64,000 nt of DNA from Cellulomonas sp. WB94 (GTDB lineage: Bacteria > Actinomycetota > Actinomycetes > Actinomycetales > Cellulomonadaceae). Position 1 is the first letter of the stretch, and each line of letters opens with the position of its first letter. This document shows, one piece after another, positions 1 through 64,000 of this stretch. The notes under the pieces are model-generated. The model saw only the letters and a list, made by a program, of their open reading frames with translations, had not been told where the DNA came from and searched no databases. The translations under genes were made by a program, and so were the position numbers. The DNA is taken from positions 2,046,001-2,110,000 of the forward strand of contig NZ_QEES01000002.1 of assembly GCF_003115775.1 (NCBI RefSeq), read 5' to 3'.

Positions 1-3000
1 GTCCTGGGGGCGTGGCGTGCCTCGCCCGCCCGGCTGCGCGAGGACGCCAACACCGAGGAGGACCATGCTCGCGGGTACTACCGCGACCGGGTGCTCGTCG
101 AGCTGGCCCAGAACGCCGCGGACGCGGCCACCCGTGCCGGCGTGCCCGGACGGCTGCTGCTGAGGCTCGCGTCGACACCTGACGGCGAGGTGCTCATCGC
201 GGCCAACACCGGCGAACCCCTCGACGACGCGGGGGTCGCGTCCCTCGCGTCGATGCGTGCGTCGGCCAAGCGCGACGACGGACCAGCCACGCCCGGGATC
301 AGCACGCCCCACGGCCACGCCGGCCTGGGGGTCGTCGGACGGTTCGGGGTCGGGTTCGCGGCCGTGCGGGCAGTGGCGGACGAGGTGTCCGTGCTCTCGA
401 CGTCGGGCGGGGTGCGGTTCTCCCTCGCCGACACCCAGGAGATGCTCGCCCGGGCGTCCGAGGAGAGTCCCGCCCTGGCCGACGAGGTGCGCCGACGCGA
501 CGGTTCGCTGCCCGCGCTTCGCCTGCCGCTGCCTGCCGAGGGCACACCGCCGACGGGCTACGACACGGCCGTCGTCCTCGAGCTGCGCGACGAGGTCGCC
601 GCCGACGAGGTGCGGACGCTGCTCGCCCAAGTCGGTGACCCGATGCTGCTCGCACTGCCCGGTCTCGTGGAGATCGTGGTCGAGGACGACACGGCCGAGC
701 TCCCGGTCCGGCGCGTCGCGGACGTCGCCGAGCGCTGGCGCATCGCCTCCGCGCACGGCGAGCTCGACCTGGCGCTGCTCGCGGACCGACCCGTCGAGGA
801 GCGGGGTTCGCGCGCCTGGCGCGTGACCTGGGCCGTCCCGCGCGCCGCCGACGGCTCGGCCGGCCGGGCCGTGAGCCCCGACGACTACTGGTCGGCCGCG
901 TCCAACGACCCGGCGCACGCACCGCGGGCCTCCTGGCAACGCGTCGTGCACGCGCCGACCCCGACCGACGAGCCGTGCAGCGTGCCCGCCCTGCTCGTCG
1001 CGACCCTGCCGCTCGACCCGACGCGGCGGCACGTGGCCGCCGGCTCCCTCACCGACGCCGTCCTCGACCATGCGGCCCGCGTGTACGCACGGCTCGCCGT
1101 CTCGGTCGCGGTGGACGGCGGCGACCCGCTCGACCTCGTGCCCACGGGGCTGCCGGCCGGCGCGCTCGACGGTGCGCTGCGCGAGCGGATCGTGGAACGC
1201 CTCGCGTGCACCGCGCTCCTCGCCCCGGCCGCGCCGACCCCCGAGCGCGAGCCCGGTCGGGCGGACGCGGAGAACCCGGTCTTCCGCACCGGGACCGGCG
1301 CGTTCGACCCGGCGAACCCCCTGCCGGACGACGAGTCGGACGGAGCGGGTCGGATCGACGTGTCCGGCGCCGCGGAGATCGGCCAGGTCGACCCCGACTC
1401 GCTCGTCGAGCCGCGGCGCGCGGTCGCCGTCGTCGGGGCCATCGGACGCGATCCCGTGGCGGTCGGTGCCCTCGCTCTGCGCGCGTCGGGCCTCGTGCGG
1501 CTCGCGCCCGGGACCGAGGCGGCCGCGCGCACCCTCGGCGTCGAGCTGCGCGAGCTGGCCGACCTTGTCGAAGAGCTCCCCGCGATGCACTCCGGGCCGC
1601 CCGAGGAGTGGCGTGACCTGTACGCCGCGCTCGAGCCCGCGGCGACCGACGCGTCGGTGCGCGAGGCCCTGGGGTCGCTGCCCGTGCCGCTCGCAGACGG
1701 GCGGATGGTCCGGGGACCGCGCGGCCTGGTGCAGCTGCCCGCCGAGGATGTCGACGCCGCACAGAGTGACGCCGATGGGAGCGACTCCGATGGTCGCGCC
1801 ACCGATCGTGACGGCACCGAGCCCGGCCCGGACGCGTCGGCGGCCGGCGGCTGGACGGGCACCGGCGTCCTGGACGTCCTGGCGCGGTGGGGACTGCGTG
1901 TCGTGCACCCCGCGGCCCAGCACCCGCTGCTCACCCAGCTCGGTGCCGAGGAGGTCGACGCGGCCGGGCTCCTGCGGCACGCGGCCGTGCGCCAGGCGGT
2001 GCTCGACCAGGCCGACGACGACGACCTCGAGGTCGCGCGCGACGTGACCGAGGCGGTGCTCACGCTCGTCCGGCATGCCCTGGGGGAGCGGAACCGGGCG
2101 GGGGAGCGCACGCCGTGCGACGTCGTCGACCGCGACACCGCAGGGTGGCTCGGGCTGCTCACGCTCACCGCCGCCGACGGCGAACCGACCCCCGCGAACG
2201 GTCTCGTGCTCACCGGCTCGGTCGCGGCGCGGCTCCTCGACCCGCGGGTCCTCGCACCTGTCGAGATCGCGACGATCGAGCGCTGGGGTGCCGACGTTCT
2301 CGTCGCTGCGGGCGTCCGGGACGACCTCGTGGCCGTCCGCGTCACGGACGTGGTCGCGGACTCTGACCAGCTCGACGACGAGGGCAACGGGGCGAGTGCG
2401 ATCGCGGCGCAGTCGCTCGACGGCTGGCCGGAGTACGTGGCCGAGCTGTCCCGCGCGCTCGGGCGCGGCGCGTACGTGCCGGAGGTCGTCGCCGTCGCCG
2501 ACCTCGACGCGGTCGACGCGGACGCGTGGGCCGAGGTCCTCGACCGGCTCGCGAGCCAGCCGGCGCTCCGACGCGCCCTCCTCGACCCTGTCCGGGCGGA
2601 AGGTCAGAGCGGCCGCGAGGCGCCGTCGTACGCGGCCTGGTGGCTCCGTGCCCGCGCGGGGATCGGTCTCGACCACCCGTTCGCGACCGCCGAGGCCGAC
2701 GAGGCCGTGAGCCGCCTGCTGCCCGCCGCCCCCGAGTCGGTGCGCCCGCTCGACAGCCAGGTCCAGCGCGCGCTCGGCGGCGTGACGACCCTGACCTCGC
2801 TCGATGCGGCCGCCTGGGCGCGGGTGCTCGCGGGGCTCGGGCCTGCCGGGTCGCCCGTCGACCTCGCGCTCGCCACGGCGCTGTGGCGCGCATGGGCCGC
2901 GCTCGCGGCGGACGTGGATCGGGACGGCGGTGGGCCCGGGGACGACGTCGAGCTCGTGCCGGCGCTCGTCGACGAGCGTCGGGTCGTCGTCGTGCACGCC

Positions 3001-3471
3001 GACGACGCCGCGGTCGCGGACGCCCCGATGTGGCTCCAGCGCACGGACGTGGCGGCGCTCGTCCCCGCACCGCCGGCGATCGCGGCGGCTCTGGCCGCGC
3101 TGCTCGACGTGCCGCTCGCCTCGGAGCTCGCGGAGGGTGCGGTCGACGACAACGTGGACGGTCCGCGCGAGGCCGACCTCGTCCCGACACCCGAGGGGGT
3201 GCTCGCGCTGCTGCCCGACGCGCCGCTCACGTGGGTCGAGCACGAGACCCTGCACGTCGACGGGACGCCCGTCGACTGGTGGGTCGAGGGTGCCGGGGTG
3301 GACGCCGTCGTGCACGCGACACAGCTCGCCGGGCTGGCCCGCGGGCTCGCGCAGGCCGCCGGGCGCTGGGTGGACCGGCATGCGGTCGAGGTCGTCCTGT
3401 CCGAGCCTCAGCGTGCCGAGGACCTGGCCGTCGAGATGGCCCTCGACCCGGTGGCCGGGCAGGGGTCCTGA
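1..3471 (+). CDS. Sacsin-type N-terminal ATPase-like protein (5' truncated by window edge)
   Basis: The reading frame is open from base 1, so the gene starts upstream and 1156 residues are visible. A GHKL (Hsp90/sacsin-like) nucleotide-binding fold is indicated by the N-box ELAQNAADA at about visible residues 34-42 and the glycine-rich lid GHAGLGVVGRFGVGF at about 105-119. The remainder is a long acidic, Ala/Arg/Val-rich region with no motif I recognise. Actinobacteria commonly encode large proteins annotated as sacsin N-terminal ATPase-like; their cellular role is not established. It probably binds ATP, perhaps in a chaperone-like role (inference). It has no evident functional link to the flagellar island downstream. 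Confidence 0.75.
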   Translation, partial: VLGAWRASPARLREDANTEEDHARGYYRDRVLVELAQNAADAATRAGVPGRLLLRLASTPDGEVLIAANTGEPLDDAGVASLASMRASAKRDDGPATPGISTPHGHAGLGVVGRFGVGFAAVRAVADEVSVLSTSGGVRFSLADTQEMLARASEESPALADEVRRRDGSLPALRLPLPAEGTPPTGYDTAVVLELRDEVAADEVRTLLAQVGDPMLLALPGLVEIVVEDDTAELPVRRVADVAERWRIASAHGELDLALLADRPVEERGSRAWRVTWAVPRAADGSAGRAVSPDDYWSAASNDPAHAPRASWQRVVHAPTPTDEPCSVPALLVATLPLDPTRRHVAAGSLTDAVLDHAARVYARLAVSVAVDGGDPLDLVPTGLPAGALDGALRERIVERLACTALLAPAAPTPEREPGRADAENPVFRTGTGAFDPANPLPDDESDGAGRIDVSGAAEIGQVDPDSLVEPRRAVAVVGAIGRDPVAVGALALRASGLVRLAPGTEAAARTLGVELRELADLVEELPAMHSGPPEEWRDLYAALEPAATDASVREALGSLPVPLADGRMVRGPRGLVQLPAEDVDAAQSDADGSDSDGRATDRDGTEPGPDASAAGGWTGTGVLDVLARWGLRVVHPAAQHPLLTQLGAEEVDAAGLLRHAAVRQAVLDQADDDDLEVARDVTEAVLTLVRHALGERNRAGERTPCDVVDRDTAGWLGLLTLTAADGEPTPANGLVLTGSVAARLLDPRVLAPVEIATIERWGADVLVAAGVRDDLVAVRVTDVVADSDQLDDEGNGASAIAAQSLDGWPEYVAELSRALGRGAYVPEVVAVADLDAVDADAWAEVLDRLASQPALRRALLDPVRAEGQSGREAPSYAAWWLRARAGIGLDHPFATAEADEAVSRLLPAAPESVRPLDSQVQRALGGVTTLTSLDAAAWARVLAGLGPAGSPVDLALATALWRAWAALAADVDRDGGGPGDDVELVPALVDERRVVVVHADDAAVADAPMWLQRTDVAALVPAPPAIAAALAALLDVPLASELAEGAVDDNVDGPREADLVPTPEGVLALLPDAPLTWVEHETLHVDGTPVDWWVEGAGVDAVVHATQLAGLARGLAQAAGRWVDRHAVEVVLSEPQRAEDLAVEMALDPVAGQGS

Positions 3472-3503
3472 GCTGCTGCAGCTCCTGACGGCCTAGGTGG
3501 GCG

Positions 3504-3749
3504 TCAGCGCCAGCCGCGTCGGTGCACCATGCCGAGCCCGATGAACCCGAGCACCACGCCGGCCGCACACGTCCAGACGGCGGTCCCGGGGACCCGCCCG
3601 CCGAAGAACCACAAGATCCACACCAGCACGCCGACGACGGCCCACACCACGATGCCGAAGCGAACCAGCGGGCGCAGGCTGACGGCGAGCGGCTCGGGGG
3701 ACGGCTTGCACTGCTCCGGGTGGCGCAGGACGTCGATCAGTGAGGGCAC
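3504..3749 (-). CDS. DUF2530 small membrane protein
   Basis: An 81-residue protein with two hydrophobic segments, about residues 29-48 (rich in V, W, L) and 55-75 (AGVVLGFIGLGMV), ending in a basic tail HRRGWR. Length, two-helix layout and the N-terminal P-x-P-L-x-V segment fit the actinobacterial DUF2530 family of inner-membrane proteins of unknown function. It is convergent with the sacsin-type gene, with only about 30 bp between them. It sits at the edge of the flagellar island, but I see nothing that ties it to motility. Confidence 0.7.
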   Translation of the reverse strand: MPSLIDVLRHPEQCKPSPEPLAVSLRPLVRFGIVVWAVVGVLVWILWFFGGRVPGTAVWTCAAGVVLGFIGLGMVHRRGWR

Positions 3750-3820
3750 GCGGACAGGCTACGTGCTCGCTGCGGCGATGCAGGTCAGAACGGCATGGCG
3801 GAACGGCACGGCCGGACGGC

Positions 3821-5071
3821 TCAGTACCGTGAGCTGACCGAGAGCGACGACGCCGTGGCGAGCGCCTCAGGCACGGCGCTGAGGTACACGTGGGCGACGT
3901 CGTACGGTTCGTACCCCGTCGACCGGACGCCGTCGAGGTCGTTCTCCTCGTGCGCGAGCACAGCCGCCAGGACCGGCCCGTACGGGCCGCTCTGGTTGAG
4001 CAGGGCGTTCGCGACGTCGGTGGACACCCCGGTGCGGGCCACGAGCTCGGTGGGGGCGATGCCCAGCTGGGACGCGACCGAGGACAGCAGACCGACCGTG
4101 TAGCCGGCGTCCTCGCCGCTGATGCCCTTGCAGGCCAGCGCCCGGGTGAGGATCGCCCACAGGGCCCCGATGGACGTGGGCCGGGCGTCGATGAGCGAGG
4201 CCATCGCGAGCGCGGCGATCTGCTGCGGTCCGACCAGGACGACCGCCTGCTGGACCGAGTCGATCTCGCGGCGCAGCGCGTAGCTGCTCGAGTTGACCAG
4301 GTGCAGGACGCGCATCGCGAGCTCGGGGTCCGAGCTGACGACCCGGACCACGGCCGCCTGGTCGACGTGCGGCTGGCTGAGCAGCTGCATGAGCTCGAGG
4401 CACTGCAGCTCGCCCGCGCTGAACTCGCGGCCGCTGGGCGCAGTCTCGCGCTGGAACATCGGACCCTGGAGCAGGTCGGCGCCGAGCTGGCGGGCGAGGT
4501 GGATCCGGTCACGCGTGTCGGCGCGCTCGGCGATGACTGTGCCACCGGCGTCGTGCGCCCGGTCGATGAGGATCGCGATGTCGTCCGGCGTGCGCGAGAC
4601 GTCGACCTTGACGAGGTCCGTGAGCGGGAGGAGTGCGTCCTGCGGCCCGGTGCCCCGGTAGTTGGCGAGCGCGATCCGCAGGCCGCGGTCGCGCGCGGCG
4701 GACACGAGCCCGGTGGCGTCGTCGCGCTGCGCGAGCGCGGGCGGGATCTCGAGCACGATGCCGTGGGGGGAGTCCGGGGCCACGAGGTCGCCGGACAGCA
4801 GGCGGCTCGTGGCGCGCAGCAGGATCGGTCGGTCGCCCGCGAGCAGCGCGACGTCGAGCCGCGAGTACTCGATGTCGACGAGGTGCTCGACCTCGGGCTC
4901 AGGGAACATCCCGCCGACGCCGTCGAGGACGTTCACGCGGATCGCGTAGCCGTACACGCTGCGGTCGGGGTGCACGACCGGCTGCCGCAGGATCGCGATC
5001 TCGCTCGCGCGGGCTGAGGCGTTTCGGTCGTTCAGCAGGCTCATCAGCCAGCTCTCCCCGGGGTCGGTCAT
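3821..5071 (-). CDS. Degenerate EAL domain plus HDOD domain signalling protein
   Basis: A 416-residue cytoplasmic protein. The N-terminal half (about 25-200) has the fold pattern of an EAL c-di-GMP phosphodiesterase, but the metal-binding and catalytic signatures are absent: the ExLxR position reads YAIRV and the later acidic motif reads DLVKVDVS. The C-terminal half (about 210-400) is an HDOD domain, as in YuxH-type proteins (family knowledge). It is therefore probably a scaffold or sensor rather than an enzyme. It reads in the same direction as fliW but has its own FliA-type promoter 14 bp upstream of the start, which makes it a member of the motility regulon by inference. Confidence 0.8.
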   Translation of the reverse strand: MTDPGESWLMSLLNDRNASARASEIAILRQPVVHPDRSVYGYAIRVNVLDGVGGMFPEPEVEHLVDIEYSRLDVALLAGDRPILLRATSRLLSGDLVAPDSPHGIVLEIPPALAQRDDATGLVSAARDRGLRIALANYRGTGPQDALLPLTDLVKVDVSRTPDDIAILIDRAHDAGGTVIAERADTRDRIHLARQLGADLLQGPMFQRETAPSGREFSAGELQCLELMQLLSQPHVDQAAVVRVVSSDPELAMRVLHLVNSSSYALRREIDSVQQAVVLVGPQQIAALAMASLIDARPTSIGALWAILTRALACKGISGEDAGYTVGLLSSVASQLGIAPTELVARTGVSTDVANALLNQSGPYGPVLAAVLAHEENDLDGVRSTGYEPYDVAHVYLSAVPEALATASSLSVSSRY

Positions 5072-5085
5072 CGATGTCCCCCGGC

Positions 5086-5112
5086 CTATCGGTCGCGGTG
5101 TCCTGTCGTTGA
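5086..5112 (-). promoter_or_regulatory. FliA-type promoter of the EAL-HDOD gene
   Basis: Read on the minus strand: -35 TCAA (5109-5112), 15-base spacer, -10 ACCGATAG (5086-5093), just before the start at 5071. It matches the pattern shared by eight other sites in the window. Assignment to sigma-28 is by similarity to the GCCGATAA -10 of the family. Confidence 0.65.
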
Positions 5113-5164
5113 GCGATTGGCGGTGTGCTGGTCGCCCGGGTCAGCCGCGGGCGGTTCGCCCGGG

Positions 5165-5587
5165 TCAGCCCAGCGGTGCGCGCAGCGGCAGGTCGCCGTC
5201 GAGGACCGTCTGGACGGCCTGACCGGTCGCGGGGTCGAGCACGAGGGGAGCGAGCAGGTTGGCGGTCGGCGCGCTGCCATCCTCGCCGGGGCGGACGACG
5301 ACGAGCGTCGCGACCGAGCCCTCACCGACGCCGATGCTGTCGCGCACGTCGGAGCGGACGGTCGGCGCGTAGTCGGGGAAGAACGCGCCCGGAGTGACGA
5401 CGAAGAGCCGGATCGACTGCTCGTCCTCCGGGAGGCTGCGCAGCGCGTAGAGCACCCCGATGTCGTCGAGCGAGGTCAGCGAGAAGTCCGCGTGCCCCGG
5501 CAGGCCCGGCAGCGGGTCGACGAGGTGCAGCGCCCGCGGCAGGGCGGGCGTCGGGGTCGGCTCGGTCACGGCGGCTGCGGCGTTCAT
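5165..5587 (-). CDS. fliW: Flagellar assembly factor FliW
   Basis: A 140-residue acidic protein. The FliW core is recognisable: GLPGHADFSLTSLDD, then a segment around FVVTPGAFFPDYAP and VATLVVVRPG. FliW binds flagellin and, at a second site, binds and inactivates CsrA, so that flagellin mRNA is translated only when free flagellin is low (established in Bacillus and Campylobacter). Its start overlaps the flgL stop by 4 bases (ATGA), making it the last gene of flgN-flgK-flgL-fliW. Its partner csrA is 29 kb away at 34890, and the fliC leader carries CsrA-like sites. Confidence 0.92.
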   Translation of the reverse strand: MNAAAAVTEPTPTPALPRALHLVDPLPGLPGHADFSLTSLDDIGVLYALRSLPEDEQSIRLFVVTPGAFFPDYAPTVRSDVRDSIGVGEGSVATLVVVRPGEDGSAPTANLLAPLVLDPATGQAVQTVLDGDLPLRAPLG

Positions 5588-6489
5588 CTGAGGAAGTCCA
5601 GCAGAGTCGGCTGCAGAACCTTGGCTGCCGCGCCGAGGGCGCCCTGATAGGCGGTCTGCTGCGCCTGCAGCTGGAGGATCGTCTCGGCGAGGTCGATGTC
5701 CTCGATCCCGGACAGCTGGGCCTTGGTGGTCAGCTGTGTCGACTTGAGCTCGGTCTGCGCGGTGAGGACCTGGCCATGCCGGGCTCCGACGCCGGCGAGC
5801 TGCGTCAGCATCTTCTCCATGCGGGTGTCGATGGCACCGAGGGACGCGGTCGCATCGCCGCCCGCTCGGAGCGTCGTCGAGATGGTGTCAAGGAGCGCGA
5901 ACACCGAGGTGTCGCCGGCGGCGTCGTCCCCGAATGCCACCGCGCCGTCGGCGTCGACCCGGACGGTCGTCGTGGCGTTGATGCGGCGGTCGACGGTGCC
6001 GGCTGCGGTCCCGGTCCACGCGTACCGACCTGTCACAGCGTCCTTGGTGAACGCGGTGCCTGCATCGGAGGTCCCCGCGAACACGTTGCGGCCGAGAAAG
6101 GTCGTGTTGGCCTGCGCCAGGAGCGTGTCGCGCACTCCGTCGATCTCGGTAGCCAGAGCCTCGCGTGAGCTTGTGCCGAGGGCGCCGTTGCCACCCTGGA
6201 CAGTGAGGTCGCGAGCCCGTCGCAGGGCGGACAGGGACGACTGCAGCGCGGTGTCGACGGTGGTGAGCCACGAGCCGCCGTCGTCGGCGTTGCGCACGTA
6301 CTGCGTCTGCGTGCGGAGCTCGCCGCGCAGGCGCAGCACGTCGGACGCGGCGGCCGGGTCGTCGGACGGCACCGTGATCTTCTTGCCGCTCGACATCTTC
6401 GCCTGCATGCCCGCCATCGTGGACAGGTTGAGCTGCAGGTTGGCCAGGGTCGAGCGCTGGACCGTCTGCTGGGTCACTCGGCTGATCAC
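5584..6489 (-). CDS. flgL: Flagellar hook-associated protein 3 FlgL
   Basis: A 301-residue hook-filament junction protein, flagellin-like at both ends. The N-terminus has VTQQTVQRSTLANLQLNLSTM followed by the typical KMSSGKKI and PSDDPAAASDVLRLR segments. The C-terminus is DIDLAETILQLQAQQTAYQG and ends near LLDFLR, the D0/D1 coiled coil. FlgL joins FlgK to the filament and is exported by the flagellar type III apparatus. It follows flgK by 4 bp and overlaps fliW. Expression is probably from the FliA-type promoter ahead of flgN. Confidence 0.95.
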   Translation of the reverse strand: MISRVTQQTVQRSTLANLQLNLSTMAGMQAKMSSGKKITVPSDDPAAASDVLRLRGELRTQTQYVRNADDGGSWLTTVDTALQSSLSALRRARDLTVQGGNGALGTSSREALATEIDGVRDTLLAQANTTFLGRNVFAGTSDAGTAFTKDAVTGRYAWTGTAAGTVDRRINATTTVRVDADGAVAFGDDAAGDTSVFALLDTISTTLRAGGDATASLGAIDTRMEKMLTQLAGVGARHGQVLTAQTELKSTQLTTKAQLSGIEDIDLAETILQLQAQQTAYQGALGAAAKVLQPTLLDFLR

Positions 6490-6493
6490 GGTC

Positions 6494-7918
6494 TTACCTC
6501 CCCACGAGTCCGGTGCGGTTGATGAGTGTGTCGAGCATCGAGTCGATGGCGGTCAGCACCCGGGCCGACCCCTCGTACGCGCGCTGGTACGCGAGCATGT
6601 TCGTGCTCTCCTCGTCCACGTCCACGCTGGTCTGGGCGAGCTGTTGCGATGCGGCGCTCGCGCGGGAGGCCTCGGCGACGCTCGAACGTGAGGTCGCGCT
6701 CGCGGTGCGGACCCCGAGCTGGACGACGACGGCGCTCCAGGTGGCGTCTGGCCCGTCGGTCGCCAGGCCGAGAGCGGCGATCTTGTCCGCGACCGAACCG
6801 TCGAGCGCACCCTTCGTGGCGGCGGCGACGGCGATCTCGGTCGGGTCTGTGATCGCGACCGAGAGGCCGAGCGATGCGGGTTTCGTCGCGTCGATCGCGA
6901 AGAAGGCACCTCCGGGGGCGCCGCCGACCGTCGTTGCGGTGGCGTGCAGCGCGTTGACGCTCGTGGCGATCTTGGTGGCTAGCCCGTCGTACGACGCTGC
7001 CGCCTCGGTGAGGATCCCGCCGGCTCCACCCGACGGCGGTGCAAGGACGGACAGCAGACCGGCGACCCGCCCACCGTCGAGACCGACCGCGATGCCGGGC
7101 CGGCTCGCCCACTCGACCCCGACGGACTGGCCCGCGGTCGCTCCGGAGAACACCGTCGGGCCGGTGACGACGAGCAGCGTCGTGGTCGCCCCGCTGACGA
7201 GAGCGTTGCCCGCCACCAGGACATCGACGGTGCCGTTGTCCCGGACGCGGGCCGTAGCCCCGACGAGGCCGGAGAGCTGCGTGACGAGCTGGTCGCGCTG
7301 GTCCATGAGCTCGTTGGCGCTGCCGCCGGAGTTGGTGATCGCGAGGATGTTCGTGTTGAGGTCGGCGACGTTGGCGGCGATGGTGTTGACCTGGTCGACG
7401 AGCGCGACGGTCGTCGTGCGGGCCTGCGTCCACTGGGTGGCGGCCGCGTCGTAGAGAGTCGCGATGCGGTCGACCACGGCGTTCGCGGTCTCGAGGAGGA
7501 CGGCGCGCGCCGAGTCCTTGTTGGGCGTGTTCGCGACGTCCGAGAACGCGCCCCAGAGGTTGCTCAGCTGCGTCGACAGACCCGTCGTCGACGGTTCGCC
7601 GACGCCCTGCTCGAGGGTCGTGTATGCCGAGGCGCGGGCCGAGAGGTAGGCGGACCCTGCGGTCTCGCTGCGCACGCGGGCGTCGATGAACAGGTCACCG
7701 AGGCGCTCGATGCCGGTCACGCGCGTGCCCTGGCCGGGGCCGTTGTTCGTCGAGAACATCGACGAGACGCTCGCGGCGGGGAGTGACGAGATAGAGGCCC
7801 GCTGCCGCGTGTAACCGACGGTGTTCGCGTTGGCGATGTTCTGCCCGGACACCTCGAGCGCCTGGCGCTGCGCGATGAGCGAGCTCAGCGCGGTGCCGAG
7901 TCCGGAGAAGGTGCTCAT
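6494..7918 (-). CDS. flgK: Flagellar hook-associated protein 1 FlgK
   Basis: A 474-residue protein, shorter than the roughly 550 of enteric FlgK. The N-terminus MSTFSGLGTALSSLIAQRQ with SGQNIANANTVGYTRQR is the classical rod/hook-family signature. The C-terminus (SVDVDEESTNMLAYQRAYE, then LDTLINRTGLVGR) is the matching C-terminal helix. FlgK caps the hook and forms the first junction ring. It lies between flgN, its likely chaperone gene, and flgL. The reduced middle region suggests a smaller surface domain (inference). Confidence 0.95.
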   Translation of the reverse strand: MSTFSGLGTALSSLIAQRQALEVSGQNIANANTVGYTRQRASISSLPAASVSSMFSTNNGPGQGTRVTGIERLGDLFIDARVRSETAGSAYLSARASAYTTLEQGVGEPSTTGLSTQLSNLWGAFSDVANTPNKDSARAVLLETANAVVDRIATLYDAAATQWTQARTTTVALVDQVNTIAANVADLNTNILAITNSGGSANELMDQRDQLVTQLSGLVGATARVRDNGTVDVLVAGNALVSGATTTLLVVTGPTVFSGATAGQSVGVEWASRPGIAVGLDGGRVAGLLSVLAPPSGGAGGILTEAAASYDGLATKIATSVNALHATATTVGGAPGGAFFAIDATKPASLGLSVAITDPTEIAVAAATKGALDGSVADKIAALGLATDGPDATWSAVVVQLGVRTASATSRSSVAEASRASAASQQLAQTSVDVDEESTNMLAYQRAYEGSARVLTAIDSMLDTLINRTGLVGR

Positions 7919-7931
7919 GGAGGGTCCCCTC

Positions 7932-8414
7932 TCAGAAGGAGCGGTCGAGCAGCTGGGCGCTGCGGTCGGTCGGCGTCGTCAGGCCGTGGCCGTCGTAGGT
8001 GCGGACGTTGTCCTGCAAGCTGAGCAGCGTCTCCTGGGTGGCCCGGTGAGACATCGCGAGCAGCTCGCGGTTGCCGTCGGCGAGCTGGCTGATCTCGGTG
8101 GTGAGCGTGATGAAGGCGTCGCGGTGCGCGCGCAGCAGCTCGTTCCACGGCTCGGGGGCACGCTGGGACAGCTCGAGCAGGCTGGCTCCGGGCTCGACGC
8201 CGAACATCACGGCGACCGCCTCGGCCTCGGCGGACCGGCCCAGCTCTGCGCCGCGGATCTGCTCGAGGACGGCCTCGACCTCACGGGTCGCGTGGCCGAG
8301 CCAGCGCGTCTTCCCGGTGGTCAGGAGCAGCTGCTCCTCCTCGAGCTTGAACAGCAAGAGCTCGAGCAGGTTGCGCTCCTGCCACAGCACGTCGGCCAGG
8401 CGGCTCAAGGCCAT
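7932..8414 (-). CDS. flgN: FlgN-family flagellar export chaperone
   Basis: About 160 residues, predominantly helical (LADVLWQERNLLELLLFKLEEEQLL near the N-terminus, then long amphipathic helices). FlgN-family proteins bind the C-termini of FlgK and FlgL and deliver them to the export gate. The assignment rests on helical content, length and position directly before flgK. I chose the ATG at 8414 because a GGAG-rich ribosome site precedes it; a longer in-frame start at 8594 would lie upstream of the FliA-type promoter at 8470-8496. Confidence 0.8.
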   Translation of the reverse strand: MALSRLADVLWQERNLLELLLFKLEEEQLLLTTGKTRWLGHATREVEAVLEQIRGAELGRSAEAEAVAVMFGVEPGASLLELSQRAPEPWNELLRAHRDAFITLTTEISQLADGNRELLAMSHRATQETLLSLQDNVRTYDGHGLTTPTDRSAQLLDRSF

Positions 8415-8469
8415 CGCCGGGTCCTCTCCTTCAGGTCGTGCGGCACGGTCGTGCACCGGCACGTTCCCC

Positions 8470-8496
8470 CTATCGGCAGGTCCGTACGGCATGTGA
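8470..8496 (-). promoter_or_regulatory. FliA-type promoter of flgN-flgK-flgL-fliW
   Basis: On the minus strand: -35 TCAC (8493-8496), 15-base spacer, -10 GCCGATAG (8470-8477), about 55 bases before the flgN start. Same pattern as the other FliA-type sites listed here. Confidence 0.7.
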
Positions 8497-8665
8497 CCAG
8501 TCTTGGCAGGGTGAAACGGGCTCAGACTGGACAGTTGTCCAGATATAGCACGTCCTGCTTCGGGGGAAATGGCGCGCACACGGGCGATTCGCACCCCTTG
8601 TCGCGGAACCTACCGCGGCGTCCGGCCAGGTCAGACGGCCAATCGCGTCATCGGAGGAATTGCGG

Positions 8666-8683
8666 ATGTGATCTACATCACAT
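8666..8683. promoter_or_regulatory. CRP/GlxR-type binding site upstream of fliA
   Basis: The sequence ATGTGATCTACATCACAT contains the TGTGA-N6-TCACA dyad of the CRP/FNR superfamily and closely matches the classical CRP consensus core. It lies in the 409-bp divergent region between flgN and fliA, about 140 bp before the chosen fliA start. I do not see an unambiguous housekeeping promoter, so whether it activates or represses is unknown. The rest of the 8415-8823 interval holds the flgN promoter and no credible gene. Confidence 0.6.
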
Positions 8684-8823
8684 CTGATGTGGTGGCTTAC
8701 AACCGAACAGTGGTGGCATGGGCGATTCACAGGTCCGCATCGTCCGATTCTCAGTGTCGAAGCGGTTCGTGGCCCGCAATAGTGCTGCTCAAGCGGCGAG
8801 TCGGGGGGGACGACAGTACGGGG

Positions 8824-9726
8824 GTGACTACCACCGGACACGCCACTGACGAGCTCGTGGCACAGCACCTGCCGCTCGTCGGCTACCACGTGAGCGAGAT
8901 GCTCATGCGTGTCCCCCGGACCGTCAACCGCGACGACCTCGCCTCCGCCGGGAGCCTCGCGCTGGTTCTCGCCGCGCGGGCCTACGACGCGACGACGGGC
9001 GTGCCCTTCGCTCGGTACGCCGCGCTGCGCATCCGTGGCGCGCTGCTCGACGAGCTGCGATCGATGGACTGGGCGACCCGCGGTGCACGGCACCGCGCCC
9101 GTGAGCTCACCACGACCACGGAGACCCTCTCCGCTAGCCTCGGCCGCACGCCGAGCCGCGACGAGCTCGCGACCGCGCTCGGCACCGACGTCGCCGGCGT
9201 CGACCAGGCGCGGGACGACGCGGCCCGCCGCGTGCTCAGCCTCGACGCGACAGTCCACCCGCTCGCCGAGCTCGTCGCGGACCGTGGGCCGAGCCCCGAA
9301 GAGGCGCTGCTCGCGACCGAGCGACTGCAGTACCTGCGCGCCGGCGTCAGCACCCTGCCCGACCGTCTGCGGCACGTCATCGAGGAGCTGTTCCTCAAGG
9401 ACCGCCCCGTCGCCGAGCTCGCCGCCGAGCTGGGCGTGACCCAGTCCCGTGTCAGCCAGCTGCGCACCGAGGCGCTCACGCTCCTGCGCGACGGCCTCAA
9501 CGCGAGCCTCGACCCCGACCTCGTCCCCGAGGCCGACCGGCCGGACGGCGTTGCCGAGCGTCGCCGCCAGACCTACTTCGCCGCCGTGGCCGCTCGCGCC
9601 GCGATGGGCACCTCGAGCATCGACTATGCCTCCGCGGGCGCGGGAGTCATCCCGACGCAGCGTCCCGCGACCGAGGCCGACCAGGGATCTGACGCCGGTC
9701 GCGGCGCCCTGTTCGCCACCGCCTGA
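8824..9726 (+). CDS. fliA: RNA polymerase sigma factor FliA (sigma-28)
   Basis: About 300 residues from the GTG at 8824, which follows a G-rich ribosome site; longer in-frame starts would run into the regulatory region. Region 2 reads ARAYDATTGVPFARYAALRIRGALLDELRSMDW, here in the characteristic FliA form (RIRGALLDELR, then MDWATR). Region 4 is AAELGVTQSRVSQLRTEAL, a helix-turn-helix. There is an extra C-terminal tail of roughly 60 residues. FliA directs transcription of motility genes from GCCGAT-type promoters, nine of which are proposed in this window. No anti-sigma flgM is visible here. Confidence 0.93.
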   Translation: MTTTGHATDELVAQHLPLVGYHVSEMLMRVPRTVNRDDLASAGSLALVLAARAYDATTGVPFARYAALRIRGALLDELRSMDWATRGARHRARELTTTTETLSASLGRTPSRDELATALGTDVAGVDQARDDAARRVLSLDATVHPLAELVADRGPSPEEALLATERLQYLRAGVSTLPDRLRHVIEELFLKDRPVAELAAELGVTQSRVSQLRTEALTLLRDGLNASLDPDLVPEADRPDGVAERRRQTYFAAVAARAAMGTSSIDYASAGAGVIPTQRPATEADQGSDAGRGALFATA

Positions 9727-9755
9727 CCCCACAGGAAACTCCTTCGCAGAAATCC

Positions 9756-9781
9756 TCAACTCGGTGCGCGCTGGCCGATGA
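9756..9781 (+). promoter_or_regulatory. FliA-type promoter of fliC
   Basis: -35 TCAA (9756-9759), 14-base spacer, -10 GCCGATGA (9774-9781). The expected transcript start is around 9787-9789, which would place the leader hairpin at the extreme 5' end of the flagellin mRNA. Confidence 0.75.
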
Positions 9782-9787
9782 GACGGG

Positions 9788-9832
9788 TGCCAGCCCACGG
9801 ACGGGCGGCAGCTTCGACCCGAATCAAGGAGG
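9788..9832 (+). promoter_or_regulatory. Two CsrA-type binding sites in the fliC leader
   Basis: Site 1: a stem TGCC-A-GCCC (9788-9796) pairs with GGGC-GGCA (9803-9810) with one bulged A, leaving the hexaloop ACGGAC. The loop region contains CACGGACG (9796-9803), matching CANGGANG. Site 2: CAAGGAGG (9825-9832) is also a full match and overlaps the ribosome-binding site of the ATG at 9842. A GGA-loop site plus a second site at the Shine-Dalgarno is the known arrangement for CsrA repression of flagellin. Confidence 0.7.
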
Positions 9833-9841
9833 AGTTCCATC

Positions 9842-10669
9842 ATGGGTCTCTCGATCAACCAGAACATCGCGGCAGTCAACGCGTACCGCAACCTGTCCAA
9901 CACGCAGAACGACCTGAGCAAGTCGCTCGAGAAGCTCTCGTCCGGCTTCCGCATCAACCGCGCAGCGGACGACGCGGCCGGCCTGGCGATCTCCGAGGGC
10001 CTGCGCTCGCAGGTCGGTGGCCTCAAGGTCGCCGCCCGCAACGCCCAGGACGGCATCTCCGTCGTGCAGACCGCTGAAGGCGCCCTGACCGAGGTGCACA
10101 GCATCCTGCAGCGTGTCCGTGACCTGGCCGTCCAGGGCGCCAACGACTCGAACAGCGCCGAAGCCCGCAGCAACATCGAGACCGAGATCTCGAGCCTGGG
10201 TACCGAGCTCACGCGCATCTCCGACTCGACCAACTTCAACGGCACGAAGCTGCTCGACGGCTCCAACGCCGCTGGCCTGACCTTCCAGGTCGGCGCTGAC
10301 GGCGACGCGAACAGCGCGATCACGGTCACGCTGGACGACGTCAAGACCACGGTTGCTGGCATCTCCGCGCTCAAGGTCACGGACAACACCACGGCGCAGG
10401 CGTCGATCGTGGCGGTCGACACTGCGATCAAGGCAATCTCGACCACGCGTGCCGGACTCGGTGCCATGCAGAACCGCCTTGAGCACACGGTCAAGAACGT
10501 CAACGTCGCGGTGGAGAACCTGTCCGCGTCGGAGAGCCGGATCCGCGACACCGACATGGCGTCCGAGATGGTCCAGTTCACGCGCTCGCAGATCCTGTCG
10601 CAGGCCGGCACGGCGATGCTGGCGCAGGCCAACCAGATCCCCCAGGGCGTCCTGTCGCTCCTGCGCTGA
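9842..10669 (+). CDS. fliC: Flagellin FliC
   Basis: 275 residues, a short flagellin composed essentially of the D0/D1 core. The N-terminus is MGLSINQNIAAVNAYRNL with SLEKLSSGFRINRAADDAAG. The C-terminus is SRIRDTDMASEMVQFTRSQI, ending AQANQIPQGVLSLLR. The middle (about 140-190) is small, so surface-exposed D2/D3 domains are essentially missing. A strong GGAGGA ribosome site overlaps a CsrA motif. The gene is monocistronic or partly terminated by tandem stem-loops before fliD, which would allow higher flagellin dosage. Export is through the flagellar type III system. Confidence 0.97.
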   Translation: MGLSINQNIAAVNAYRNLSNTQNDLSKSLEKLSSGFRINRAADDAAGLAISEGLRSQVGGLKVAARNAQDGISVVQTAEGALTEVHSILQRVRDLAVQGANDSNSAEARSNIETEISSLGTELTRISDSTNFNGTKLLDGSNAAGLTFQVGADGDANSAITVTLDDVKTTVAGISALKVTDNTTAQASIVAVDTAIKAISTTRAGLGAMQNRLEHTVKNVNVAVENLSASESRIRDTDMASEMVQFTRSQILSQAGTAMLAQANQIPQGVLSLLR

Positions 10670-10684
10670 TCTGAGGGCTGATCC

Positions 10685-10771
10685 CGCGAGGCGATCCCTC
10701 GCGCAGCCCGGAACATGCACCACGCGACCGGCGGTGGGTGGACGACCGTCCCCCACCGCCGGCCGTGCATG
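10685..10771 (+). terminator. Tandem stem-loops after fliC
   Basis: First hairpin: CGCGAGG (10685-10691) with CCTCGCG (10697-10703). Second: CATGCAC (10714-10720) and CCGGCGGTGGG (10728-10738) pair with CCCACCGCCGG (10752-10762) and GTGCATG (10765-10771). No U-tract follows. It probably acts as a terminator or attenuator and as 3' protection for fliC mRNA. Confidence 0.6.
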
Positions 10772-10851
10772 CGGTACCAGCACGACCCGGACGTGTCAGA
10801 CGCGACACGCACGGCACGGCACACGCGCGGCTGCCAGACGGAGGGGACCTC

Positions 10852-12231
10852 ATGGTTTCGATGGGCATCGACGGCCTGGTGAGCGGGCTCGACACCACGA
10901 GTCTCATCTCCCAGCTCATGCAGGTGGAGTCCGCTCCGCAGGCGTTGCTCAAGACGAAGCAGTCCTCGACGACCTCGTTCGTGAGCGCGTTGCAGTCGTT
11001 CAACACCAAGGTCGCCTCGCTGGCTGACGCGGCTGCAACGGCCGCGAAGGCCACCTCGTGGCTGGCATATGCGGCGACCAGCTCCTCGGCCGCCGCCACC
11101 GTGACCGCTGGAGCGACTGCGCGGCCTGGGTCGCTGAGCTTCAACGTCGACAAGGTCGCGACCACCCAGTCCAGCTTGAGCGCCGAGACGCTCGATGACG
11201 GCAGCCTGTTGCCCACGATCCCGTCCGCCATCACCATCCGCGCGAGCGACGGCACCCTCGTGACCGTCCAGCCCACGACGGGCAGCCTCAGCGACGTCGC
11301 CAAGGCCGTCAACGACGCCGCGACGTCGGGCGTCCGGGCCACGGTCGTGCGCGTCTCCAATGGGGTCAACGGCGGCGAGCCGACCTACCGGCTCCAGTTC
11401 ACTGGAACCAGCACCGGCACCTCGGGAGCTTTCGAGGTGTACGCAGGCGCGGACACCACAGGCCCGCGGCTAGACGCGACGCAGGTGCGGGCCGCCGATG
11501 ACGCGAGCGTGACGCTCTTCAAGGGCACCGCCGCCGAGAAGAGCTTCACGCAGTCGTCCAACACGTTCGCGAACCTGATGACCGGGGTGGACGTCACCGT
11601 CGCCACGGCAACCGCCCCGGACGCGCCGGTGACGATCAGCGTCGCCCGCGACGACGCGGCGCTCACGAAGCTGGCCTCGGGGATCGTGGGCGCCCTCGGC
11701 GTCGTGTTCTCCGAGGTCGACTCGCGCACGGCAACGACCACGACGACCGACTCGTCCGGGCGCACCGTCATCACGGGCGGCCTGTTCACCGGCGACTCCG
11801 CCATTCGTGGGTTGAGTCAGGCGTTGCAGAGCGCCGCGTCCTACCCGGTCGACGGCTTCTCGCCGTCCGAGGTCGGCATCGTCATCGGCCGCGACGGGAC
11901 GTTCACGTTCGACGAGGCAAAGTTCACTTCCGCGCTCGCCGCCGACCCGACCAAGGTCCAGAGGATCGTGGCGGGGCTTGCGGCGCGGGTGGCGGATGTG
12001 GCGAAGCTGGCGTCCGACCCCATCGACGGCAGCCTCACCCAGAAGATCACGAGCCAGCAGAGTGTGGTCCGGGACCTGGGCGACCAGATCGACGAATGGG
12101 ACCGTCGGCTCGCGCTGCGCAAGGAAGGGCTCCAAGCCACCTACTCCGCGCTCGAGGTGACCCTGTCCGGCCTCCAGTCCCAGTCGAGCTGGCTCACCAG
12201 CCAGCTCGCGTCGCTCCCCACCTCAGCCTGA
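10852..12231 (+). CDS. fliD: Flagellar filament cap protein FliD
   Basis: 459 residues from the ATG at 10852, preceded by GGAGGGG. The N-terminus MVSMGIDGLVSGLDTTSLI with QLMQVE is typical of FliD (HAP2). The C-terminal region has KITSQQSVVRDLGDQIDEWD and ends in a coiled coil (LSGLQSQSSWLTSQL). The cap pentamer promotes folding of exported flagellin at the filament tip. fliS follows after 26 bp, so fliD-fliS are probably co-transcribed. Confidence 0.95.
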   Translation: MVSMGIDGLVSGLDTTSLISQLMQVESAPQALLKTKQSSTTSFVSALQSFNTKVASLADAAATAAKATSWLAYAATSSSAAATVTAGATARPGSLSFNVDKVATTQSSLSAETLDDGSLLPTIPSAITIRASDGTLVTVQPTTGSLSDVAKAVNDAATSGVRATVVRVSNGVNGGEPTYRLQFTGTSTGTSGAFEVYAGADTTGPRLDATQVRAADDASVTLFKGTAAEKSFTQSSNTFANLMTGVDVTVATATAPDAPVTISVARDDAALTKLASGIVGALGVVFSEVDSRTATTTTTDSSGRTVITGGLFTGDSAIRGLSQALQSAASYPVDGFSPSEVGIVIGRDGTFTFDEAKFTSALAADPTKVQRIVAGLAARVADVAKLASDPIDGSLTQKITSQQSVVRDLGDQIDEWDRRLALRKEGLQATYSALEVTLSGLQSQSSWLTSQLASLPTSA

Positions 12232-12257
12232 CCTGACGACCGAAGGGCATCACGCTC

Positions 12258-12695
12258 ATGTACGACGTCCGCTCGCGGTACCTCGCCGACACGGTGGCGA
12301 CGGTGGGGCCCTCCGGCCTGCTCACGATGCTCTACGACCGCATGGTGCTCGACGTGGAGCGCGGGGAGCAGGCGCTGCGCGCCGGCAACCGGCCGGAGGC
12401 GACGCAGCAGCTGGCCCACGCGCAGGAGATCGTCTCCGAGCTCATCTCCAGCCTCGACACGAACGCGTGGGACGGCGGACCTGGCCTGCTGTCGATCTAC
12501 ACCTACCTCCTCGCGGAGCTCATGAACACGTCGATGACCGGTGACCCGGAGAGAGCCGCGGTGTGCCGCCGGATCATCGCCCCGCTGCGCGACGCGTGGC
12601 ACGAGGCGGCCAGGCTTGACGCGCCGGTCCTGCCCACGCAGAGGACCGCCCGGGCGCTCGAGGGTGCGGGGCTCGGGGTCCTCGGTGTCGGCTGA
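12258..12695 (+). CDS. fliS: Flagellin export chaperone FliS
   Basis: 145 residues, helical. MYDVRSRYLADTVATVGPSG and LLTMLYDRMVLDVERGEQAL match the conserved first helices of FliS (the YxxxxVxTASPxxLxxMLYD pattern). FliS binds the C-terminal D0 region of flagellin in the cytoplasm, preventing premature polymerisation. It may also contact FliW (family knowledge). It lies between fliD and a small gene whose start overlaps its last 11 bases. Confidence 0.93.
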   Translation: MYDVRSRYLADTVATVGPSGLLTMLYDRMVLDVERGEQALRAGNRPEATQQLAHAQEIVSELISSLDTNAWDGGPGLLSIYTYLLAELMNTSMTGDPERAAVCRRIIAPLRDAWHEAARLDAPVLPTQRTARALEGAGLGVLGVG

Positions 12696-13032
12696 CCTGC
12701 TGCTCCACCGGCCGGTGCCCACGTGGGAGACCGCGTGGTCGGCGGCGCTCGCGGTGCTCGAGCTCGACGTCGCGCAGGCCGAGGCGCAGCTTGCCGCCGC
12801 TCACACGAGTGCTCCCGTCCTCACCTCACCCCGCGCCTGGGCGCCCCCCGTGGGCCTCGGCCCGCTCCCCGCCTCGCTGAAGACCCGCGCCGAGGCGCTC
12901 CTCGACCGCCAGATCAGTGTCGGCCGCCGCATCGCCGAGGCGGCCAACCTCAGTCGCCGCCAGGCCGCCGCAGCCGAGGGCATGCGCAGCCGCCCGCCCG
13001 CCGTCCCGGTCTACCTCGACACCGAGGGCTGA
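12685..13032 (+). CDS. Small helical protein downstream of fliS, possible flagellar chaperone
   Basis: 115 residues from a GTG at 12685 that overlaps the end of fliS. It contains a helical N-terminal half (WETAWSAALAVLELDVAQAE) and a Pro/Ala-rich centre. A basic helical stretch (AEALLDRQISVGRRIAEAAN) precedes the C-terminus. I recognise no family. Small helical proteins translationally coupled to fliS are often FliT-type or other export chaperones, which is the best guess from position alone. Base composition resembles its neighbours. Confidence 0.55.
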   Translation: MSADLLLHRPVPTWETAWSAALAVLELDVAQAEAQLAAAHTSAPVLTSPRAWAPPVGLGPLPASLKTRAEALLDRQISVGRRIAEAANLSRRQAAAAEGMRSRPPAVPVYLDTEG

Positions 13033-13082
13033 ACCCCTCTCGGCGCCTGCGGAGGGTGACGCACCGACCGGACAAGGTGCGA

Positions 13083-13101
13083 CACCGTGGGACACACGGT
13101 G
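13083..13101 (+). terminator. Stem-loop after the fliS operon
   Basis: CACCGT (13083-13088) and ACGGTG (13096-13101) form a short hairpin in the 228-bp gap before flgB. It is upstream of the flgB promoter, and no T-run follows. It is a weak candidate terminator. Confidence 0.35.
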
Positions 13102-13153
13102 ACGTAGTCGCTCCGCCAGGCGAGTGAACGTCAACCTCGGCGGCTCGAAACCC

Positions 13154-13180
13154 TCACCCACCAGCCGCGTCACCCGATGG
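13154..13180 (+). promoter_or_regulatory. FliA-type promoter of the flgB basal-body operon
   Basis: -35 TCAC (13154-13157), 15-base spacer, -10 CCCGATGG (13173-13180), about 80 bases before flgB. The first -10 base is C instead of G, so the match is weaker than that of fliC or flbD. Confidence 0.5.
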
Positions 13181-13260
13181 GGACGACGAGCAAGGATCGC
13201 TCACGCAGCAGGCCACGGACCGGCCGACCCGAGCACCACTGTCGGTGAGGTGGACGGTCC

Positions 13261-13608
13261 ATGTCCGTGTTCGACTCCGTGAGCTCCGTGGCGCTCAACA
13301 GCGCCCTGGACGGGCTCGCGCTGCGTCAGCGCACCATCGCGGAGAACGTCGCGAACATCAACACCCCCGGCTACCAGGCCAAGCGCGTCCAGTTCGAGAC
13401 CGCCCTGGCCCGCGCCGTCGAGCAGGGCTCAGGCGCCGCCGGCGCGAGTGTCGCCCGCTCGCTCGAGCCGACCCGCGAGGACGGCAACAACGTCAACCTC
13501 GACGCGGAGACGACCCTCAACGTGGACACGAACCTGCGCTACCAGCTCGCGACCCAGGCGCTCGACCAGACGTTCTCGACGCTCCGCATCGCGATGAGGA
13601 CCTCCTGA
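13261..13608 (+). CDS. flgB: Flagellar proximal rod protein FlgB
   Basis: 115 residues. The rod-family N-terminal motif is complete: [20 protein letters not shown] followed by [12 protein letters not shown]. The C-terminal helix ([20 protein letters not shown]) matches FlgB. FlgB forms the most proximal rod segment, next to the MS ring and FliE. It is the first gene of a long operon extending to flgE, and its TGA overlaps the flgC ATG (TGATG). Confidence 0.95.
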
Positions 13609-14009
13609 TGAGCATCTTCGGGGCGATCGGTATCGCCAGCTCGGGCATGACCGTCAACCGCAAGTGGCTCGACGCGGTGAGCGACAACCTCGCGAACGTC
13701 TCGACCGTGCGCCGGACGAGCGAGGCCGCGTACCAGGCCAAGTCGGTCGTCGTGAGCGAGATCCCGACGTCGAACGGCGGCGGGGTGCAGGTCACGGGCA
13801 TCGCGCTCGGGGACGCCGTCGGGCGCGTGGTCTCGGACCCGACCAACCCGCTCGCCGACGCGGAGGGCTACGTGCGCCAGCCCGACATCGACATGTCGTC
13901 CCAGATGACCCAGCTGATCATGGCCCAGCGCGGCTACCAGGCGAACGCCGCCGTGGTCGACCGCGCCAAGGCCACCTACGAGGCAGCCCTCCAGATCGGA
14001 CGTTCCTGA
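13608..14009 (+). CDS. flgC: Flagellar proximal rod protein FlgC
   Basis: 133 residues. [20 protein letters not shown] with [15 protein letters not shown] is the rod-family N-terminus. The C-terminus has [20 protein letters not shown] and [20 protein letters not shown], diagnostic of FlgC. The start is fixed by the TGATG junction with flgB. It is coupled to fliE in the same way. It builds the rod with FlgB after type III export. Confidence 0.95.
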
Positions 14010-14323
14010 TGAGCATCCCCGCCGTGTCCGCGATCAGCGCGGGCATCACGTCGGTCACCCCGACCGCCTACCTCGGAGCCCCGAGCGGCGTCGCCGGTGC
14101 GTCCGCGACCGGCTTCGCCTCGGCGCTCGGGTCGGTCGACCAGCTCCAGCAGATGCAGTCGACGACCGACGGGCTCGCCGTCAAGGCCGTCACCGGCAGC
14201 CTCACCGACGTGCACGACTACACGATCGCGGCCGCCGAGTCGAAGCTCACGATGGAGCTGACCGCGGCGGTCCGTAACAAGGCCGTCGACGCGTTCAACG
14301 AGATCATGCGGATGCAGGCCTGA
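14009..14323 (+). CDS. fliE: MS-ring/rod junction protein FliE
   Basis: 104 residues, beginning at the ATG that overlaps the flgC stop. The C-terminal half carries the FliE signature: [19 protein letters not shown], then a stretch ending [14 protein letters not shown]. FliE is the adaptor between the FliF ring and the proximal rod and is one of the first exported substrates. The N-terminal half is Ala/Ser/Gly-rich and of low conservation, as usual in the family. Confidence 0.93.
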
Positions 14324-15921
14324 TGCCCACCCAGGTCACGGCCGCTTTCGGCCGGTTCACGTCCACGCTCAAGCAGTTCACGGTCGCGCAGCGCACTCTC
14401 GCGATCATCGGCCTCGCGGTCCTCCTGCTCGGCGGGTTCGCCGTCGCGAACTGGGTGTCGAAGCCCACGATGAGCCCGCTGTTCACGAGTCTGTCCGCGA
14501 CCGACGCGAGCGCGGTCGTCGACCAGCTCACGTCCGAGGGCGTCGCCTACCAGCTCTCCGACGGCGGCTCCACGGTGCTCGTCCCCAACGACAAGCTCTA
14601 CGCGATGCGCCTCAAGCTCGCGGCCGCCGGGCTCCCGGCGAACGCCGACGGTGGCGGCTACTCGCTGCTCGACAGCATGGGGATGTCGACGTCGGAGTTC
14701 CAGCAGCAGATCACCTACCAGCGGGCGCTCGAGGGCGAGCTCGCCAAGACGGTCGGGGCCCTGCAGGGCGTCGACGCGGCGACCGTCAAGCTCGCGATCC
14801 CGCAGGACACCGTGTTCGTCGCGACCAAGGCGGACCCGACCGCGTCGGTGTTCATCCGCACCAAGGCCGGCGTCACGCTCAGCACCGACCAGGTCCAGGC
14901 GATCGTGCACCTGGTCTCTGCCGGCATCGAGGGCATGAAACCGACCGACGTCGCGGTCATCGACTCGACCGGCAAGGTCCTGTCGACCGTCGGCGGCGAG
15001 CTGACGTCCGGCTCTGACGGTCAGCAGACCGGCGACTACGAGGCGCGGGTCAGCGCGGCGGTCCAGGTGCTGCTCGACCAGGTCGTCGGCGTCGGCAAGT
15101 CCGCCGTCACGATGAACGCGGTGCTGGACTACGACAAGACGCAGCGCACGAGCGAGACGTTCACCGCCGCACCCAACACCCCAGCCCTCGCGTCGTCCAA
15201 GAAGAGCGAGACGTACACGGGCAACGGGTCGACGGCGACCGGCGTGCTCGGCCCGGACAACATCGCGGTGCCGAGCGGGAACTCGACCGCCGGCACCTAC
15301 GCGTCGGCCAGCGAGGACGTCACCAACGCGGTCGACAAGGTCACCGAGCTCACGACGACCGCGCCGGGCAGCGTCCGCCGCCAGTCGCTCGCCGTGGCCA
15401 TCGACGCCAAGGCCGCCGCCGCGATCGACATGACCCAGCTGACCGCGATGCTGAGCGCCGCAGCCGGGATCGACGCCGCGCGCGGCGACACCATCGCGGT
15501 CCAGGCCATCCAGTTCGACACGTCCGCGGCGCAGACCGCCCAGGACGCGCTCGCCGCCGCCGACGCGCAGTCCGCGAAGGACGCCTCCGCCTCGCTCGTC
15601 AAGCAGGGCGCGATCGCCGGGGTGATCCTGCTCGTCGTCCTCTCGCTGGTCGTCGCGGGCGCCCGCCGGTCGCGTCGCAGCCGCCGCGAGTCGCTCGACA
15701 TCGGCGAGCTGTCGCGGCTCGACCGCGACGCCGACCCGCTCGGGATCGGTGCGGGCGCCGACGGACTGCCCGCGCTGCCCGCCGGGATGGCCCCCGTGCC
15801 CGCCCTGCCCGACGCCGTTGCGGTCAAGCGCGCCGAGATCTCCGCGCTGGCCGACGAGCAGCCCGCTGAGGTCGCCGACCTGCTGCGCGGCTGGCTCGCC
15901 GCACCGAGCGGTCGACGCTGA
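14323..15921 (+). CDS. fliF: Flagellar MS-ring protein FliF
   Basis: 532 residues. Two membrane spans are visible, at about 26-44 (LAIIGLAVLLLGGFAVANW) and about 430-447 (AGVILLVVLSLVVAGA), enclosing the large periplasmic ring-building region. SPLFTSLSATDASAVVDQL and LAIPQDTVFV are characteristic. After the second span a cytoplasmic tail of about 85 residues ends in the segment that binds FliG (EISALADEQPAEVADLLRGW). It overlaps fliE and fliG by one base. It forms the assembly base of the basal body. Confidence 0.97.
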   Translation: MPTQVTAAFGRFTSTLKQFTVAQRTLAIIGLAVLLLGGFAVANWVSKPTMSPLFTSLSATDASAVVDQLTSEGVAYQLSDGGSTVLVPNDKLYAMRLKLAAAGLPANADGGGYSLLDSMGMSTSEFQQQITYQRALEGELAKTVGALQGVDAATVKLAIPQDTVFVATKADPTASVFIRTKAGVTLSTDQVQAIVHLVSAGIEGMKPTDVAVIDSTGKVLSTVGGELTSGSDGQQTGDYEARVSAAVQVLLDQVVGVGKSAVTMNAVLDYDKTQRTSETFTAAPNTPALASSKKSETYTGNGSTATGVLGPDNIAVPSGNSTAGTYASASEDVTNAVDKVTELTTTAPGSVRRQSLAVAIDAKAAAAIDMTQLTAMLSAAAGIDAARGDTIAVQAIQFDTSAAQTAQDALAAADAQSAKDASASLVKQGAIAGVILLVVLSLVVAGARRSRRSRRESLDIGELSRLDRDADPLGIGAGADGLPALPAGMAPVPALPDAVAVKRAEISALADEQPAEVADLLRGWLAAPSGRR

Positions 15922-16922
15922 TGGCCACCCTGACCGGCACGCAGAAGGCCGCGATGCTGCTGCTGCAGCTCGGCCGCGACCGGGCCGCGCGCGTGATGGC
16001 GCAGCTCGACGTGACCGAGATCGAGGAGCTGACAGTCGAGATCATGCGTCTCGACCGCATCGACCAGGCGATGGCCGACGACGTCCTCGAGGAGTTCTAC
16101 GACGTCTCCGTCATCGGCCCCGGGGTCGGCGGCGGCGTGGCGTACGCGCAGGCGCTGCTCGAGTCGTCCCTCGGCACCGAGCTCGCCGCCGGCATGCTCG
16201 AGCGGCTCCAGACCACCATGGCTGGGCAGCCGTTCGAGTTCCTCCAGCACGCCGACGCGCGTCAGGTCATCTCGCTGATCAGCGGCGAGCACCCGCAGGC
16301 CGTCGCGCTCGTGCTCGCTCACTTGCGTCCCGAGCACGCGTCGGCCATCCTCGCGGGCCTCGGGGCCGAGCTGCAGGGGGAGGTCGCGCACCGGATCGCC
16401 CTCATGGAGCGCGCGTCGCCCGACGTCGTGGCCGTCATCGCCGAGAGCCTCATGCGCAAGGCGTCCACCGTCCTGACACCGCGCGAGATGTCCGCCATCG
16501 GCGGGGTCCAGCCGCTCGTCGAGATCATCAACCGCGCCGACGCGACGACCGAGAAGGCGATCCTCGAGGGCCTCGAGGCGCGCGACGTCGAGCTCGCCGA
16601 AGAGGTCCGCAGCCGGATGTTCGTCTTCGGCGACATCGTCCTGCTCGAGGACCGCGCGCTGCAGCTCGTGCTCCGCCAGGTCGAGACGGCCGGGCTGTCG
16701 GTGGCCCTCAAGGGTGCCGGTCCCGACGTGCGCGAGAAGATCCTGCACAACCTGTCCGAGCGTGCGCGCGAGAACCTCGAGGAGGAGATCGAGCTGCTCG
16801 GGCCGGTGCGCCTGTCGCAGGTCGAGGACGCCCGCTCCGGCATCGTCCAGATCATCCGCCGCCTCGAGGAGAGCGGGCAGATCGTCATCCGCCGGGACGG
16901 CGAGGACGAATATGTCTCCTGA
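15921..16922 (+). CDS. fliG: Flagellar motor switch protein FliG
   Basis: 333 residues, normal length. The N-terminal FliF-binding domain (GTQKAAMLLLQLGRDRAARV) leads to a middle domain with the EHPQ motif (SGEHPQAVALVLAHL). The MFVF (MFxF) hinge and the C-terminal torque helix follow (LKGAGPDVREKILHNLSER). It couples MotA contacts to rotor rotation and switching. The fliH start lies within its last 11 bases. Confidence 0.97.
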   Translation: MATLTGTQKAAMLLLQLGRDRAARVMAQLDVTEIEELTVEIMRLDRIDQAMADDVLEEFYDVSVIGPGVGGGVAYAQALLESSLGTELAAGMLERLQTTMAGQPFEFLQHADARQVISLISGEHPQAVALVLAHLRPEHASAILAGLGAELQGEVAHRIALMERASPDVVAVIAESLMRKASTVLTPREMSAIGGVQPLVEIINRADATTEKAILEGLEARDVELAEEVRSRMFVFGDIVLLEDRALQLVLRQVETAGLSVALKGAGPDVREKILHNLSERARENLEEEIELLGPVRLSQVEDARSGIVQIIRRLEESGQIVIRRDGEDEYVS

Positions 16923-17574
16923 GATCCGCTCGGCGTCGTTCGGGTTCGCCTCCATCGGGCGCCCGGTCGACTCCGCGCACGACGCCGACCGCGACCGGGC
17001 CCACGCGGCCGGGTACGCGGCGGGCTACGCCGGCGGTGCTCGTGAGGCCGCCCGGGCTGCGACCGCCACGGCGGCGCACGGCGAGGAGCTCCGGGTGGTG
17101 GCCGAGGAGCGGCGTTCCGTCGAGCACGCCGCCGCCGTCGCAGCGCTGGCCCGTGCCACGGCGGCCGCCGCTGCGCGTACCGCTCCCGTGCTGGCCGACG
17201 CCGAGAGGGCGCTGCACGCGGCCGCGTTCGAGCTGGCCACGATCGTGCTGGGATGCGAGCTCGCGGACGGTGAGCACTCGGCCCGCGCCGCGCTGGCCCG
17301 GATCCTCGACGACCCGCAGGTCCCCGGCGTCCAGACCGTGCGCATGAGCCCTCGTGACCTCGACGCGCTGCGCGCCGCCGGTGGGGTCCCGGACGTCGCC
17401 GGCCTCGAGCTCGTCGCCGACCCCGCCCTCGCGCCGGGCGACGCCATCGGTCGCCACCCCGACGGGTACCTCGACGCGCGCATCACCACGGCGCTGGCCC
17501 GCGCCCGCGTCGCCCTGCTCGGGACCGACGGCAGCCCGTCTCCGCTGCCGCACCAGCACGGGCCACGCGCATGA
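16912..17574 (+). CDS. fliH: Flagellar export ATPase regulator FliH
   Basis: 220 residues from the ATG at 16912 inside the end of fliG. The N-terminal part is an Ala-rich helix with AAGYAAGYAGGAREAARA, a short form of the GxxxG/AxxxG repeats typical of FliH. The C-terminal part includes VRMSPRDLDALRAAG and PALAPGDAIGRHPDGYLDAR, as in FliH/YscL proteins. FliH dimerises, binds FliI and tethers it to the C-ring. The gene overlaps fliI by 4 bases. Confidence 0.88.
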   Translation: MSPEIRSASFGFASIGRPVDSAHDADRDRAHAAGYAAGYAGGAREAARAATATAAHGEELRVVAEERRSVEHAAAVAALARATAAAAARTAPVLADAERALHAAAFELATIVLGCELADGEHSARAALARILDDPQVPGVQTVRMSPRDLDALRAAGGVPDVAGLELVADPALAPGDAIGRHPDGYLDARITTALARARVALLGTDGSPSPLPHQHGPRA

Positions 17575-18911
17575 GCGCCGCGACGCTCGACCGCTCGACC
17601 GCCTGGGGCCGCGCGCTCGACGCCGCCCGCCCCGAGCTCGTCGGCACCGTCCGCGGGATCGTCGGGCTGACCATCGAGGTGGCCGGGACGTCGTCCGCCG
17701 TCGGGGACCTCGTCGAGATCAGCAGCGGCCTCCCCAGCACACCCCCGGTCCTCGCGGAGGTCGTCGCGGCCGACCGCGGCTCCGCGCGCTGCATGCCGCT
17801 CGGTCCGACGCACGGGCTGCGCAGCGGCATGGCCGTGCGCGCGCTCGGCACCCCGCTGACCGCGCCGGTCGGCCCCGGGCTGCTCGGCCGCGTGCTGGAC
17901 GGTCTCGGCCGACCGATCGACGGCAAGGGCCCGCTGCGCGACGTCGTGCACGTCCCCATCACCGGCCACGCGCCGCACCCGCTCGAGCGCACCCGCGTCG
18001 ACCTGCCGCTCGAGCTCGGCGTGCGGGTCCTCGACACGCTCGTGAGCGTCGGCCGTGGCCAGCGCATCGGCCTGTTCGCCGGGTCCGGCGTCGGCAAGTC
18101 GAGCCTGCTGTCGATGGTCGCGCGTGGCACGGACGCCGAGGTGTCGGTCATCGCGCTCGTCGGGGAGCGCGGCCGTGAGGTGCGCGACTTCCTCGAGGAC
18201 GACCTCGGGCCTGAGGGACTCGCCCGCAGCGTCGTCGTCGTCGCGACGTCCGACGAGCCACCGCTCGTGCGCCTGCGCTCGGCGTTCGTCGCGACCCGGA
18301 TCGCGGAGTACCTGCGCGACGGCGGCGCCGACGTCGTCCTCATGATGGACTCCCTCACGCGCGTCGCGATGGCTCAGCGGGAGATCGGGCTGTCGGTCGG
18401 CGAGCCGCCCGCGACCCGCGGCTACCCACCGAGCACGTTCGCGCTCCTCGCCCAGCTGCTCGAGCGCGCCGGCACCGGGGCCCGCGGTTCCGTGACCGGC
18501 ATCTACACCGTGCTCGTCGACGGCGACGACCAGAACGAGCCCATCGCCGACGCCGCGCGCTCGATCCTCGACGGCCACGTCGTGCTCGACCGCAAGCTCG
18601 CCGTCAGCGGCCACTTCCCGAGCGTCGACGCGCTCGGCTCGATCTCCCGGGCCGCGACCCGCATCATCAGCCGCGAGCAGCGGGACCTCACCATCCAGCT
18701 CCGCCGGGTCATGGCGGCCCGCCGGCAGGCGCAGGACCTGCTCGACGTCGGCGCGTACGTCGCGGGCAGCAACCCCCTCGTCGACGCGGCCGTCACCCAC
18801 TCCCGCGAGATCGACGCGTTCCTGCAGCAGCAGATGGACGAGCGCGCGCCGCTCGCCGACTCCTGGGCGCGCCTCGGCATGCTCGTGCACGCGATGGGAG
18901 ACCTGCGATGA
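17571..18911 (+). CDS. fliI: Flagellum-specific ATPase FliI
   Basis: 446 residues, usual length. Walker A reads GLFAGSGVGKSS at about residue 167. VSVIALVGERGREVRDFLED and the Walker B/DSLTR region (LMMDSLTRVAMAQREIGLS) follow, together with GEPPATRGYPPSTFALL. This is the F1-beta-like hexameric ATPase that unloads chaperone-substrate complexes at the export gate. It sits between fliH and fliJ, with 4-base overlaps on both sides. Confidence 0.97.
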   Translation: MSAATLDRSTAWGRALDAARPELVGTVRGIVGLTIEVAGTSSAVGDLVEISSGLPSTPPVLAEVVAADRGSARCMPLGPTHGLRSGMAVRALGTPLTAPVGPGLLGRVLDGLGRPIDGKGPLRDVVHVPITGHAPHPLERTRVDLPLELGVRVLDTLVSVGRGQRIGLFAGSGVGKSSLLSMVARGTDAEVSVIALVGERGREVRDFLEDDLGPEGLARSVVVVATSDEPPLVRLRSAFVATRIAEYLRDGGADVVLMMDSLTRVAMAQREIGLSVGEPPATRGYPPSTFALLAQLLERAGTGARGSVTGIYTVLVDGDDQNEPIADAARSILDGHVVLDRKLAVSGHFPSVDALGSISRAATRIISREQRDLTIQLRRVMAARRQAQDLLDVGAYVAGSNPLVDAAVTHSREIDAFLQQQMDERAPLADSWARLGMLVHAMGDLR

Positions 18912-19387
18912 GCCGCCCCTTCCGCCTCGCGAGCCTCCTGCACCTGCGGGGCATGGCCGAGGACCGCGCCGCGGCCGAGCTCGCCGCGGCGTCCCGCCTC
19001 CGGGCCGCGGCCGAGGCCCGACGGAGCGCCACCGAGGTCATGCTCGGCTCCGCGAGCCTGCCGGGACGGTCCGACGAGCTGCACTTCCACGCTGCCGCCG
19101 CGAGCCGTGCAGCCCTCGGCAGCCTGCTCACCGAGCGCCGGTCCGACGTGCAGACCGCCGACGCGGAGGTCGTCGTGGCCAACGCCGCCTGGACCGCCGC
19201 GCGCGTGCAGACCAAGGCCCTCGAACGCCTCCAGGAGCGTCACGACGCGCAGGTGCGGGCCGAGGACGAGCGCGCCGAGCAGCTGGTGCTCGACGAGGTC
19301 GGCGCCCGGATGCTCGCCGCGCGGGCCGCGGCCGTCGCAGCCCCGGGTGCGGCATCCGTCGACGCGACCGACCCGGTGCAGTCATGA
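18908..19387 (+). CDS. fliJ: Flagellar export stalk protein FliJ
   Basis: 159 residues, almost entirely charged alpha-helix (for example HLRGMAEDRAAAELAAASRL and ALERLQERHDAQVRAEDERA), consistent with the antiparallel coiled coil of FliJ. FliJ inserts into the FliI hexamer and links it to FlhA. Sequence conservation is low in this family, so the call rests on position directly after fliI, length and coiled-coil character. Confidence 0.82.
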   Translation: MSRPFRLASLLHLRGMAEDRAAAELAAASRLRAAAEARRSATEVMLGSASLPGRSDELHFHAAAASRAALGSLLTERRSDVQTADAEVVVANAAWTAARVQTKALERLQERHDAQVRAEDERAEQLVLDEVGARMLAARAAAVAAPGAASVDATDPVQS

Positions 19388-20142
19388 GCGGCGGGATGGC
19401 GGGCATGGCCGGGATCGCCGGCGTGCAGGCGCGGATCACCGAGCTGCGCACGCTCGTCGCCCCCGAGACGGCCGCCGCGCCGGTCGCGGGGGGCACGACG
19501 ACGTCCACCGCGACGAGCGGGCTCGCAACCGGCGGCACGTCGAGCGCGTCGTCGTTCGCGTCGGCGCTCGCGGCCCTGGGCGTCGACGCCTCGTCGATGG
19601 CCTCGCTGACCGCTCTGACCGGGGCGTCGTCCGCGACGTCCGGCTCGGTCGTCTCCGCGACCGGCACCGCGACCGGTCAGGGGCTCGTCGCCGCCGCCGA
19701 GAAGTACATCGGCGTCCCGTACGTGTGGGGCGGCGAGACGCTCAGCGAGGGCGGCCTCGACTGCTCCGGGCTCGTGGTGCGGTCCATGGCCGACATCGGC
19801 GTGACCGGTCTCCCGCGGGTCGCCCGCGACCAGATGACGATCGGCACTGCCGTCCCGTCGCTCGCCCAGGCACTGCCCGGCGACCTCCTCGTGTTCCAGG
19901 GTGGCGCCCACATCGCGATCTACGAGGGGAACGGCAAGATGATCGACGCACCCAAGCCCGGCAAGTCCGTCGCGGTCCGCGACGTCTACACCGAGCCAAC
20001 GGCGATCCGTCGGGTCCTGCCGCAGGCGACGTCGGCGGCCACGATCCCCATGACCAGTGCGAGCTCCGAGCTCGCCTCCGCACTGGCGTCGGCCTCCGCG
20101 CAGCGCACCGCGCTCGACCTGATGACGCAGGTGGCCTCATGA
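19384..20142 (+). CDS. NlpC/P60 peptidoglycan hydrolase within the flagellar operon
   Basis: 252 residues. A Ser/Thr/Ala-rich N-terminal region of about 95 residues precedes a C40 peptidase domain: AAEKYIGVPYVWGGETL, catalytic Cys127 in GGLDCSGLV, a catalytic His near 176 in GGAHIAIYEG, and PGDLLVFQ. There is no Sec signal peptide. It overlaps fliJ and fliK by 4 bases. It probably opens the peptidoglycan for rod penetration, a job done by the FlgJ muramidase in proteobacteria (inference from position). Export is probably through the flagellar apparatus. Confidence 0.85.
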   Translation: MSGGMAGMAGIAGVQARITELRTLVAPETAAAPVAGGTTTSTATSGLATGGTSSASSFASALAALGVDASSMASLTALTGASSATSGSVVSATGTATGQGLVAAAEKYIGVPYVWGGETLSEGGLDCSGLVVRSMADIGVTGLPRVARDQMTIGTAVPSLAQALPGDLLVFQGGAHIAIYEGNGKMIDAPKPGKSVAVRDVYTEPTAIRRVLPQATSAATIPMTSASSELASALASASAQRTALDLMTQVAS

Positions 20143-21578
20143 CCGCGCTGACGATCGGGCAGGCCCCGACCGCCGCCTCGGCGCCGCGCGCGACGTCGGC
20201 CGGGCGCGCCTCGACCGGCCAGGACTTCGCTGCCGTGCTGCAGGGCGAGGTGCGTGGCCGCGACGACCGCACCGCGCGGCCCGACCGCTCCGACCGCACC
20301 GACAGCCCCGCTCGCACGGACCAGGCGGATCGCCACGACCGGACCGGCCGCGCCGACCACACCGCTCGCCCGGACCGCAGCGCTCGCCCGGACCGCACCG
20401 ACCACGCGGCTCGTCCGGACCGGGCGGGGGAGCGCGCCCCGCAGACGCCCGACGACGTCAACCGGGCCGGCGAGCCGGCTGTGCCGACGCCCGCAGCCGC
20501 GACGACCGACACCCCCGCGCAGGTCCCCGTCGACCAGCTCATGTCGGCGCTCGTCGCCGCGGCTGCTCCCGTTGTCCCGACGGTCGCTGCATCGGCCGAT
20601 CCCGTCACGGGCGTGGCGACCCCGGCCGACGGCTCGACCGCGGCGGCTACCTCGGTCGCCGGGACGACGGCCACAGCCTCCGCCGTCGGGGTGACCCTGC
20701 CCGCCGGCCCCGTCGCCGCCGCACCGACGGCGGTCGCGGCCTCTCCCGCGAGCGCGCTCGCACCGTCGACAGCTCCGACAGCTCCGGCAGCACCAGCCGC
20801 GACGCCCGGCTCCGAGGTCCGCGCGACGGGCGGCACCGCGTCGGCCCCGGCGGTTCCCGAGGCCGTAACCGTGGCTCCCGAGCGGCTCGTCGCCACGGAC
20901 GCGACCGCGGCGTCAGGGCCGCTCGCCGCAGCCACCACGACCGTCGGCATCGACGCCCTGGCGGGCACGCTCGTGGCCGCCGCGGCGACCGTGAAGACGG
21001 CGACCCCGGTCGGCGACGACACGTCGGCGCCCGGCGCGCAGGTCATGGCGGCCGGTGCAGTCACCGCGACGTCGGCCACCACCGCCGCCCCGACGGTGAG
21101 CGCGCCCGCCGCAGCGCCGGCCGCCCAGCCCGCTCCGCTCGCGGAGCAGCTCGGCGCCCGGCTCGTGACCCTGCGCGGCCTCGGCAATGGCGAGCACGTC
21201 ATGAGCATCGCCGTGGACCCCGAGCACTTCGGTCCCGTCCGGGTCATCGCGCACATCACGCCCGACGCGGTCCGGATCGAGCTGCTCGGTGCGACCGACC
21301 AGTCGCGGGAGGCGCTGCGCACCTCGCTCGCCGACCTGCGCCGCGACCTCGCGGGCTCGGGCCTGCACGCGGACCTGTCCCTCGGCCGCGACGCTCAGCC
21401 GGGTGGCGACGGCTGGCGTGGCTCGGCGGGCGCGCAGGGCGACGGCGTCAGCGCAGGCACGGGTCGTCGCTCGCCCCGCGGGGACGCCGACACCGCTGGA
21501 TCGGCGCACCGGACAGCAGCAGCACCCGACCCCACCCGCTCGGCCGCTCGGCCCGGCGTCCTCGACCTCCTCGTCTGA
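20139..21578 (+). CDS. fliK: Flagellar hook-length control protein FliK
   Basis: 479 residues. The C-terminal Flg_hook domain lies at about 335-430 (LRGLGNGEHVMSIAVDPEHF and LRTSLADLRRDLAGSGLHAD). Upstream is a long Ala/Pro/Thr/Val-rich linker, expected of a molecular ruler. Residues about 40-95 contain an unusual charged repeat built on R-P-D-R and D-R-T-D units. The start overlaps the nlpC/P60 stop. FliK measures hook length and switches export specificity through FlhB. Confidence 0.88.
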   Translation: MTALTIGQAPTAASAPRATSAGRASTGQDFAAVLQGEVRGRDDRTARPDRSDRTDSPARTDQADRHDRTGRADHTARPDRSARPDRTDHAARPDRAGERAPQTPDDVNRAGEPAVPTPAAATTDTPAQVPVDQLMSALVAAAAPVVPTVAASADPVTGVATPADGSTAAATSVAGTTATASAVGVTLPAGPVAAAPTAVAASPASALAPSTAPTAPAAPAATPGSEVRATGGTASAPAVPEAVTVAPERLVATDATAASGPLAAATTTVGIDALAGTLVAAAATVKTATPVGDDTSAPGAQVMAAGAVTATSATTAAPTVSAPAAAPAAQPAPLAEQLGARLVTLRGLGNGEHVMSIAVDPEHFGPVRVIAHITPDAVRIELLGATDQSREALRTSLADLRRDLAGSGLHADLSLGRDAQPGGDGWRGSAGAQGDGVSAGTGRRSPRGDADTAGSAHRTAAAPDPTRSAARPGVLDLLV

Positions 21579-21591
21579 TCACGGAGCACCC

Positions 21592-22077
21592 ATGAGCATC
21601 GACGTCACACCCATCACCTGGGGATCGGCGGCCGCGGCAGCCTCGACGGGCACCGCGACAGCCACCGCCTCGGCGACCCCGGGCACGCTCGACAAGGAGG
21701 CGTTTCTCAAGCTCCTCGTCGCCCAGCTGCGCAACCAGGACCCGAGCAAGCCGATGGACAGCTCGGAGCTCATGGCCCAGACCACGCAGCTGTCCACGAT
21801 GGAGCAGCTGACGGCGCTGACCAAGACCTCGCAGGAGAGCTTCGCGCTGCAGATGCGCATGGCCGCGGCGTCGCTCGTCGGCAAGCAGGTCACCTACGCG
21901 GACGCGTCCGGGGCGACCGTCACCGGTGCGGTGGCAGCCGTCTCCTACGCCGGGGCCGTCCCCACCGTCACCGTCGACGGCAAGGTCGTCGCGCTCGACG
22001 CCGTGTCGTCGGTCACCGATCTCGCTCTTGCGACACCCGCAGCGACCGCTGCACCCGCAACGTCCACGACCGTCTGA
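21592..22077 (+). CDS. flgD: Flagellar hook scaffolding protein FlgD
   Basis: 161 residues, a short FlgD. The N-terminal signature is DKEAFLKLLVAQLRNQDPSK, then MAQTTQLSTMEQL. The Tudor/FnIII-like C-terminal domains of longer homologues are reduced to about 60 residues (GKQVTYADASGATVTGAVAA). FlgD caps the growing hook and is required for FlgE polymerisation. A ribosome site (GGAG) precedes the ATG at 21592, and flgE follows after 27 bp. Confidence 0.93.
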   Translation: MSIDVTPITWGSAAAAASTGTATATASATPGTLDKEAFLKLLVAQLRNQDPSKPMDSSELMAQTTQLSTMEQLTALTKTSQESFALQMRMAAASLVGKQVTYADASGATVTGAVAAVSYAGAVPTVTVDGKVVALDAVSSVTDLALATPAATAAPATSTTV

Positions 22078-22104
22078 CGCAGTCCACCACCGAAGGGAAC
22101 TCCC

Positions 22105-23319
22105 ATGCTCCGCTCGCTCTTCTCCGGCATCAGCGGTCTGCGCAGTCACCAGACCATGCTCGACGTGACCGGCAACAACATCGCCAACGTCAACACGACC
22201 GGCTTCAAGTCCTCCCAGACGCAGTTCCAGGACGCGCTGAGCCAGGTCGTCCAGAACGCCAGCGGCGCCCAGGCCGGTACGGGTGGCACCAACCCCGCCC
22301 AGGTCGGTCTCGGGGTGCGCGTCGCCGGCGTGACCACGAACTTCACGCAGGGCGCCTCGCAGCTCACGGGCCGCAGCACCGACATGATGATCCAGGGCGA
22401 CGGCTTCTTCGTGGTCCGCAAGGGCGCCGACTCCTTCTACACGCGGGCCGGCGGCTTCGATTTCGACGCGACCGGTCAGATGGTCCTGCCCGGTGAGGGT
22501 GCGCTCGTGCAGGGCTGGGCGGCCGTGAACGGCGTCATCGACACGAACAGCCCGCTGACGGACCTCCGGGTCCCCGCCGGCACGCTCATGGGTGCGGTCG
22601 CGACGACGTCGGCGACCTACGAGGGCAACCTGCAGTCCGACGCCGGAATCGGGACCGTCATCGAGCGGGCCGAGAAGGCCTACGACTCCACGGGCGTCGA
22701 ACGGGAGATCTCGCTCACGTTCACGAAGGCAGCCGCCGGGTGGTCGCTCTCTGCCACCGACGGAACGGCGAATTCCGGCCCCTTCAGCCTGGTGTTCGAC
22801 CCGGCGACCGGGAAGCTCGACCCGGCGGCCTCGGCACTGGTCGCTGACCCCGCCAATCCAGGCAGCTTCCTCCTCGGTGCTGTGCGAGTCGACATCGCCG
22901 CCGTCACAGGCTTCGCCGGCGTCCAGACCATCGCGGCGTCGACGCAGGACGGCCACTCCGCCGGCACGCTGCAGGCGTTCTCCCTCGGCGCCGACGGCAC
23001 GATCACGGGCTCGTTCAGCAACGGTCTCAAGCAGACCGTCGGCCGCATCGCGCTCGGCAGGTTCACGAACCCGGCCGGGCTCGAGAAGGCCGGCGGGTCG
23101 CTGTTCCGCACGACCGTCAACTCCGGCAACGCGCAGGTCGGTGCGGCCGGCACGGGCGGTCGCGGCGGGCTCGCGGGCGGCGCGCTCGAGATGTCGAACG
23201 TGGACCTGTCGAGCGAGTTCACCAACCTGATCATCGCCCAGCGCGGTTTCCAGGCGAACTCGCGGGTCATCACGACGTCGGATGAGCTGCTCCAGGAGCT
23301 CGTCAACCTCAAGCGCTGA
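22105..23319 (+). CDS. flgE: Flagellar hook protein FlgE (FlgE/F/G family)
   Basis: 404 residues. The N-terminus is MLRSLFSGISGLRSHQTMLD with VTGNNIANVNTTGFKSSQ. Inside are GDGFFVVRKG and the C-terminal helix NVDLSSEFTNLIIAQRGFQA with a short end LVNLKR. Size and position after flgD indicate the hook subunit. No separate distal-rod flgF/flgG gene is found in the window, so either those lie elsewhere or this protein family member covers more than one role. Last gene of the flgB operon. Confidence 0.93.
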   Translation: MLRSLFSGISGLRSHQTMLDVTGNNIANVNTTGFKSSQTQFQDALSQVVQNASGAQAGTGGTNPAQVGLGVRVAGVTTNFTQGASQLTGRSTDMMIQGDGFFVVRKGADSFYTRAGGFDFDATGQMVLPGEGALVQGWAAVNGVIDTNSPLTDLRVPAGTLMGAVATTSATYEGNLQSDAGIGTVIERAEKAYDSTGVEREISLTFTKAAAGWSLSATDGTANSGPFSLVFDPATGKLDPAASALVADPANPGSFLLGAVRVDIAAVTGFAGVQTIAASTQDGHSAGTLQAFSLGADGTITGSFSNGLKQTVGRIALGRFTNPAGLEKAGGSLFRTTVNSGNAQVGAAGTGGRGGLAGGALEMSNVDLSSEFTNLIIAQRGFQANSRVITTSDELLQELVNLKR

Positions 23320-23408
23320 CTGCGCCGGCGCCTGACGGCGTCCCGACCCCGCTGCCCTCGTCGGCCGCGACGGCCCACGCACCTCGCGCGGGCTGTCGCG
23401 GCCGGCGT

Positions 23409-23430
23409 GCGTCTGGGCCGGCCCAGACGC
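23409..23430 (+). terminator. Stem-loop terminator after flgE
   Basis: GCGTCTGGGC (23409-23418) and GCCCAGACGC (23421-23430) are a perfect inverted repeat in the 231-bp gap after flgE. It is followed directly by an A-containing stretch and the flbD promoter. No T-run follows; termination is inferred from position. Confidence 0.55.
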
Positions 23431-23469
23431 GAAGCGGGCAAACAGTCGCGCTTGGTCGCCGAAGAATGC

Positions 23470-23496
23470 TCACGAGCGCAGGTCATCGGCCGATCT
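23470..23496 (+). promoter_or_regulatory. FliA-type promoter of flbD-motA-motB-fliL
   Basis: -35 TCAC (23470-23473), 15-base spacer, -10 GCCGATCT (23489-23496), about 55 bases before the flbD start. Confidence 0.7.
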
Positions 23497-23550
23497 GATG
23501 GGTACAAGGCCCACGGAAGGGCCTGAAGTCGTACCAGGGACGGACATGCC

Positions 23551-23865
23551 GTGATCGTCGTGACGCGCCTCAACGGGCCGCAGTTCGGGGTGAACCCCGA
23601 CCTGCTCCAACGCATCGACAGTGCACCGGACACCATCCTCACGCTCATCGACGGCACGAAGTACATCGTCGAGGAGTCGATGAGCGAGGTGATCGAGCTC
23701 GTCAACGAGCACCGGTCCCAGCTCCTCGCCCGTGCGCACGACATCCAGCTGTTCGCGCCCCCGTCCGTCGAGCTCGTCCGTGACGTCCCCGGCGACGTGG
23801 ATGACGACGAGGACGACGACGCCCCGCTGGCACCCCCGGTCCAGCTGCACCCCAGGACCCGCTGA
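23551..23865 (+). CDS. flbD: Flagellar FlbD family protein
   Basis: 104 residues from a GTG at 23551. MIVVTRLNGPQFGVNPDLLQ, then DTILTLIDGTKYIVEES and VIELVNEH, match the small FlbD family (SwrD in Bacillus), which is roughly 60-75 residues. The extra C-terminus is acidic (GDVDDDEDDDAPL). SwrD-type proteins raise motor power and are encoded next to motA/motB or fliL, as here. It overlaps motA by one base. It is unrelated to the Caulobacter FlbD regulator. Confidence 0.88.
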   Translation: MIVVTRLNGPQFGVNPDLLQRIDSAPDTILTLIDGTKYIVEESMSEVIELVNEHRSQLLARAHDIQLFAPPSVELVRDVPGDVDDDEDDDAPLAPPVQLHPRTR

Positions 23866-24632
23866 TGGACCCCGCAGGGCTGATCGGTCTCGCGGTCGCG
23901 CTGGGCGCGATCTTCGCCACGCTGTCCATCGAGGGCACGTCCCCGATGGCGCTGCTGCTCCCCGGGCCGCTCATCCTCGTGTGGATCGGGACGCTCGGCG
24001 TGGGCATCGCGGGCAACACGATGAAGGACGTCACCGGTGCGTTCGCGGCTGTCCCGCGTGCGCTGCGCAGCAAGGCCCCCGACCCGGCCTCGACGGTCGA
24101 GACCGTCGTCGGCCTCGCTGACCGCGCGCGTCGCGAGGGGCTGCTCGCGCTCGAGGACGCGGCCAAGGACATCGACGACGCGTTCCTGCGCAGCGGCCTG
24201 CAGTCGGCGATCGACGGCACCGACCCGGACGACCTGCGCACGATCCTCGAGGACCGGATCTCCACGAAGCGCGCGCAGGACCGCGCGCACGCCAAGTACT
24301 TCATGGACATGGGCGGCTACGCGCCGACGATCGGCATCATCGGCACCGTCATCTCGCTCGTGCACGTCCTGAAGAACCTCTCGGACCCCGGCACCCTGGG
24401 TGAGTCCATCGCGGCGGCGTTCGTGGCGACCCTGTGGGGCATCCTGTCGGCCAACGTCCTGTGGATCCCGCTCGCCTCGCGCATCCGCCGCATCTCCGAC
24501 CTGGAGTGCTCGCAGATGGAGGTCACGCTCGAGGGTCTTCTCGCGGTCCAGTCGGGTGCGAACCCGCGCCTCGTCGGTGAGCGGCTGCGCAGCATGCTGC
24601 CGCCCGCTGCGCCCGTGAAGGAAGCGGCATGA
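23865..24632 (+). CDS. motA: Flagellar motor stator protein MotA
   Basis: 255 residues with four membrane segments: GLIGLAVALGAIFATL, ALLLPGPLILVWIGTLGVGI, and a C-terminal pair around APTIGIIGTVISLVHVL and AAAFVATLWGILSANVLWIP. The cytoplasmic loop has charged residues that contact FliG. The P-x-x-G and LWGILSANV patterns are typical of MotA/TolQ/ExbB stators. It overlaps motB by 4 bases. The coupling ion cannot be told from sequence alone with confidence. Confidence 0.95.
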   Translation: MDPAGLIGLAVALGAIFATLSIEGTSPMALLLPGPLILVWIGTLGVGIAGNTMKDVTGAFAAVPRALRSKAPDPASTVETVVGLADRARREGLLALEDAAKDIDDAFLRSGLQSAIDGTDPDDLRTILEDRISTKRAQDRAHAKYFMDMGGYAPTIGIIGTVISLVHVLKNLSDPGTLGESIAAAFVATLWGILSANVLWIPLASRIRRISDLECSQMEVTLEGLLAVQSGANPRLVGERLRSMLPPAAPVKEAA

Positions 24633-25564
24633 CCTCGGCGGCGGGCGCTAAGGCGCGCGGGCGGACGCGTCGTCGCTCCCGCGGGGGTCACGAGGAGGAG
24701 CACGAGAACTCCGAGCGCTGGCTGCTGAGCTACGTCGACATGGTCACGGTCCTCATGTGCCTGTTCATCGTGCTGTTCGCGATCAGCCAGGTCGACCAGA
24801 GCAAGTACGTCGCGCTGCGCGACTCGCTGTCGGCGGGGTTCCACGACAACGCGTCGTCGTCGGTGCTGGACGGCAGCTCGGGCACGCTCGACGGGCAGAG
24901 CATCGTCCCCGCGACGGCCGTCGCGGCCGGGACAGCGGGCATGGTCAGCGCGGACGCCGGGCTCGGCGTCGAGGGTGCGCAGCCGGTGCCGGCGCCGTCC
25001 CCGGTGCCGACGGACCCGAACGCCGTCGACCCCTCGGTGCTCGCGGCCGCGCAGGCGGAGGCGGCGCACCTGGAGGGTCTGCGCGACCAGCTCGCGGCGC
25101 TGCTGACCGCGAACGGGCTGGAGGGTGCCGTCCGGTTCAGCATCACGGAGCGGGGCCTGGTGATGGGCCTCGTCGCCGACGACGTGTTCTTCGGCCCCGC
25201 GAGCGCGAAGCTCACCGCGACGGCCGAGCGGGTGCTCGACGTGGCCGGACCGACGCTCGTGTCGATCGGCGAGCAGATCTCGATCGAGGGGCACGCCAAC
25301 ACGATCCCTGTCTCGGGGCGCTACGCGACCAACTGGGAGCTGTCGGCGGACCGGGCGACGCAGGTGCTCCGGCGCCTCGTGGAGGTTGACGGCCTGCCCC
25401 CGACACGGATCATGTCCGTCGGCTTCGGCGACTCGCGGCCGCTGGCCGAGGGGGACAGCGCCGACGCGATGGTCGCGAACCGCCGGGTCGACCTCGTCGT
25501 CCTCAGTGGTGCCCCCGAGCAGGTCCGAAGCCTGCTCGCCGCAGTGATGGCGACGGAGGGATAG
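24629..25564 (+). CDS. motB: Flagellar motor stator protein MotB
   Basis: 311 residues. A basic N-terminus (RGRTRRRSRGG) precedes one membrane helix with the ion-carrying Asp (LLSYVDMVTVLMCLFIVLFA). A long linker follows, then an OmpA-like peptidoglycan-binding domain (ISIEGHANTIPVSGRYATNW, ELSADRATQVLRRL, SVGFGDSRPL, ANRRVDLVV). It anchors the stator to the cell wall. Co-encoded with motA and fliL. Confidence 0.95.
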   Translation: MTSAAGAKARGRTRRRSRGGHEEEHENSERWLLSYVDMVTVLMCLFIVLFAISQVDQSKYVALRDSLSAGFHDNASSSVLDGSSGTLDGQSIVPATAVAAGTAGMVSADAGLGVEGAQPVPAPSPVPTDPNAVDPSVLAAAQAEAAHLEGLRDQLAALLTANGLEGAVRFSITERGLVMGLVADDVFFGPASAKLTATAERVLDVAGPTLVSIGEQISIEGHANTIPVSGRYATNWELSADRATQVLRRLVEVDGLPPTRIMSVGFGDSRPLAEGDSADAMVANRRVDLVVLSGAPEQVRSLLAAVMATEG

Positions 25565-25568
25565 TCAG

Positions 25569-26102
25569 ATGCCCATCGAACAACGTGTGATCTCGACCCA
25601 GAAGATCGGCGCCCGCAACCCGTCGGGCGGGGTCGGCTCGATCAAGGCCGCGCCCGCGGAGCCCGAGAAGGGCAAGGGCAAGGGCAAGTCGAAGAAGAAG
25701 ATCGTCCTCATCGCCGGCGCGGTCGTCGTCCTGCTCGCCGGTGCGGCGGCCTACTGGTTCCTCATGGGACCCGGCAAGGCCGCGAGCGACGCCGCGCCTG
25801 CCGCTCCGCCGGCGCCCGAGGCGGGCGTCGTCCTCACGGTCGACCCCGTGAGCGTCAACCTGTCCGACGGCCACTACCTGCGCCTCGGCCTGGGCCTGCA
25901 GCTCACCAAGGACGTCGCCGAGGCCCCCGACCCGGCCAAGGCGCTCGACCTCGCGATCGCCCTCTACTCGGGCCACACCGTCGCCGAGGTCTCCGACCCG
26001 GCCACGCGTGACGCGCTCAAGGCCCAGCTCGTGACCGAGCTGTCCGACGCGTACGAGGGCGAGGTGATGGACGTCTACCTGACGAACTTCGTCACGCAGT
26101 GA
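25569..26102 (+). CDS. fliL: Flagellar basal-body-associated protein FliL
   Basis: 177 residues. A Lys/Gly-rich N-terminus (EKGKGKGKSKKK) is followed by a membrane helix at about 44-63 (IVLIAGAVVVLLAGAAAYWF) and an extracytoplasmic domain (VDPVSVNLSDGHYLRLGLGL, ending VYLTNFVTQ), as in FliL. FliL surrounds MotB and supports stator activity under load. Stem-loops and a FliA-type promoter separate it from fliM. Confidence 0.93.
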   Translation: MPIEQRVISTQKIGARNPSGGVGSIKAAPAEPEKGKGKGKSKKKIVLIAGAVVVLLAGAAAYWFLMGPGKAASDAAPAAPPAPEAGVVLTVDPVSVNLSDGHYLRLGLGLQLTKDVAEAPDPAKALDLAIALYSGHTVAEVSDPATRDALKAQLVTELSDAYEGEVMDVYLTNFVTQ

Positions 26103-26124
26103 ACCGGCCCTGCCGGTAAGTCGG

Positions 26125-26142
26125 GGCGCCATGGAGGGCGCC
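26125..26142 (+). terminator. Stem-loop after fliL
   Basis: GGCGCC (26125-26130) and GGCGCC (26137-26142) with a 6-base loop lie between fliL and the fliM promoter. CCGG-CCTG-CCGG at 26104-26115 is a smaller companion. There is no T-tract, so a terminator role is tentative. Confidence 0.4.
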
Positions 26143-26211
26143 GCACCGCTCCGTCCGCACGTCGGCCCATGAGGGGTCGAGGTCGGAGAAGAACGACCTG
26201 AGCCAGGTTCC

Positions 26212-26238
26212 TCATACCTGTGCGGAGCCCGCCGATAG
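26212..26238 (+). promoter_or_regulatory. FliA-type promoter of the fliM export-gate operon
   Basis: -35 TCAT (26212-26215), 15-base spacer, -10 GCCGATAG (26231-26238). It lies only about 10-25 bases before the candidate fliM starts, so the transcript would be leaderless or nearly so. Confidence 0.65.
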
Positions 26239-26246
26239 AGACGGGC

Positions 26247-27194
26247 GTGACGGTCAACGAGTCGATGCACGCGCCTGCGCGCCCCGCGCCGCGGCGCGCC
26301 CGCACGCAGGAGCCCGAGTCGTACGACTTCCGCCGACCGATGACCATGGTGCGCGAGCACGCCCGGATCCTCGAGATGGCGTTCGAGACGTTCGCCCGGC
26401 AGTGGGGCACCCAGCAGACCGCGCGGCTGCGCGTGATGTCGCAGGTGACGCTGGACGAGCTGACGCTGCGCACCTACGACGAGTACGTGCGCTCGCTCCC
26501 GCCGACCACGGCGATGGTGCTGTGCACGATCGAGGAGACCCGCCAGACCGCCGTCATGCAGTTCCCGGTCGGGACCGCGATGGTCTGGATCGACTACCTG
26601 CTCGGCGGGTCGGGTCGCGGCGACGAGCGCGAGGGCCGCGAGCTCACCGAGATCGAGCTGAGCCTCATGCGGGACCTGCTGCGCCCCGCGCTCGGTGACC
26701 TCACCTACGCGTTCGCGGGCCTGCTCCCGCTCGCTGTGACGGTCCGCACCGTCCAGTACAACCCGCAGTTCGTGCAGGCCGTCGGCGCGTCGGAGTCGGT
26801 CCTCGTGGCCTCCTTCACGGTCCGCTCGGGTGACCGCGAGGACACCGCGACCTTCATGGTGCCCGCCGAGCTCCTGCTCTCCGCGCTGCGCAGCGCCGAG
26901 GGGACGGACTCGCGCTCGGCCGACGAGCGTCGCACCCAGGCGGCCGCGCTCATCGACCTCGAGGCCGCCGTCCAGCGCGTCCCGGTCGAGGTCTCGGTCC
27001 GCTTCTCGCCCGTCACGGTCCACCCGCGTGAGGTCATCGGCCTCACGGTCGGGGACGTGCTGCCCCTGAACCACCCGTCGACGAAGCCGCTGGACGTCGT
27101 CGTCGACGGAGTTGTGCTTGCCCACGCCGCAGCCGGCAACAACGGTTCCCGGCTCGCCTGCATGGTCGTCACCGTCGAGGAGAACCCCAGATGA
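26247..27194 (+). CDS. fliM: Flagellar motor switch protein FliM
   Basis: About 315 residues. YDFRRPMTMVREHARILEMA, then the middle CheC-like domain (MQFPVGTAMVWIDYLLGG, LSLMRDLLRPALGDL), and the C-terminal SpoA domain (VEVSVRFSPVTVHPREVIGL). The N-terminal CheY-binding peptide (LSQxEIDALL in other species) is absent. An in-frame stop at 26199-26201 rules out an upstream extension carrying it. I chose the GTG at 26247 because the -10 element ends at 26238; ATG 26265 is an equally possible start. It overlaps fliN by 4 bases. Confidence 0.92.
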   Translation: MTVNESMHAPARPAPRRARTQEPESYDFRRPMTMVREHARILEMAFETFARQWGTQQTARLRVMSQVTLDELTLRTYDEYVRSLPPTTAMVLCTIEETRQTAVMQFPVGTAMVWIDYLLGGSGRGDEREGRELTEIELSLMRDLLRPALGDLTYAFAGLLPLAVTVRTVQYNPQFVQAVGASESVLVASFTVRSGDREDTATFMVPAELLLSALRSAEGTDSRSADERRTQAAALIDLEAAVQRVPVEVSVRFSPVTVHPREVIGLTVGDVLPLNHPSTKPLDVVVDGVVLAHAAAGNNGSRLACMVVTVEENPR

Positions 27195-27901
27195 ACCCCA
27201 CCGCCACGTCGACCGACACCGCGCTCGCAGCGGCCACCGCGGCAGCGCGGCTGCTGCCGTCGACGACCCCGCTGATCGCCGTCGCAGCGCGCCCGGGCGA
27301 AGGCCCGGCTCTCGACGACATCGCGGTCCTCGCGTCGTTCGTCGGGTCGCGCAGCGCGGACGTCGTCCTCGTCGCCGAGCGTGCCGTGCAGGGCGCGCTC
27401 GCGGCCGGGGCCGACGCCGGCTCACCGCTCCCGCTCTCCGACGCGCTGCGCCCGGCTCTCGAGGCCGCGTGCGAGACGCTCGGCGCCGGTGTGCTCGACG
27501 CGGCCCGCACGGAGGCCGCCGGGTCGGCCGTCCCCGCCGACGCGCACCTGTTCGCGCTCGAGCACGAGGGCGTCCCGCAGGCCTGGTTCGCCCTGCGCAT
27601 GCGGGCTGAGCCGTCCGCCACCGCCGGCTTCCCCGGCGTCCCCGCCCAGCGGCAGAGCCTGCACGTGCTCTACGACGTCGAGATGACGCTCACGGTCGAG
27701 CTCGGCCGCGCGCGGCTGCCCGTCCGGCAGGTCCTCGAGCTCACGCCCGGTGCGGTGCTCGAGCTCGACCGCGCCGCCGGTGCGCCCGCGGACGTCATGG
27801 TCAACGGTCGTCTGATCGCCCGCGGCGAGGTCGTCGTGGTCGACGAGGACTACGGGATCCGCATCACCGAGATCGTCGCCGGCGAGCAAGGCGTCATCTG
27901 A
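27191..27901 (+). CDS. fliN: Flagellar motor switch protein FliN (long, FliY-like)
   Basis: 236 residues, against roughly 140 for enteric FliN. The C-terminal SpoA domain is clear at about 155-235 (VEMTLTVELGRARLPVRQVL, ELTPGAVLELDRAAG, IARGEVVVVDEDYGIRITEI). The N-terminal 150 residues form an extra alpha/beta domain (LRPALEAACETLGAGVL) that could be a divergent CheC-like module, as in Bacillus FliY; this is inference. It follows fliM and precedes fliO by 2 bases. Confidence 0.88.
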   Translation: MNPTATSTDTALAAATAAARLLPSTTPLIAVAARPGEGPALDDIAVLASFVGSRSADVVLVAERAVQGALAAGADAGSPLPLSDALRPALEAACETLGAGVLDAARTEAAGSAVPADAHLFALEHEGVPQAWFALRMRAEPSATAGFPGVPAQRQSLHVLYDVEMTLTVELGRARLPVRQVLELTPGAVLELDRAAGAPADVMVNGRLIARGEVVVVDEDYGIRITEIVAGEQGVI

Positions 27902-27903
27902 CG

Positions 27904-28506
27904 ATGGATGGTTCCGGGTTCCTGCTGCTGCTGCGCGTCGCGTTGTCGTTGGCGTGCGTCGTGGGCCTCATCTGGTTCGCGGGACGCAGGCTGTCGGGGA
28001 CCCAGGCGCGTCGGACGCCTGCAGGCCCGACCATGCGCGTCGTCGGCCGCCAGGCGCTCGGCCGCCACGCCGGCGTCGCGGTCGTGGCCATCGGGAACCG
28101 TCGGCTCCTGCTCGGCTACGGCGAGCAGCAGGTCACGATGCTCACTGAGCTCTCACCCGTCATCGAGCCGGGGCCGCTGCCCGTCGCTGCCCGTTCTGCT
28201 GCCGCCGCGCCGGCCGGTCTCCCGGCGGCGCGGGTCGCGCCCGAGTCGCTGCTCAGCGGCCAGCCGTCCGCGCGCCCGGCGCTCGACATCGACGCGCTGC
28301 TCGCGCAGGCCCGTGTCGACGCCGAGGCTCCGGCGGTCTCCGAGGCCCACGCCCCAACCGCCCTCGACACCTCCGCCGTCCCCGCGCCGCGGCCCGCAGC
28401 CGACGGCGTCCCCGTCGCACGCGGCGCGCTGGACGGCTCGATCCTGTCGCTCAACACGTGGCGCCGCGCGCTGACGACCCTGCAGGACCGCACGGTGCGC
28501 CGGTGA
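27904..28506 (+). CDS. fliO: Flagellar export protein FliO
   Basis: 200 residues. One N-terminal membrane helix (LLLLRVALSLACVVGLIWFA) is followed by the short FliO domain (MRVVGRQALGRHAGVAVVAI with GNRRLLLGYGEQQVTML). The remaining tail is Pro/Ala-rich and poorly conserved. FliO helps assemble the FliP ring of the export gate. Its stop overlaps the fliP GTG (GTGA). Confidence 0.88.
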   Translation: MDGSGFLLLLRVALSLACVVGLIWFAGRRLSGTQARRTPAGPTMRVVGRQALGRHAGVAVVAIGNRRLLLGYGEQQVTMLTELSPVIEPGPLPVAARSAAAAPAGLPAARVAPESLLSGQPSARPALDIDALLAQARVDAEAPAVSEAHAPTALDTSAVPAPRPAADGVPVARGALDGSILSLNTWRRALTTLQDRTVRR

Positions 28507-29438
28507 CGGCCGCCGCTGCCTCGACCCGGGCGCTGCGGGCCGCCCGGTCGGCAGCGGTCGTGGTCGCGCTCGCGCTGCTCATGCTGGTCGTCGGCGCGGT
28601 CACCTCGCACGCCGCCGCCCCCGCCGCCGCCCCCGCCGGCACAGCCGCCGTCGCCGCGGTCGCCCGACCCGCCGCAGCGCAGCCCGCCGCAGCCCAGCCC
28701 GCCGCGCCCGCGGGACCGACCGCCCCGGCGACCCCCGCCGACCCTGCCGCCCCCGCGACGCCGGGCAGCTCGGTGTCGGTGTCGATCAACGGCGTCGACG
28801 GCACCCCGAGCAGCTCGATCGTCGTGCTGCTCGGGATCACGCTGCTGTCGGTCGCCCCGTCGCTCCTGCTCATGATGACGAGCTTCACGAAGATCTTCAT
28901 CGTGCTCTCCCTGACCCGGAACGCCCTCGGGCTGCAGGGCATCCCGCCGAACCAGGTCATCGCCGGGCTCGCGCTGTTCCTCAGCCTCTTCGTCATGGCG
29001 CCCGTGCTCACCGACGTGAACGACGCGGGCGTGCAGCCCTACCTCAAGGGCGACCTGACGTTCAGCCAGGCGATCGAGACCGGGTCGGCTCCGCTGCGCG
29101 ACTTCATGCTCGAGCACACGCGTGAGCAGGACCTGGCCCTCGTGACGCGTGCCGCCGACCAGCCGAACCCGGAGGACCCGGCGTCGGTCCCGATGCTCAC
29201 GCTCATCCCGGCGTTCATGCTCTCCGAGCTGCGGGCCGCGTTCATCATCGGGTTCGTCATCTTCGTGCCGTTCCTCGTGATCGACCTCGTGGTGTCGGCG
29301 TCCCTGATGTCGATGGGCATGATGATGCTCCCGCCCGTCATGGTGTCGCTGCCGTTCAAGCTGCTGCTGTTCGTGCTCGTCGACGGCTGGGGCCTGGTCA
29401 TCACGGCGCTCGTCGGCTCCTACGCGGGAGGTGGCTGA
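28503..29438 (+). CDS. fliP: Flagellar export gate protein FliP
   Basis: 311 residues. A cleavable-looking signal (AARSAAVVVALALLMLVVGA) is followed by an Ala/Pro-rich spacer of about 55 residues, longer than usual. The conserved FliP core comes next: ITLLSVAPSLLLMMTSFTKI, GLQGIPPNQVIAGLALFL, MLTLIPAFMLSELRAAFIIG, and FKLLLFVLVDGWGLV. FliP forms the pentameric ring of the type III export channel. The GTG at 28503 overlaps the fliO stop. Confidence 0.95.
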   Translation: MTAAAASTRALRAARSAAVVVALALLMLVVGAVTSHAAAPAAAPAGTAAVAAVARPAAAQPAAAQPAAPAGPTAPATPADPAAPATPGSSVSVSINGVDGTPSSSIVVLLGITLLSVAPSLLLMMTSFTKIFIVLSLTRNALGLQGIPPNQVIAGLALFLSLFVMAPVLTDVNDAGVQPYLKGDLTFSQAIETGSAPLRDFMLEHTREQDLALVTRAADQPNPEDPASVPMLTLIPAFMLSELRAAFIIGFVIFVPFLVIDLVVSASLMSMGMMMLPPVMVSLPFKLLLFVLVDGWGLVITALVGSYAGGG

Positions 29439-29440
29439 GC

Positions 29441-29713
29441 GTGGACACCAACGCGGTCCTCGACATCGGGCTCTCGTCCCTGATCCTCGCCGCCAAGCTC
29501 TCGGCGCCCGTGCTCGTGACGGCGCTCGTCGTCGGCTTCATCGTCTCGCTCCTGCAGTCCGTCACGCAGATCCAGGAGGTCACGCTCAGCTTCGTGCCCA
29601 AGGCGATCGCCGCCGCGGTCGCGCTGCTCGTGTCGGGGCACTGGATGATCTCCGAGCTCGTGTCGTTCACGAACGAGCTCTTCGCGCGCATCCCGTCGCT
29701 CCTGGGTGGCTGA
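29441..29713 (+). CDS. fliQ: Flagellar export gate protein FliQ
   Basis: 90 residues with two membrane helices (AAKLSAPVLVTALVVGFIVS and AIAAAVALLVSGHWMISELV) separated by the conserved LLQSVTQIQEVTLSFVPK loop. FliQ packs around the FliP-FliR core of the export gate. The GTG start lies 2 bases after the fliP stop. Confidence 0.95.
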   Translation: MDTNAVLDIGLSSLILAAKLSAPVLVTALVVGFIVSLLQSVTQIQEVTLSFVPKAIAAAVALLVSGHWMISELVSFTNELFARIPSLLGG

Positions 29714-29718
29714 GCGCC

Positions 29719-30504
29719 GTGCAGCCGTTGGCGATGACCCTGCCGCTGGGCTCGGTGGAGACGGCGATGCTCGCCGGGGTGCGGATCGTCGCGTTCCTCG
29801 TCATCGCGCCGCCGTTCTCGCACCGTGCGGTGCCCCGCCGGGTCCTCGCGATGCTGTCGATCGGCCTCGCGCTCGCGGTCACGCCGCGGCTGCTCGCCGG
29901 TGACCCCTCGCGCGCGGTCGCGACGACGGGCACCGCGGCGTACGTCGGGGCGCTCGTGCTCCAGGTCGTCGTCGGTGCCGGCCTCGGGTTCCTCGTGGCG
30001 ATGGTGTTCGCCGCGGTGCAGTCGGCGGGCACGTTGATCGACCTGTTCGGCGGGTTCCAGATGGCGGCCGCGTTCGACCCGATGAACATGACGAGCGGCG
30101 CGCAGTTCCAGCGTCTCTACCAGCTGACCGCGGTCGTGCTGCTGTTCGCGACGAACGGCTACCAGCTCGTCATCGCCGGCCTGATCCGCACGTTCGACGC
30201 GCTGCCGCTCGGGGCGTCGCTCGACCTGAGCGTCCTCGCGCACGCGGCGGCGACCGGTGTGAGCCAGATGTTCATCGCGGCCCTCCAGATCGCCGGGCCG
30301 CTCGTGATCGTCCTCTTCCTGACCGACGTCGGCCTCGGGCTGCTGACCCGCGTGGCTCCGGCCCTCAACGCGTTCGCGCTCGGGTTCCCGCTGAAGATCT
30401 GGATGACCCTGTCGTTCGCGGCGGTCGTCTACCTCGCGATGCCGCACGTCGTCGACGGCCTCGTCACCAAGGCGGTCAGCACGGTCATGGGGGTGACGGG
30501 TTGA
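29719..30504 (+). CDS. fliR: Flagellar export gate protein FliR
   Basis: About 261 residues from the GTG at 29719; ATG 29734 is an alternative. Multiple membrane spans are visible, with the typical VRIVAFLVIAPPFSHRAVPR, FAAVQSAGTLIDLFGGFQMA and DPMNMTSGAQFQRLYQL segments and a C-terminal LNAFALGFPLKIWMTL. FliR completes the FliP5-Q4-R1 export core. It overlaps flhB by 4 bases. Confidence 0.95.
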   Translation: MQPLAMTLPLGSVETAMLAGVRIVAFLVIAPPFSHRAVPRRVLAMLSIGLALAVTPRLLAGDPSRAVATTGTAAYVGALVLQVVVGAGLGFLVAMVFAAVQSAGTLIDLFGGFQMAAAFDPMNMTSGAQFQRLYQLTAVVLLFATNGYQLVIAGLIRTFDALPLGASLDLSVLAHAAATGVSQMFIAALQIAGPLVIVLFLTDVGLGLLTRVAPALNAFALGFPLKIWMTLSFAAVVYLAMPHVVDGLVTKAVSTVMGVTG

Positions 30505-31661
30505 GCAGCGACGGTCAGGACCGGACCGAGAAGGCGACCCCGCAGCGGATGAAGGACGTCCGCAGCAAGGGGGAGCTCCAGCGCTCGCAGGACCTGTCGG
30601 CCTGGGTCGGGCTCGCCGCGGCGGCCATCGCCATCCCAGCGGTCCTTGCGGCAGCGCAGACCGCCGCGACCCACCAGCTCATGGCGGTGCGCGACGTGGC
30701 GGCCGAGCCGAGCGCTGAGGTGGCCGTGGGGGCGCTCGACGACGGCCTGGGATCCCTGCTCGGCACGCTCACCCCGATGTTCGCGCTCGTGGTCGTCGTC
30801 ACGATCGTCGTGGCCGCGGCTCAGGGCGGCGTGTACCCGCGCAAGATCAAGTTCCACGGCAAGCAGCTCGCGATCTTCCCCGGCATCAAGCAGCTGTTCA
30901 CGGGCCAGACGTGGTGGCAGGGCGCCAAGACGGTGATCAAGTCCGCCGTCGTCGGCCTGGTCCTCTACTCGGGCGTGCAGGCGCTCGTGCCGCTGCTCGC
31001 GAGCACGGGCCGGCTGTCGTTGGCGCAGCTGCTCGGTGCCGCCGCCGGCGGGACGACGTCCCTCCTGCGGACGGGCATCGCTGCGGGCATCGGTCTCGGG
31101 ATCCTCGACGTCGTCGTCGTGCTGCGTCGCAACCGCAAGCGGACCCGCATGACGCTGCGCGAGGTCAAGGACGAGAACAAGCGCTCCGAGGGAGACCCGA
31201 TGCTCAAGGGCGCGATCCGTTCCAAGCAGATGGCGATGAGCCGCAACCGCATGATGGCCGCCGTCGCGACCGCCGACGTCGTCCTCGTCAACCCGACCCA
31301 CGTCGCCGTGGCGCTGCGCTACGAGCCGGGCACCGGCGCGCCGCGGGTCGTCGCGAAGGGGTCGGGCGCCGTCGCGGCCCGCATCCGGCTCGAGGCCGCC
31401 GAGAAGCGCGTCCCGATGGTCGAGGACGTCCCGCTCGCCCGGGCGCTGAACAGCGCGTGCGACCTGGGCGACGAGGTCCCGCAGTACCTGTACACCGCGG
31501 TGGCCCGGATCTTGGCGTTCGTCATGGCCCTGCGCCGGCGCGGTTCGGCGCTCGGCCAGCACCGCCTGCCGACCGGTCCGACCGAGCTCCCTCCGGAGGC
31601 CAGCGACCCCGACGTCCGCCGCCGCAGAACCCCTGTCCGTACCAGGAAGGTCCCGTCGTGA
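30501..31661 (+). CDS. flhB: Flagellar export switch protein FlhB
   Basis: 386 residues. DRTEKATPQRMKDVRSKGEL opens the protein. Four membrane helices follow, then the cytoplasmic autocleavage site in VVLVNPTHVAVALRYEPG (NPTH), with PRVVAKGSGAVAARIR and a Pro/Arg-rich tail. Cleavage at NPTH and interaction with FliK switch export from rod/hook to filament substrates. The stop overlaps the flhA GTG. Confidence 0.97.
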   Translation: MSSDGQDRTEKATPQRMKDVRSKGELQRSQDLSAWVGLAAAAIAIPAVLAAAQTAATHQLMAVRDVAAEPSAEVAVGALDDGLGSLLGTLTPMFALVVVVTIVVAAAQGGVYPRKIKFHGKQLAIFPGIKQLFTGQTWWQGAKTVIKSAVVGLVLYSGVQALVPLLASTGRLSLAQLLGAAAGGTTSLLRTGIAAGIGLGILDVVVVLRRNRKRTRMTLREVKDENKRSEGDPMLKGAIRSKQMAMSRNRMMAAVATADVVLVNPTHVAVALRYEPGTGAPRVVAKGSGAVAARIRLEAAEKRVPMVEDVPLARALNSACDLGDEVPQYLYTAVARILAFVMALRRRGSALGQHRLPTGPTELPPEASDPDVRRRRTPVRTRKVPS

Positions 31662-33715
31662 AGAACCGGTCAGTCGCGCAGTTCGCTGTGCCCGTCGGAG
31701 TCGTGGGGATCGTCCTGCTGCTCGTCGTGCCGCTGCCCGCGGCACTGCTCGACGTGCTCATCGCGCTCAACATCACCGCGTCGCTCGTCATCCTGCTGAC
31801 CAGCATGTACGTCAGGCGCCCGCTCGACTTCTCGGTGTTCCCGTCGCTGATCCTCGTCTTCACGCTGTTCCGGCTCGGGCTCAACGTGGCCAGCACGCGG
31901 CTCGTGCTGCGCGACGGGTACGCGGGTCAGGTCATCGACGCGTTCGGCCACTTCGTCGTCGGCGGCTCGCTCGTCATCGGGCTCGTGATCTTCATGATCC
32001 TGGTGGTCATCCAGTTCGTCGTGATCACGAACGGTGCCGGGCGCGTCGCCGAGGTCGGTGCGCGGTTCACCCTCGACGCGATGCCCGGCAAGCAGATGGC
32101 CATCGACGCCGACCTCAACTCGGGCCTCATCGACGACGACCAGGCCCGGCAGCGCCGCGCCGACGTCGCCGCCGAGGCCGACTTCTACGGCGCGATGGAC
32201 GGCGGGTCGAAGTTCGTCAAGGGCGACGCCGTCGCGGGCATCATCATCACCGTCATCAACCTCATCGGCGGGTTCGTCATCGGGATGGTGCAGATGGGCA
32301 TGAGCGCCGGGGACGCCCTCCAGCGCTTCAGCCTCCTGACCATCGGCGACGGTCTCGTCACCCAGATCCCGGCCCTCCTGCTCTCGGTGTCGACCGGCAT
32401 CGTCGTCACGCGCGCGTCGGCCGAGGGCGACATGGGCACCGCGGCGGCCAAGCAGCTCCTGCAGAGCCGGTCGGCGCTGATCATCTCGGGCATCGGGGCG
32501 ATCGCCCTCGCGCTCCTGCCGGGCATGCCGAAGCTACCGTTCATCCTGGTCGGCGGCGGGCTGCTGATCGTCGCGCAGCGCATCAAGTCGTCCGACGCGC
32601 GCGACGCGCTCGAGGTCGAGTCGAGGAGCGTCGCGGAGACCGCCGCGCCGTCCCCGGACAGCCCCGAGCAGCTCATCGAGCAGATGAGGGTGCACACCCT
32701 CGAGATCCTCCTGGCGCCCGACCTGGTCGACCTCGTCGGCTCGGGGCCCGAGCAGGACCTGCTCGTCCGCGTGCGCGCGCTGCGCCGCAAGGTCGCGATG
32801 GACCTGGGGATCGTCGTGCCGCCCGTGCGGACCCGTGACTCGGTCGACCTGCCCCGGTCCACGTACGTCGTGCGGATCGCCGGCGTCGAGGTCGGGCGCG
32901 GCGAGGCCCCGGCCGGCCGGCTGCTCGCGCTCGGCGACGACCTCGCGAACCTGCCGGGCCAGGCCGTCGTCGAGCCGGTGTTCGGCCTGCCGGGCAAGTG
33001 GGTGCCCGCCGAGCTGCGGCACGCCGCGGAGCTTGCGGGTGCGACGGTTGTCGACCGGGTCTCGGTGCTCATCACGCACCTCGGGTCGATCATCGCGCAG
33101 AACGCTCCCCGGCTCCTGGGCCGGGAGGACGTGCGGGTCCTGACCGAGGGCGTCAAGCAGGTCAACCCGTCGGTCGTCGACGAGCTCATCCCGGGTCTCC
33201 TCACGCTCGGCGAGGTACAGCGCGTGCTGCAGGGCCTGCTCGCCGAGGAGGTCGCGATCCGGGACCTCTCGCGGATCTACGAGGCCCTCACGCTGCGCGC
33301 CAAGGTCAGCACCGAGCCCGAGCGGCTCGTCGAGGCCGCCCGGATGGCGCTCGGCCCCGCCCTGACCGCGCAGTACGCGCACGACGGGACGCTGCGGGTC
33401 GTCACGCTCGACCCGACGCTCGAGCAGTCGTTCGTCGAGCAGCTGCGTCCCACCGAGACCGGCACCCAGCTGCTCGTCGACCCGGTGCGGCTCGACGCGG
33501 TCCTCGACCAGCTGCGTGCCTCCGTGAGCCGGGGCGAGGCGTCGGGGCAGCCCGTCGTGCTCGTGTGCGCACCGGCGCTGCGTCCCGCGCTGCACCGGCT
33601 CGTGGCGATGGCGCTGCCGCGCACGGCGGTGCTGTCGTACGGCGAGGTCACCGGTGGCGGCGTCCAGATCGAGTCCGTGGGGGTGGTGACGGGTGTCCAC
33701 GCGATTGCTGCTTGA
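31658..33715 (+). CDS. flhA: Flagellar export gate protein FlhA
   Basis: 685 residues from the GTG at 31658. The N-terminal half has eight membrane spans with the FHIPEP-family signature LRLGLNVASTRLVL and the conserved cytoplasmic loop (ARFTLDAMPGKQMAIDADLN, GLIDDDQARQRRADVAAEAD). The C-terminal domain binds chaperones and substrates (LLGREDVRVLTEGVKQVNPS, then VVDELIPGLLTLGEVQRVL). FlhA is the nonameric platform of the export gate. It overlaps flhF by 23 bases. Confidence 0.97.
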   Translation: MKNRSVAQFAVPVGVVGIVLLLVVPLPAALLDVLIALNITASLVILLTSMYVRRPLDFSVFPSLILVFTLFRLGLNVASTRLVLRDGYAGQVIDAFGHFVVGGSLVIGLVIFMILVVIQFVVITNGAGRVAEVGARFTLDAMPGKQMAIDADLNSGLIDDDQARQRRADVAAEADFYGAMDGGSKFVKGDAVAGIIITVINLIGGFVIGMVQMGMSAGDALQRFSLLTIGDGLVTQIPALLLSVSTGIVVTRASAEGDMGTAAAKQLLQSRSALIISGIGAIALALLPGMPKLPFILVGGGLLIVAQRIKSSDARDALEVESRSVAETAAPSPDSPEQLIEQMRVHTLEILLAPDLVDLVGSGPEQDLLVRVRALRRKVAMDLGIVVPPVRTRDSVDLPRSTYVVRIAGVEVGRGEAPAGRLLALGDDLANLPGQAVVEPVFGLPGKWVPAELRHAAELAGATVVDRVSVLITHLGSIIAQNAPRLLGREDVRVLTEGVKQVNPSVVDELIPGLLTLGEVQRVLQGLLAEEVAIRDLSRIYEALTLRAKVSTEPERLVEAARMALGPALTAQYAHDGTLRVVTLDPTLEQSFVEQLRPTETGTQLLVDPVRLDAVLDQLRASVSRGEASGQPVVLVCAPALRPALHRLVAMALPRTAVLSYGEVTGGGVQIESVGVVTGVHAIAA

Positions 33716-34832
33716 GGGTGGCGACCTCGCCGAGCTCATGGTCCACGTGCGGGCCGAGTTCGGTCCCACGGCGCGCATCATCCGGGCCGACCGCGTGCGG
33801 TCGGGCGGGCTCGTGGGCTTCTTCGCCCGGGAGCGCTACGAGCTGACGGTCGACGTGCCGGATGAACCCCTCGCGCGGCCCCGGGCGACGCGCCTCCCCG
33901 TGCCCGCCGCCGCGGGGCCCGTCGGGATCGATGCGCTGCTCGCGGCCGTGGAGGCCGCCGAGGCGCGCCACCAGATCGGCGCCGCGGGTTCGACGCCCGG
34001 CCCCGACGCCGGCTCACCTCTCGTCTCGACGGGCGCTGACGCGTTCGCGTCCGTCCTCGAGCAGGTCCGTGCCATGACGGGCGCCCAAGGTCTGACCGCC
34101 GACGTCGAGGTCCCGGCCCCGCCGGCGAGGGTGTTCGAGCCGATGGTCCCCGTGCAGGTCGAGGTGCCGGTCGCAGCGCCGGCGGGCACGACCCGGTCCG
34201 CGCTCCTCGACCTCGGGGTGCCGGAGCGGATGCTCGCAGGCATCGCCGAGGCCGCCCCGTTGTCGGTGCTGCTCGCGAACGTTCCGGCGGCGCCCGACCT
34301 GCCGCGGACCCCGGGTTCCGTCGTGGTGGTCGTCGGTGCGGGTCGGGAGGCCGCGGCGGTCGGCGCCCAGGTCGTGGAGCGCCTGCGCCTGGCCCCGACG
34401 TCGCTCGTGGTCGCGGGGGAGGGGGAGCCGTCCACCGGACGGGTCCGGCGCCTCACCGACACCGCGGCCGCGGCCCGCTGGCGGGTCATGCCCGACGGCG
34501 GCCAGATCCGGGTCGTGGCCCTCGCGGTCGGTCCCGACCCGCGGGACCGGGCCGTGGCGGCCGAGCTGCTCGCAGCGCTCGACCCGGACCAGGTGTGGGG
34601 GGTCGTCGATGCACGCACCAAGACGCGCGACTGCGCACGCTGGCTGACCGAGGTGGGGGAGCGGCGTCGGGTCGACGCGCTCGCGGTCCGCGGCCTGTTC
34701 GAGACCACGCAGCCGGGCACGGTTCTCGACCTCGGCGTCCCGGTCGCCTGGTTCGACGGGATCCCGGCCACGGGCGTCGCCTGGGCCGCCGCGCTGAGCC
34801 AGCACCTGCAGCCTGGCGTCCGCTGGGACTGA
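33693..34832 (+). CDS. flhF: FlhF-like protein with a degenerate GTPase site
   Basis: 379 residues. The N-terminus STRLLLEGGDLAELMVHVRA with EFGPTARIIRADRVRSGGLVG resembles the FlhF B-domain. The SRP-type G domain begins near residue 205, but the P-loop (GxTGxGKT) is replaced by VGAGREAAAVG with no Lys or Thr, and TKLD is altered to ARTKTRD. It is therefore predicted not to bind GTP normally. No flhG/fleN partner is found. It sits between flhA and csrA and may still help position the flagellum (inference). Confidence 0.75.
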   Translation: MSTRLLLEGGDLAELMVHVRAEFGPTARIIRADRVRSGGLVGFFARERYELTVDVPDEPLARPRATRLPVPAAAGPVGIDALLAAVEAAEARHQIGAAGSTPGPDAGSPLVSTGADAFASVLEQVRAMTGAQGLTADVEVPAPPARVFEPMVPVQVEVPVAAPAGTTRSALLDLGVPERMLAGIAEAAPLSVLLANVPAAPDLPRTPGSVVVVVGAGREAAAVGAQVVERLRLAPTSLVVAGEGEPSTGRVRRLTDTAAAARWRVMPDGGQIRVVALAVGPDPRDRAVAAELLAALDPDQVWGVVDARTKTRDCARWLTEVGERRRVDALAVRGLFETTQPGTVLDLGVPVAWFDGIPATGVAWAAALSQHLQPGVRWD

Positions 34833-34889
34833 CCTGCGCGTCCCGCGCCGGGTCACGTCGTCGCCCGGATCGACGGGTAGGGTCGGGGA

Positions 34890-35168
34890 ATGCTGGTCCT
34901 GAGCCGTCGAGTGGGCGAACGCCTCATGATCGGCGACGACATCGTCGTCACCGTCATCGAGGTGCGCGGCGACGGTGTGCGCCTGGGGATCGACGCCCCC
35001 CGCGAGGTGCGGGTGCACCGCGCCGAGGTCCTCGAGGCCGTCCGGGCGGCCAACGTCGCAGCGAGCGCGGTCGACGACGACGCGGTCGCCCAGCTGCGGA
35101 GCCTGATCCCGTCGACTCCTCAGCCCCCCGAATCCCTCACGCGGGAGACCCAGCCGCCGATCGGCTGA
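34890..35168 (+). CDS. csrA: Carbon storage regulator CsrA
   Basis: 92 residues. MLVLSRRVGERLMIGDDIVV and IEVRGDGVRLGIDAPREVRV are textbook CsrA, with the RNA-contacting R-E-V-x-V-H-R strand. The C-terminal 30 residues are a variable extension. It represses translation of mRNAs with GGA motifs, and the fliC leader has two such motifs. FliW, encoded at 5165-5587, is its expected protein antagonist. Confidence 0.96.
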   Translation: MLVLSRRVGERLMIGDDIVVTVIEVRGDGVRLGIDAPREVRVHRAEVLEAVRAANVAASAVDDDAVAQLRSLIPSTPQPPESLTRETQPPIG

Positions 35169-35211
35169 GTGCTCGCCCCGGGACCGCCGGCGCGGGCCCT
35201 GGGAGGCACGC

Positions 35212-37677
35212 GTGGAGGACATGGACGAGATCGTCCGCGAGTTCTTGGTCGAGAGTCACGAGAACCTCGACCAGCTCGACCAGGACCTGGTCGCGCTCGA
35301 GAGCACCCCCGGGTCGCGCGAGCTGCTGAGCAGCATCTTCAGGACGATCCACACGATCAAGGGCACGAGCGGCTTCCTCGCGTTCTCGCGCCTCGAGCAG
35401 GTGACGCACGTGGGTGAGAGCCTGCTGGTCGACCTGCGCGACGGGCGTCGCTCGATGGACCAGTCGACGACCGACGTGCTGCTGCGCCTCGTCGACATCG
35501 TGCGCGACATCCTCGCGGCGATCGACCTCGACGGCACCGAGGGCGAGGTCGTCGTCGACGAGGTCATGGCGGCGATCGTCCGGGTGCAGGAGCAGGTGCC
35601 CGGCGAGGTCGCCGTCGAACCCGCAGTCACGCCGGCACCCGTTGCCGAGGTCCCGGCCCAGCGGTCGGCCACCCCATCCACCACGCCCGCGCCGGTCGCG
35701 ACCGAGGTCTCTGCTGAGCCCGTCGACGCCGCCGAGCCCGAGCTCGACGACGAGCCCGAGGTCGAACCCGTGCCTGAACCAGTCGCGCCGAAGGCGGCCT
35801 CCGCCACGAAGGTGCAGAGCGCTGCTGCCGTGGTGCCGTCTCCGCGGGCTTCCGAACCAGCCGCCGCTCCCGCCCCGGCAGCCGCCGCCGCACCCGAGGA
35901 GGCCGCGGCCCCCCGCACGAGCGCCGACTCCTCGATCCGCGTCGACGTCGGCCTGCTGGACGCACTCATGCGTCAGGTCGGCGAGCTCGTCCTCGCGCGC
36001 AACCAGATCAGCCTGCTCGCCTCCGGGGCCGACGACGTCGAGCTCTCGCGCAGCGCGCAGCGCCTGAACCTCATCGCCGGTGAGCTGCAGGAGGGGGTCA
36101 TGAAGACCCGCATGCAGCCCATCGACCACGTCTGGTCGAAGATGCCGCGCGTCGTGCGCGACCTGTCGGCCCAGTGCGAGCGTGAGGTCGCCCTCGAGAT
36201 GATCGGCGGCGACACCGAGCTCGACCGCGGTCTGCTCGAGGCCGTGAAGGACCCGCTGACCCACCTCGTGCGCAACGCCGTCGACCACGGCATCGAGCCG
36301 CCCGCCGAGCGCGTCGCGGCTGGCAAGCCCGCCAAGGGCGTGCTCACGCTCCGCGCGTTCCACGAGGGTGGCCAGGTCGTCGTCGAGGTGGCTGACGACG
36401 GCCGCGGGATCGACGACGAGAAGGTCGCGGCCAAGGCCCTGCAGCGGGGCCTGCGCACCGCCGACGAGCTCGCCGCGATGGGCCCGTCGGAGATCGTCCA
36501 GCTGCTGTTCCTGCCCGGCTTCTCGCTCGCCGACACGGTCACCAACGTGTCGGGCCGCGGTGTCGGGATGGACGTCGTCCGGACCAAGATCGAGGCGATC
36601 GGCGGGACCGTCGACGTCGAGACGGCCGTCGGCCAGGGTACGGCCTGGCGGCTGCGCATCCCGCTGACGCTCGCGATCATGCCCGCCCTGACCGTCGAGT
36701 GCGCGGGCGACCTGTACGCGGTGCCGCAGGTCAACCTGCTCGAGCTCGTCGCGCTCGACGCGCAGCGCACCGACTCCGCGATCGAGTACGTGCAGGCCGC
36801 GCCCGTCTACCGGCTCCGCGGCGAGCTGCTCCCGCTCGTGTCGCTCGCGGCGGTGCTGCGGGTCGACGGACCGTTCGGGGCGGCGGCCGTCGCCGGCGGC
36901 CCGGCGCGATCGGGCAACCAGGTCATCGCCGTCGTGCAGGCGGACCAGCAGCGCTTCGGCCTGCTCGTCGACCGTGTCCTCAACACCGAGGAGATCGTCG
37001 TCAAGCCGCTGTCGTCGCGACTGAAGACCCTCGGGGTGTACGCGGGCGCCACGGTGCTCGGGGACGGTCGGGTCGCGCTCATCCTCGACGTGCAGACGAT
37101 CTCGCGGCGTGCGCTCACGAGCGACGTCGACCTGCGCCGTGCCCGCGCCGCCGCCGAGGTCACCAAGACCGTTGCGCTCGAGCAGGTGCTCGTCGTCGGC
37201 ATCGGCGGCGACCGCAGGGTCGCCATGCCGCTCGCCTCGGTCGCGCGGCTCGAGCACGTCCGACTCTCCGAGGTCGAGCTCGTCGGCGGTCGTGAGGTGG
37301 TGCAGTACCGCGGCACGATCCTTCCGCTCATCCGGCTCGACCGCCTGCTCGGCGGGTACGGGTCCATGGCGGACCAGAGCGACGAGCTGCTGCTCGTCGT
37401 GTACCTCGAGGCCGGTCGCAGCGTGGCCTTCGTCGTCGCCGAGATCCTCGACATCGTGGACGACGACGGCTCGCAGCACTCCGACATCGAGGACGCGGGC
37501 CTGGTGGGCTCGACGGTCATCGACGGGCACGTGACCGAGCTGCTCGACGTCCGCGGAGCGGTCCTCGCCGCAGACCCGGCGTTCTACGACGTGCGAGCAG
37601 ACGCCTCGGCGGCCGTCCCGGACACCGGTTCCGCCGGTCCCGTCAGCCGCTACGACCTCGTGGGAGCAGTGCGATGA
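35212..37677 (+). CDS. cheA: Chemotaxis histidine kinase CheA, no visible P2, two CheW-like modules
   Basis: 821 residues from GTG 35212 (ATG 35221 also possible). The P1/HPt domain has phospho-accepting His47 in [10 protein letters not shown]. From about 130 to 240 there is only a Pro/Ala/Glu linker, where P2 usually sits. The P3 dimerisation helix ([18 protein letters not shown]) is near 247. The P4 ATPase has its N-box at [14 protein letters not shown] (about 351) and DDGRGIDD (about 395). CheW-like domains lie at about 490-640 and again at about 655-805. It phosphorylates CheY and CheB in response to receptors, and overlaps cheW by 4 bases. Confidence 0.95.
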
Positions 37678-38090
37678 CCCAGTACGTGACCTTTACGCTC
37701 GGCGGCGCCCTGTACGGGGTGGACGTGACGCGCGTCCAGGAGGCGCTCCGCGCGCACACCCGCACCCGGGTCCCGCTCGCCCCGGTCGACGTGGCCGGCC
37801 TGGTGAACCTGCGCGGCCAGGTCGTCCTGACGATCGACCTGCGCCCGCGCCTCGGGGTGCCGCCGCTCGAGGCGGACGCCGAGCCGATGATGGTCGTCGT
37901 CCAGGTCGACGGGGAGCCTGTGAGCCTCCTGGTCGACGAGATCGGCGACGTCGTCGAGGTCGGCCCGGAGCGGTTCGAGGTGCCGCCCGACACGCTCGAC
38001 GTCGGGCTGCGCCGGCTCATCACCGGCGCCTACAAGCTCGACTCGTCGCTCCTGCTCATCCTCGACGTCGACCAGGCCGTCGCGGCCTGA
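37674..38090 (+). CDS. cheW: Chemotaxis coupling protein CheW
   Basis: 138 residues. [53 protein letters not shown] and a C-terminal [11 protein letters not shown] are the standard CheW beta-barrel segments. It links receptors to the CheA P5 module. Translationally coupled to cheA, and 74 bp before the first receptor gene, so cheA-cheW-mcp1 may form one transcript. Confidence 0.96.
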
Positions 38091-38164
38091 CCTCCGCTCC
38101 TCAGCTCGACCCCGCCACCGACCCTGGCGGGTGTGCAGCGCCGCACCGAACCGGGAGAAAGCCC

Positions 38165-39889
38165 ATGACTGCCACCGTGATCCTGCCCACGACCGCGTCC
38201 GACGCCCGGGGGCGTGCGCCGGAGTTGGCAGTGCGGCCCGTGCGCCCGACGGCCGGGCGCCCGGCGCCCGCCGACGGCCCCTCGGCCGCGCGGCGCACAG
38301 GCTCGGCCCTCGCCAACCTCAAGGTCGGCACGAAGATCATCGGGGTCATCCTCCTGCTGGCCGTCGTCGCGATCGCGTCCGGCGCCTACGCGGTCACGGA
38401 GCTGCGTGCGCTCGCGGCCCAGACCGAGAGCCTGTCGGTGATCCAGGAGCAGCTCGTCCACAACCGCGGCACCGTCCACCAGGACCAGCTGAAGGCGCGG
38501 ATGATCGCCGCCCAGATCGCCGCGGTGCAGACCACCGAGGCGAAGGACACCTGGGTCGGGAAGCAGAAGGACAACGACGCCGAGCTCGAGGCAGCGGCGC
38601 AGGCGTACGAGTCCGCGATGGGCGGCGCCGCGGTGACCCAGGACTGGAAGGACTTCCGGGCCAACTACACGAAGTGGCTGAAGTTCCGCGACGCCCAGCT
38701 CGTCCCTGCGGGCATCGCGGGTGACGGTGCGTACTACGAGCAGCTGATGGCCAAGTCGAGCCAGCCGCTCATCGACGTCTACGTCGCGAACCTCGACAAC
38801 GTCGAGACGACGACGACCGCCTACTTCAACTCGACGGCCAGCGACGCCCATGACCGCGCCGGCCTGGCCGTCGTGATCCTTGTCGTGAGCCTCGCGGTCG
38901 CACTCCTCCTTGTCCTCCTGCTCGGGTTCCGGATCTCGTCGTCGATCCGGCGCGGGGTCGGGGCGGTGCAGCGCTCGCTGGAGGCGATGGCCGACGGCGA
39001 CTTCACGCTGGCTGCCGACGTCACGACGCAGGACGAGATCGGCCAGATGGCCCGTTCGCTCGAGAAGGCGCAGACGTCGGTCCGCTCGACCCTCGCCCAG
39101 GTCGTCGGGACGGCCGAGGCCGTGGCGGCTGCCGCCGAGGAGATGTCCGCGGCGAGCTCGCAGGTGTCGGCGGGGTCGGCGGAGACGAGTGTGCAGGCGG
39201 GGGTGGTGGCGGCTGCTGCGGAGCAGGTGAGCCGGAATGTGCAGACGGTGGCGGCGGGGGCGGAGCAGATGGGTGCGTCGATCCGGGAGATCGCGCAGAA
39301 CGCGAATGAGGCGGCGAAGGTCGCGAATCAGGCGACGGGGGTGGCGGCGGCGACGAATGTGACGGTGCTGAAGCTGGGGACGTCGTCGCAGGAGATCGGG
39401 AACGTGGTGAAGGTGATCACGGGGATCGCGGCGCAGACGAACTTGTTGGCGTTGAACGCGACGATCGAGGCGGCGCGGGCGGGGGAGGCCGGGAAGGGGT
39501 TCGCGGTGGTGGCGGGGGAGGTCAAGGAGCTGGCGTCGGAGACGGCGCGGGCGACGGAGGACATCGCGCGGCGGGTGGAGGCGATCCAGGTGGACACGGC
39601 GGGGGCGGTGGCGGCGATCGGGCAGATCTCGGCGATCATCGCGTCGATCAACGACTACCAGCTGACGATTGCCAGTGCGGTGGAGGAGCAGACGGCCACG
39701 ACGAACGAGATGTCTCGGGGGGTGCAGGAGGCGGCGATGGGGTCCAGTGAGATCGCGTCGAACATCACCGGCGTCGCCACGTCCGCGGACGCGTCCGCGC
39801 ACGTGCTGGGGCAGATGGGCGACGCCGTCGCCGAGCTCGCCCAGCTCTCCGCCGACCTGCGTGCGAAGGTCGCGGCGTTCACGTACTGA
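38165..39889 (+). CDS. Methyl-accepting chemotaxis protein 1
   Basis: 574 residues. TM1 at about 57-77, an extracellular four-helix-type ligand domain of about 155 residues, TM2 at about 233-254, HAMP at about 255-308 and a long signalling coiled coil to the end. The signalling tip contains [20 protein letters not shown] and [15 protein letters not shown]. From 39159 onward the DNA is nearly identical to the two following receptors. I see no FliA-type promoter directly upstream. A strong terminator follows. Confidence 0.95.
39159..39889 (+). repeat. Receptor signalling-domain repeat, copy 1
   Basis: First of three co-linear copies encoding the receptor coiled coil, with no indels relative to the others (offset 2934 to copy 2). 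It is nearly identical to copy 2 up to about 39770, where I count about four differences, and more divergent to the stop. Codons here prefer G-ending and TTG/AAT forms, unlike the flanks. Confidence 0.85.
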
Positions 39890-39919
39890 GCACCTCGCAG
39901 CACGCCCTCAGCACGTCCC

Positions 39920-39955
39920 GAGAACCCGGGGAGCCTCGCCGCTCCCCGGGTTCTC
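39920..39955 (+). terminator. Strong stem-loop terminator after the first receptor
   Basis: GAGAACCCGGGGAG (39920-39933) pairs perfectly with CTCCCCGGGTTCTC (39942-39955) around an 8-base loop. It separates the first receptor from the sugar-binding protein operon. Confidence 0.75.
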
Positions 39956-39971
39956 GCTTGCCGGTAAGGGT

Positions 39972-39997
39972 TCAAACCCCGGGCGCGCTGCCGATCG
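39972..39997 (+). promoter_or_regulatory. FliA-type promoter of the sugar-binding protein and second receptor
   Basis: -35 TCAA (39972-39975), 14-base spacer, -10 GCCGATCG (39990-39997), about 80 bases before the ATG at 40080. Confidence 0.65.
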
Positions 39998-40079
39998 GAG
40001 AGGTGGAAGCACCCCGACCCCTCATCGCTCTGCGCTGTCCCGCTGCGCGCAGGCCGGGTCCCGACACGAAGGCCGACAC

Positions 40080-41177
40080 ATGAGACGCGCACGGATCGGT
40101 GCCGCTGCTGCGGCGTTGCTGGTGGCCGCGGCCGCCCTGGCGGGGTGCGCCTCGGGCGCCACCGCGACGAAGCAGATCGTCGGCGTCGCGATGCCGACGA
40201 CGACGTCGGACCGTTGGGTCAACGACGGCAAGAACGTCGCTGCCCAGCTCCGGGCCCTCGGCCGCACGGTCGACCTGAAGTACGCCGAGGACGACGTGCC
40301 GACCCAGGTCGCCCAGATCCAGGCGATGATCGACGAGGGCGCAGGTGCGCTGGTCGTCGGTGCGATCGACGGGACGGCCCTGAAGGACGTCCTCGCGAAG
40401 GCGGCCGCCGCCAACATCCCGGTGGTCTCCTACGACCGGCTGATCCGCGACACCCCCGACATCGCGTACTACGCGACGTTCGACAACGCGCTGGTCGGCG
40501 CCCAGCAGGCCGACTCTCTGCTCGAGGGCCTCGGTGTCCTCGACGCCAAGGGTGCCGACACGCACGTCACCGGTCCTTTCTTGATCGAGCTGATCGCGGG
40601 GTCGCCGGACGACAACAACGCGACGGTGTTCTTCCAGGGCGCCATGAAGGTCCTCCAGCCCTACCTCGACGCCGGGGTGCTCGTCGTGGGCTCGGGACAG
40701 ACCGACTTCGCGACCATCGCGACCCCGAAGTGGAACGGCGACACCGCCGCGCAGCGACTCGGTCCGATCCTCGACACGGTCTACGCGAACAAGCGCGTCG
40801 ACGCCGTCCTCGCGCCGGCCGACATCATCTCCGTGCCCGTGCTCGAGGTGCTGCGCAGCCACGGCTACGGCACGGCCGACAAGCCGTGGCCGGTCGTGAC
40901 CGGGCAGGACGCCGACATCCCCGCGGTCAAGGCCCTGATCGCGGGCGAGCAGCACTCGACGATCTACAAGGACACGCGCCAGCTCGCCGAGGTCGCGGTG
41001 TCGATGGTGGAGTCCCTGCTCAAGGGCGAGGAGCCCGAGACGAACGACAACGCGTCGTACGACAACGGCGTGAAGGTCGTGCCGTCGTACCTGCTGAAGC
41101 CGCAGGTCGTGACGAAGGCCAACTACGCCGACGTCCTCGTCGGCAGCGGCTACTACACCCAGCAGGAGCTCGGATGA
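40080..41177 (+). CDS. ChvE/xylose-type periplasmic sugar-binding lipoprotein
   Basis: 365 residues. The signal peptide ends in a lipobox LAGC with Cys23. The mature protein is a type 1 periplasmic-binding fold ([77 protein letters not shown]), closest in style to ChvE/XylF sugar-binding proteins. No ABC permease or ATPase is adjacent. The stop overlaps the ATG of the second receptor, and the pair is behind a FliA-type promoter. It is therefore probably a chemotaxis co-receptor for a monosaccharide. The exact sugar is unknown. Confidence 0.88.
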
Positions 41178-42823
41178 GCCCCCGGACGATGGAGACGAAC
41201 GTGAGCACCGAGATGGCCCCCCAGCTCCGACCGAGCCGGGCCGCATGGTTCTGGGACCGCCCGGTCGCGGTCAAGATCGGCGCGTCGCTGGCGCTCCTGG
41301 GCGTGGTGTTCGGCCTCGTCGGCGGGGTCGGTGCGATCGCGCTGCTCCGTGCCGGGCAGAACCTCGAGACCGTGCGCACGTTGACCGGTGAGCTGCAGGG
41401 CTCGATGGCCAAGCTGCGGGCCGTGCAGACGCAGAGCCACCTGCTGGTGCACCGGGCCGTGGAGGCAACGGATGCCAGCACCCGCGAGCAGCTGCTCACC
41501 TCGGCGCAGTGGAACGACCGGACCGCGGCGCGGATGATCGAGCAGGTCTCGTCCTACCCGGAGTCGAAGACCCAGCAGTGGTCGGACTTCGTGACGCGCT
41601 GGGACGCGTGGATCGCCTACCGGGACGCGACGCTCGCACCACTCGTCGCCGCGGGTGACGTGGCCGGGCTCTCGGCAGCCCTGAACGCCTCCGTCGCGGG
41701 CGACCCGGACAACACCGGTCGGGCGCTCAGCCTTGCGGACGGCCAGATCCAGTTCAAGGTGCAGGCCGTCATGGACCGGGCATCCGGGGAGATCCGGAGC
41801 ACGGTCATGGCTCTCGCGATCGCGTTCGTCATCGGGACCGTCGCAGCGAGCGCACTCGCCAGCACGGTGACCCGCCGGATCACCAGCGGGCTGCGGGCGG
41901 TCAGCACGACGCTCGACGCGATGGCCGGTGGCGACCTGACGGTGCCGACCGACGTCCAGAGCGGCGACGAGCTGGGCCAGATGGCGCGCTCGCTCTCGAC
42001 CGCGCAGACGTCGCTGCGGTCGACGATGTCGGGCGTCATCGAGACGGCCGGGACGGTCGCTGCGGCAGCCGAGCAGCTCTCGGCGTCGTCGGCGCAGGTG
42101 TCGGCGGGGTCGGCGGAGACGAGTGTGCAGGCGGGGGTGGTGGCGGCTGCGGCGGAGCAGGTGAGCCGGAATGTGCAGACGGTGGCGGCGGGGGCGGAGC
42201 AGATGGGTGCGTCGATCCGGGAGATCGCGCAGAACGCGAATGAGGCGGCGAAGGTCGCGAATCAGGCGACGGGGGTGGCGGCGGCGACGAATGTGACGGT
42301 GATGAAGCTGGGGACGTCGTCTCAGGAGATCGGGAACGTGGTGAAGGTGATCACGGGGATCGCGGCGCAGACGAACTTGTTGGCGTTGAACGCGACGATC
42401 GAGGCGGCGCGGGCGGGGGAGGCCGGGAAGGGGTTCGCGGTGGTGGCGGGGGAGGTCAAGGAGCTGGCGTCGGAGACGGCGCGGGCGACGGAGGACATCG
42501 CGCGGCGGGTGGAGGCGATCCAGGTGGACACGGCGGGGGCGGTGGCGGCGATCGGGCAGATCTCGGCGATCATCGCGTCGATCAACGACTACCAGCTGAC
42601 GATTGCCAGTGCGGTGGAGGAGCAGACGGCCACGACGAACGAGATGTCTCGGGGGGTGCAGGAGGCCGCGATGGGGTCCAGTGAGATCGCGTCGAACATC
42701 ACCGGGGTCGCCACCTCCGCGGACGCCTCCGCGCACGTGCTGGGTCAGATGGGCGACTCGGTGACCGAGCTCGCCCGCCTCTCCGCCGACCTCCGCACCC
42801 GCGTGGAGACCTTCACCTACTGA
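41174..42823 (+). CDS. Methyl-accepting chemotaxis protein 2, coupled to the sugar-binding lipoprotein
   Basis: 549 residues from the ATG overlapping the upstream stop (ATGA). TM1 at about 36-58 ([20 protein letters not shown]), extracellular helical domain of about 150 residues, TM2 at about 207-228 ([20 protein letters not shown]), HAMP, then the shared signalling block. Translational coupling suggests it recognises the sugar-loaded lipoprotein, as Trg or Tsr-like receptors do for binding proteins (inference). The last 744 bases are almost identical to the third receptor. Confidence 0.94.
42080..42823 (+). repeat. Receptor signalling-domain repeat, copy 2
   Basis: Co-linear with copy 3 (offset 1699) from 42080 to the stop codon. 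By eye I count about four single-base differences in 744 bases. Both encode the same protein block ending RVETFTY. Confidence 0.88.
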
Positions 42824-42829
42824 TCCTGC

Positions 42830-42855
42830 TCAATCCTGGCGCGCGTCGCCGATGA
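42830..42855 (+). promoter_or_regulatory. FliA-type promoter of the third receptor
   Basis: -35 TCAA (42830-42833), 14-base spacer, -10 GCCGATGA (42848-42855), same spacing and elements as the fliC promoter. Its position supports the receptor start at 42897. Confidence 0.7.
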
Positions 42856-42896
42856 GGAGGCCGCCACCGTCACCACCGTCTAGAGGAGCTTTCGCC

Positions 42897-44522
42897 GTGA
42901 GTGCAGCAGCTGTCCCGAGCACCCAGCACGCATCGATGCTGGGCCGGTTCTCGGTCCGCGCGAAGATCGTCGGGCTCCTGGTCGTGTTCGTGGTGTTCTC
43001 CTCGGGGCTGGGCGCCTTCGCGACAGTCTCGATGAGCTCGATGAAGTCCTCGACCGCAGAGATGGCCACGGATCAGGCGGCGGTGACGACGAGCCTCGCC
43101 ACGCTGAAGGATGCGCTGTGGGGCGTCCGCATGGGCGTGACCCTGGTCGGGACGTATGACTCGGCCCGCAAGCAGCGACAGGCCGACAGCCTCGCGAAGG
43201 CCTACACGACGTACCAGACCGCGTCGGACGCGTTCGCGGCGACGTACACCGAGGCGTACGGCGCCCTGCCCGCGAGCTGGGACACCTTCGCGGCCTCGCT
43301 GGCGGACTACCGGACGGTCGTCGACGGAGACCTCATGACCGCCGCCCTGGCGGACGACCGGCAGGCGTTCCTCGACATCCGCGACGCAGGTGCCGCCAAG
43401 GCGGGTGGCGTGATGGTCACCGACCTCACGGCGCTGACGACTGATGTCACGGCTGCCTCCGAGATCGATGCACGCCGGGTCGCGGACGAGTCCGCGCGTG
43501 CCGCGGTGCTCACGGTGGCGATCCTGATCGTCGGGGTCGTCCTGGCCTCGGTCCTCGGGATGGCGATCGCCAACGGGATCCGGCGCTCGGTCGTCTCGGT
43601 GAAGCGCGCGGTGGACGCGATGGCGACAGGTGACCTGACCGTGCGGCCCGACGTCCGGTCCGCCGACGAGATCGGCCAGATGGCGGCGGCGCTGGTCACC
43701 GCGCAGGACAACATGCGTGACCTGATCGCTGGGGTCGTGGAGACGGCGGGCACGGTCGCCGCCGCGTCGGAGGAGCTGTCGGCGTCGTCGGCGCAGGTGT
43801 CGGCGGGGTCGGCGGAGACGAGTGTGCAGGCGGGGGTGGTGGCGGCTGCGGCGGAGCAGGTGAGCCGGAATGTGCAGACGGTGGCGGCGGGGGCGGAGCA
43901 GATGGGTGCGTCGATCCGGGAGATCGCGCAGAACGCGAATGAGGCGGCGAAGGTCGCGAATCAGGCGACGGGGGTGGCGGCGGCGACGAATGTGACGGTG
44001 ATGAAGCTGGGGACGTCGTCTCAGGAGATCGGGAACGTGGTGAAGGTGATCACGGGGATCGCGGCGCAGACGAACTTGTTGGCGTTGAACGCGACGATCG
44101 AGGCGGCGCGGGCGGGGGAGGCCGGGAAGGGGTTCGCGGTGGTGGCGGGGGAGGTCAAGGAGCTGGCGTCGGAGACGGCGCGGGCGACGGAGGACATCGC
44201 GCGGCGGGTGGAGGCGATCCAGGTGGACACGGCGGGGGCGGTGGCGGCGATCGGGCAGATCTCGGCGATCATCGCGTCGATCAACGACTACCAGCTGACG
44301 ATTGCCAGTGCGGTGGAGGAGCAGACGGCCACGACGAACGAGATGTCTCGGGGGGTGCAGGAGGCGGCGATGGGGTCCAGTGAGATCGCGTCGAACATCA
44401 CCGGCGTCGCCACCTCCGCGGACGCCTCGGCGCACGTGCTGGGTCAGATGGGCGACTCGGTGACCGAGCTCGCCCGCCTCTCCGCCGACCTCCGCACCCG
44501 CGTCGAGACCTTCACCTACTGA
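42897..44522 (+). CDS. Methyl-accepting chemotaxis protein 3
   Basis: 541 residues from the GTG at 42897, preceded by AGAGGAG; an upstream ATG at 42852 would overlap the promoter. TM1 at about 22-44 ([20 protein letters not shown]), an extracellular helical bundle, TM2 at about 204-224 ([20 protein letters not shown]), HAMP, then the repeated signalling domain. The ligand domain is unlike that of the other two receptors, so sensing differs while output is the same. Ligand unknown. Confidence 0.95.
43779..44522 (+). repeat. Receptor signalling-domain repeat, copy 3
   Basis: Third copy of the receptor block, nearly identical to copy 2 to the last codon. Leu codons TTG (in AACTTGTTGGCGTTGAACGC) and Asn codons AAT are concentrated here, whereas flanking genes use CTG/CTC and AAC. 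Confidence 0.88.
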
Positions 44523-44552
44523 CGCGGCGTCCACCCACGCGCGCAGTTCAGT

Positions 44553-44579
44553 TCAACTCGGCAGCGCCGCCGCCGATAG
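44553..44579 (+). promoter_or_regulatory. FliA-type promoter of the cheB operon
   Basis: -35 TCAA (44553-44556), 15-base spacer, -10 GCCGATAG (44572-44579), about 55 bases upstream of cheB. Confidence 0.7.
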
Positions 44580-44632
44580 GCACGGCAGATCGCCACCGCA
44601 CCAGAATCGCACCGCACCAGAGGAGACCAGAC

Positions 44633-45853
44633 GTGAGCATTCGCACCACGACGCCCGGCGATGCCGGGTCGCGCGTCGGTCGGATCCGCGTCCTCGTGGT
44701 CGACGACTCCGTCGTCGTGCGCCGGCTCGTCACCGACGCGCTGTCGCAGGACCCGGCGATCGAGGTGATCGGGTCGGCCGCCAACGGACGGCTCGCGCTC
44801 ACGAAGGTCGGTCAGCTCGCTCCCGACCTCGTGACGATGGACGTCGAGATGCCGGAGATGAACGGCATCGAGGCGGTCCGCGAGCTGCGGCGCGCGGGTC
44901 ACCACATGCCGATCATCATGTTCTCGACCCTGACGGAGCGCGGCGCCGAGGCCACCCTCGACGCCCTCGTGGCGGGGGCCAGCGACTACGTCACGAAGCC
45001 CTCGAACACGGGCAGCGTCCAGGAGTCGCTCGCGCAGGTCGCCGGGCAGCTCCTGCCGAAGATCAAGGCCCTCGTGCCGCGCGTCCAGCCGGTCTCGGCG
45101 AGCGCGTTCCGGGCCACCCCGCCCGGCGCTGCCTCGCTGACCGGGGCGGCTCCGCGGGCGGCTGGCATCGCGCGCGTCCCCGACGGAGCGCACCGGCTCC
45201 CCGGCACGCTCCGCGCCGAGCCGGCACCGCACGCCGTCCGCGCCGTGATCCTCGGCTCGTCGACCGGTGGTCCGGAGGCACTCTCGCGCTTCGTCTCGGG
45301 CCTGTCGGCCCCGCTGCCGGTCCCGGTGCTGATCGTCCAGCACATGCCGCCGGTGTTCACGCGCCAGCTCGCCGCCCGGCTCGACCGGATGGGCCCGTCG
45401 ACGGTGGTCGAGTGCGCCGGCGACGAGGAGCTCGTGCCGGGTCACGTGTACATCGCGCCGGGTGACCGCCACCTCGAGCTGCGCCGTTCGGGTGCCGGCG
45501 TGCGGACGGTCCTCACCGACTCCCCGCCGGTGAACTTCTGCCGCCCCTCGGTCGACGTCCTGTTCCGCTCCGCGGTCGGGGTGCTCGGCGGGGACCTGCT
45601 CGCGGTCGTGCTCACGGGCATGGGCGCGGACGGGCGCACGGGTTGCGAGGCCGTCGTGTCCGCGGGCGGCACCGTCGTCGTGCAGGACGAGGCGACCAGC
45701 GTCGTGTGGGGCATGCCCGGCGCGGTCGCCTCGGCCGGCCTCGCCCACCGGGTCCTGCCGATCGCCGACGTCCCGCACACCGTCGAGGCGCTCGTCCGAG
45801 GGTCGCTCGCGGCCGCGCGGACGACGTCGTCGACGGGAGGTGTGCGCCCGTGA
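44633..45853 (+). CDS. cheB: Chemotaxis protein-glutamate methylesterase CheB
   Basis: 406 residues. The N-terminal receiver has VLVVDDSVVVRRLVTDAL, phospho-Asp70 in VTMDVEMPEMNG, and a Lys in YVTKPSN. A linker leads to the methylesterase domain with catalytic Ser near 209 (LGSSTGGPEALS), His near 238 (IVQHMPPVFT) and Asp near 330 (LTGMGADGRTG). It removes methyl groups from receptor glutamates (and may deamidate glutamines) for adaptation. First gene of a six-gene che operon, and overlaps cheR by 4 bases. Confidence 0.96.
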   Translation: MSIRTTTPGDAGSRVGRIRVLVVDDSVVVRRLVTDALSQDPAIEVIGSAANGRLALTKVGQLAPDLVTMDVEMPEMNGIEAVRELRRAGHHMPIIMFSTLTERGAEATLDALVAGASDYVTKPSNTGSVQESLAQVAGQLLPKIKALVPRVQPVSASAFRATPPGAASLTGAAPRAAGIARVPDGAHRLPGTLRAEPAPHAVRAVILGSSTGGPEALSRFVSGLSAPLPVPVLIVQHMPPVFTRQLAARLDRMGPSTVVECAGDEELVPGHVYIAPGDRHLELRRSGAGVRTVLTDSPPVNFCRPSVDVLFRSAVGVLGGDLLAVVLTGMGADGRTGCEAVVSAGGTVVVQDEATSVVWGMPGAVASAGLAHRVLPIADVPHTVEALVRGSLAAARTTSSTGGVRP

Positions 45854-46761
45854 CGCTCACGACCGACTCGTTCGACTTCGTCGCCGACCTCGTACGGCGC
45901 CGCAGCGCCATCCAGCTCGACCGCGGCAAGGAGTACCTCGTCGAGAGCCGGCTCGCACCGCTCGCCCGCGAGGCCGGGATCGGCGTCGACGAGTACGTCC
46001 GCCGGGTGCGCTCGGCCCGCCGTGAGGCCGACTACGAGGACGTCGTCGAGGCGCTCACGACCAACGAGACCTCGTGGTTCCGGGACGCGGCGCCGTTCGA
46101 TGCGCTGCGTACGCACGTCGTCCCCGCGTTCGCGTCCGAGCGCGGCCGGATCGACCGGCTGCGCCTGTGGTCGGCGGCCTGCTCGACCGGCCAGGAGGCG
46201 TACTCCATCGTCATGACGCTCACCGACGTCCTGCCCGGCACGCCGGTCGAGGTCCTCGCCACGGACCTCTCGACCCAGGTGCTCGAGCGCGGTCGCGCCG
46301 GCCGGTACTCGCAGCTCGAGGTGAACCGGGGCCTTCCCGCGGCGATGCTCGTCCGTCACCTCCAGCGCGCAGGCGCCGAGTGGAAGGTGTCCGACGCCCT
46401 CCAGCGGGCCGTCACGTTCGCCCGGCACAACCTGCTCGACGCCGCTCCGGCCGGTGCCCCGTTCGACGTCGTGTTCCTTCGAAACGTCCTCATCTACTTC
46501 GACCTCCCGACCAAGCGGGCGATCCTCGCGCGGGTCCGCCGGGTGCTGCGCCCCGACGGGTTCCTGATCCTCGGTGCAGCGGAGTCGACGCTCGGGGTCG
46601 ACGACGCGTGGGACCGCATCCCGGTCGCGCGCGGGTCGGTATACCGGCCCGTGTCCCGGGTCTCGCCCTCGCAGACGACCCCGTTCGTCCACTCGGGCGC
46701 GATTCCCGTGGCCGGCACGTCCGCCTTCCCGATCATCCCCCGCCAAGGAGCACACCGATGA
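45850..46761 (+). CDS. cheR: Chemotaxis receptor methyltransferase CheR
   Basis: 303 residues from the GTG at 45850. An N-terminal helical domain (FVADLVRRRSAIQLDRGKEY) is followed by a SAM-dependent methyltransferase fold: TTNETSWFRD, LWSAACSTGQEAYSI (SAM site), VEVLATDLSTQVLERGRAG and PFDVVFLRNVLIYFD. It adds methyl groups to receptor glutamates opposite CheB. The stop overlaps the ATG of the first cheY. Confidence 0.96.
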   Translation: MTLTTDSFDFVADLVRRRSAIQLDRGKEYLVESRLAPLAREAGIGVDEYVRRVRSARREADYEDVVEALTTNETSWFRDAAPFDALRTHVVPAFASERGRIDRLRLWSAACSTGQEAYSIVMTLTDVLPGTPVEVLATDLSTQVLERGRAGRYSQLEVNRGLPAAMLVRHLQRAGAEWKVSDALQRAVTFARHNLLDAAPAGAPFDVVFLRNVLIYFDLPTKRAILARVRRVLRPDGFLILGAAESTLGVDDAWDRIPVARGSVYRPVSRVSPSQTTPFVHSGAIPVAGTSAFPIIPRQGAHR

Positions 46762-47141
46762 AGGCGCTCGTCATCGACGACTCGCGCACGATGCGCCGGA
46801 TCGTCGGCGCCCTGCTGGAGCCGCTCGGCTTCGAGGTCCACCAGGCCGGCGACGGCCAGGAGGCGCTCGACCTGCTCGACGACGGCCTCGAGGTCGACCT
46901 GGCCTGCATCGACTGGAACATGCCGGTCATGGACGGCCTCGAGTTCGTGACCCGTGTCCGGTCGAACCCCGACCGCCGCCAGATCACTCTCATGATGGTG
47001 ACGACCGAGAGCGAGACCGGGCAGATCGTCCGCGCCCTGGCCGCCGGGGCGCACGAGTACCTGATCAAGCCGTTCACCCCCGACAGCATCCGCGACAAGC
47101 TGGAGCTGCTCGGCCTTGTCGGGAGCGAGGAGCTCGTATGA
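46758..47141 (+). CDS. cheY: Response regulator CheY (first copy)
   Basis: 127 residues, single receiver domain. Acidic pair in LVIDDSRTMRRI, phospho-Asp in CIDWNMPVMDG, conserved Thr in MMVTTESET and Lys in YLIKPFTP. It is predicted to carry the CheA phosphoryl signal to the motor. It overlaps cheX by 4 bases, implying tight coupling of signal and dephosphorylation. Confidence 0.92.
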   Translation: MKALVIDDSRTMRRIVGALLEPLGFEVHQAGDGQEALDLLDDGLEVDLACIDWNMPVMDGLEFVTRVRSNPDRRQITLMMVTTESETGQIVRALAAGAHEYLIKPFTPDSIRDKLELLGLVGSEELV

Positions 47142-47587
47142 GCGACACTGCCGTTGACCAGATGTACGCCATCGCCGAGCAGGTGTTCTCGGCGATGATC
47201 GACGGCGACGTCGGCCCGCTTCAGCCGTGGCTGGGCGACGTGCCGGCGGTCGTGGACCCGATCGTGGGATGGGTCGACGCGCACGGCGGCTGGACGGGCC
47301 GTGCGGCGCTGACGACCTCGCGCCCCGTGGCGTACGACCTCACGCGCGCCCTGCTGCACATGGCTCCGCACGAGGAGGTCGGCGTCGAGGACCTCGTCGA
47401 CGCGTACGGCGAGCTCGTCAACGTCGTCGGCGGCAACTTCAAGGCGCTGCTGCCCACGTCGGGCACGCTCGGGCTGCCGAGAGTCGCGGACACGCTGCCC
47501 GAGGTCCTCGGGGCGGTGCCCATGGAAGGTCTGAACCTCGCGTGGCGAGGCCACCTCATCGTCGTGTCCATCTGGATGTTCGGGTAG
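47138..47587 (+). CDS. cheX: CheX-type CheY-P phosphatase
   Basis: 149 residues. The CheX/CheC catalytic pattern ExxN is present in DAYGELVNVVGGNFKALLP, with the typical Gly-Asn-Lys context of CheX. The N-terminus MYAIAEQVFSAMIDGD matches the first helix of the family. CheX dephosphorylates CheY-P. No cheZ is found in the window, so this is the likely signal-termination enzyme. Confidence 0.82.
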   Translation: MSDTAVDQMYAIAEQVFSAMIDGDVGPLQPWLGDVPAVVDPIVGWVDAHGGWTGRAALTTSRPVAYDLTRALLHMAPHEEVGVEDLVDAYGELVNVVGGNFKALLPTSGTLGLPRVADTLPEVLGAVPMEGLNLAWRGHLIVVSIWMFG

Positions 47588-47598
47588 AAGGGATCACC

Positions 47599-47961
47599 AT
47601 GCTGCGAGTTCTCATCGCGGACGACAGTCGTGTCATGCGACAGATCGTCATCCGCACGCTGCGCCAGGCCGGTTACGACTGGGACGTCCGGGAGGCGTCG
47701 GACGGGGTCGAGGCGCTGGCTGCGGTCCAGGCCGACGAGCCCGACCTGGTGCTGTCCGACTGGAACATGCCCAACATGACGGGCATCGAGCTGCTGGGCG
47801 CGATGCGCTCGGAGGGCTACGGGACGCCGTTCGCGTTCGTGACGTCCGAGGGCTCCGCGGAGATGCGGGCGGAGGCCGAGCAGGCCGGCGCGCTGTTCCT
47901 CATCGCCAAGCCGTTCACCGCCGAATCGTTCCGTGACGCGATCGAGCCGGTGCTCGCATGA
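47599..47961 (+). CDS. Response regulator CheY (second copy)
   Basis: 120-residue receiver. VLIADDSRVMRQIVIRTLRQ, phospho-Asp in VLSDWNMPNMTGIELL, AFVTSEGSAEM with a conserved Thr, and IAKPFTAESF. It is clearly distinct from the first CheY, having diverged over most positions while keeping the DWNMP core. One of the two may act on the motor and the other as a phosphate sink (inference). It overlaps the following gene by 4 bases. Confidence 0.9.
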   Translation: MLRVLIADDSRVMRQIVIRTLRQAGYDWDVREASDGVEALAAVQADEPDLVLSDWNMPNMTGIELLGAMRSEGYGTPFAFVTSEGSAEMRAEAEQAGALFLIAKPFTAESFRDAIEPVLA

Positions 47962-48446
47962 GCAACGACACGCACCTGCCCGCCGCGAAGGACATCCGCG
48001 ACCTGCTCGCCGACCTGCTCGGTCGGGATGTCGAGGTCACCACGGGCGGGACGATGGTCGATCCCGCTGTCGACTTCGGGGCGATGGTCGGCGTCTACGT
48101 CGACAGGAACGTGCGCCTTGCCGCGCTCGTGCTGCTCGACATCGCCCTGGCGTCCCGGATGGGCGCCGCGATCGCCCTGCTGCCGACCCGCGCTGCCGAG
48201 GCGGCGATCAACAACGGCCTGCTGCCCGACAACATCCGCGACAACGCCGCCGAGATCCTCAACATCACGGCGTCTCTCTTCAACGTCGAGGGTGCGCCGC
48301 ACGTGCGGCTCGATGCCGTGTACGCGCCGGGTGACCCGATCCCTGCGGACGTCGCGCAGTGGATCCTGACGTTCGTGCGCCGCTGCGACCTCGGCATGGA
48401 CGTGGCGGGCTACGGCGGCGGTCAGTTCTCGCTGCTCGTGCCCTGA
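47958..48446 (+). CDS. CheX/CheC-like protein (divergent)
   Basis: 162 residues. LAADLLGR-like N-terminal helix (DIRDLLADLLGRDVEV), a beta region (MVGVYVDRNVRLAALVLLDI), and a helix DNAAEILNITASLFNVEG that includes ExxN, the catalytic pair of CheX/CheC phosphatases. Similarity is weaker than for the gene at 47138. Pairing with the second cheY supports a phosphatase or sequestering role. Last gene of the che operon. Confidence 0.6.
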   Translation: MSNDTHLPAAKDIRDLLADLLGRDVEVTTGGTMVDPAVDFGAMVGVYVDRNVRLAALVLLDIALASRMGAAIALLPTRAAEAAINNGLLPDNIRDNAAEILNITASLFNVEGAPHVRLDAVYAPGDPIPADVAQWILTFVRRCDLGMDVAGYGGGQFSLLVP

Positions 48447-48526
48447 GGCCTGTCGCGGCGCGGAGCCCAGAGCCCGGCGGCCGCGGGGCCTCCCGCAGGT
48501 AGGTCACGAACCGATAACGTTGCGGC

Positions 48527-49405
48527 GTGCCGACGACCGACGAGCTCTCGCCCCTGCGCCGGCGTGACCTGCGCGCGTACCGGATGGGCACGCTGCGCCG
48601 GCGCAGCCGCCGCCACGTCGTCGTTGTCGCCTCGGTCCTCGGGATCGCGCTCCTGGCAGCCGTCACCCCGGCCGTCCTGAGCGGCGACACCCCCGTCGAG
48701 GCCGTCGAGGCTCTGCCGGCCCGTCTCGCGGGCCCGGGAGACCTGGCCGCTCGCGGCGCTGACCAGGCCGTTCGCGGGGCCGACGGCGCGATCGGTGCGA
48801 TGGTCGCGTCCCGGTCGGGCGAACGGCGGGACGCGGTCCCGCCGGTACCGTCGCCCTCGGCGATGGCATCGGCCGACGTCGGTCAGCCGCCGGCCGTCGC
48901 CGCGCCACCGGCACGGTCGCAGGCGACGTCGATCGCTCAGGGGACCATCGCTCCGGCCGTCGACGCAACGGCCCCTGCGCCCTCCACGACGTCGACGACA
49001 ACGCCGTCACCGACGGCGGCACCGACGGCGGCACCGGCCCTGTCCGACGACGAGCAGCTCGCGGCCCGGCTCGTCGTGCTCACCAACGCCGAGCGCGCGA
49101 AGGCCGGTCTTGTGGCGCTCGAGACGTCGCCGTGCGCGACCGCCCAGGCCGCCGCACGAGCCGCCGTCCTGGTCGCGCAGGGACGGTTCGAGCACGACCC
49201 GCTCGGCCCGGTCGTCGAGGCGTGCGGCGGGAGCAGCGTCGGCGAGAACCTCGCGCTCGGCTACTCGACGCCCGAGGCGATGACGGCCGGCTGGATGGCC
49301 TCACCGGGCCATCGGGAGAACATCCTGCGCGCCTACACCTCGATCGGCATCGGCTGCGTCACCGGGTCGGCCGGCGCCCTGTGCTCCCAGCTGTTCCTCG
49401 GCTGA
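48527..49405 (+). CDS. Exported CAP-domain protein
   Basis: 292 residues. A basic N-terminus and one membrane helix (VVVVASVLGIALLAAVTPAV, about 32-51) act as signal anchor. A long Pro/Ala/Thr/Ser linker to about 170 precedes a CAP/SCP (Allergen V5-like) domain: LVVLTNAERAKAGLVAL, GRFEHDPLG, VGENLALGYSTPEAM and WMASPGHRENIL. The C-terminus CSQLFLG is shared with the protein at 52929. Function in bacteria is not settled. Not obviously part of the motility island. Confidence 0.85.
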   Translation: MPTTDELSPLRRRDLRAYRMGTLRRRSRRHVVVVASVLGIALLAAVTPAVLSGDTPVEAVEALPARLAGPGDLAARGADQAVRGADGAIGAMVASRSGERRDAVPPVPSPSAMASADVGQPPAVAAPPARSQATSIAQGTIAPAVDATAPAPSTTSTTTPSPTAAPTAAPALSDDEQLAARLVVLTNAERAKAGLVALETSPCATAQAAARAAVLVAQGRFEHDPLGPVVEACGGSSVGENLALGYSTPEAMTAGWMASPGHRENILRAYTSIGIGCVTGSAGALCSQLFLG

Positions 49406-49473
49406 CACCCCGGGCGGTCCACTTCGCACACCACGTGGACAACCTGTGTGCGGAGGGTGCCAGTTCTGCGATC

Positions 49474-50970
49474 ATGCGCGCCATGGCGACTACTTCCCCC
49501 CGGACGGAGACGGCTGCCCCCCGCAACGCCGTCGACCGTTACTTCAAGATCACCGAGCGTGGTTCCTCGATCGGCGCCGAGGTCCGCGGCGGTCTCGTGA
49601 CCTTCTTCACGATGAGCTACATCATCGTTCTCAACCCGATCATCCTGGGCTTCGTCCAGGACGGCACGGGCAAGTTCCTCGGCGGCGGTGACGCCCCGAA
49701 CCTCGGCATGATCGCCGCGGCCACGGCCCTCATCGCCGGCCTCCTGACGATCCTTATGGGGACCGTCGCAAACTTCCCGATCGCGCTCGCCGCGGGCCTC
49801 GGCCTCAACGCCGTGGTCGCGTACTCGATCGCCGCCCTGCCGGGCATGACGTGGCCCGACGCGATGGGCATCGTCGTGATCGAGGGCCTCATCATCCTGA
49901 TCCTCGTGCTCACCGGGTTCCGGCGGGCCGTGTTCAAGGCCGTCCCCGTCGAGATCAAGACGGCCATCAGCGTCGGCATCGGCCTGTTCATCGCGTTCAT
50001 CGGCCTCGTCGACTCCGGGTTCGTCCGGATCCCGGCGAGCCAGGCCACGCCGGTCGAGCTCGGCATCAGCGGCTCCCTGGCCGGCTGGCCGCTCCTCGTG
50101 TTCGTGGTCGGCCTGCTCCTCGCGATCATCCTCATGGTGCGCAAGGTCAAGGGCGCGATCCTCATCGCGATCCTCAGCTCGACGGTCCTCGCGCTCATCG
50201 TCGAGGCTGTCGGCAAGGTCGGCCCGATGAAGGTCGACGGCGCCGTCGTCAAGCCGACGGGCTGGGAGCTCAACGTCCCGCACATCTCCGGCTCGATCGT
50301 CTCGGTCCCCGACTTCTCGCTCATCGGGCACTTCTCGCTCTTCGGCGCGTTCGGCAAGATCGGCGTCCTCGCGGTCGCGCTCCTCGTGTTCGCGATCATG
50401 CTCGCCGACTTCTTCGACACGATGGGCACGATGGTCGCCGTCGGCGGCGAGGCCGGTCTGCTCGACGAGGAGGGCAACCCCGAGGGTGCTCAGCAGATCC
50501 TCATCGTCGACTCGATCGCCGCGGCGGCCGGTGGCATGGGCAGCGTCTCGTCCAACACCAGCTACATCGAGTCGGCGGCGGGTGTCGGTGACGGCGCTCG
50601 CACCGGTCTCGCGTCGATCGTGACCGGTATCGCGTTCCTGCTCGCGACGTTCCTGTCGCCGCTGGTCAACCTGGTGCCGTTCGAGGCGGCCACCCCGGCG
50701 CTCGTCGTCGTCGGCTTCCTCATGGTCATGCAGGTGTCCGGGATCGACTGGAAGAACTTCGAGGTCGCGATCCCCGCGTTCCTCACGATCATCCTGATGC
50801 CGTTCACCTACTCGATCACCGCGGGCATCGGCGCGGGCTTCATCGCGTTCGTCGTCATCAAGATCGCGGTCGGCAAGATCAAGGCCATCCACCCGCTCAT
50901 GTGGGTCGCTGCGATCCTGTTCGTCTTCTACTTCACGCTCGGCCCCATCAAGGACGCTCTGGGCATCTGA
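49474..50970 (+). CDS. NCS2/AzgA-family purine permease
   Basis: 498 residues with about 12 or more hydrophobic spans. GGLVTFFTMSYIIVLNP near the N-terminus, PIALAAGLGLNAVVAYSI, IKTAISVGIGLFIAFIGLVD, ADFFDTMGTMVAVGGEAGLL and VSSNTSYIESAAGVGDGART are the hallmarks of the AzgA/PbuG subfamily, which takes up hypoxanthine, guanine or adenine. I use ATG 49474; ATG 49483 is possible. It is followed by an inverted repeat that can terminate it and the convergent vanZ gene. Confidence 0.93.
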   Translation: MRAMATTSPRTETAAPRNAVDRYFKITERGSSIGAEVRGGLVTFFTMSYIIVLNPIILGFVQDGTGKFLGGGDAPNLGMIAAATALIAGLLTILMGTVANFPIALAAGLGLNAVVAYSIAALPGMTWPDAMGIVVIEGLIILILVLTGFRRAVFKAVPVEIKTAISVGIGLFIAFIGLVDSGFVRIPASQATPVELGISGSLAGWPLLVFVVGLLLAIILMVRKVKGAILIAILSSTVLALIVEAVGKVGPMKVDGAVVKPTGWELNVPHISGSIVSVPDFSLIGHFSLFGAFGKIGVLAVALLVFAIMLADFFDTMGTMVAVGGEAGLLDEEGNPEGAQQILIVDSIAAAAGGMGSVSSNTSYIESAAGVGDGARTGLASIVTGIAFLLATFLSPLVNLVPFEAATPALVVVGFLMVMQVSGIDWKNFEVAIPAFLTIILMPFTYSITAGIGAGFIAFVVIKIAVGKIKAIHPLMWVAAILFVFYFTLGPIKDALGI

Positions 50971-50998
50971 GCCCCGGGCAGCCGCCCGACGAGAGTCC

Positions 50999-51062
50999 CG
51001 ACGAGAGTGCAGCGACGTCTGCCCCGGAAGCACCGGGCGCAGCCGTCACTGCACTCTCGTCG
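50999..51062. terminator. Bidirectional terminator between purine permease and VanZ genes
   Basis: CGACGAGAGTGCAG (50999-51012) and CTGCACTCTCGTCG (51049-51062) are perfect 14-base inverted arms around a 36-base interior. The right arm lies inside the 3' end of the convergent vanZ coding sequence. Confidence 0.6.
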
Positions 51063-51537
51063 CGTCCGGGTCGCTCGCGTCCGGCTCGGCAGCGGCCGGC
51101 TCGCTCGTCGGGCTCCGCCGGGTCCGACGTGCGGCCACGACGACAGCGAGCCCGAGCAGGCCGACCGCGGCACCTGCCGTGTTCAGGACGACGTCCTGGA
51201 TCGTCGGGACGCGCGTCGGGAGGAACATCAGCTGGCTCGTCTCGATGGCAGCTGAGACCGCACACCCGGCGGCGACCACCGCACCCCGATGCCGATGGCT
51301 CACGAGAAGCCCGCCGAGCACGCCGAACGGCACGAACATCACCACGTTCGCCGTGGCCTCCAGGCCCTCGTAGGTCACCGGGACCCCGTGCCCGGTCAGC
51401 CACGCGGTGAGCGACCGGAGCGCGTCGAGCTGGTCCGGGCTCGCGAAGTCGGGCCACAGGGTCATCCGCGCGACGCCCAGGAGGTAGAGGACCGCCGCGC
51501 ACACGACCACGCGTCGGGCTCGACGGTCGGTCACCAT
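51046..51537 (-). CDS. VanZ-family membrane protein
   Basis: About 163 residues from ATG 51537 (a longer start at 51585 exists). VVVCAAVLYLLGVARMTLWP, ATANVVMFVPFGVLGGLL, GCAVSAAIETSQLMFLPTRV and QDVVLNTAGAAVGLLGLAVV are the four-helix VanZ pattern, including N-x-x-x-F-x-P-F-G and E-x-x-Q. VanZ contributes to low-level teicoplanin resistance in enterococci; the roles of its many homologues are unclear. The tail is Ser/Pro/Ala/Asp-rich. Confidence 0.88.
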   Translation of the reverse strand: MVTDRRARRVVVCAAVLYLLGVARMTLWPDFASPDQLDALRSLTAWLTGHGVPVTYEGLEATANVVMFVPFGVLGGLLVSHRHRGAVVAAGCAVSAAIETSQLMFLPTRVPTIQDVVLNTAGAAVGLLGLAVVVAARRTRRSPTSEPAAAEPDASDPDATRVQ

Positions 51538-51566
51538 CCGGCCAGGGTAAGGCGCCGAGAATCGGT

Positions 51567-51588
51567 ACAGTGGCCCGGGTCTCACTGT
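51567..51588 (+). promoter_or_regulatory. Dyad upstream of UDP-glucose dehydrogenase
   Basis: ACAGTG (51567-51572) and CACTGT (51583-51588), 10 bases apart, lie 19 bases before the ugd start. TACAGT at 51566-51571 could also serve as a -10. Function unproven. Confidence 0.3.
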
Positions 51589-51606
51589 CTGCCCCTAGGA
51601 GTCGTC

Positions 51607-52932
51607 ATGCGCGTCTCGGTCATCGGTTGCGGATATCTCGGTGCGGTTCACGCCGCGTCCATGGCGAAGCTGGGGCACGACGTCGTCGGTGTCGATGTCG
51701 ACGCGGTCAAGATCGCGGAGCTGGCGGCCGGCCGGGCGCCGTTCTACGAGCCGGGCCTGCCCGAGCTTCTCGACGACGTGATGGCCACCGGACGGCTGCG
51801 CTTCACGACCGACATGGCCGACGTCGCGGGGTCGCTGGTCCACTTCATCTGCGTGGGCACGCCGCAGAAGCGTGGGGAGTTCGGCGCCGACCTCGTGTAC
51901 GTCGACGTGGCGTTCGAGCAGCTGCTCGCGCACGTGGGCCCGGGCGAGGTCGTCGCCGGCAAGTCGACGGTCCCGGTCGGCACGGCCGAGAGGCTCGCCG
52001 AACGGCTGGCCGGCACGGGTGCGACGCTCGTGTGGAATCCCGAGTTCCTCCGCGAGGGGCTCGCGGTCCAGGACACCCTGCACCCCGACCGCCTCATCTA
52101 CGGACTGCCGACCGACGACGACGGCGTCCCCACGGCGGCTGGCGATGCCGCCAAGGCGCAGCTGGACGACGTGTACGCGACTCCGCTCGCGGAGGGAGTG
52201 CCGTTGGTCGTCACTGACTACGCGACCGCTCAGCTCGTGAAGGTCGCCGCCAACTCGTTCCTCGCGACCAAGATCTCCTTCATCAACGCGATGGCCGAGC
52301 TGTGCGAGGCGACCGGCGCGGACGTCACGCGACTCGCAGATGCCATTGGTTACGACAGCCGGATCGGCCGCAAGTTCCTCAACGCCGGCCTCGGGTTCGG
52401 CGGCGGCTGCCTACCCAAGGACATCCGGGCGTTCATGGCCCGTGCCGGAGAGCTCGGCGTCGACCAGGCGTTGTCGTTCCTGCGTGAGGTCGACTCGATC
52501 AACATGCGGCGGCGCGTCCGCATGGTCGACCTGGCGCGCGACGTGTGCCACGGCTCGATCGTCGGCCGTCGGGTCGCGGTGCTCGGGGCCGCCTTCAAGC
52601 CCGACAGCGACGACGTGCGGGACTCCCCGGCGCTGTCGGTCGCCGCGCAGATGCAGCTCCAGGGCGCGCACGTCACGGTGACGGACCCGAAGGCGATCGA
52701 GAACGCCCGCGCAAAGTGGCCGGACCTGAAGTTCGCCGACACCGCGCTCGAGGCCGCCACAGGCGCCGACGTCGTGCTGCTCGCGACCGAGTGGGCCGAG
52801 TACCGCGACCTTGACCCGGCCGTGCTCGGCGGCGTCGTGGCCGAGCGCCGCATCCTCGACGGGCGCAACGTGCTCGACCCGGCACGCTGGCGCGCCGCTG
52901 GCTGGACGTACCGCGCCCTCGGCCGCCCTTGA
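51607..52932 (+). CDS. ugd: UDP-glucose 6-dehydrogenase
   Basis: 441 residues. The N-terminal NAD-binding fold starts VSVIGCGYLGAVHAASMAKL. STVPVGTAERLAERLAG, WNPEFLREGLAVQDTLHPDR and KVAANSFLATKISFINAMAE match the family. The catalytic Cys is residue 268 in LGFGGGCLPKDIRAF. The UDP-binding C-terminal domain includes VLGAAFKPDSDDVRDSPAL. It oxidises UDP-glucose to UDP-glucuronate for capsule or exopolysaccharide. The stop overlaps the TTG start of the next gene. Confidence 0.95.
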   Translation: MRVSVIGCGYLGAVHAASMAKLGHDVVGVDVDAVKIAELAAGRAPFYEPGLPELLDDVMATGRLRFTTDMADVAGSLVHFICVGTPQKRGEFGADLVYVDVAFEQLLAHVGPGEVVAGKSTVPVGTAERLAERLAGTGATLVWNPEFLREGLAVQDTLHPDRLIYGLPTDDDGVPTAAGDAAKAQLDDVYATPLAEGVPLVVTDYATAQLVKVAANSFLATKISFINAMAELCEATGADVTRLADAIGYDSRIGRKFLNAGLGFGGGCLPKDIRAFMARAGELGVDQALSFLREVDSINMRRRVRMVDLARDVCHGSIVGRRVAVLGAAFKPDSDDVRDSPALSVAAQMQLQGAHVTVTDPKAIENARAKWPDLKFADTALEAATGADVVLLATEWAEYRDLDPAVLGGVVAERRILDGRNVLDPARWRAAGWTYRALGRP

Positions 52933-53450
52933 CTAACCGCCGCGACCTGCCACCGCCGATCTGGGCCTGGGCGACCATAGCTGTCGGGGTGGTGATGGCA
53001 GCGGTCGCTCTCGTCGTCGCGTTCCAGCAGGGTCTCGGCCCGACGGTCGCCGCGACACCGAGCTGGTCGGCCGCGGGCGCCGACCCGATCGCCTACGCCC
53101 AGGAGCTCGTGACGGACACCAACACGGCGCGTGCCGCGGAAGGGCTCTTGCCTCTCGAACTGTCCGAGTGCGCCCGTTCGGCAGCAGCCGACCGTGCCGA
53201 TGCGCTGACCGGCGGCCGCGAGCTCACGCATGCGAGTCTCGTCCCAGTCATGGAGGCGTGCGACCCCGCGGGACCCGCGGCCGAGAACCTCAGCCGAGCC
53301 GCCGCCGGTCCGCAGGCCGTCGTCGACGCCTGGCTCGCATCCCCCGGCCACCGCGCCAACCTGCTCGACCCGACGCTGACCCGGGTAGGAGTGGCCTGCG
53401 TCCTCGACCAGACCCGCATGCTCTGCTCCCAGCTCTTCCTGGGCCCATAA
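52929..53450 (+). CDS. Exported CAP-domain protein (short paralogue)
   Basis: 173 residues. A TTG start overlaps the ugd stop. Signal anchor at about 11-32 (IWAWATIAVGVVMAAVALVV), then directly a CAP domain with LVTDTNTARAAEGLLPL, AENLSRAAAGPQAVVDAW, WLASPGHRANLL and C-terminal CSQLFLGP. It lacks the long linker of the paralogue at 48527. Four Cys in the domain suggest disulphides. Co-transcription with ugd is likely. Confidence 0.85.
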   Translation: MTNRRDLPPPIWAWATIAVGVVMAAVALVVAFQQGLGPTVAATPSWSAAGADPIAYAQELVTDTNTARAAEGLLPLELSECARSAAADRADALTGGRELTHASLVPVMEACDPAGPAAENLSRAAAGPQAVVDAWLASPGHRANLLDPTLTRVGVACVLDQTRMLCSQLFLGP

Positions 53451-53467
53451 GCCCGCATCCCTCCCGC

Positions 53468-53525
53468 CGAGACTACGCGGATGGCTGGCTCGCGGGTTCG
53501 AATGCCAGCCCTCTGCGCAGTCTCG
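53468..53525 (+). terminator. Long interrupted stem-loop after ugd-CAP operon
   Basis: Nested pairs CGAGACT (53468-53474) with AGTCTCG (53519-53525), CGC (53476-53478) with GCG (53515-53517), and GGCTGGC (53483-53489) with GCCAGCC (53504-53510). The loop contains GGTTCGAAT. Probable terminator. Confidence 0.5.
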
Positions 53526-53775
53526 CCGGCGCGATCCGCGGGGCCGAGCCTAGGTGTGTGGGCGGGTCTCGAGTGCTGCGGCCCCGCACACCGCCCTACG
53601 GTCGCCCGACCAACCAAGACCCGCCCAACCCGTTCGACACGCCCGACCTATCCAGCCAGTCCGTCCTGCTCGGCCCGGTCGCTGGCGGGTCGAGGGCAGC
53701 CCGGCGGGCGCGAGCGGGGCTGGCGGTTGGTGGGCGGCTCGGGCGTGGACCCGGGCGGATCGGCCGAATGTCGTT

Positions 53776-53799
53776 ACTCAGGGTAATGAGTTAGGGTAA
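53776..53799. promoter_or_regulatory. Candidate MarR operator
   Basis: ACTCA (53776-53780), six bases, TGAGT (53787-53791), overlapped by direct repeats AGGGTAA at 53780-53786 and 53793-53799, directly before the start at 53804. It is unusually A+T-rich for this genome. It is likely the core promoter and autoregulatory operator (inference). Confidence 0.45.
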
Positions 53800-53803
53800 G
53801 GAC

Positions 53804-54316
53804 ATGCACGATCTTGCCGTCCACTCCGGGACCGGCGCAACAGCGCCCGTCACGCCCACCGCGCCGATCACGCCTCCGCCGCCGACCACGAAGCAGTGCC
53901 GGCCCGGCGAGCTCGCGGCCGAGCTGCGCATCGGGATCTTCCGCTCCGCCCGCCGGCTGCGCGCAGAGCGCGGGTCTGCCGATCTCCCCGACCACCAGTA
54001 CTCGGTGCTCGGCTGGCTCAACGTGAACGGGCCGCTCACGCCCGGCGCGCTCGCCGAGATGCAGCACGTGCAGCCGCCGTCGATGACCCGGACGGTCAAC
54101 ACGCTCGTCGAGCTAGGCCTGGTGCAGAAGGCCGAGCACCCCACGGACGGCCGCCAGGTCGTCGTGAGCCTGACCGATTCGGGGGTCAGAGAGGTCAAGG
54201 AGACGGTGCGACGTCGTGACGTGTGGTTGACCGGCAGGCTCGCGCAGCTCACCGCGGGTGAGCGCGCGACCCTGGCCGCCGCTGCCCAGCTGATGCGGGG
54301 GATCGCCGCCTCATGA
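53804..54316 (+). CDS. MarR-family transcriptional regulator
   Basis: 170 residues. A Pro/Thr-rich N-terminus of about 30 residues precedes the winged helix-turn-helix: PDHQYSVLGWLNVNGPLTPG, ALAEMQHVQPPSMTRTVNTL, ELGLVQKAEHPTDGRQVVVS (wing with D-x-R). It probably represses itself and the MFS exporter gene, which it overlaps by 4 bases. A dyad lies immediately upstream. Confidence 0.92.
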   Translation: MHDLAVHSGTGATAPVTPTAPITPPPPTTKQCRPGELAAELRIGIFRSARRLRAERGSADLPDHQYSVLGWLNVNGPLTPGALAEMQHVQPPSMTRTVNTLVELGLVQKAEHPTDGRQVVVSLTDSGVREVKETVRRRDVWLTGRLAQLTAGERATLAAAAQLMRGIAAS

Positions 54317-55671
54317 GAGAGACGTTCTCCTCGCTCCGCTACTTCAACTACCGGCTGTGGTTCACCGGGGCGATCGTCGCCAACATCGGCACGTGGATGC
54401 AGCGCGTCGCGCAGGACTGGTTGGTCCTGACCGTCCTGTCGCACGACTCGGGCATCGCGGTGGGCGTCACGACGGCGCTGCAGTTCGGTCCGACGCTGGT
54501 CCTGTCCGCGTGGGCCGGTCTCCTCGCCGACCGGCTCGACCGCCGCAAGCTCCTGCTCGCGACGCAGACTGCCCAGGGCGTCCTCGCGACCGCACTCGGC
54601 ATCCTCGTGCTTGGCGGTCACGCCCAGCTCTGGCACGTCTTCGTCTTCGCGGGCCTCCTGGGCTCGGTGACGGCGATCGACGGGCCCGTGCGGCAGACGT
54701 TCGTCGCCGAGATGGTGCCGGCCGAGGGGCTGGCCAACGCGGTCGGCCTGAACAGCGCGTCGTTCAACGCGGCCCGGCTCATCGGCCCGGGGCTCGCGGG
54801 GCTGCTCATCGCGGGAGTCGGCACCGGCTGGGTGTTCGTCATCAACGGTCTGACGTTCGCGTCGACCCTCCTCGCGCTCACGAAGATGCGCGACAGCGAG
54901 ATGCGGAAGATGCCGACGGCCGGACGGGCCAAGGGGCAGATCCGGGAGGGCCTGCGCTACGTGCGCGGTCGCTCGGACATCGTCGTGATCATGGTCGTCG
55001 TCGGCGTCGTGTCGACGTTCGGCCTCAACTTCCAGCTGACGAGCGCGATGATGGCGCGCGTCGAGTTCGGACGGGGTGCGGGGGAGTACGGCATCCTCGG
55101 ATCGGTCCTCGCGATCGGCTCGTTGACAGGCGCGCTGCTCGCTGCCCGACGCAAGCGGCCGCGGGTTCGGCTCGTGATCGGCTCGGCCTTCGCGTTCGGC
55201 ATCGCGAGCGGCGTCATGGCGCTCATGCCGACGTTCACGTCGTACGCGGTCGCGTCCATCCCCGTCGGGCTCGCGTCCTTGACGATGATGACGGCGGCCA
55301 ACACGACGATTCAGATGAACACCGACCCCGCGATGCGCGGTCGCGTGATGGCGCTCTACATGATGGTCTTCCTCGGCGCGACACCCATCGGGTCGCCCAT
55401 CGTCGGGTGGATCGCCGAGCAGTTCGGCCCCCGCTGGTCGGTCGGCATCGGGTCGGTCACAGCCCTGCTGGTCGCGTCGGGCGCGGCAGTGTGGGCATCC
55501 CGGCGGTGGAACGTCGAGGTGCGCTACCACGTGCACCGTCCGCATCTCGAGGTCCGGTACCCGCCCGCGGGCGACGGCGACCTCATGCCCGACGACGAGG
55601 TCGTGGAGCGCGACAACGCCGCGCGGAGCCTTGGTGCGCAGGACGCCGCGAACCGCGTGACAGCGGCCTGA
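54313..55671 (+). CDS. MFS transporter (MFS_3/EntS-like efflux type)
   Basis: 452 residues with about 12 hydrophobic spans. The N-terminus FSSLRYFNYRLWFTGAIVAN with IGTWMQRVAQDWLVL and the A-loop ADRLDRRKLLL are typical of the enterobactin-exporter-like MFS branch. DGPVRQTFVAEMVPAEGLAN is a conserved loop. The C-terminal 50 residues are hydrophilic. Operon with a MarR regulator suggests export of a toxic or signalling small molecule; the substrate is unknown. Confidence 0.9.
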   Translation: MRETFSSLRYFNYRLWFTGAIVANIGTWMQRVAQDWLVLTVLSHDSGIAVGVTTALQFGPTLVLSAWAGLLADRLDRRKLLLATQTAQGVLATALGILVLGGHAQLWHVFVFAGLLGSVTAIDGPVRQTFVAEMVPAEGLANAVGLNSASFNAARLIGPGLAGLLIAGVGTGWVFVINGLTFASTLLALTKMRDSEMRKMPTAGRAKGQIREGLRYVRGRSDIVVIMVVVGVVSTFGLNFQLTSAMMARVEFGRGAGEYGILGSVLAIGSLTGALLAARRKRPRVRLVIGSAFAFGIASGVMALMPTFTSYAVASIPVGLASLTMMTAANTTIQMNTDPAMRGRVMALYMMVFLGATPIGSPIVGWIAEQFGPRWSVGIGSVTALLVASGAAVWASRRWNVEVRYHVHRPHLEVRYPPAGDGDLMPDDEVVERDNAARSLGAQDAANRVTAA

Positions 55672-55729
55672 CGGGTGAATCGGCGCCCCGGGCACCCTCA
55701 GACGGTGCCCGGTATGTGACGATCGTCCC

Positions 55730-57487
55730 ATGAGGGGTAGCCGGCGCGTCCGCATCACGCTCAGGGTGTCCGCCGGGGTGCTGGGGCTGGTGCTCGTCGC
55801 CGGAGGCTGGCTGGGCTACCGCGGTCTGCAGGCCGAGCACGCGCTGCGCAGCGTGGGCGACGTGGTCGGGAATTTGGAGTCGGACATCGCCGCGGGCCGC
55901 ACCAAGGCGCTCGCGGACAAGCTGCCTGCGGTCCAGGCCGACGCGGAGCGTGCCCGGTCGGCGACGTCCGACCCGGTGTGGCGGCTCGCCGAGCACCTGC
56001 CGCTCGTCGGCGACGACCTCGCAGCCGTGCGCACGGTCGCGGCCGCCGTGGACGACGTGGCCCGGGACGCCCTGCCGGCGATCTCGCAGCTCGGCACGGT
56101 CCTCGGGGCGCAAGAGGTCCGGGGCACGGACGGCCGGATCGACCTCCAGCCGCTCGTCGACGCGGCCCCCACCCTCGCGCTCGCGGACTCCACGACGGTC
56201 CGTGCGCGGGACGCGGTCGACGCGATCGACACCTCGAGCCTCATGGGCCGCATCGCCGGCCCGGTCGTCAAGGTGCAGAAGGGGCTGGGCAAAGCGGCCG
56301 CGGCTCTCGACGCAGCCTCGAAGGTCGCCACGCTGCTGCCCTCGATGCTCGGGGCCGACGGCCCGCGCACCTACCTGCTGCTGTCTCTGAACAGCGCCGA
56401 GCTGCGCAGCGCGGGCGGCATCGTCGGCGCCGTCGCCGTCCTGCACGCCGAGAACGGTTCGATCGACCTCGTCGAGCAGCGCACGACGCTGGCCTTCCCT
56501 CCGACCGAAGAGAGCGTCCTGCCGCTCACGCCCGACGAGTTGCTGGTGCACACCGACCGGCTTGGCCGGTGGATTCAGGACACGGTCTTCACGCCCGACT
56601 TCCCGCGGACGGCCCAGCTCGTGAGCGCGATCTGGGAGCGGTCTACCGGCCAGACGGTCGACGGGGTGGTGGCGACGGACCCTGTCGCCGCGAAGTACCT
56701 GCTGAGCGCGACCGGCACGATCGCTGCGCCGGACGGCGTCAAGCTGCGCGCCAGCAACCTGCTGAGCGTCCTGCTGCACGACTCGTACCTGTCGATGCAG
56801 GACCCGGCGGTCGCCGACGAGTTCTACACCGGCGTGGCCGCGACGATCTTCAGGGCGGTCGGCTCGGGGCAGGGCGACTCGCGGGACGTCGTCGAGCAGC
56901 TCGCGAAGGCCGGCGAGGAGCGTCGCGTGCGCATCTGGTCCGCGCACCCCGACGAGCAGGGGCTGCTTGCGCCCACGTCGCTCAGCGGCGGCTTCCTGTC
57001 GGGGTCCGACGATGCGGCAGCCGGCGTGTTCCTGAACGACGGCACCGCGGGGAAGCTCGACTACTACCTCACGACTGCGTATTCGGTCGAGTCGATGACC
57101 TGCGGGAAGGATGGGTTCCCGGGCGCGGCGGTCGTGCGGCTCGACCTCGCCTACGACCCGCCTGCGGATGTCGCCACGTACCCCATGTACGTCACGGGGT
57201 ATCACGGCGACCGCATCGCGACGGGCTCGGTCCAGACGAATGTGACCGTCTACTCACCTGTCGGCGGCTCGATCAGCGAGCAGGCGCTGGGCGACGAGCT
57301 GGTGGGCGGGCTTGCTGCGACCGAGTCGGGTCGGGTCGTGAGCGTCCTGACGTCTCGGCTCGATCCCGGGGGGCGGGCGACCTACCGGTTCACGTTCCCG
57401 GTCGTGGCCTCGACGCTCGACGTGTGGACGACGCCGACCCTCACGAGCCCGGGCCTCGTCGAGGGCACGTGCACCCCGGCGCCCTGA
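55730..57487 (+). CDS. DUF4012 exported protein
   Basis: 585 residues. N-terminal membrane helix at about 12-30 (VSAGVLGLVLVAGGWLGYRG), then a helical region and the DUF4012 core: RTYLLLSLNSAELRSAGGIV, AIWERSTGQTVDGVVATDPV, AAKYLLSATG, a C-terminal beta-rich part with YYLTTAYSVESMTCG. The family occurs in actinobacteria near exopolysaccharide or glycosyltransferase genes; its biochemical role is unknown. The neighbourhood here includes ugd 3 kb upstream, consistent with cell-surface work. Confidence 0.85.
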   Translation: MRGSRRVRITLRVSAGVLGLVLVAGGWLGYRGLQAEHALRSVGDVVGNLESDIAAGRTKALADKLPAVQADAERARSATSDPVWRLAEHLPLVGDDLAAVRTVAAAVDDVARDALPAISQLGTVLGAQEVRGTDGRIDLQPLVDAAPTLALADSTTVRARDAVDAIDTSSLMGRIAGPVVKVQKGLGKAAAALDAASKVATLLPSMLGADGPRTYLLLSLNSAELRSAGGIVGAVAVLHAENGSIDLVEQRTTLAFPPTEESVLPLTPDELLVHTDRLGRWIQDTVFTPDFPRTAQLVSAIWERSTGQTVDGVVATDPVAAKYLLSATGTIAAPDGVKLRASNLLSVLLHDSYLSMQDPAVADEFYTGVAATIFRAVGSGQGDSRDVVEQLAKAGEERRVRIWSAHPDEQGLLAPTSLSGGFLSGSDDAAAGVFLNDGTAGKLDYYLTTAYSVESMTCGKDGFPGAAVVRLDLAYDPPADVATYPMYVTGYHGDRIATGSVQTNVTVYSPVGGSISEQALGDELVGGLAATESGRVVSVLTSRLDPGGRATYRFTFPVVASTLDVWTTPTLTSPGLVEGTCTPAP

Positions 57488-57545
57488 CGCCGCGATCACT
57501 GGCTCTTCACCCGCTCGCCCCCTGCATCCCCGGGACGCCAGCGCG

Positions 57546-57576
57546 CTACCATGGCGGTAGATATGTCCGATACATA
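57546..57576. promoter_or_regulatory. Two adjacent dyads before a small exported-protein gene
   Basis: CTACC-N5-GGTAG (57546-57560) is followed at once by TATGT-N5-ACATA (57562-57576). The second dyad is A+T-rich and sits about 23 bases before the ATG at 57599, so it is in promoter/operator position. No regulator can be assigned. Confidence 0.4.
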
Positions 57577-57598
57577 CGATTTGACGGGAGGGTCAGCC

Positions 57599-57934
57599 AT
57601 GAACAAGAAGTTCCGCACGGCCGCAGGGGTCGGCCTCGGAATGTTCGCGGTGCTCGCGCTGGCCGGGCCGGCCGCAGCAGCGGACCCTGCCACCGGGTGT
57701 GTGCGCGAGGACTCGGGCTACGCGGCTCCGGGCGTGACGTGCGTGCTCCCCACCCCGGCGCCGCGTTCCGACGTGCTGGGCGCTGAGCCGAACGTCACCG
57801 TGGTGCGCGCCGATGTGCTCTCGGCGACCGGATCGAACGTCGAGCCGGTCCTGTGGCTCGCCGGCGGGCTCGTCGTGGTCGGCGCCGGCGTTCTCGGTGG
57901 CATCGCCGTCGCGCGGCGCAGGCACACCGCCTGA
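57599..57934 (+). CDS. Small exported protein with C-terminal membrane anchor
   Basis: 111 residues from ATG 57599 with a GGGAGG ribosome site. Signal peptide at about 1-28 (MFAVLALAGPAAAA, cleavage after AAA). A short ectodomain of about 55 residues with two Cys (TGCVREDSG, VTCVLPTP) follows, then a C-terminal hydrophobic helix (WLAGGLVVVGAGVLGGIAVA) and a basic RRRHTA tail. This resembles a sorting-type tail but has no LPxTG. Function unknown. Confidence 0.75.
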   Translation: MNKKFRTAAGVGLGMFAVLALAGPAAAADPATGCVREDSGYAAPGVTCVLPTPAPRSDVLGAEPNVTVVRADVLSATGSNVEPVLWLAGGLVVVGAGVLGGIAVARRRHTA

Positions 57935-57948
57935 CGCGTGACCTGAGC

Positions 57949-57986
57949 ACACAGCGCTCGTCGGCTGAAGCCGGCGGGCGCTGTGT
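57949..57986. terminator. Bidirectional terminator between small exported-protein gene and serC
   Basis: ACACAGCGC (57949-57957) and GCGCTGTGT (57978-57986) are perfect inverted arms, with a further small pairing inside. The two flanking genes converge here. Confidence 0.7.
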
Positions 57987-58022
57987 TGTCAGGCGCTGTT
58001 GTCAGGCGCCCCGACCAGCAGG

Positions 58023-59913
<1,891 letters not shown>

Positions 59914-60035
59914 CGTCCTTGCAGGTCGCAGCGGTATGTCCGATCTCACCCCGAACTGGTCGTGACCGGAGCGTGACATTCGACGCCGCCGTCCTGTACG
60001 TTCGTCCTGCTTCGTAGGAACCCTCCTCCAGCGAA

Positions 60036-60232
60036 GCCCTGGTGCGGACGCTGAACCCTGCCGCCGCTCCGGGTCCGTACAACTTCGCCGGCAGGGGCGG
60101 GGGAACCAAGACGTGGGCACCGGAACACGGTGTCCTTGGGGTGAAGCCGAACGGATGGTCAGTCCATCTGAACGGCCGGGTGCTTCTCCAACCCGAACCC
60201 GACAGCTCACCTCGTAGGCGCAAGGAGAGGCA
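60036..60232 (+). promoter_or_regulatory. c-di-AMP riboswitch (ydaO/yuaA type) upstream of NlpC/P60 gene
   Basis: The leader reads CGCTGAACCCTGCC, then CTCCGGGTCC, GGCAGGGGCGGGGGAACC, TCCTTGGGGTGAAGCCGAA, GGCCGGGTGCTTCTCCAACC, CCGAACCCGACAGCTCACC and CGTAGGCGCAAGGAGAGG. This order of conserved blocks is the ydaO/yuaA class, which senses c-di-AMP. In actinobacteria it typically precedes cell-wall hydrolase genes (established). The end of the element merges with the ribosome site, so control may be over translation or transcription. Confidence 0.88.
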
Positions 60233-60236
60233 CCGC

Positions 60237-61001
60237 GTGACCGAGAGCATCACCCGCGCCAGACATCGTTCAGCGCGACGACCCACGACTCCGCTTCATG
60301 ACCTCGCAAACGCCGCCACCGGCTCGATGGGCACGGTCGGCCGTCGCACCGTCGTCGTCGCCGCGTCGTCGGGCCTCCTGGTCACGATGTTCGGCTCGCC
60401 GGCCGGTGCAGCCACCGGCGGAGCTGCCGGTTCGCTCCCGTCGGTCGACACCGCATCGCTGACCGCCTCGGCCCGCGCGGTCCTGGCCACAGCCCCCGTC
60501 GTGACGGCCCCGGCGGAAGCCGAATGGTCCTCCGACGCCCCCGCGGTCACCGCCGTCGCCCCGGCTCCCGTGGTCACGCGCGCCGCTGCAGCCACGGCCG
60601 CGCGGTCCGCCGCCCGCGCCGCCGCTCCCCGCGTCGCGGTCGCCAACAACCCGGTCCCGCAGTCGGTGTCGGGCAACGCGGTCCTCGAGATCGCAGCCCG
60701 CTACGTCGGTACCCCGTACCTCTCGGGCGGCACGACGCCGGCCGGGTTCGACTGCTCCGGGTTCGTCTCCTACGTGTACGCGCAGCTGGGCGTCTCGCTG
60801 CCGCGCACGTCGTCGGGCATCAAGGCGGCCGGCACGGTCATCTCGCGGGCCGACGCGCAGCCGGGCGACCTGATCTGGAGCCCCGGCCACATCTCGATCT
60901 ACGCGGGCGGCAACGACCAGATCGACTCGCCGCGTCCCGGCAAGACGGTCCAGTTCCGGTCCATCTGGCAGAGCGCCCCGGTGTTCATCCGGATCGGCTG
61001 A
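60237..61001 (+). CDS. Exported NlpC/P60 peptidoglycan hydrolase under riboswitch control
   Basis: 254 residues from the GTG at 60237 (AAGGAGAGG precedes). Signal segment at about 40-62 (VVVAASSGLLVTMFGSPAGA). An Ala/Val-rich linker leads to a C40 peptidase domain: EIAARYVGTPYLSGGTTPAG, catalytic Cys in GFDCSGFVSYVYAQLG, RADAQPGDLIWSPGHISIYA (His). It likely cleaves the stem peptide during growth or resuscitation. Regulation through c-di-AMP links it to osmotic or cell-wall state. Confidence 0.9.
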   Translation: MTESITRARHRSARRPTTPLHDLANAATGSMGTVGRRTVVVAASSGLLVTMFGSPAGAATGGAAGSLPSVDTASLTASARAVLATAPVVTAPAEAEWSSDAPAVTAVAPAPVVTRAAAATAARSAARAAAPRVAVANNPVPQSVSGNAVLEIAARYVGTPYLSGGTTPAGFDCSGFVSYVYAQLGVSLPRTSSGIKAAGTVISRADAQPGDLIWSPGHISIYAGGNDQIDSPRPGKTVQFRSIWQSAPVFIRIG

Positions 61002-61015
61002 CCTCATCAGGTGAA

Positions 61016-61053
61016 GGGCCTCGGCGGTGCGCACAGCACCTCCGGGGCCTTTT
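61016..61053 (+). terminator. Rho-independent terminator after NlpC/P60 gene
   Basis: GGGCC...GGTGC (61016-61030) pairs with GCACC...GGGGCC (61036-61049) and is followed by TTTT (61050-61053), the only clear U-tract terminator I see in the window. Confidence 0.7.
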
Positions 61054-61147
61054 CCTTGTCCTCACCGCGTACTCTGGTCGCGCCTGCACCTCCCCCTGCG
61101 GACCCGGACAGCCAGCCGGGTCCTCCGACCGGGTCAAGGAGTTCGCC

Positions 61148-61654
61148 GTGCTGATGCCAGTGCCGCGCCGGACGTTGCTGCTCAACGCGAGCCTCGAGCC
61201 GCTGTGCATCGTGAGCGTGCACCGGGCCGTCACCCTCGTGATGACAGGGAAGGCCACCATCCTGGAGATGGACGGTCGGATGCTGCACTCGGAACGCGCG
61301 GCCGTCCCGCTCCCTCTGGTCCTGTGCCTGACGCGGTACGTGCACGTGCCGATGCGACGGGTCGTGCCGCCGACGCGCCGGACGGTGCTCCAGCGGGACA
61401 ACCACCGCTGCGCGTACTGCGGCGGCGCGGCGGACACGGTGGACCACGTCCACCCGCGGTCGCGCGGTGGCCGCCACGAGTGGGCCAACGTCGTGGCCGC
61501 GTGCGCGCGGTGCAACCACCGCAAGGCGGACCGGCTGCTCCAGGAGATCGGGTGGGAGCTGGGGTTCGCGCCGCGGGCCCCTCGCGGTGCCGCTGCGCTC
61601 GTGCGCGGGGCAAGCGTGGACGAGCCGACCTGGTCGCCCTACCTCGTCGCGTGA
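61148..61654 (+). CDS. HNH endonuclease
   Basis: About 168 residues from the GTG at 61148, seven bases after AAGGAG. An N-terminal domain of about 75 residues (LLLNASLEPLCIVSVHRAV) precedes the HNH module with zinc Cys pairs: HRCAYCGGAADTVDHVHPRS, RGGRHEWANVVAACARCNHR. This is a widespread actinobacterial chromosomal HNH family, not intron- or phage-linked here. Its biological role is unknown. Confidence 0.88.
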   Translation: MLMPVPRRTLLLNASLEPLCIVSVHRAVTLVMTGKATILEMDGRMLHSERAAVPLPLVLCLTRYVHVPMRRVVPPTRRTVLQRDNHRCAYCGGAADTVDHVHPRSRGGRHEWANVVAACARCNHRKADRLLQEIGWELGFAPRAPRGAAALVRGASVDEPTWSPYLVA

Positions 61655-61785
61655 CGAGCTCGTTGCGCAACGGGGGAATTGCGCCAAGCGCGCGTCAAGG
61701 CCTGACCGGGTCTATGACGTGCCACGATGCGCCGATGGCATAGTGTGAGCGCACAGGCGATGAGGACTGCGGGGAGGTTCCACCG

Positions 61786-62736
61786 ATGAGGAACGACAAC
61801 GTGGTGCTGGTCGGGGTGGACGGCTCCATCGCGAGCCTCCACGCGCTCGACTGGGCAGCGGCTGCCGCGAAGGTGCACCACCGGTCGCTGCGGATCGTCT
61901 GCTCCTACTCCTTGCCCTCGTTCACCGCGGCGTCGCTTGACGGCGGCTACGCGGCCCTCGACGACACCGCGATCCAGGCCGGTGCGAAAGCCGTCCTCGA
62001 GGAGGCGACCCAGCGGATCGCGTCCTCCGGGGTCGAGGTCACCGCGACCGTCGCCACCGGCGATGCGACGGGCGTGCTCGTCGAGCTGTCGCACGAGGTC
62101 GCGGTCGCCGTTGTAGGGACCCGCGGTCGCGGAGGCTTCGCGGACCGGGTGCTCGGGACCGTCTCGTCGGCCCTGCCGGCGCACGCCTACTGCCCGACGG
62201 TCGTCGTGCCGCTGCGGGGAGCGCCGCGGCCGGCGCCTGACATGGCGGAGGACTCGCTTCCCCCGATCTCGCCGGTCCACCGCATCGTCGTCGGCGTCGA
62301 CGGCTCACCGCAGGCCGAGATCGCCCTGCGGGCCGCGATCATCGAGGCCAAGGCCTGGGACGCCGAGCTCATCGCCGTCACCGGGGTGCCCCTCGGTCAG
62401 GGCGCCGGGATGCTGAGCTGGTTGCCGGCGGCGATCGACCGCGAGCAGGTGCTCAAGGACGTCACCGAGGGCCTCAACGTCGTGATCGACCGAGCCCTCG
62501 TGGACCACCCCGGGTTCTCGGTGCGCCGGCACGTGCTCGACGGCTCGGGCGCCGAGCTGCTCACCGAGTTCTCCACCGCGACGGACCTCATCATCGTCGG
62601 GTCGCGCGGCCGCGGGGGATTCGCCGGGCTGCTGCTGGGCTCGACGAGCCAGGCCGTCCTGCACCACGCGTCGTGCCCCGTCATGGTCGTGACCAACCGC
62701 TGCAAGCCGCGCGACGAGGCTGCGCCGACCAGCTGA
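61786..62736 (+). CDS. Universal stress protein with tandem Usp domains
   Basis: 316 residues. Two Usp domains at about 1-148 and 163-310. Each starts with the alpha/beta core (VLVGVDGSIASLHALDWAA; HRIVVGVDGSPQAEIALRAA) and holds the ATP-binding motif G-x2-G-x9-G-S/T (GTRGRGGFADRVLGTVSS; GSRGRGGFAGLLLGSTSQ). Likely an ATP-binding stress or dormancy protein of the type common in actinobacteria. Monocistronic by spacing. Confidence 0.93.
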   Translation: MRNDNVVLVGVDGSIASLHALDWAAAAAKVHHRSLRIVCSYSLPSFTAASLDGGYAALDDTAIQAGAKAVLEEATQRIASSGVEVTATVATGDATGVLVELSHEVAVAVVGTRGRGGFADRVLGTVSSALPAHAYCPTVVVPLRGAPRPAPDMAEDSLPPISPVHRIVVGVDGSPQAEIALRAAIIEAKAWDAELIAVTGVPLGQGAGMLSWLPAAIDREQVLKDVTEGLNVVIDRALVDHPGFSVRRHVLDGSGAELLTEFSTATDLIIVGSRGRGGFAGLLLGSTSQAVLHHASCPVMVVTNRCKPRDEAAPTS

Positions 62737-62797
62737 CCTGCGCCGGGGCATTGCCCTGGAGCCCGCGAGCGAGCCCAGAGACCGGTAGCCGGGCGAC

Positions 62798-63286
62798 TCA
62801 GTCCGCCGGTGCCGCCGGGACGTCGGGGCGTCGCAGCAGCGCGGACAGGACGACGGTCGAGCGCGTCCGCGCGACGAACGGCTCGGCGGCAAGACGCTCG
62901 ACGACTCGCTCCAGGTGACGCATGTCCCGGGCGCGGACCTGCAGCACGAGGTCGACGTCACCCGTCACGGTGCTGGCCGCCACGACCTCCGGGTACGTCT
63001 CGACGGCCGCGCGCATGGTCGACGGGCTCGTGGAGCCGTGGCAGTACAGCTCGACGAACGCCTCGGTCTCCCAGCCGAGCGCGGCCGGGTCGAGCCGCAC
63101 CGTGAAGCCGCGGATGACGCCGCGCGCGCGGAGCCGGTCGACGCGACGCTTCACCGCCGGCGCCGAGAGCGAGACCGCAGCACCCACGTCCGCGTAGCTC
63201 GCCCGCGCGTCGACGGCGAGCTCCCGAAGGATCGCCGTGTCGAGGGGATCGAGCGGATCCGGGTGGGGGAGGGTCGCTGGCGGCAC
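62798..63286 (-). CDS. Lrp/AsnC-family transcriptional regulator
   Basis: About 162 residues from the GTG at 63286; longer in-frame starts up to 63349 exist and the true one is uncertain. The HTH is DPLDTAILRELAVDARASYA with VGAAVSLSAPAVKRRVDRL. The C-terminal RAM domain is VVAASTVTGDVDLVLQVRAR with DMRHLERVVERL. It responds to amino acids or similar ligands. It is divergent from the truncated gene at the window end, with an A+T-richer interval of about 210 bp between them. Confidence 0.88.
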   Translation of the reverse strand: MPPATLPHPDPLDPLDTAILRELAVDARASYADVGAAVSLSAPAVKRRVDRLRARGVIRGFTVRLDPAALGWETEAFVELYCHGSTSPSTMRAAVETYPEVVAASTVTGDVDLVLQVRARDMRHLERVVERLAAEPFVARTRSTVVLSALLRRPDVPAAPAD

Positions 63287-63499
63287 GCCCCCATGATGGC
63301 GCACGCGCACCCGCGGCGGCATGGGCGATTTGCCCTGTGGTGTCGGCATGAATACGGAATCGCCGGTATTCCCGACACGCCGCCATTGCCGCGCTGATTA
63401 TCAGGCATGCGACCACAAATCGGACAATCCCACCTCCGGTCCCTTGCAGATGCCGATTTTCTCCGGGATCGTCGCCATGGCGTTGAAAGGAAATCATTC

Positions 63500-64000
63500 A
63501 TGGCGACGGTAAGAAACGACGAGCGCGTCGACGCGGTCCCGGCCCAGCGAGTCCCGGGCCGCAAGGACCTGCGCGAGGCGACCCCAGCGAGCACGGCAGC
63601 AGACGCTGCGGTCGCGCGCCGCGGTGCGCTGGCCCGCGCCCGCGCTGCCGGCGCCCTCGAGTCCGCGACCGCCCCGGTGCTCGCACCTCCCGTCCTCCCG
63701 ACCCAGTCGGCCGCGCCGTCTGTCGAGAGCCTCGCTCCCGAGGTCGCGCGGCCCAGCGTCGAGGCGCCGCCTCAGACCTCGTCGACGCGCCGCAGCACGC
63801 GGCTCACCCTCGTCGTCACGTCGGCGTTCCTCGTCGTGGCCCTCGTCGTCGCTGGCGTCATCTCGTCCGTCCAGAGCTCGGCCCGCGCCGCCGAGCTGGT
63901 GCGGGTCAACGCCCGGGTCGCTCTCGAGGTCGCCGCGCGCACCGACGACCAGTCCCTCGTCCGCTCGGCGGACCGCGCGGTCGCGCAGGCGGCCGTGGCG
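63500..64000 (+). CDS. Putative single-span membrane protein (3' truncated by window edge)
   Basis: The frame is open from ATG 63500 to the last base, giving 167 residues. AAAGGAAA precedes the start. A Pro/Ala/Arg-rich cytoplasmic N-terminus of about 100 residues is followed by one membrane helix (LVVTSAFLVVALVVAGVISS, about 112-131) and the start of a helical extracytoplasmic region (LVRVNARVALEVAARTDDQS). I do not recognise it. A receptor- or sensor-type architecture is possible. The 63350-63499 leader is relatively A+T-rich and likely contains its promoter. Confidence 0.65.
   Translation, partial: MATVRNDERVDAVPAQRVPGRKDLREATPASTAADAAVARRGALARARAAGALESATAPVLAPPVLPTQSAAPSVESLAPEVARPSVEAPPQTSSTRRSTRLTLVVTSAFLVVALVVAGVISSVQSSARAAELVRVNARVALEVAARTDDQSLVRSADRAVAQAAVA

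Follow-up and report, generated by a model that had tools for sequence, protein, structure and literature searches.

A conserved two-site leader of the flagellin gene of Cellulomonas sp. WB94 with the predicted layout of a CsrA-FliW control element

The flagellin locus, CsrA, and FliW

The window, by which we mean the whole 64,000-nucleotide stretch of the Cellulomonas sp. WB94 genome that was analyzed, carries the flagellin gene fliC on the plus strand at positions 9842 to 10669 (Pfam Flagellin_N, E value of 2e-47; Flagellin_C, E value of 4.6e-30), so the leader described here precedes the same kind of gene as the CsrA-FliW-controlled leaders of the hag/flaA type. The gene next to the fliC promoter on its upstream side (8569 to 9726, plus strand) encodes a FliA/WhiG-type sigma factor, which contains Pfam regions 2, 3, and 4 and for which TIGR02479 is the best match, at a score below the strict cutoff of that model. 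The promoter itself lies, by direct reading, between the end of the sigma factor gene (9726) and the fliC ATG (9842). It is of the FliA type and on the plus strand, with a −35 element, CCTCAAC, at 9754 to 9760 and a −10 element, GCCGATGA, at 9774 to 9781. In relatives, a CT[A/C]A-type −35 is kept upstream of the −10 element, and the CCGA of the −10 is essentially invariant.

Two other genes in the window bear on how this leader might function. The csrA gene (34890 to 35168, plus strand; Pfam E value of 1.4e-24; TIGR00202 above its cutoff) is present in a single copy in the WB94 genome and encodes a protein of 92 amino acids with a long C-terminal tail. The fliW gene (5165 to 5587, minus strand; Pfam FliW, E value of 2.4e-19), encoding the CsrA antagonist and flagellin chaperone, lies behind flgK-flgL. 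Both assignments had been made in a sequence-only reading, and the HMM searches bear them out. The WB94 CsrA keeps the RNA-binding residues L4, R6, R7, and R44, plus V51 and N55, and aligns through its tail with chains 5dmb_D (Geobacillus CsrA) and 1t3o; 5dmb is the structure used in PMC7829508. Residues V51 and N55 are needed for FliW binding in Campylobacter jejuni, and N55 is needed in Bacillus subtilis as well (PMC7829508). N55 is present in nearly all sampled actinobacterial CsrAs. The genome thus encodes both FliW and a CsrA with the RNA-binding residues and a FliW-type tail. In the region from 3821 to 5100 on the minus strand, a FliA-type promoter at 5093 precedes a gene for an EAL/HDOD-domain protein that adjoins fliW.

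A conserved hairpin and a second site in the fliC leader

Downstream of the promoter, the leader folds into a predicted stem-loop (9788 to 9810, plus strand) that constitutes the first CsrA-type site. It runs UGCC (9788 to 9791), a bulged A, GCCC (9793 to 9796), the hexaloop ACGGAC (9797 to 9802), and GGGCGGCA (9803 to 9810), giving a stem of 8 bp. Within it, CACGGACG (9796 to 9803) fits the consensus CANGGANG. RNA folding returns the same hairpin whether the minimum-energy or the centroid structure is taken (−19 kcal/mol for the whole leader, with a z score of −1.5). Considered as a single sequence, the hairpin makes a modest case against chance: ANGGAN hexaloops closed by at least 4 bp occur five times in the 64 kb, counting both strands, and 1.7% of dinucleotide shuffles of the WB94 fliC leader give an ANGGA hairpin. 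Curated covariance models in Rfam gave no match to the fliC leader (9600 to 9950) up to an E value of 5. Genome-wide, the hairpin alone is unspecific, because the top match to a covariance model built from the hairpin only falls inside the reading frame of a histidine kinase.

Judged by comparison with related sequences, it is the conservation among relatives that decisively argues against a chance origin. Our comparison set comprised 107 distinct leaders of flagellin genes. Among the genera represented are Cellulomonas, Nocardioides, Aeromicrobium, Demequina, Microbacterium, Leifsonia, Curtobacterium, Arthrobacter, and Dactylosporangium. An ANGGAN loop is present in every leader, 28 to 80 nt upstream of the start codon, and the two inner, closing pairs are Watson-Crick pairs in 106 of the 107. 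The sequence-only reading had described a stem with hexaloop ACGGAC from 9788 behind a FliA-type promoter and had named loss of the GGA loop in relatives as a refuting result; the fold and the invariant loop uphold it. Hairpins of the ANGGA kind occur in 101/107 leaders, versus 2.3 expected from shuffles (and in 19/20 versus 0.4). For covariation, we aligned 64 distinct 24-mers without gaps and centered on the loop, a choice that favors structure slightly, although more than one candidate ANGGAN per leader is rare. Across this set the outer seven stem pairs vary on both sides, with a covariation score of 0.439 versus 0.142 for shuffled alignments and at most 0.121 when the alignment is slid. 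Cells with changes on both sides number 108 versus 45 after shuffling; as the leaders share kinship, such counts are not independent events. The compensatory stem changes for which the same reading had proposed to look are therefore found. The fold, the conserved loop, and the covarying stem together give this leader a GGA in a hairpin loop, as in leaders of the hag/flaA type. SELEX favors stems of 4 bp, and some relatives have longer ones (9 to 13 bp), which counts against reading the hairpin as a CsrA site.

The position of the hairpin relative to the promoter is almost as constant as its loop. Between the −10 octamer and the loop there are 15 or 16 nt in 72/107 leaders and 13 to 17 nt in 97/107; in WB94 there are 15 (the loop starts at the 16th base after the last −10 base). 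A promoter-like site at a near-fixed distance in 107 relatives supports the assignment to sigma-28/FliA, as in hag/flaA-type leaders. Sigma-28 transcripts usually start 7 to 8 nt past the −10 element. From this geometry we infer that the mRNA would start at about 9788 and that the stem would begin at that base or within a few bases of it; the near-fixed distance thus places the hairpin at the predicted 5′ end of the mRNA.

Such a position would also suit a general 5′ stabilizer protecting the flagellin mRNA, an abundant transcript, against RNases, with GGA motifs that do not bind CsrA. Both the abundance of this mRNA and the hairpin's predicted location, which is where stabilizing hairpins act, fit that explanation. 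However, a stabilizer requires a stem rather than a fixed loop, whereas here ANGGAN is invariant and the stem varies, and stabilization would leave unexplained both the co-occurrence of FliW and CsrA and the preference for CANGGAG at the second site described below. We consider it improbable. The near-fixed distance to the −10 element could alternatively mean that the inverted repeat acts at the DNA level, as an operator or as a downstream element of the FliA promoter, but an operator would fix the arms and vary the center, and the reverse is seen: the outer arms change in compensation around a fixed center. We rejected a DNA operator because the loop, and not the arms, is fixed. Moreover, FliA-type promoters at 26231 (before fliM), 35156, and 5093 (minus strand) in the 64-kb window have no such hairpin downstream, and the hairpin therefore does not belong to the promoter. 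Overall, an operator or promoter element is extremely improbable. In the case of fliM, the −10 at 26231 is so near the start codon that the transcript would be nearly leaderless (26200 to 26260), and a GGA hairpin occurs at 26125 to 26142, upstream of that promoter.

The second predicted CsrA-type site in the fliC leader, CAAGGAGG (9825 to 9832, plus strand), overlaps the Shine-Dalgarno sequence and also fits CANGGANG. That the leader contains two matches to this consensus, the downstream one on the Shine-Dalgarno, had been noted before and is confirmed by direct reading. Among the 91 related leaders that have a GGAGG site, 85 carry CANGGAGG (59 with CAC, 19 with CAA, 6 with CAT, and 1 with CAG), versus 182 of 1,860 GGAGG occurrences (10%) elsewhere in the same loci. 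Ribosome binding alone therefore fails to explain the CA. As in hag/flaA-type leaders, there is thus a second GGA on the Shine-Dalgarno, marked here by CAAGGAGG and its CAN enrichment, although at this site a putative role in CsrA binding cannot be told apart completely from that of a Shine-Dalgarno. A conserved second stem-loop was sought at the Shine-Dalgarno in relatives; only the loop-adjacent C-G and U-A pairs (UC/GA) are common, and beyond these two closing pairs, pairing equals that in shuffles. The two GGAs are 29 nt apart in WB94 (21 to 47 in relatives, with a median of 29). This is above the 18 nt that is the optimum spacing for a CsrA dimer (PMC4894983) and is long enough for one CsrA dimer to bridge (at least about 18 nt).

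It is conceivable that the hairpin is the sole CsrA site and CAAGGAGG merely a Shine-Dalgarno, so that regulation would act via the hairpin alone or the leader would serve mainly as a CsrA sponge. Shine-Dalgarno function by itself predicts a GGAGG, the second site has no conserved stem, and a sponge role has been demonstrated in part for flaA of C. jejuni. Nevertheless, CA precedes NGGAGG in 85/91 leaders against 10% elsewhere, and the flbD leader (see below) has CANGGAYG rather than GGAGG at the same position, and we regard a hairpin-only arrangement as very improbable.

Related leaders upstream of flbD-motAB and flgB

The fliC leader has company, as judged by comparison across genomes: the flbD-motAB and flgB operons carry related leaders, and these are the less expected part of the analysis. 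The leader of flbD (23468 to 23553), the first gene of a flbD-motA-motB-fliL operon, shares the layout of fliC, with a FliA-type promoter, a GGA hairpin, and a match to CANGGANG at the Shine-Dalgarno position. All of these features are on the plus strand. The −35 element is GCTCACG (23468 to 23474), and the −10 element, GCCGATCT (23489 to 23496), is kept upstream of flbD in relatives. The hairpin, AGGCCC-ACGGAA-GGGCCT (23507 to 23524), recurs in the majority of 30 relatives, where changes in one arm of the stem are compensated in the other, as in the exchanged stems GGGTTC/GGACCC and CGGTTC/GGACCG. The second site, CAGGGACG (23535 to 23542), lies at the Shine-Dalgarno position of flbD (GTG at 23551); in relatives it is often CA[A/C/G]GGAYGG, which is a weak Shine-Dalgarno and a good CsrA motif. 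The genome (3.87 Mb) contains two matches, and no more, to the two-site pattern CCAYGGANGG-N5..35-CANGGANG, one in the fliC leader and one at 23511 to 23542 before flbD, versus one match for the reversed control. Counting this pattern per genome as a test of CsrA dependence was uninformative, because its background is about one per genome among 200 genomes, flagellum-less relatives included; only its location informs.

The leader of the flgB operon (flgB ATG at 13261) is organized differently. Its FliA-type promoter, on the plus strand, has a −35 element, CCTCACC, at 13152 to 13158 and a conserved −10 element, CCCGATGG, at 13173 to 13180. Close behind it are two tandem hairpins, GAGC-AAGGATC-GCTC (13188 to 13202, plus strand) and GGCC-ACGGACC-GGCC (13211 to 13225, plus strand), both of which are kept in 57/59 relatives, 20 to 28 nt apart. 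In relatives the loops mostly have seven bases (ACGGAUC), with sometimes a hexaloop or exchanged stems. The energy-minimized fold of the WB94 leader contains the first hairpin and pairs the region of the second one otherwise, so it is conservation on which prediction of the second hairpin rests. Both stand away from the Shine-Dalgarno. Rfam returned no match to this leader (13100 to 13300) up to an E value of 5.

Proposed control of flagellin synthesis and its distribution in Actinomycetota

It is highly likely, in our view, that the leader of fliC belongs with hag and flaA as an element through which CsrA and FliW keep flagellin in homeostasis, and the comparative evidence supports the earlier suggestion of a two-site, hag-like leader in an actinobacterium with CsrA and FliW. 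All the defining traits of such leaders that a sequence can reveal are present. In the mechanism we infer, FliA-containing polymerase would start the mRNA at about 9788, and its first 23 nt would fold into the hairpin and present ACGGAC as a strong CsrA site. One RNA-binding face of a CsrA dimer would dock on this hairpin, and the other would cover CAAGGAGG 29 nt downstream, where it would block the ribosome. Export of flagellin after hook completion would free FliW from it, and FliW would then bind the CsrA tail on its N55/V51 side, releasing the fliC mRNA for translation.

The closest known systems are the hag leader of B. subtilis (Yakhnin 2007; Mukherjee 2011, 2016; summarized in PMC7652899 and PMC6529632) and the flaA leader of C. 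jejuni, a 45-nt 5′ untranslated region with stem-loops SL1 and SL2 (Dugar 2016, PMC4894983). With hag, the WB94 leader shares a flagellin mRNA and two CsrA sites (predicted in WB94), the downstream one on the Shine-Dalgarno; in hag, the antagonist FliW acts on the CsrA tail, the arrangement we propose here. Unlike B. subtilis, WB94 is an actinobacterium with 72% G+C, and some 29 kb separate its csrA and fliW, which are adjacent in B. subtilis. With flaA, it shares a short sigma-28 leader with a hairpin in the upstream half (SL1), a second ANGGA on the ribosome site, and compensatory changes among relatives, and both organisms have FliW. The GGA spacing is 21 nt in flaA versus 29 nt in WB94, and the second site is in a stable hairpin in flaA and hardly structured in WB94. 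The location of a structured site right at the 5′ end had been regarded as distinctive of the WB94 leader; this does not hold, because the flaA 5′ untranslated region has the same layout of SL1 and ribosome site. The flgB leader, with its two tandem 5′ GGA hairpins, resembles that of E. coli flhDC, whose mRNA is protected by CsrA bound at two sites close to the 5′ end (Yakhnin 2013, summarized in PMC7652899); this comparison applies to flgB and not to fliC. It concerns another gene in another phylum, and any protection of the flgB mRNA from RNase E would be a putative parallel.

Firmicutes and Campylobacterota provide demonstrated cases of CsrA-FliW control of flagellin, and the literature we searched, which covered few subscription journals, yielded no experimental case in Actinomycetota. 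As the layout of the fliC leader is conserved across flagellated Actinomycetota, these organisms very probably throttle flagellin synthesis as Bacillus and Campylobacter do, and a covarying leader hairpin throughout the phylum supports an old origin of the link between CsrA and flagellin. The flgB and flbD leaders further predict that CsrA times more than flagellin. We suggest tentatively, and with somewhat less than even confidence, that CsrA in flagellated Actinomycetota is a dedicated flagellar regulator that reads fliC and flbD-motAB (repression, released by FliW) as well as flgB (protection or titration). If so, three FliA-driven leaders would have two layouts, a hairpin plus the Shine-Dalgarno for fliC and flbD-motAB and tandem 5′ hairpins off the Shine-Dalgarno for the flgB rod-hook operon. 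Before hook completion, free CsrA would restrain filament and motor genes and favor rod-hook genes, and FliW-flagellin would be the switch for the whole order of flagellar assembly.

Across a phylum sample of 396 genomes of Actinomycetota, 61 have flagellin-type matches (a few of them only FlgL-like), and among these 61, CsrA is present in 60 and FliW in 59. The only flagellated genome of this sample lacking CsrA, G385, has an ambiguous leader, and FliW without flagellin occurs in one of the 396 genomes. ANGGA hairpins are present in 38 of the 68 leaders of the phylum sample, versus 1.5 expected from shuffles; the other 30, which are deep branching, lack a clear hairpin (this group includes leaders with misplaced starts and leaders of paralogues). 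Some deep-branching genomes have a five-base loop, GAC-ANGGA-GUC (often in leaders L126, L127, and L136 to L139), which is possibly a variant CsrA site. In a family sample of 200 genomes, no CsrA was found without flagellin. About 20 genomes of the phylum sample encode CsrA without a flagellin match, almost all of them without FliW (e.g., G213, G252, G356, G433, and G482), which suggests that in some deep lineages CsrA works independently of the flagellum.
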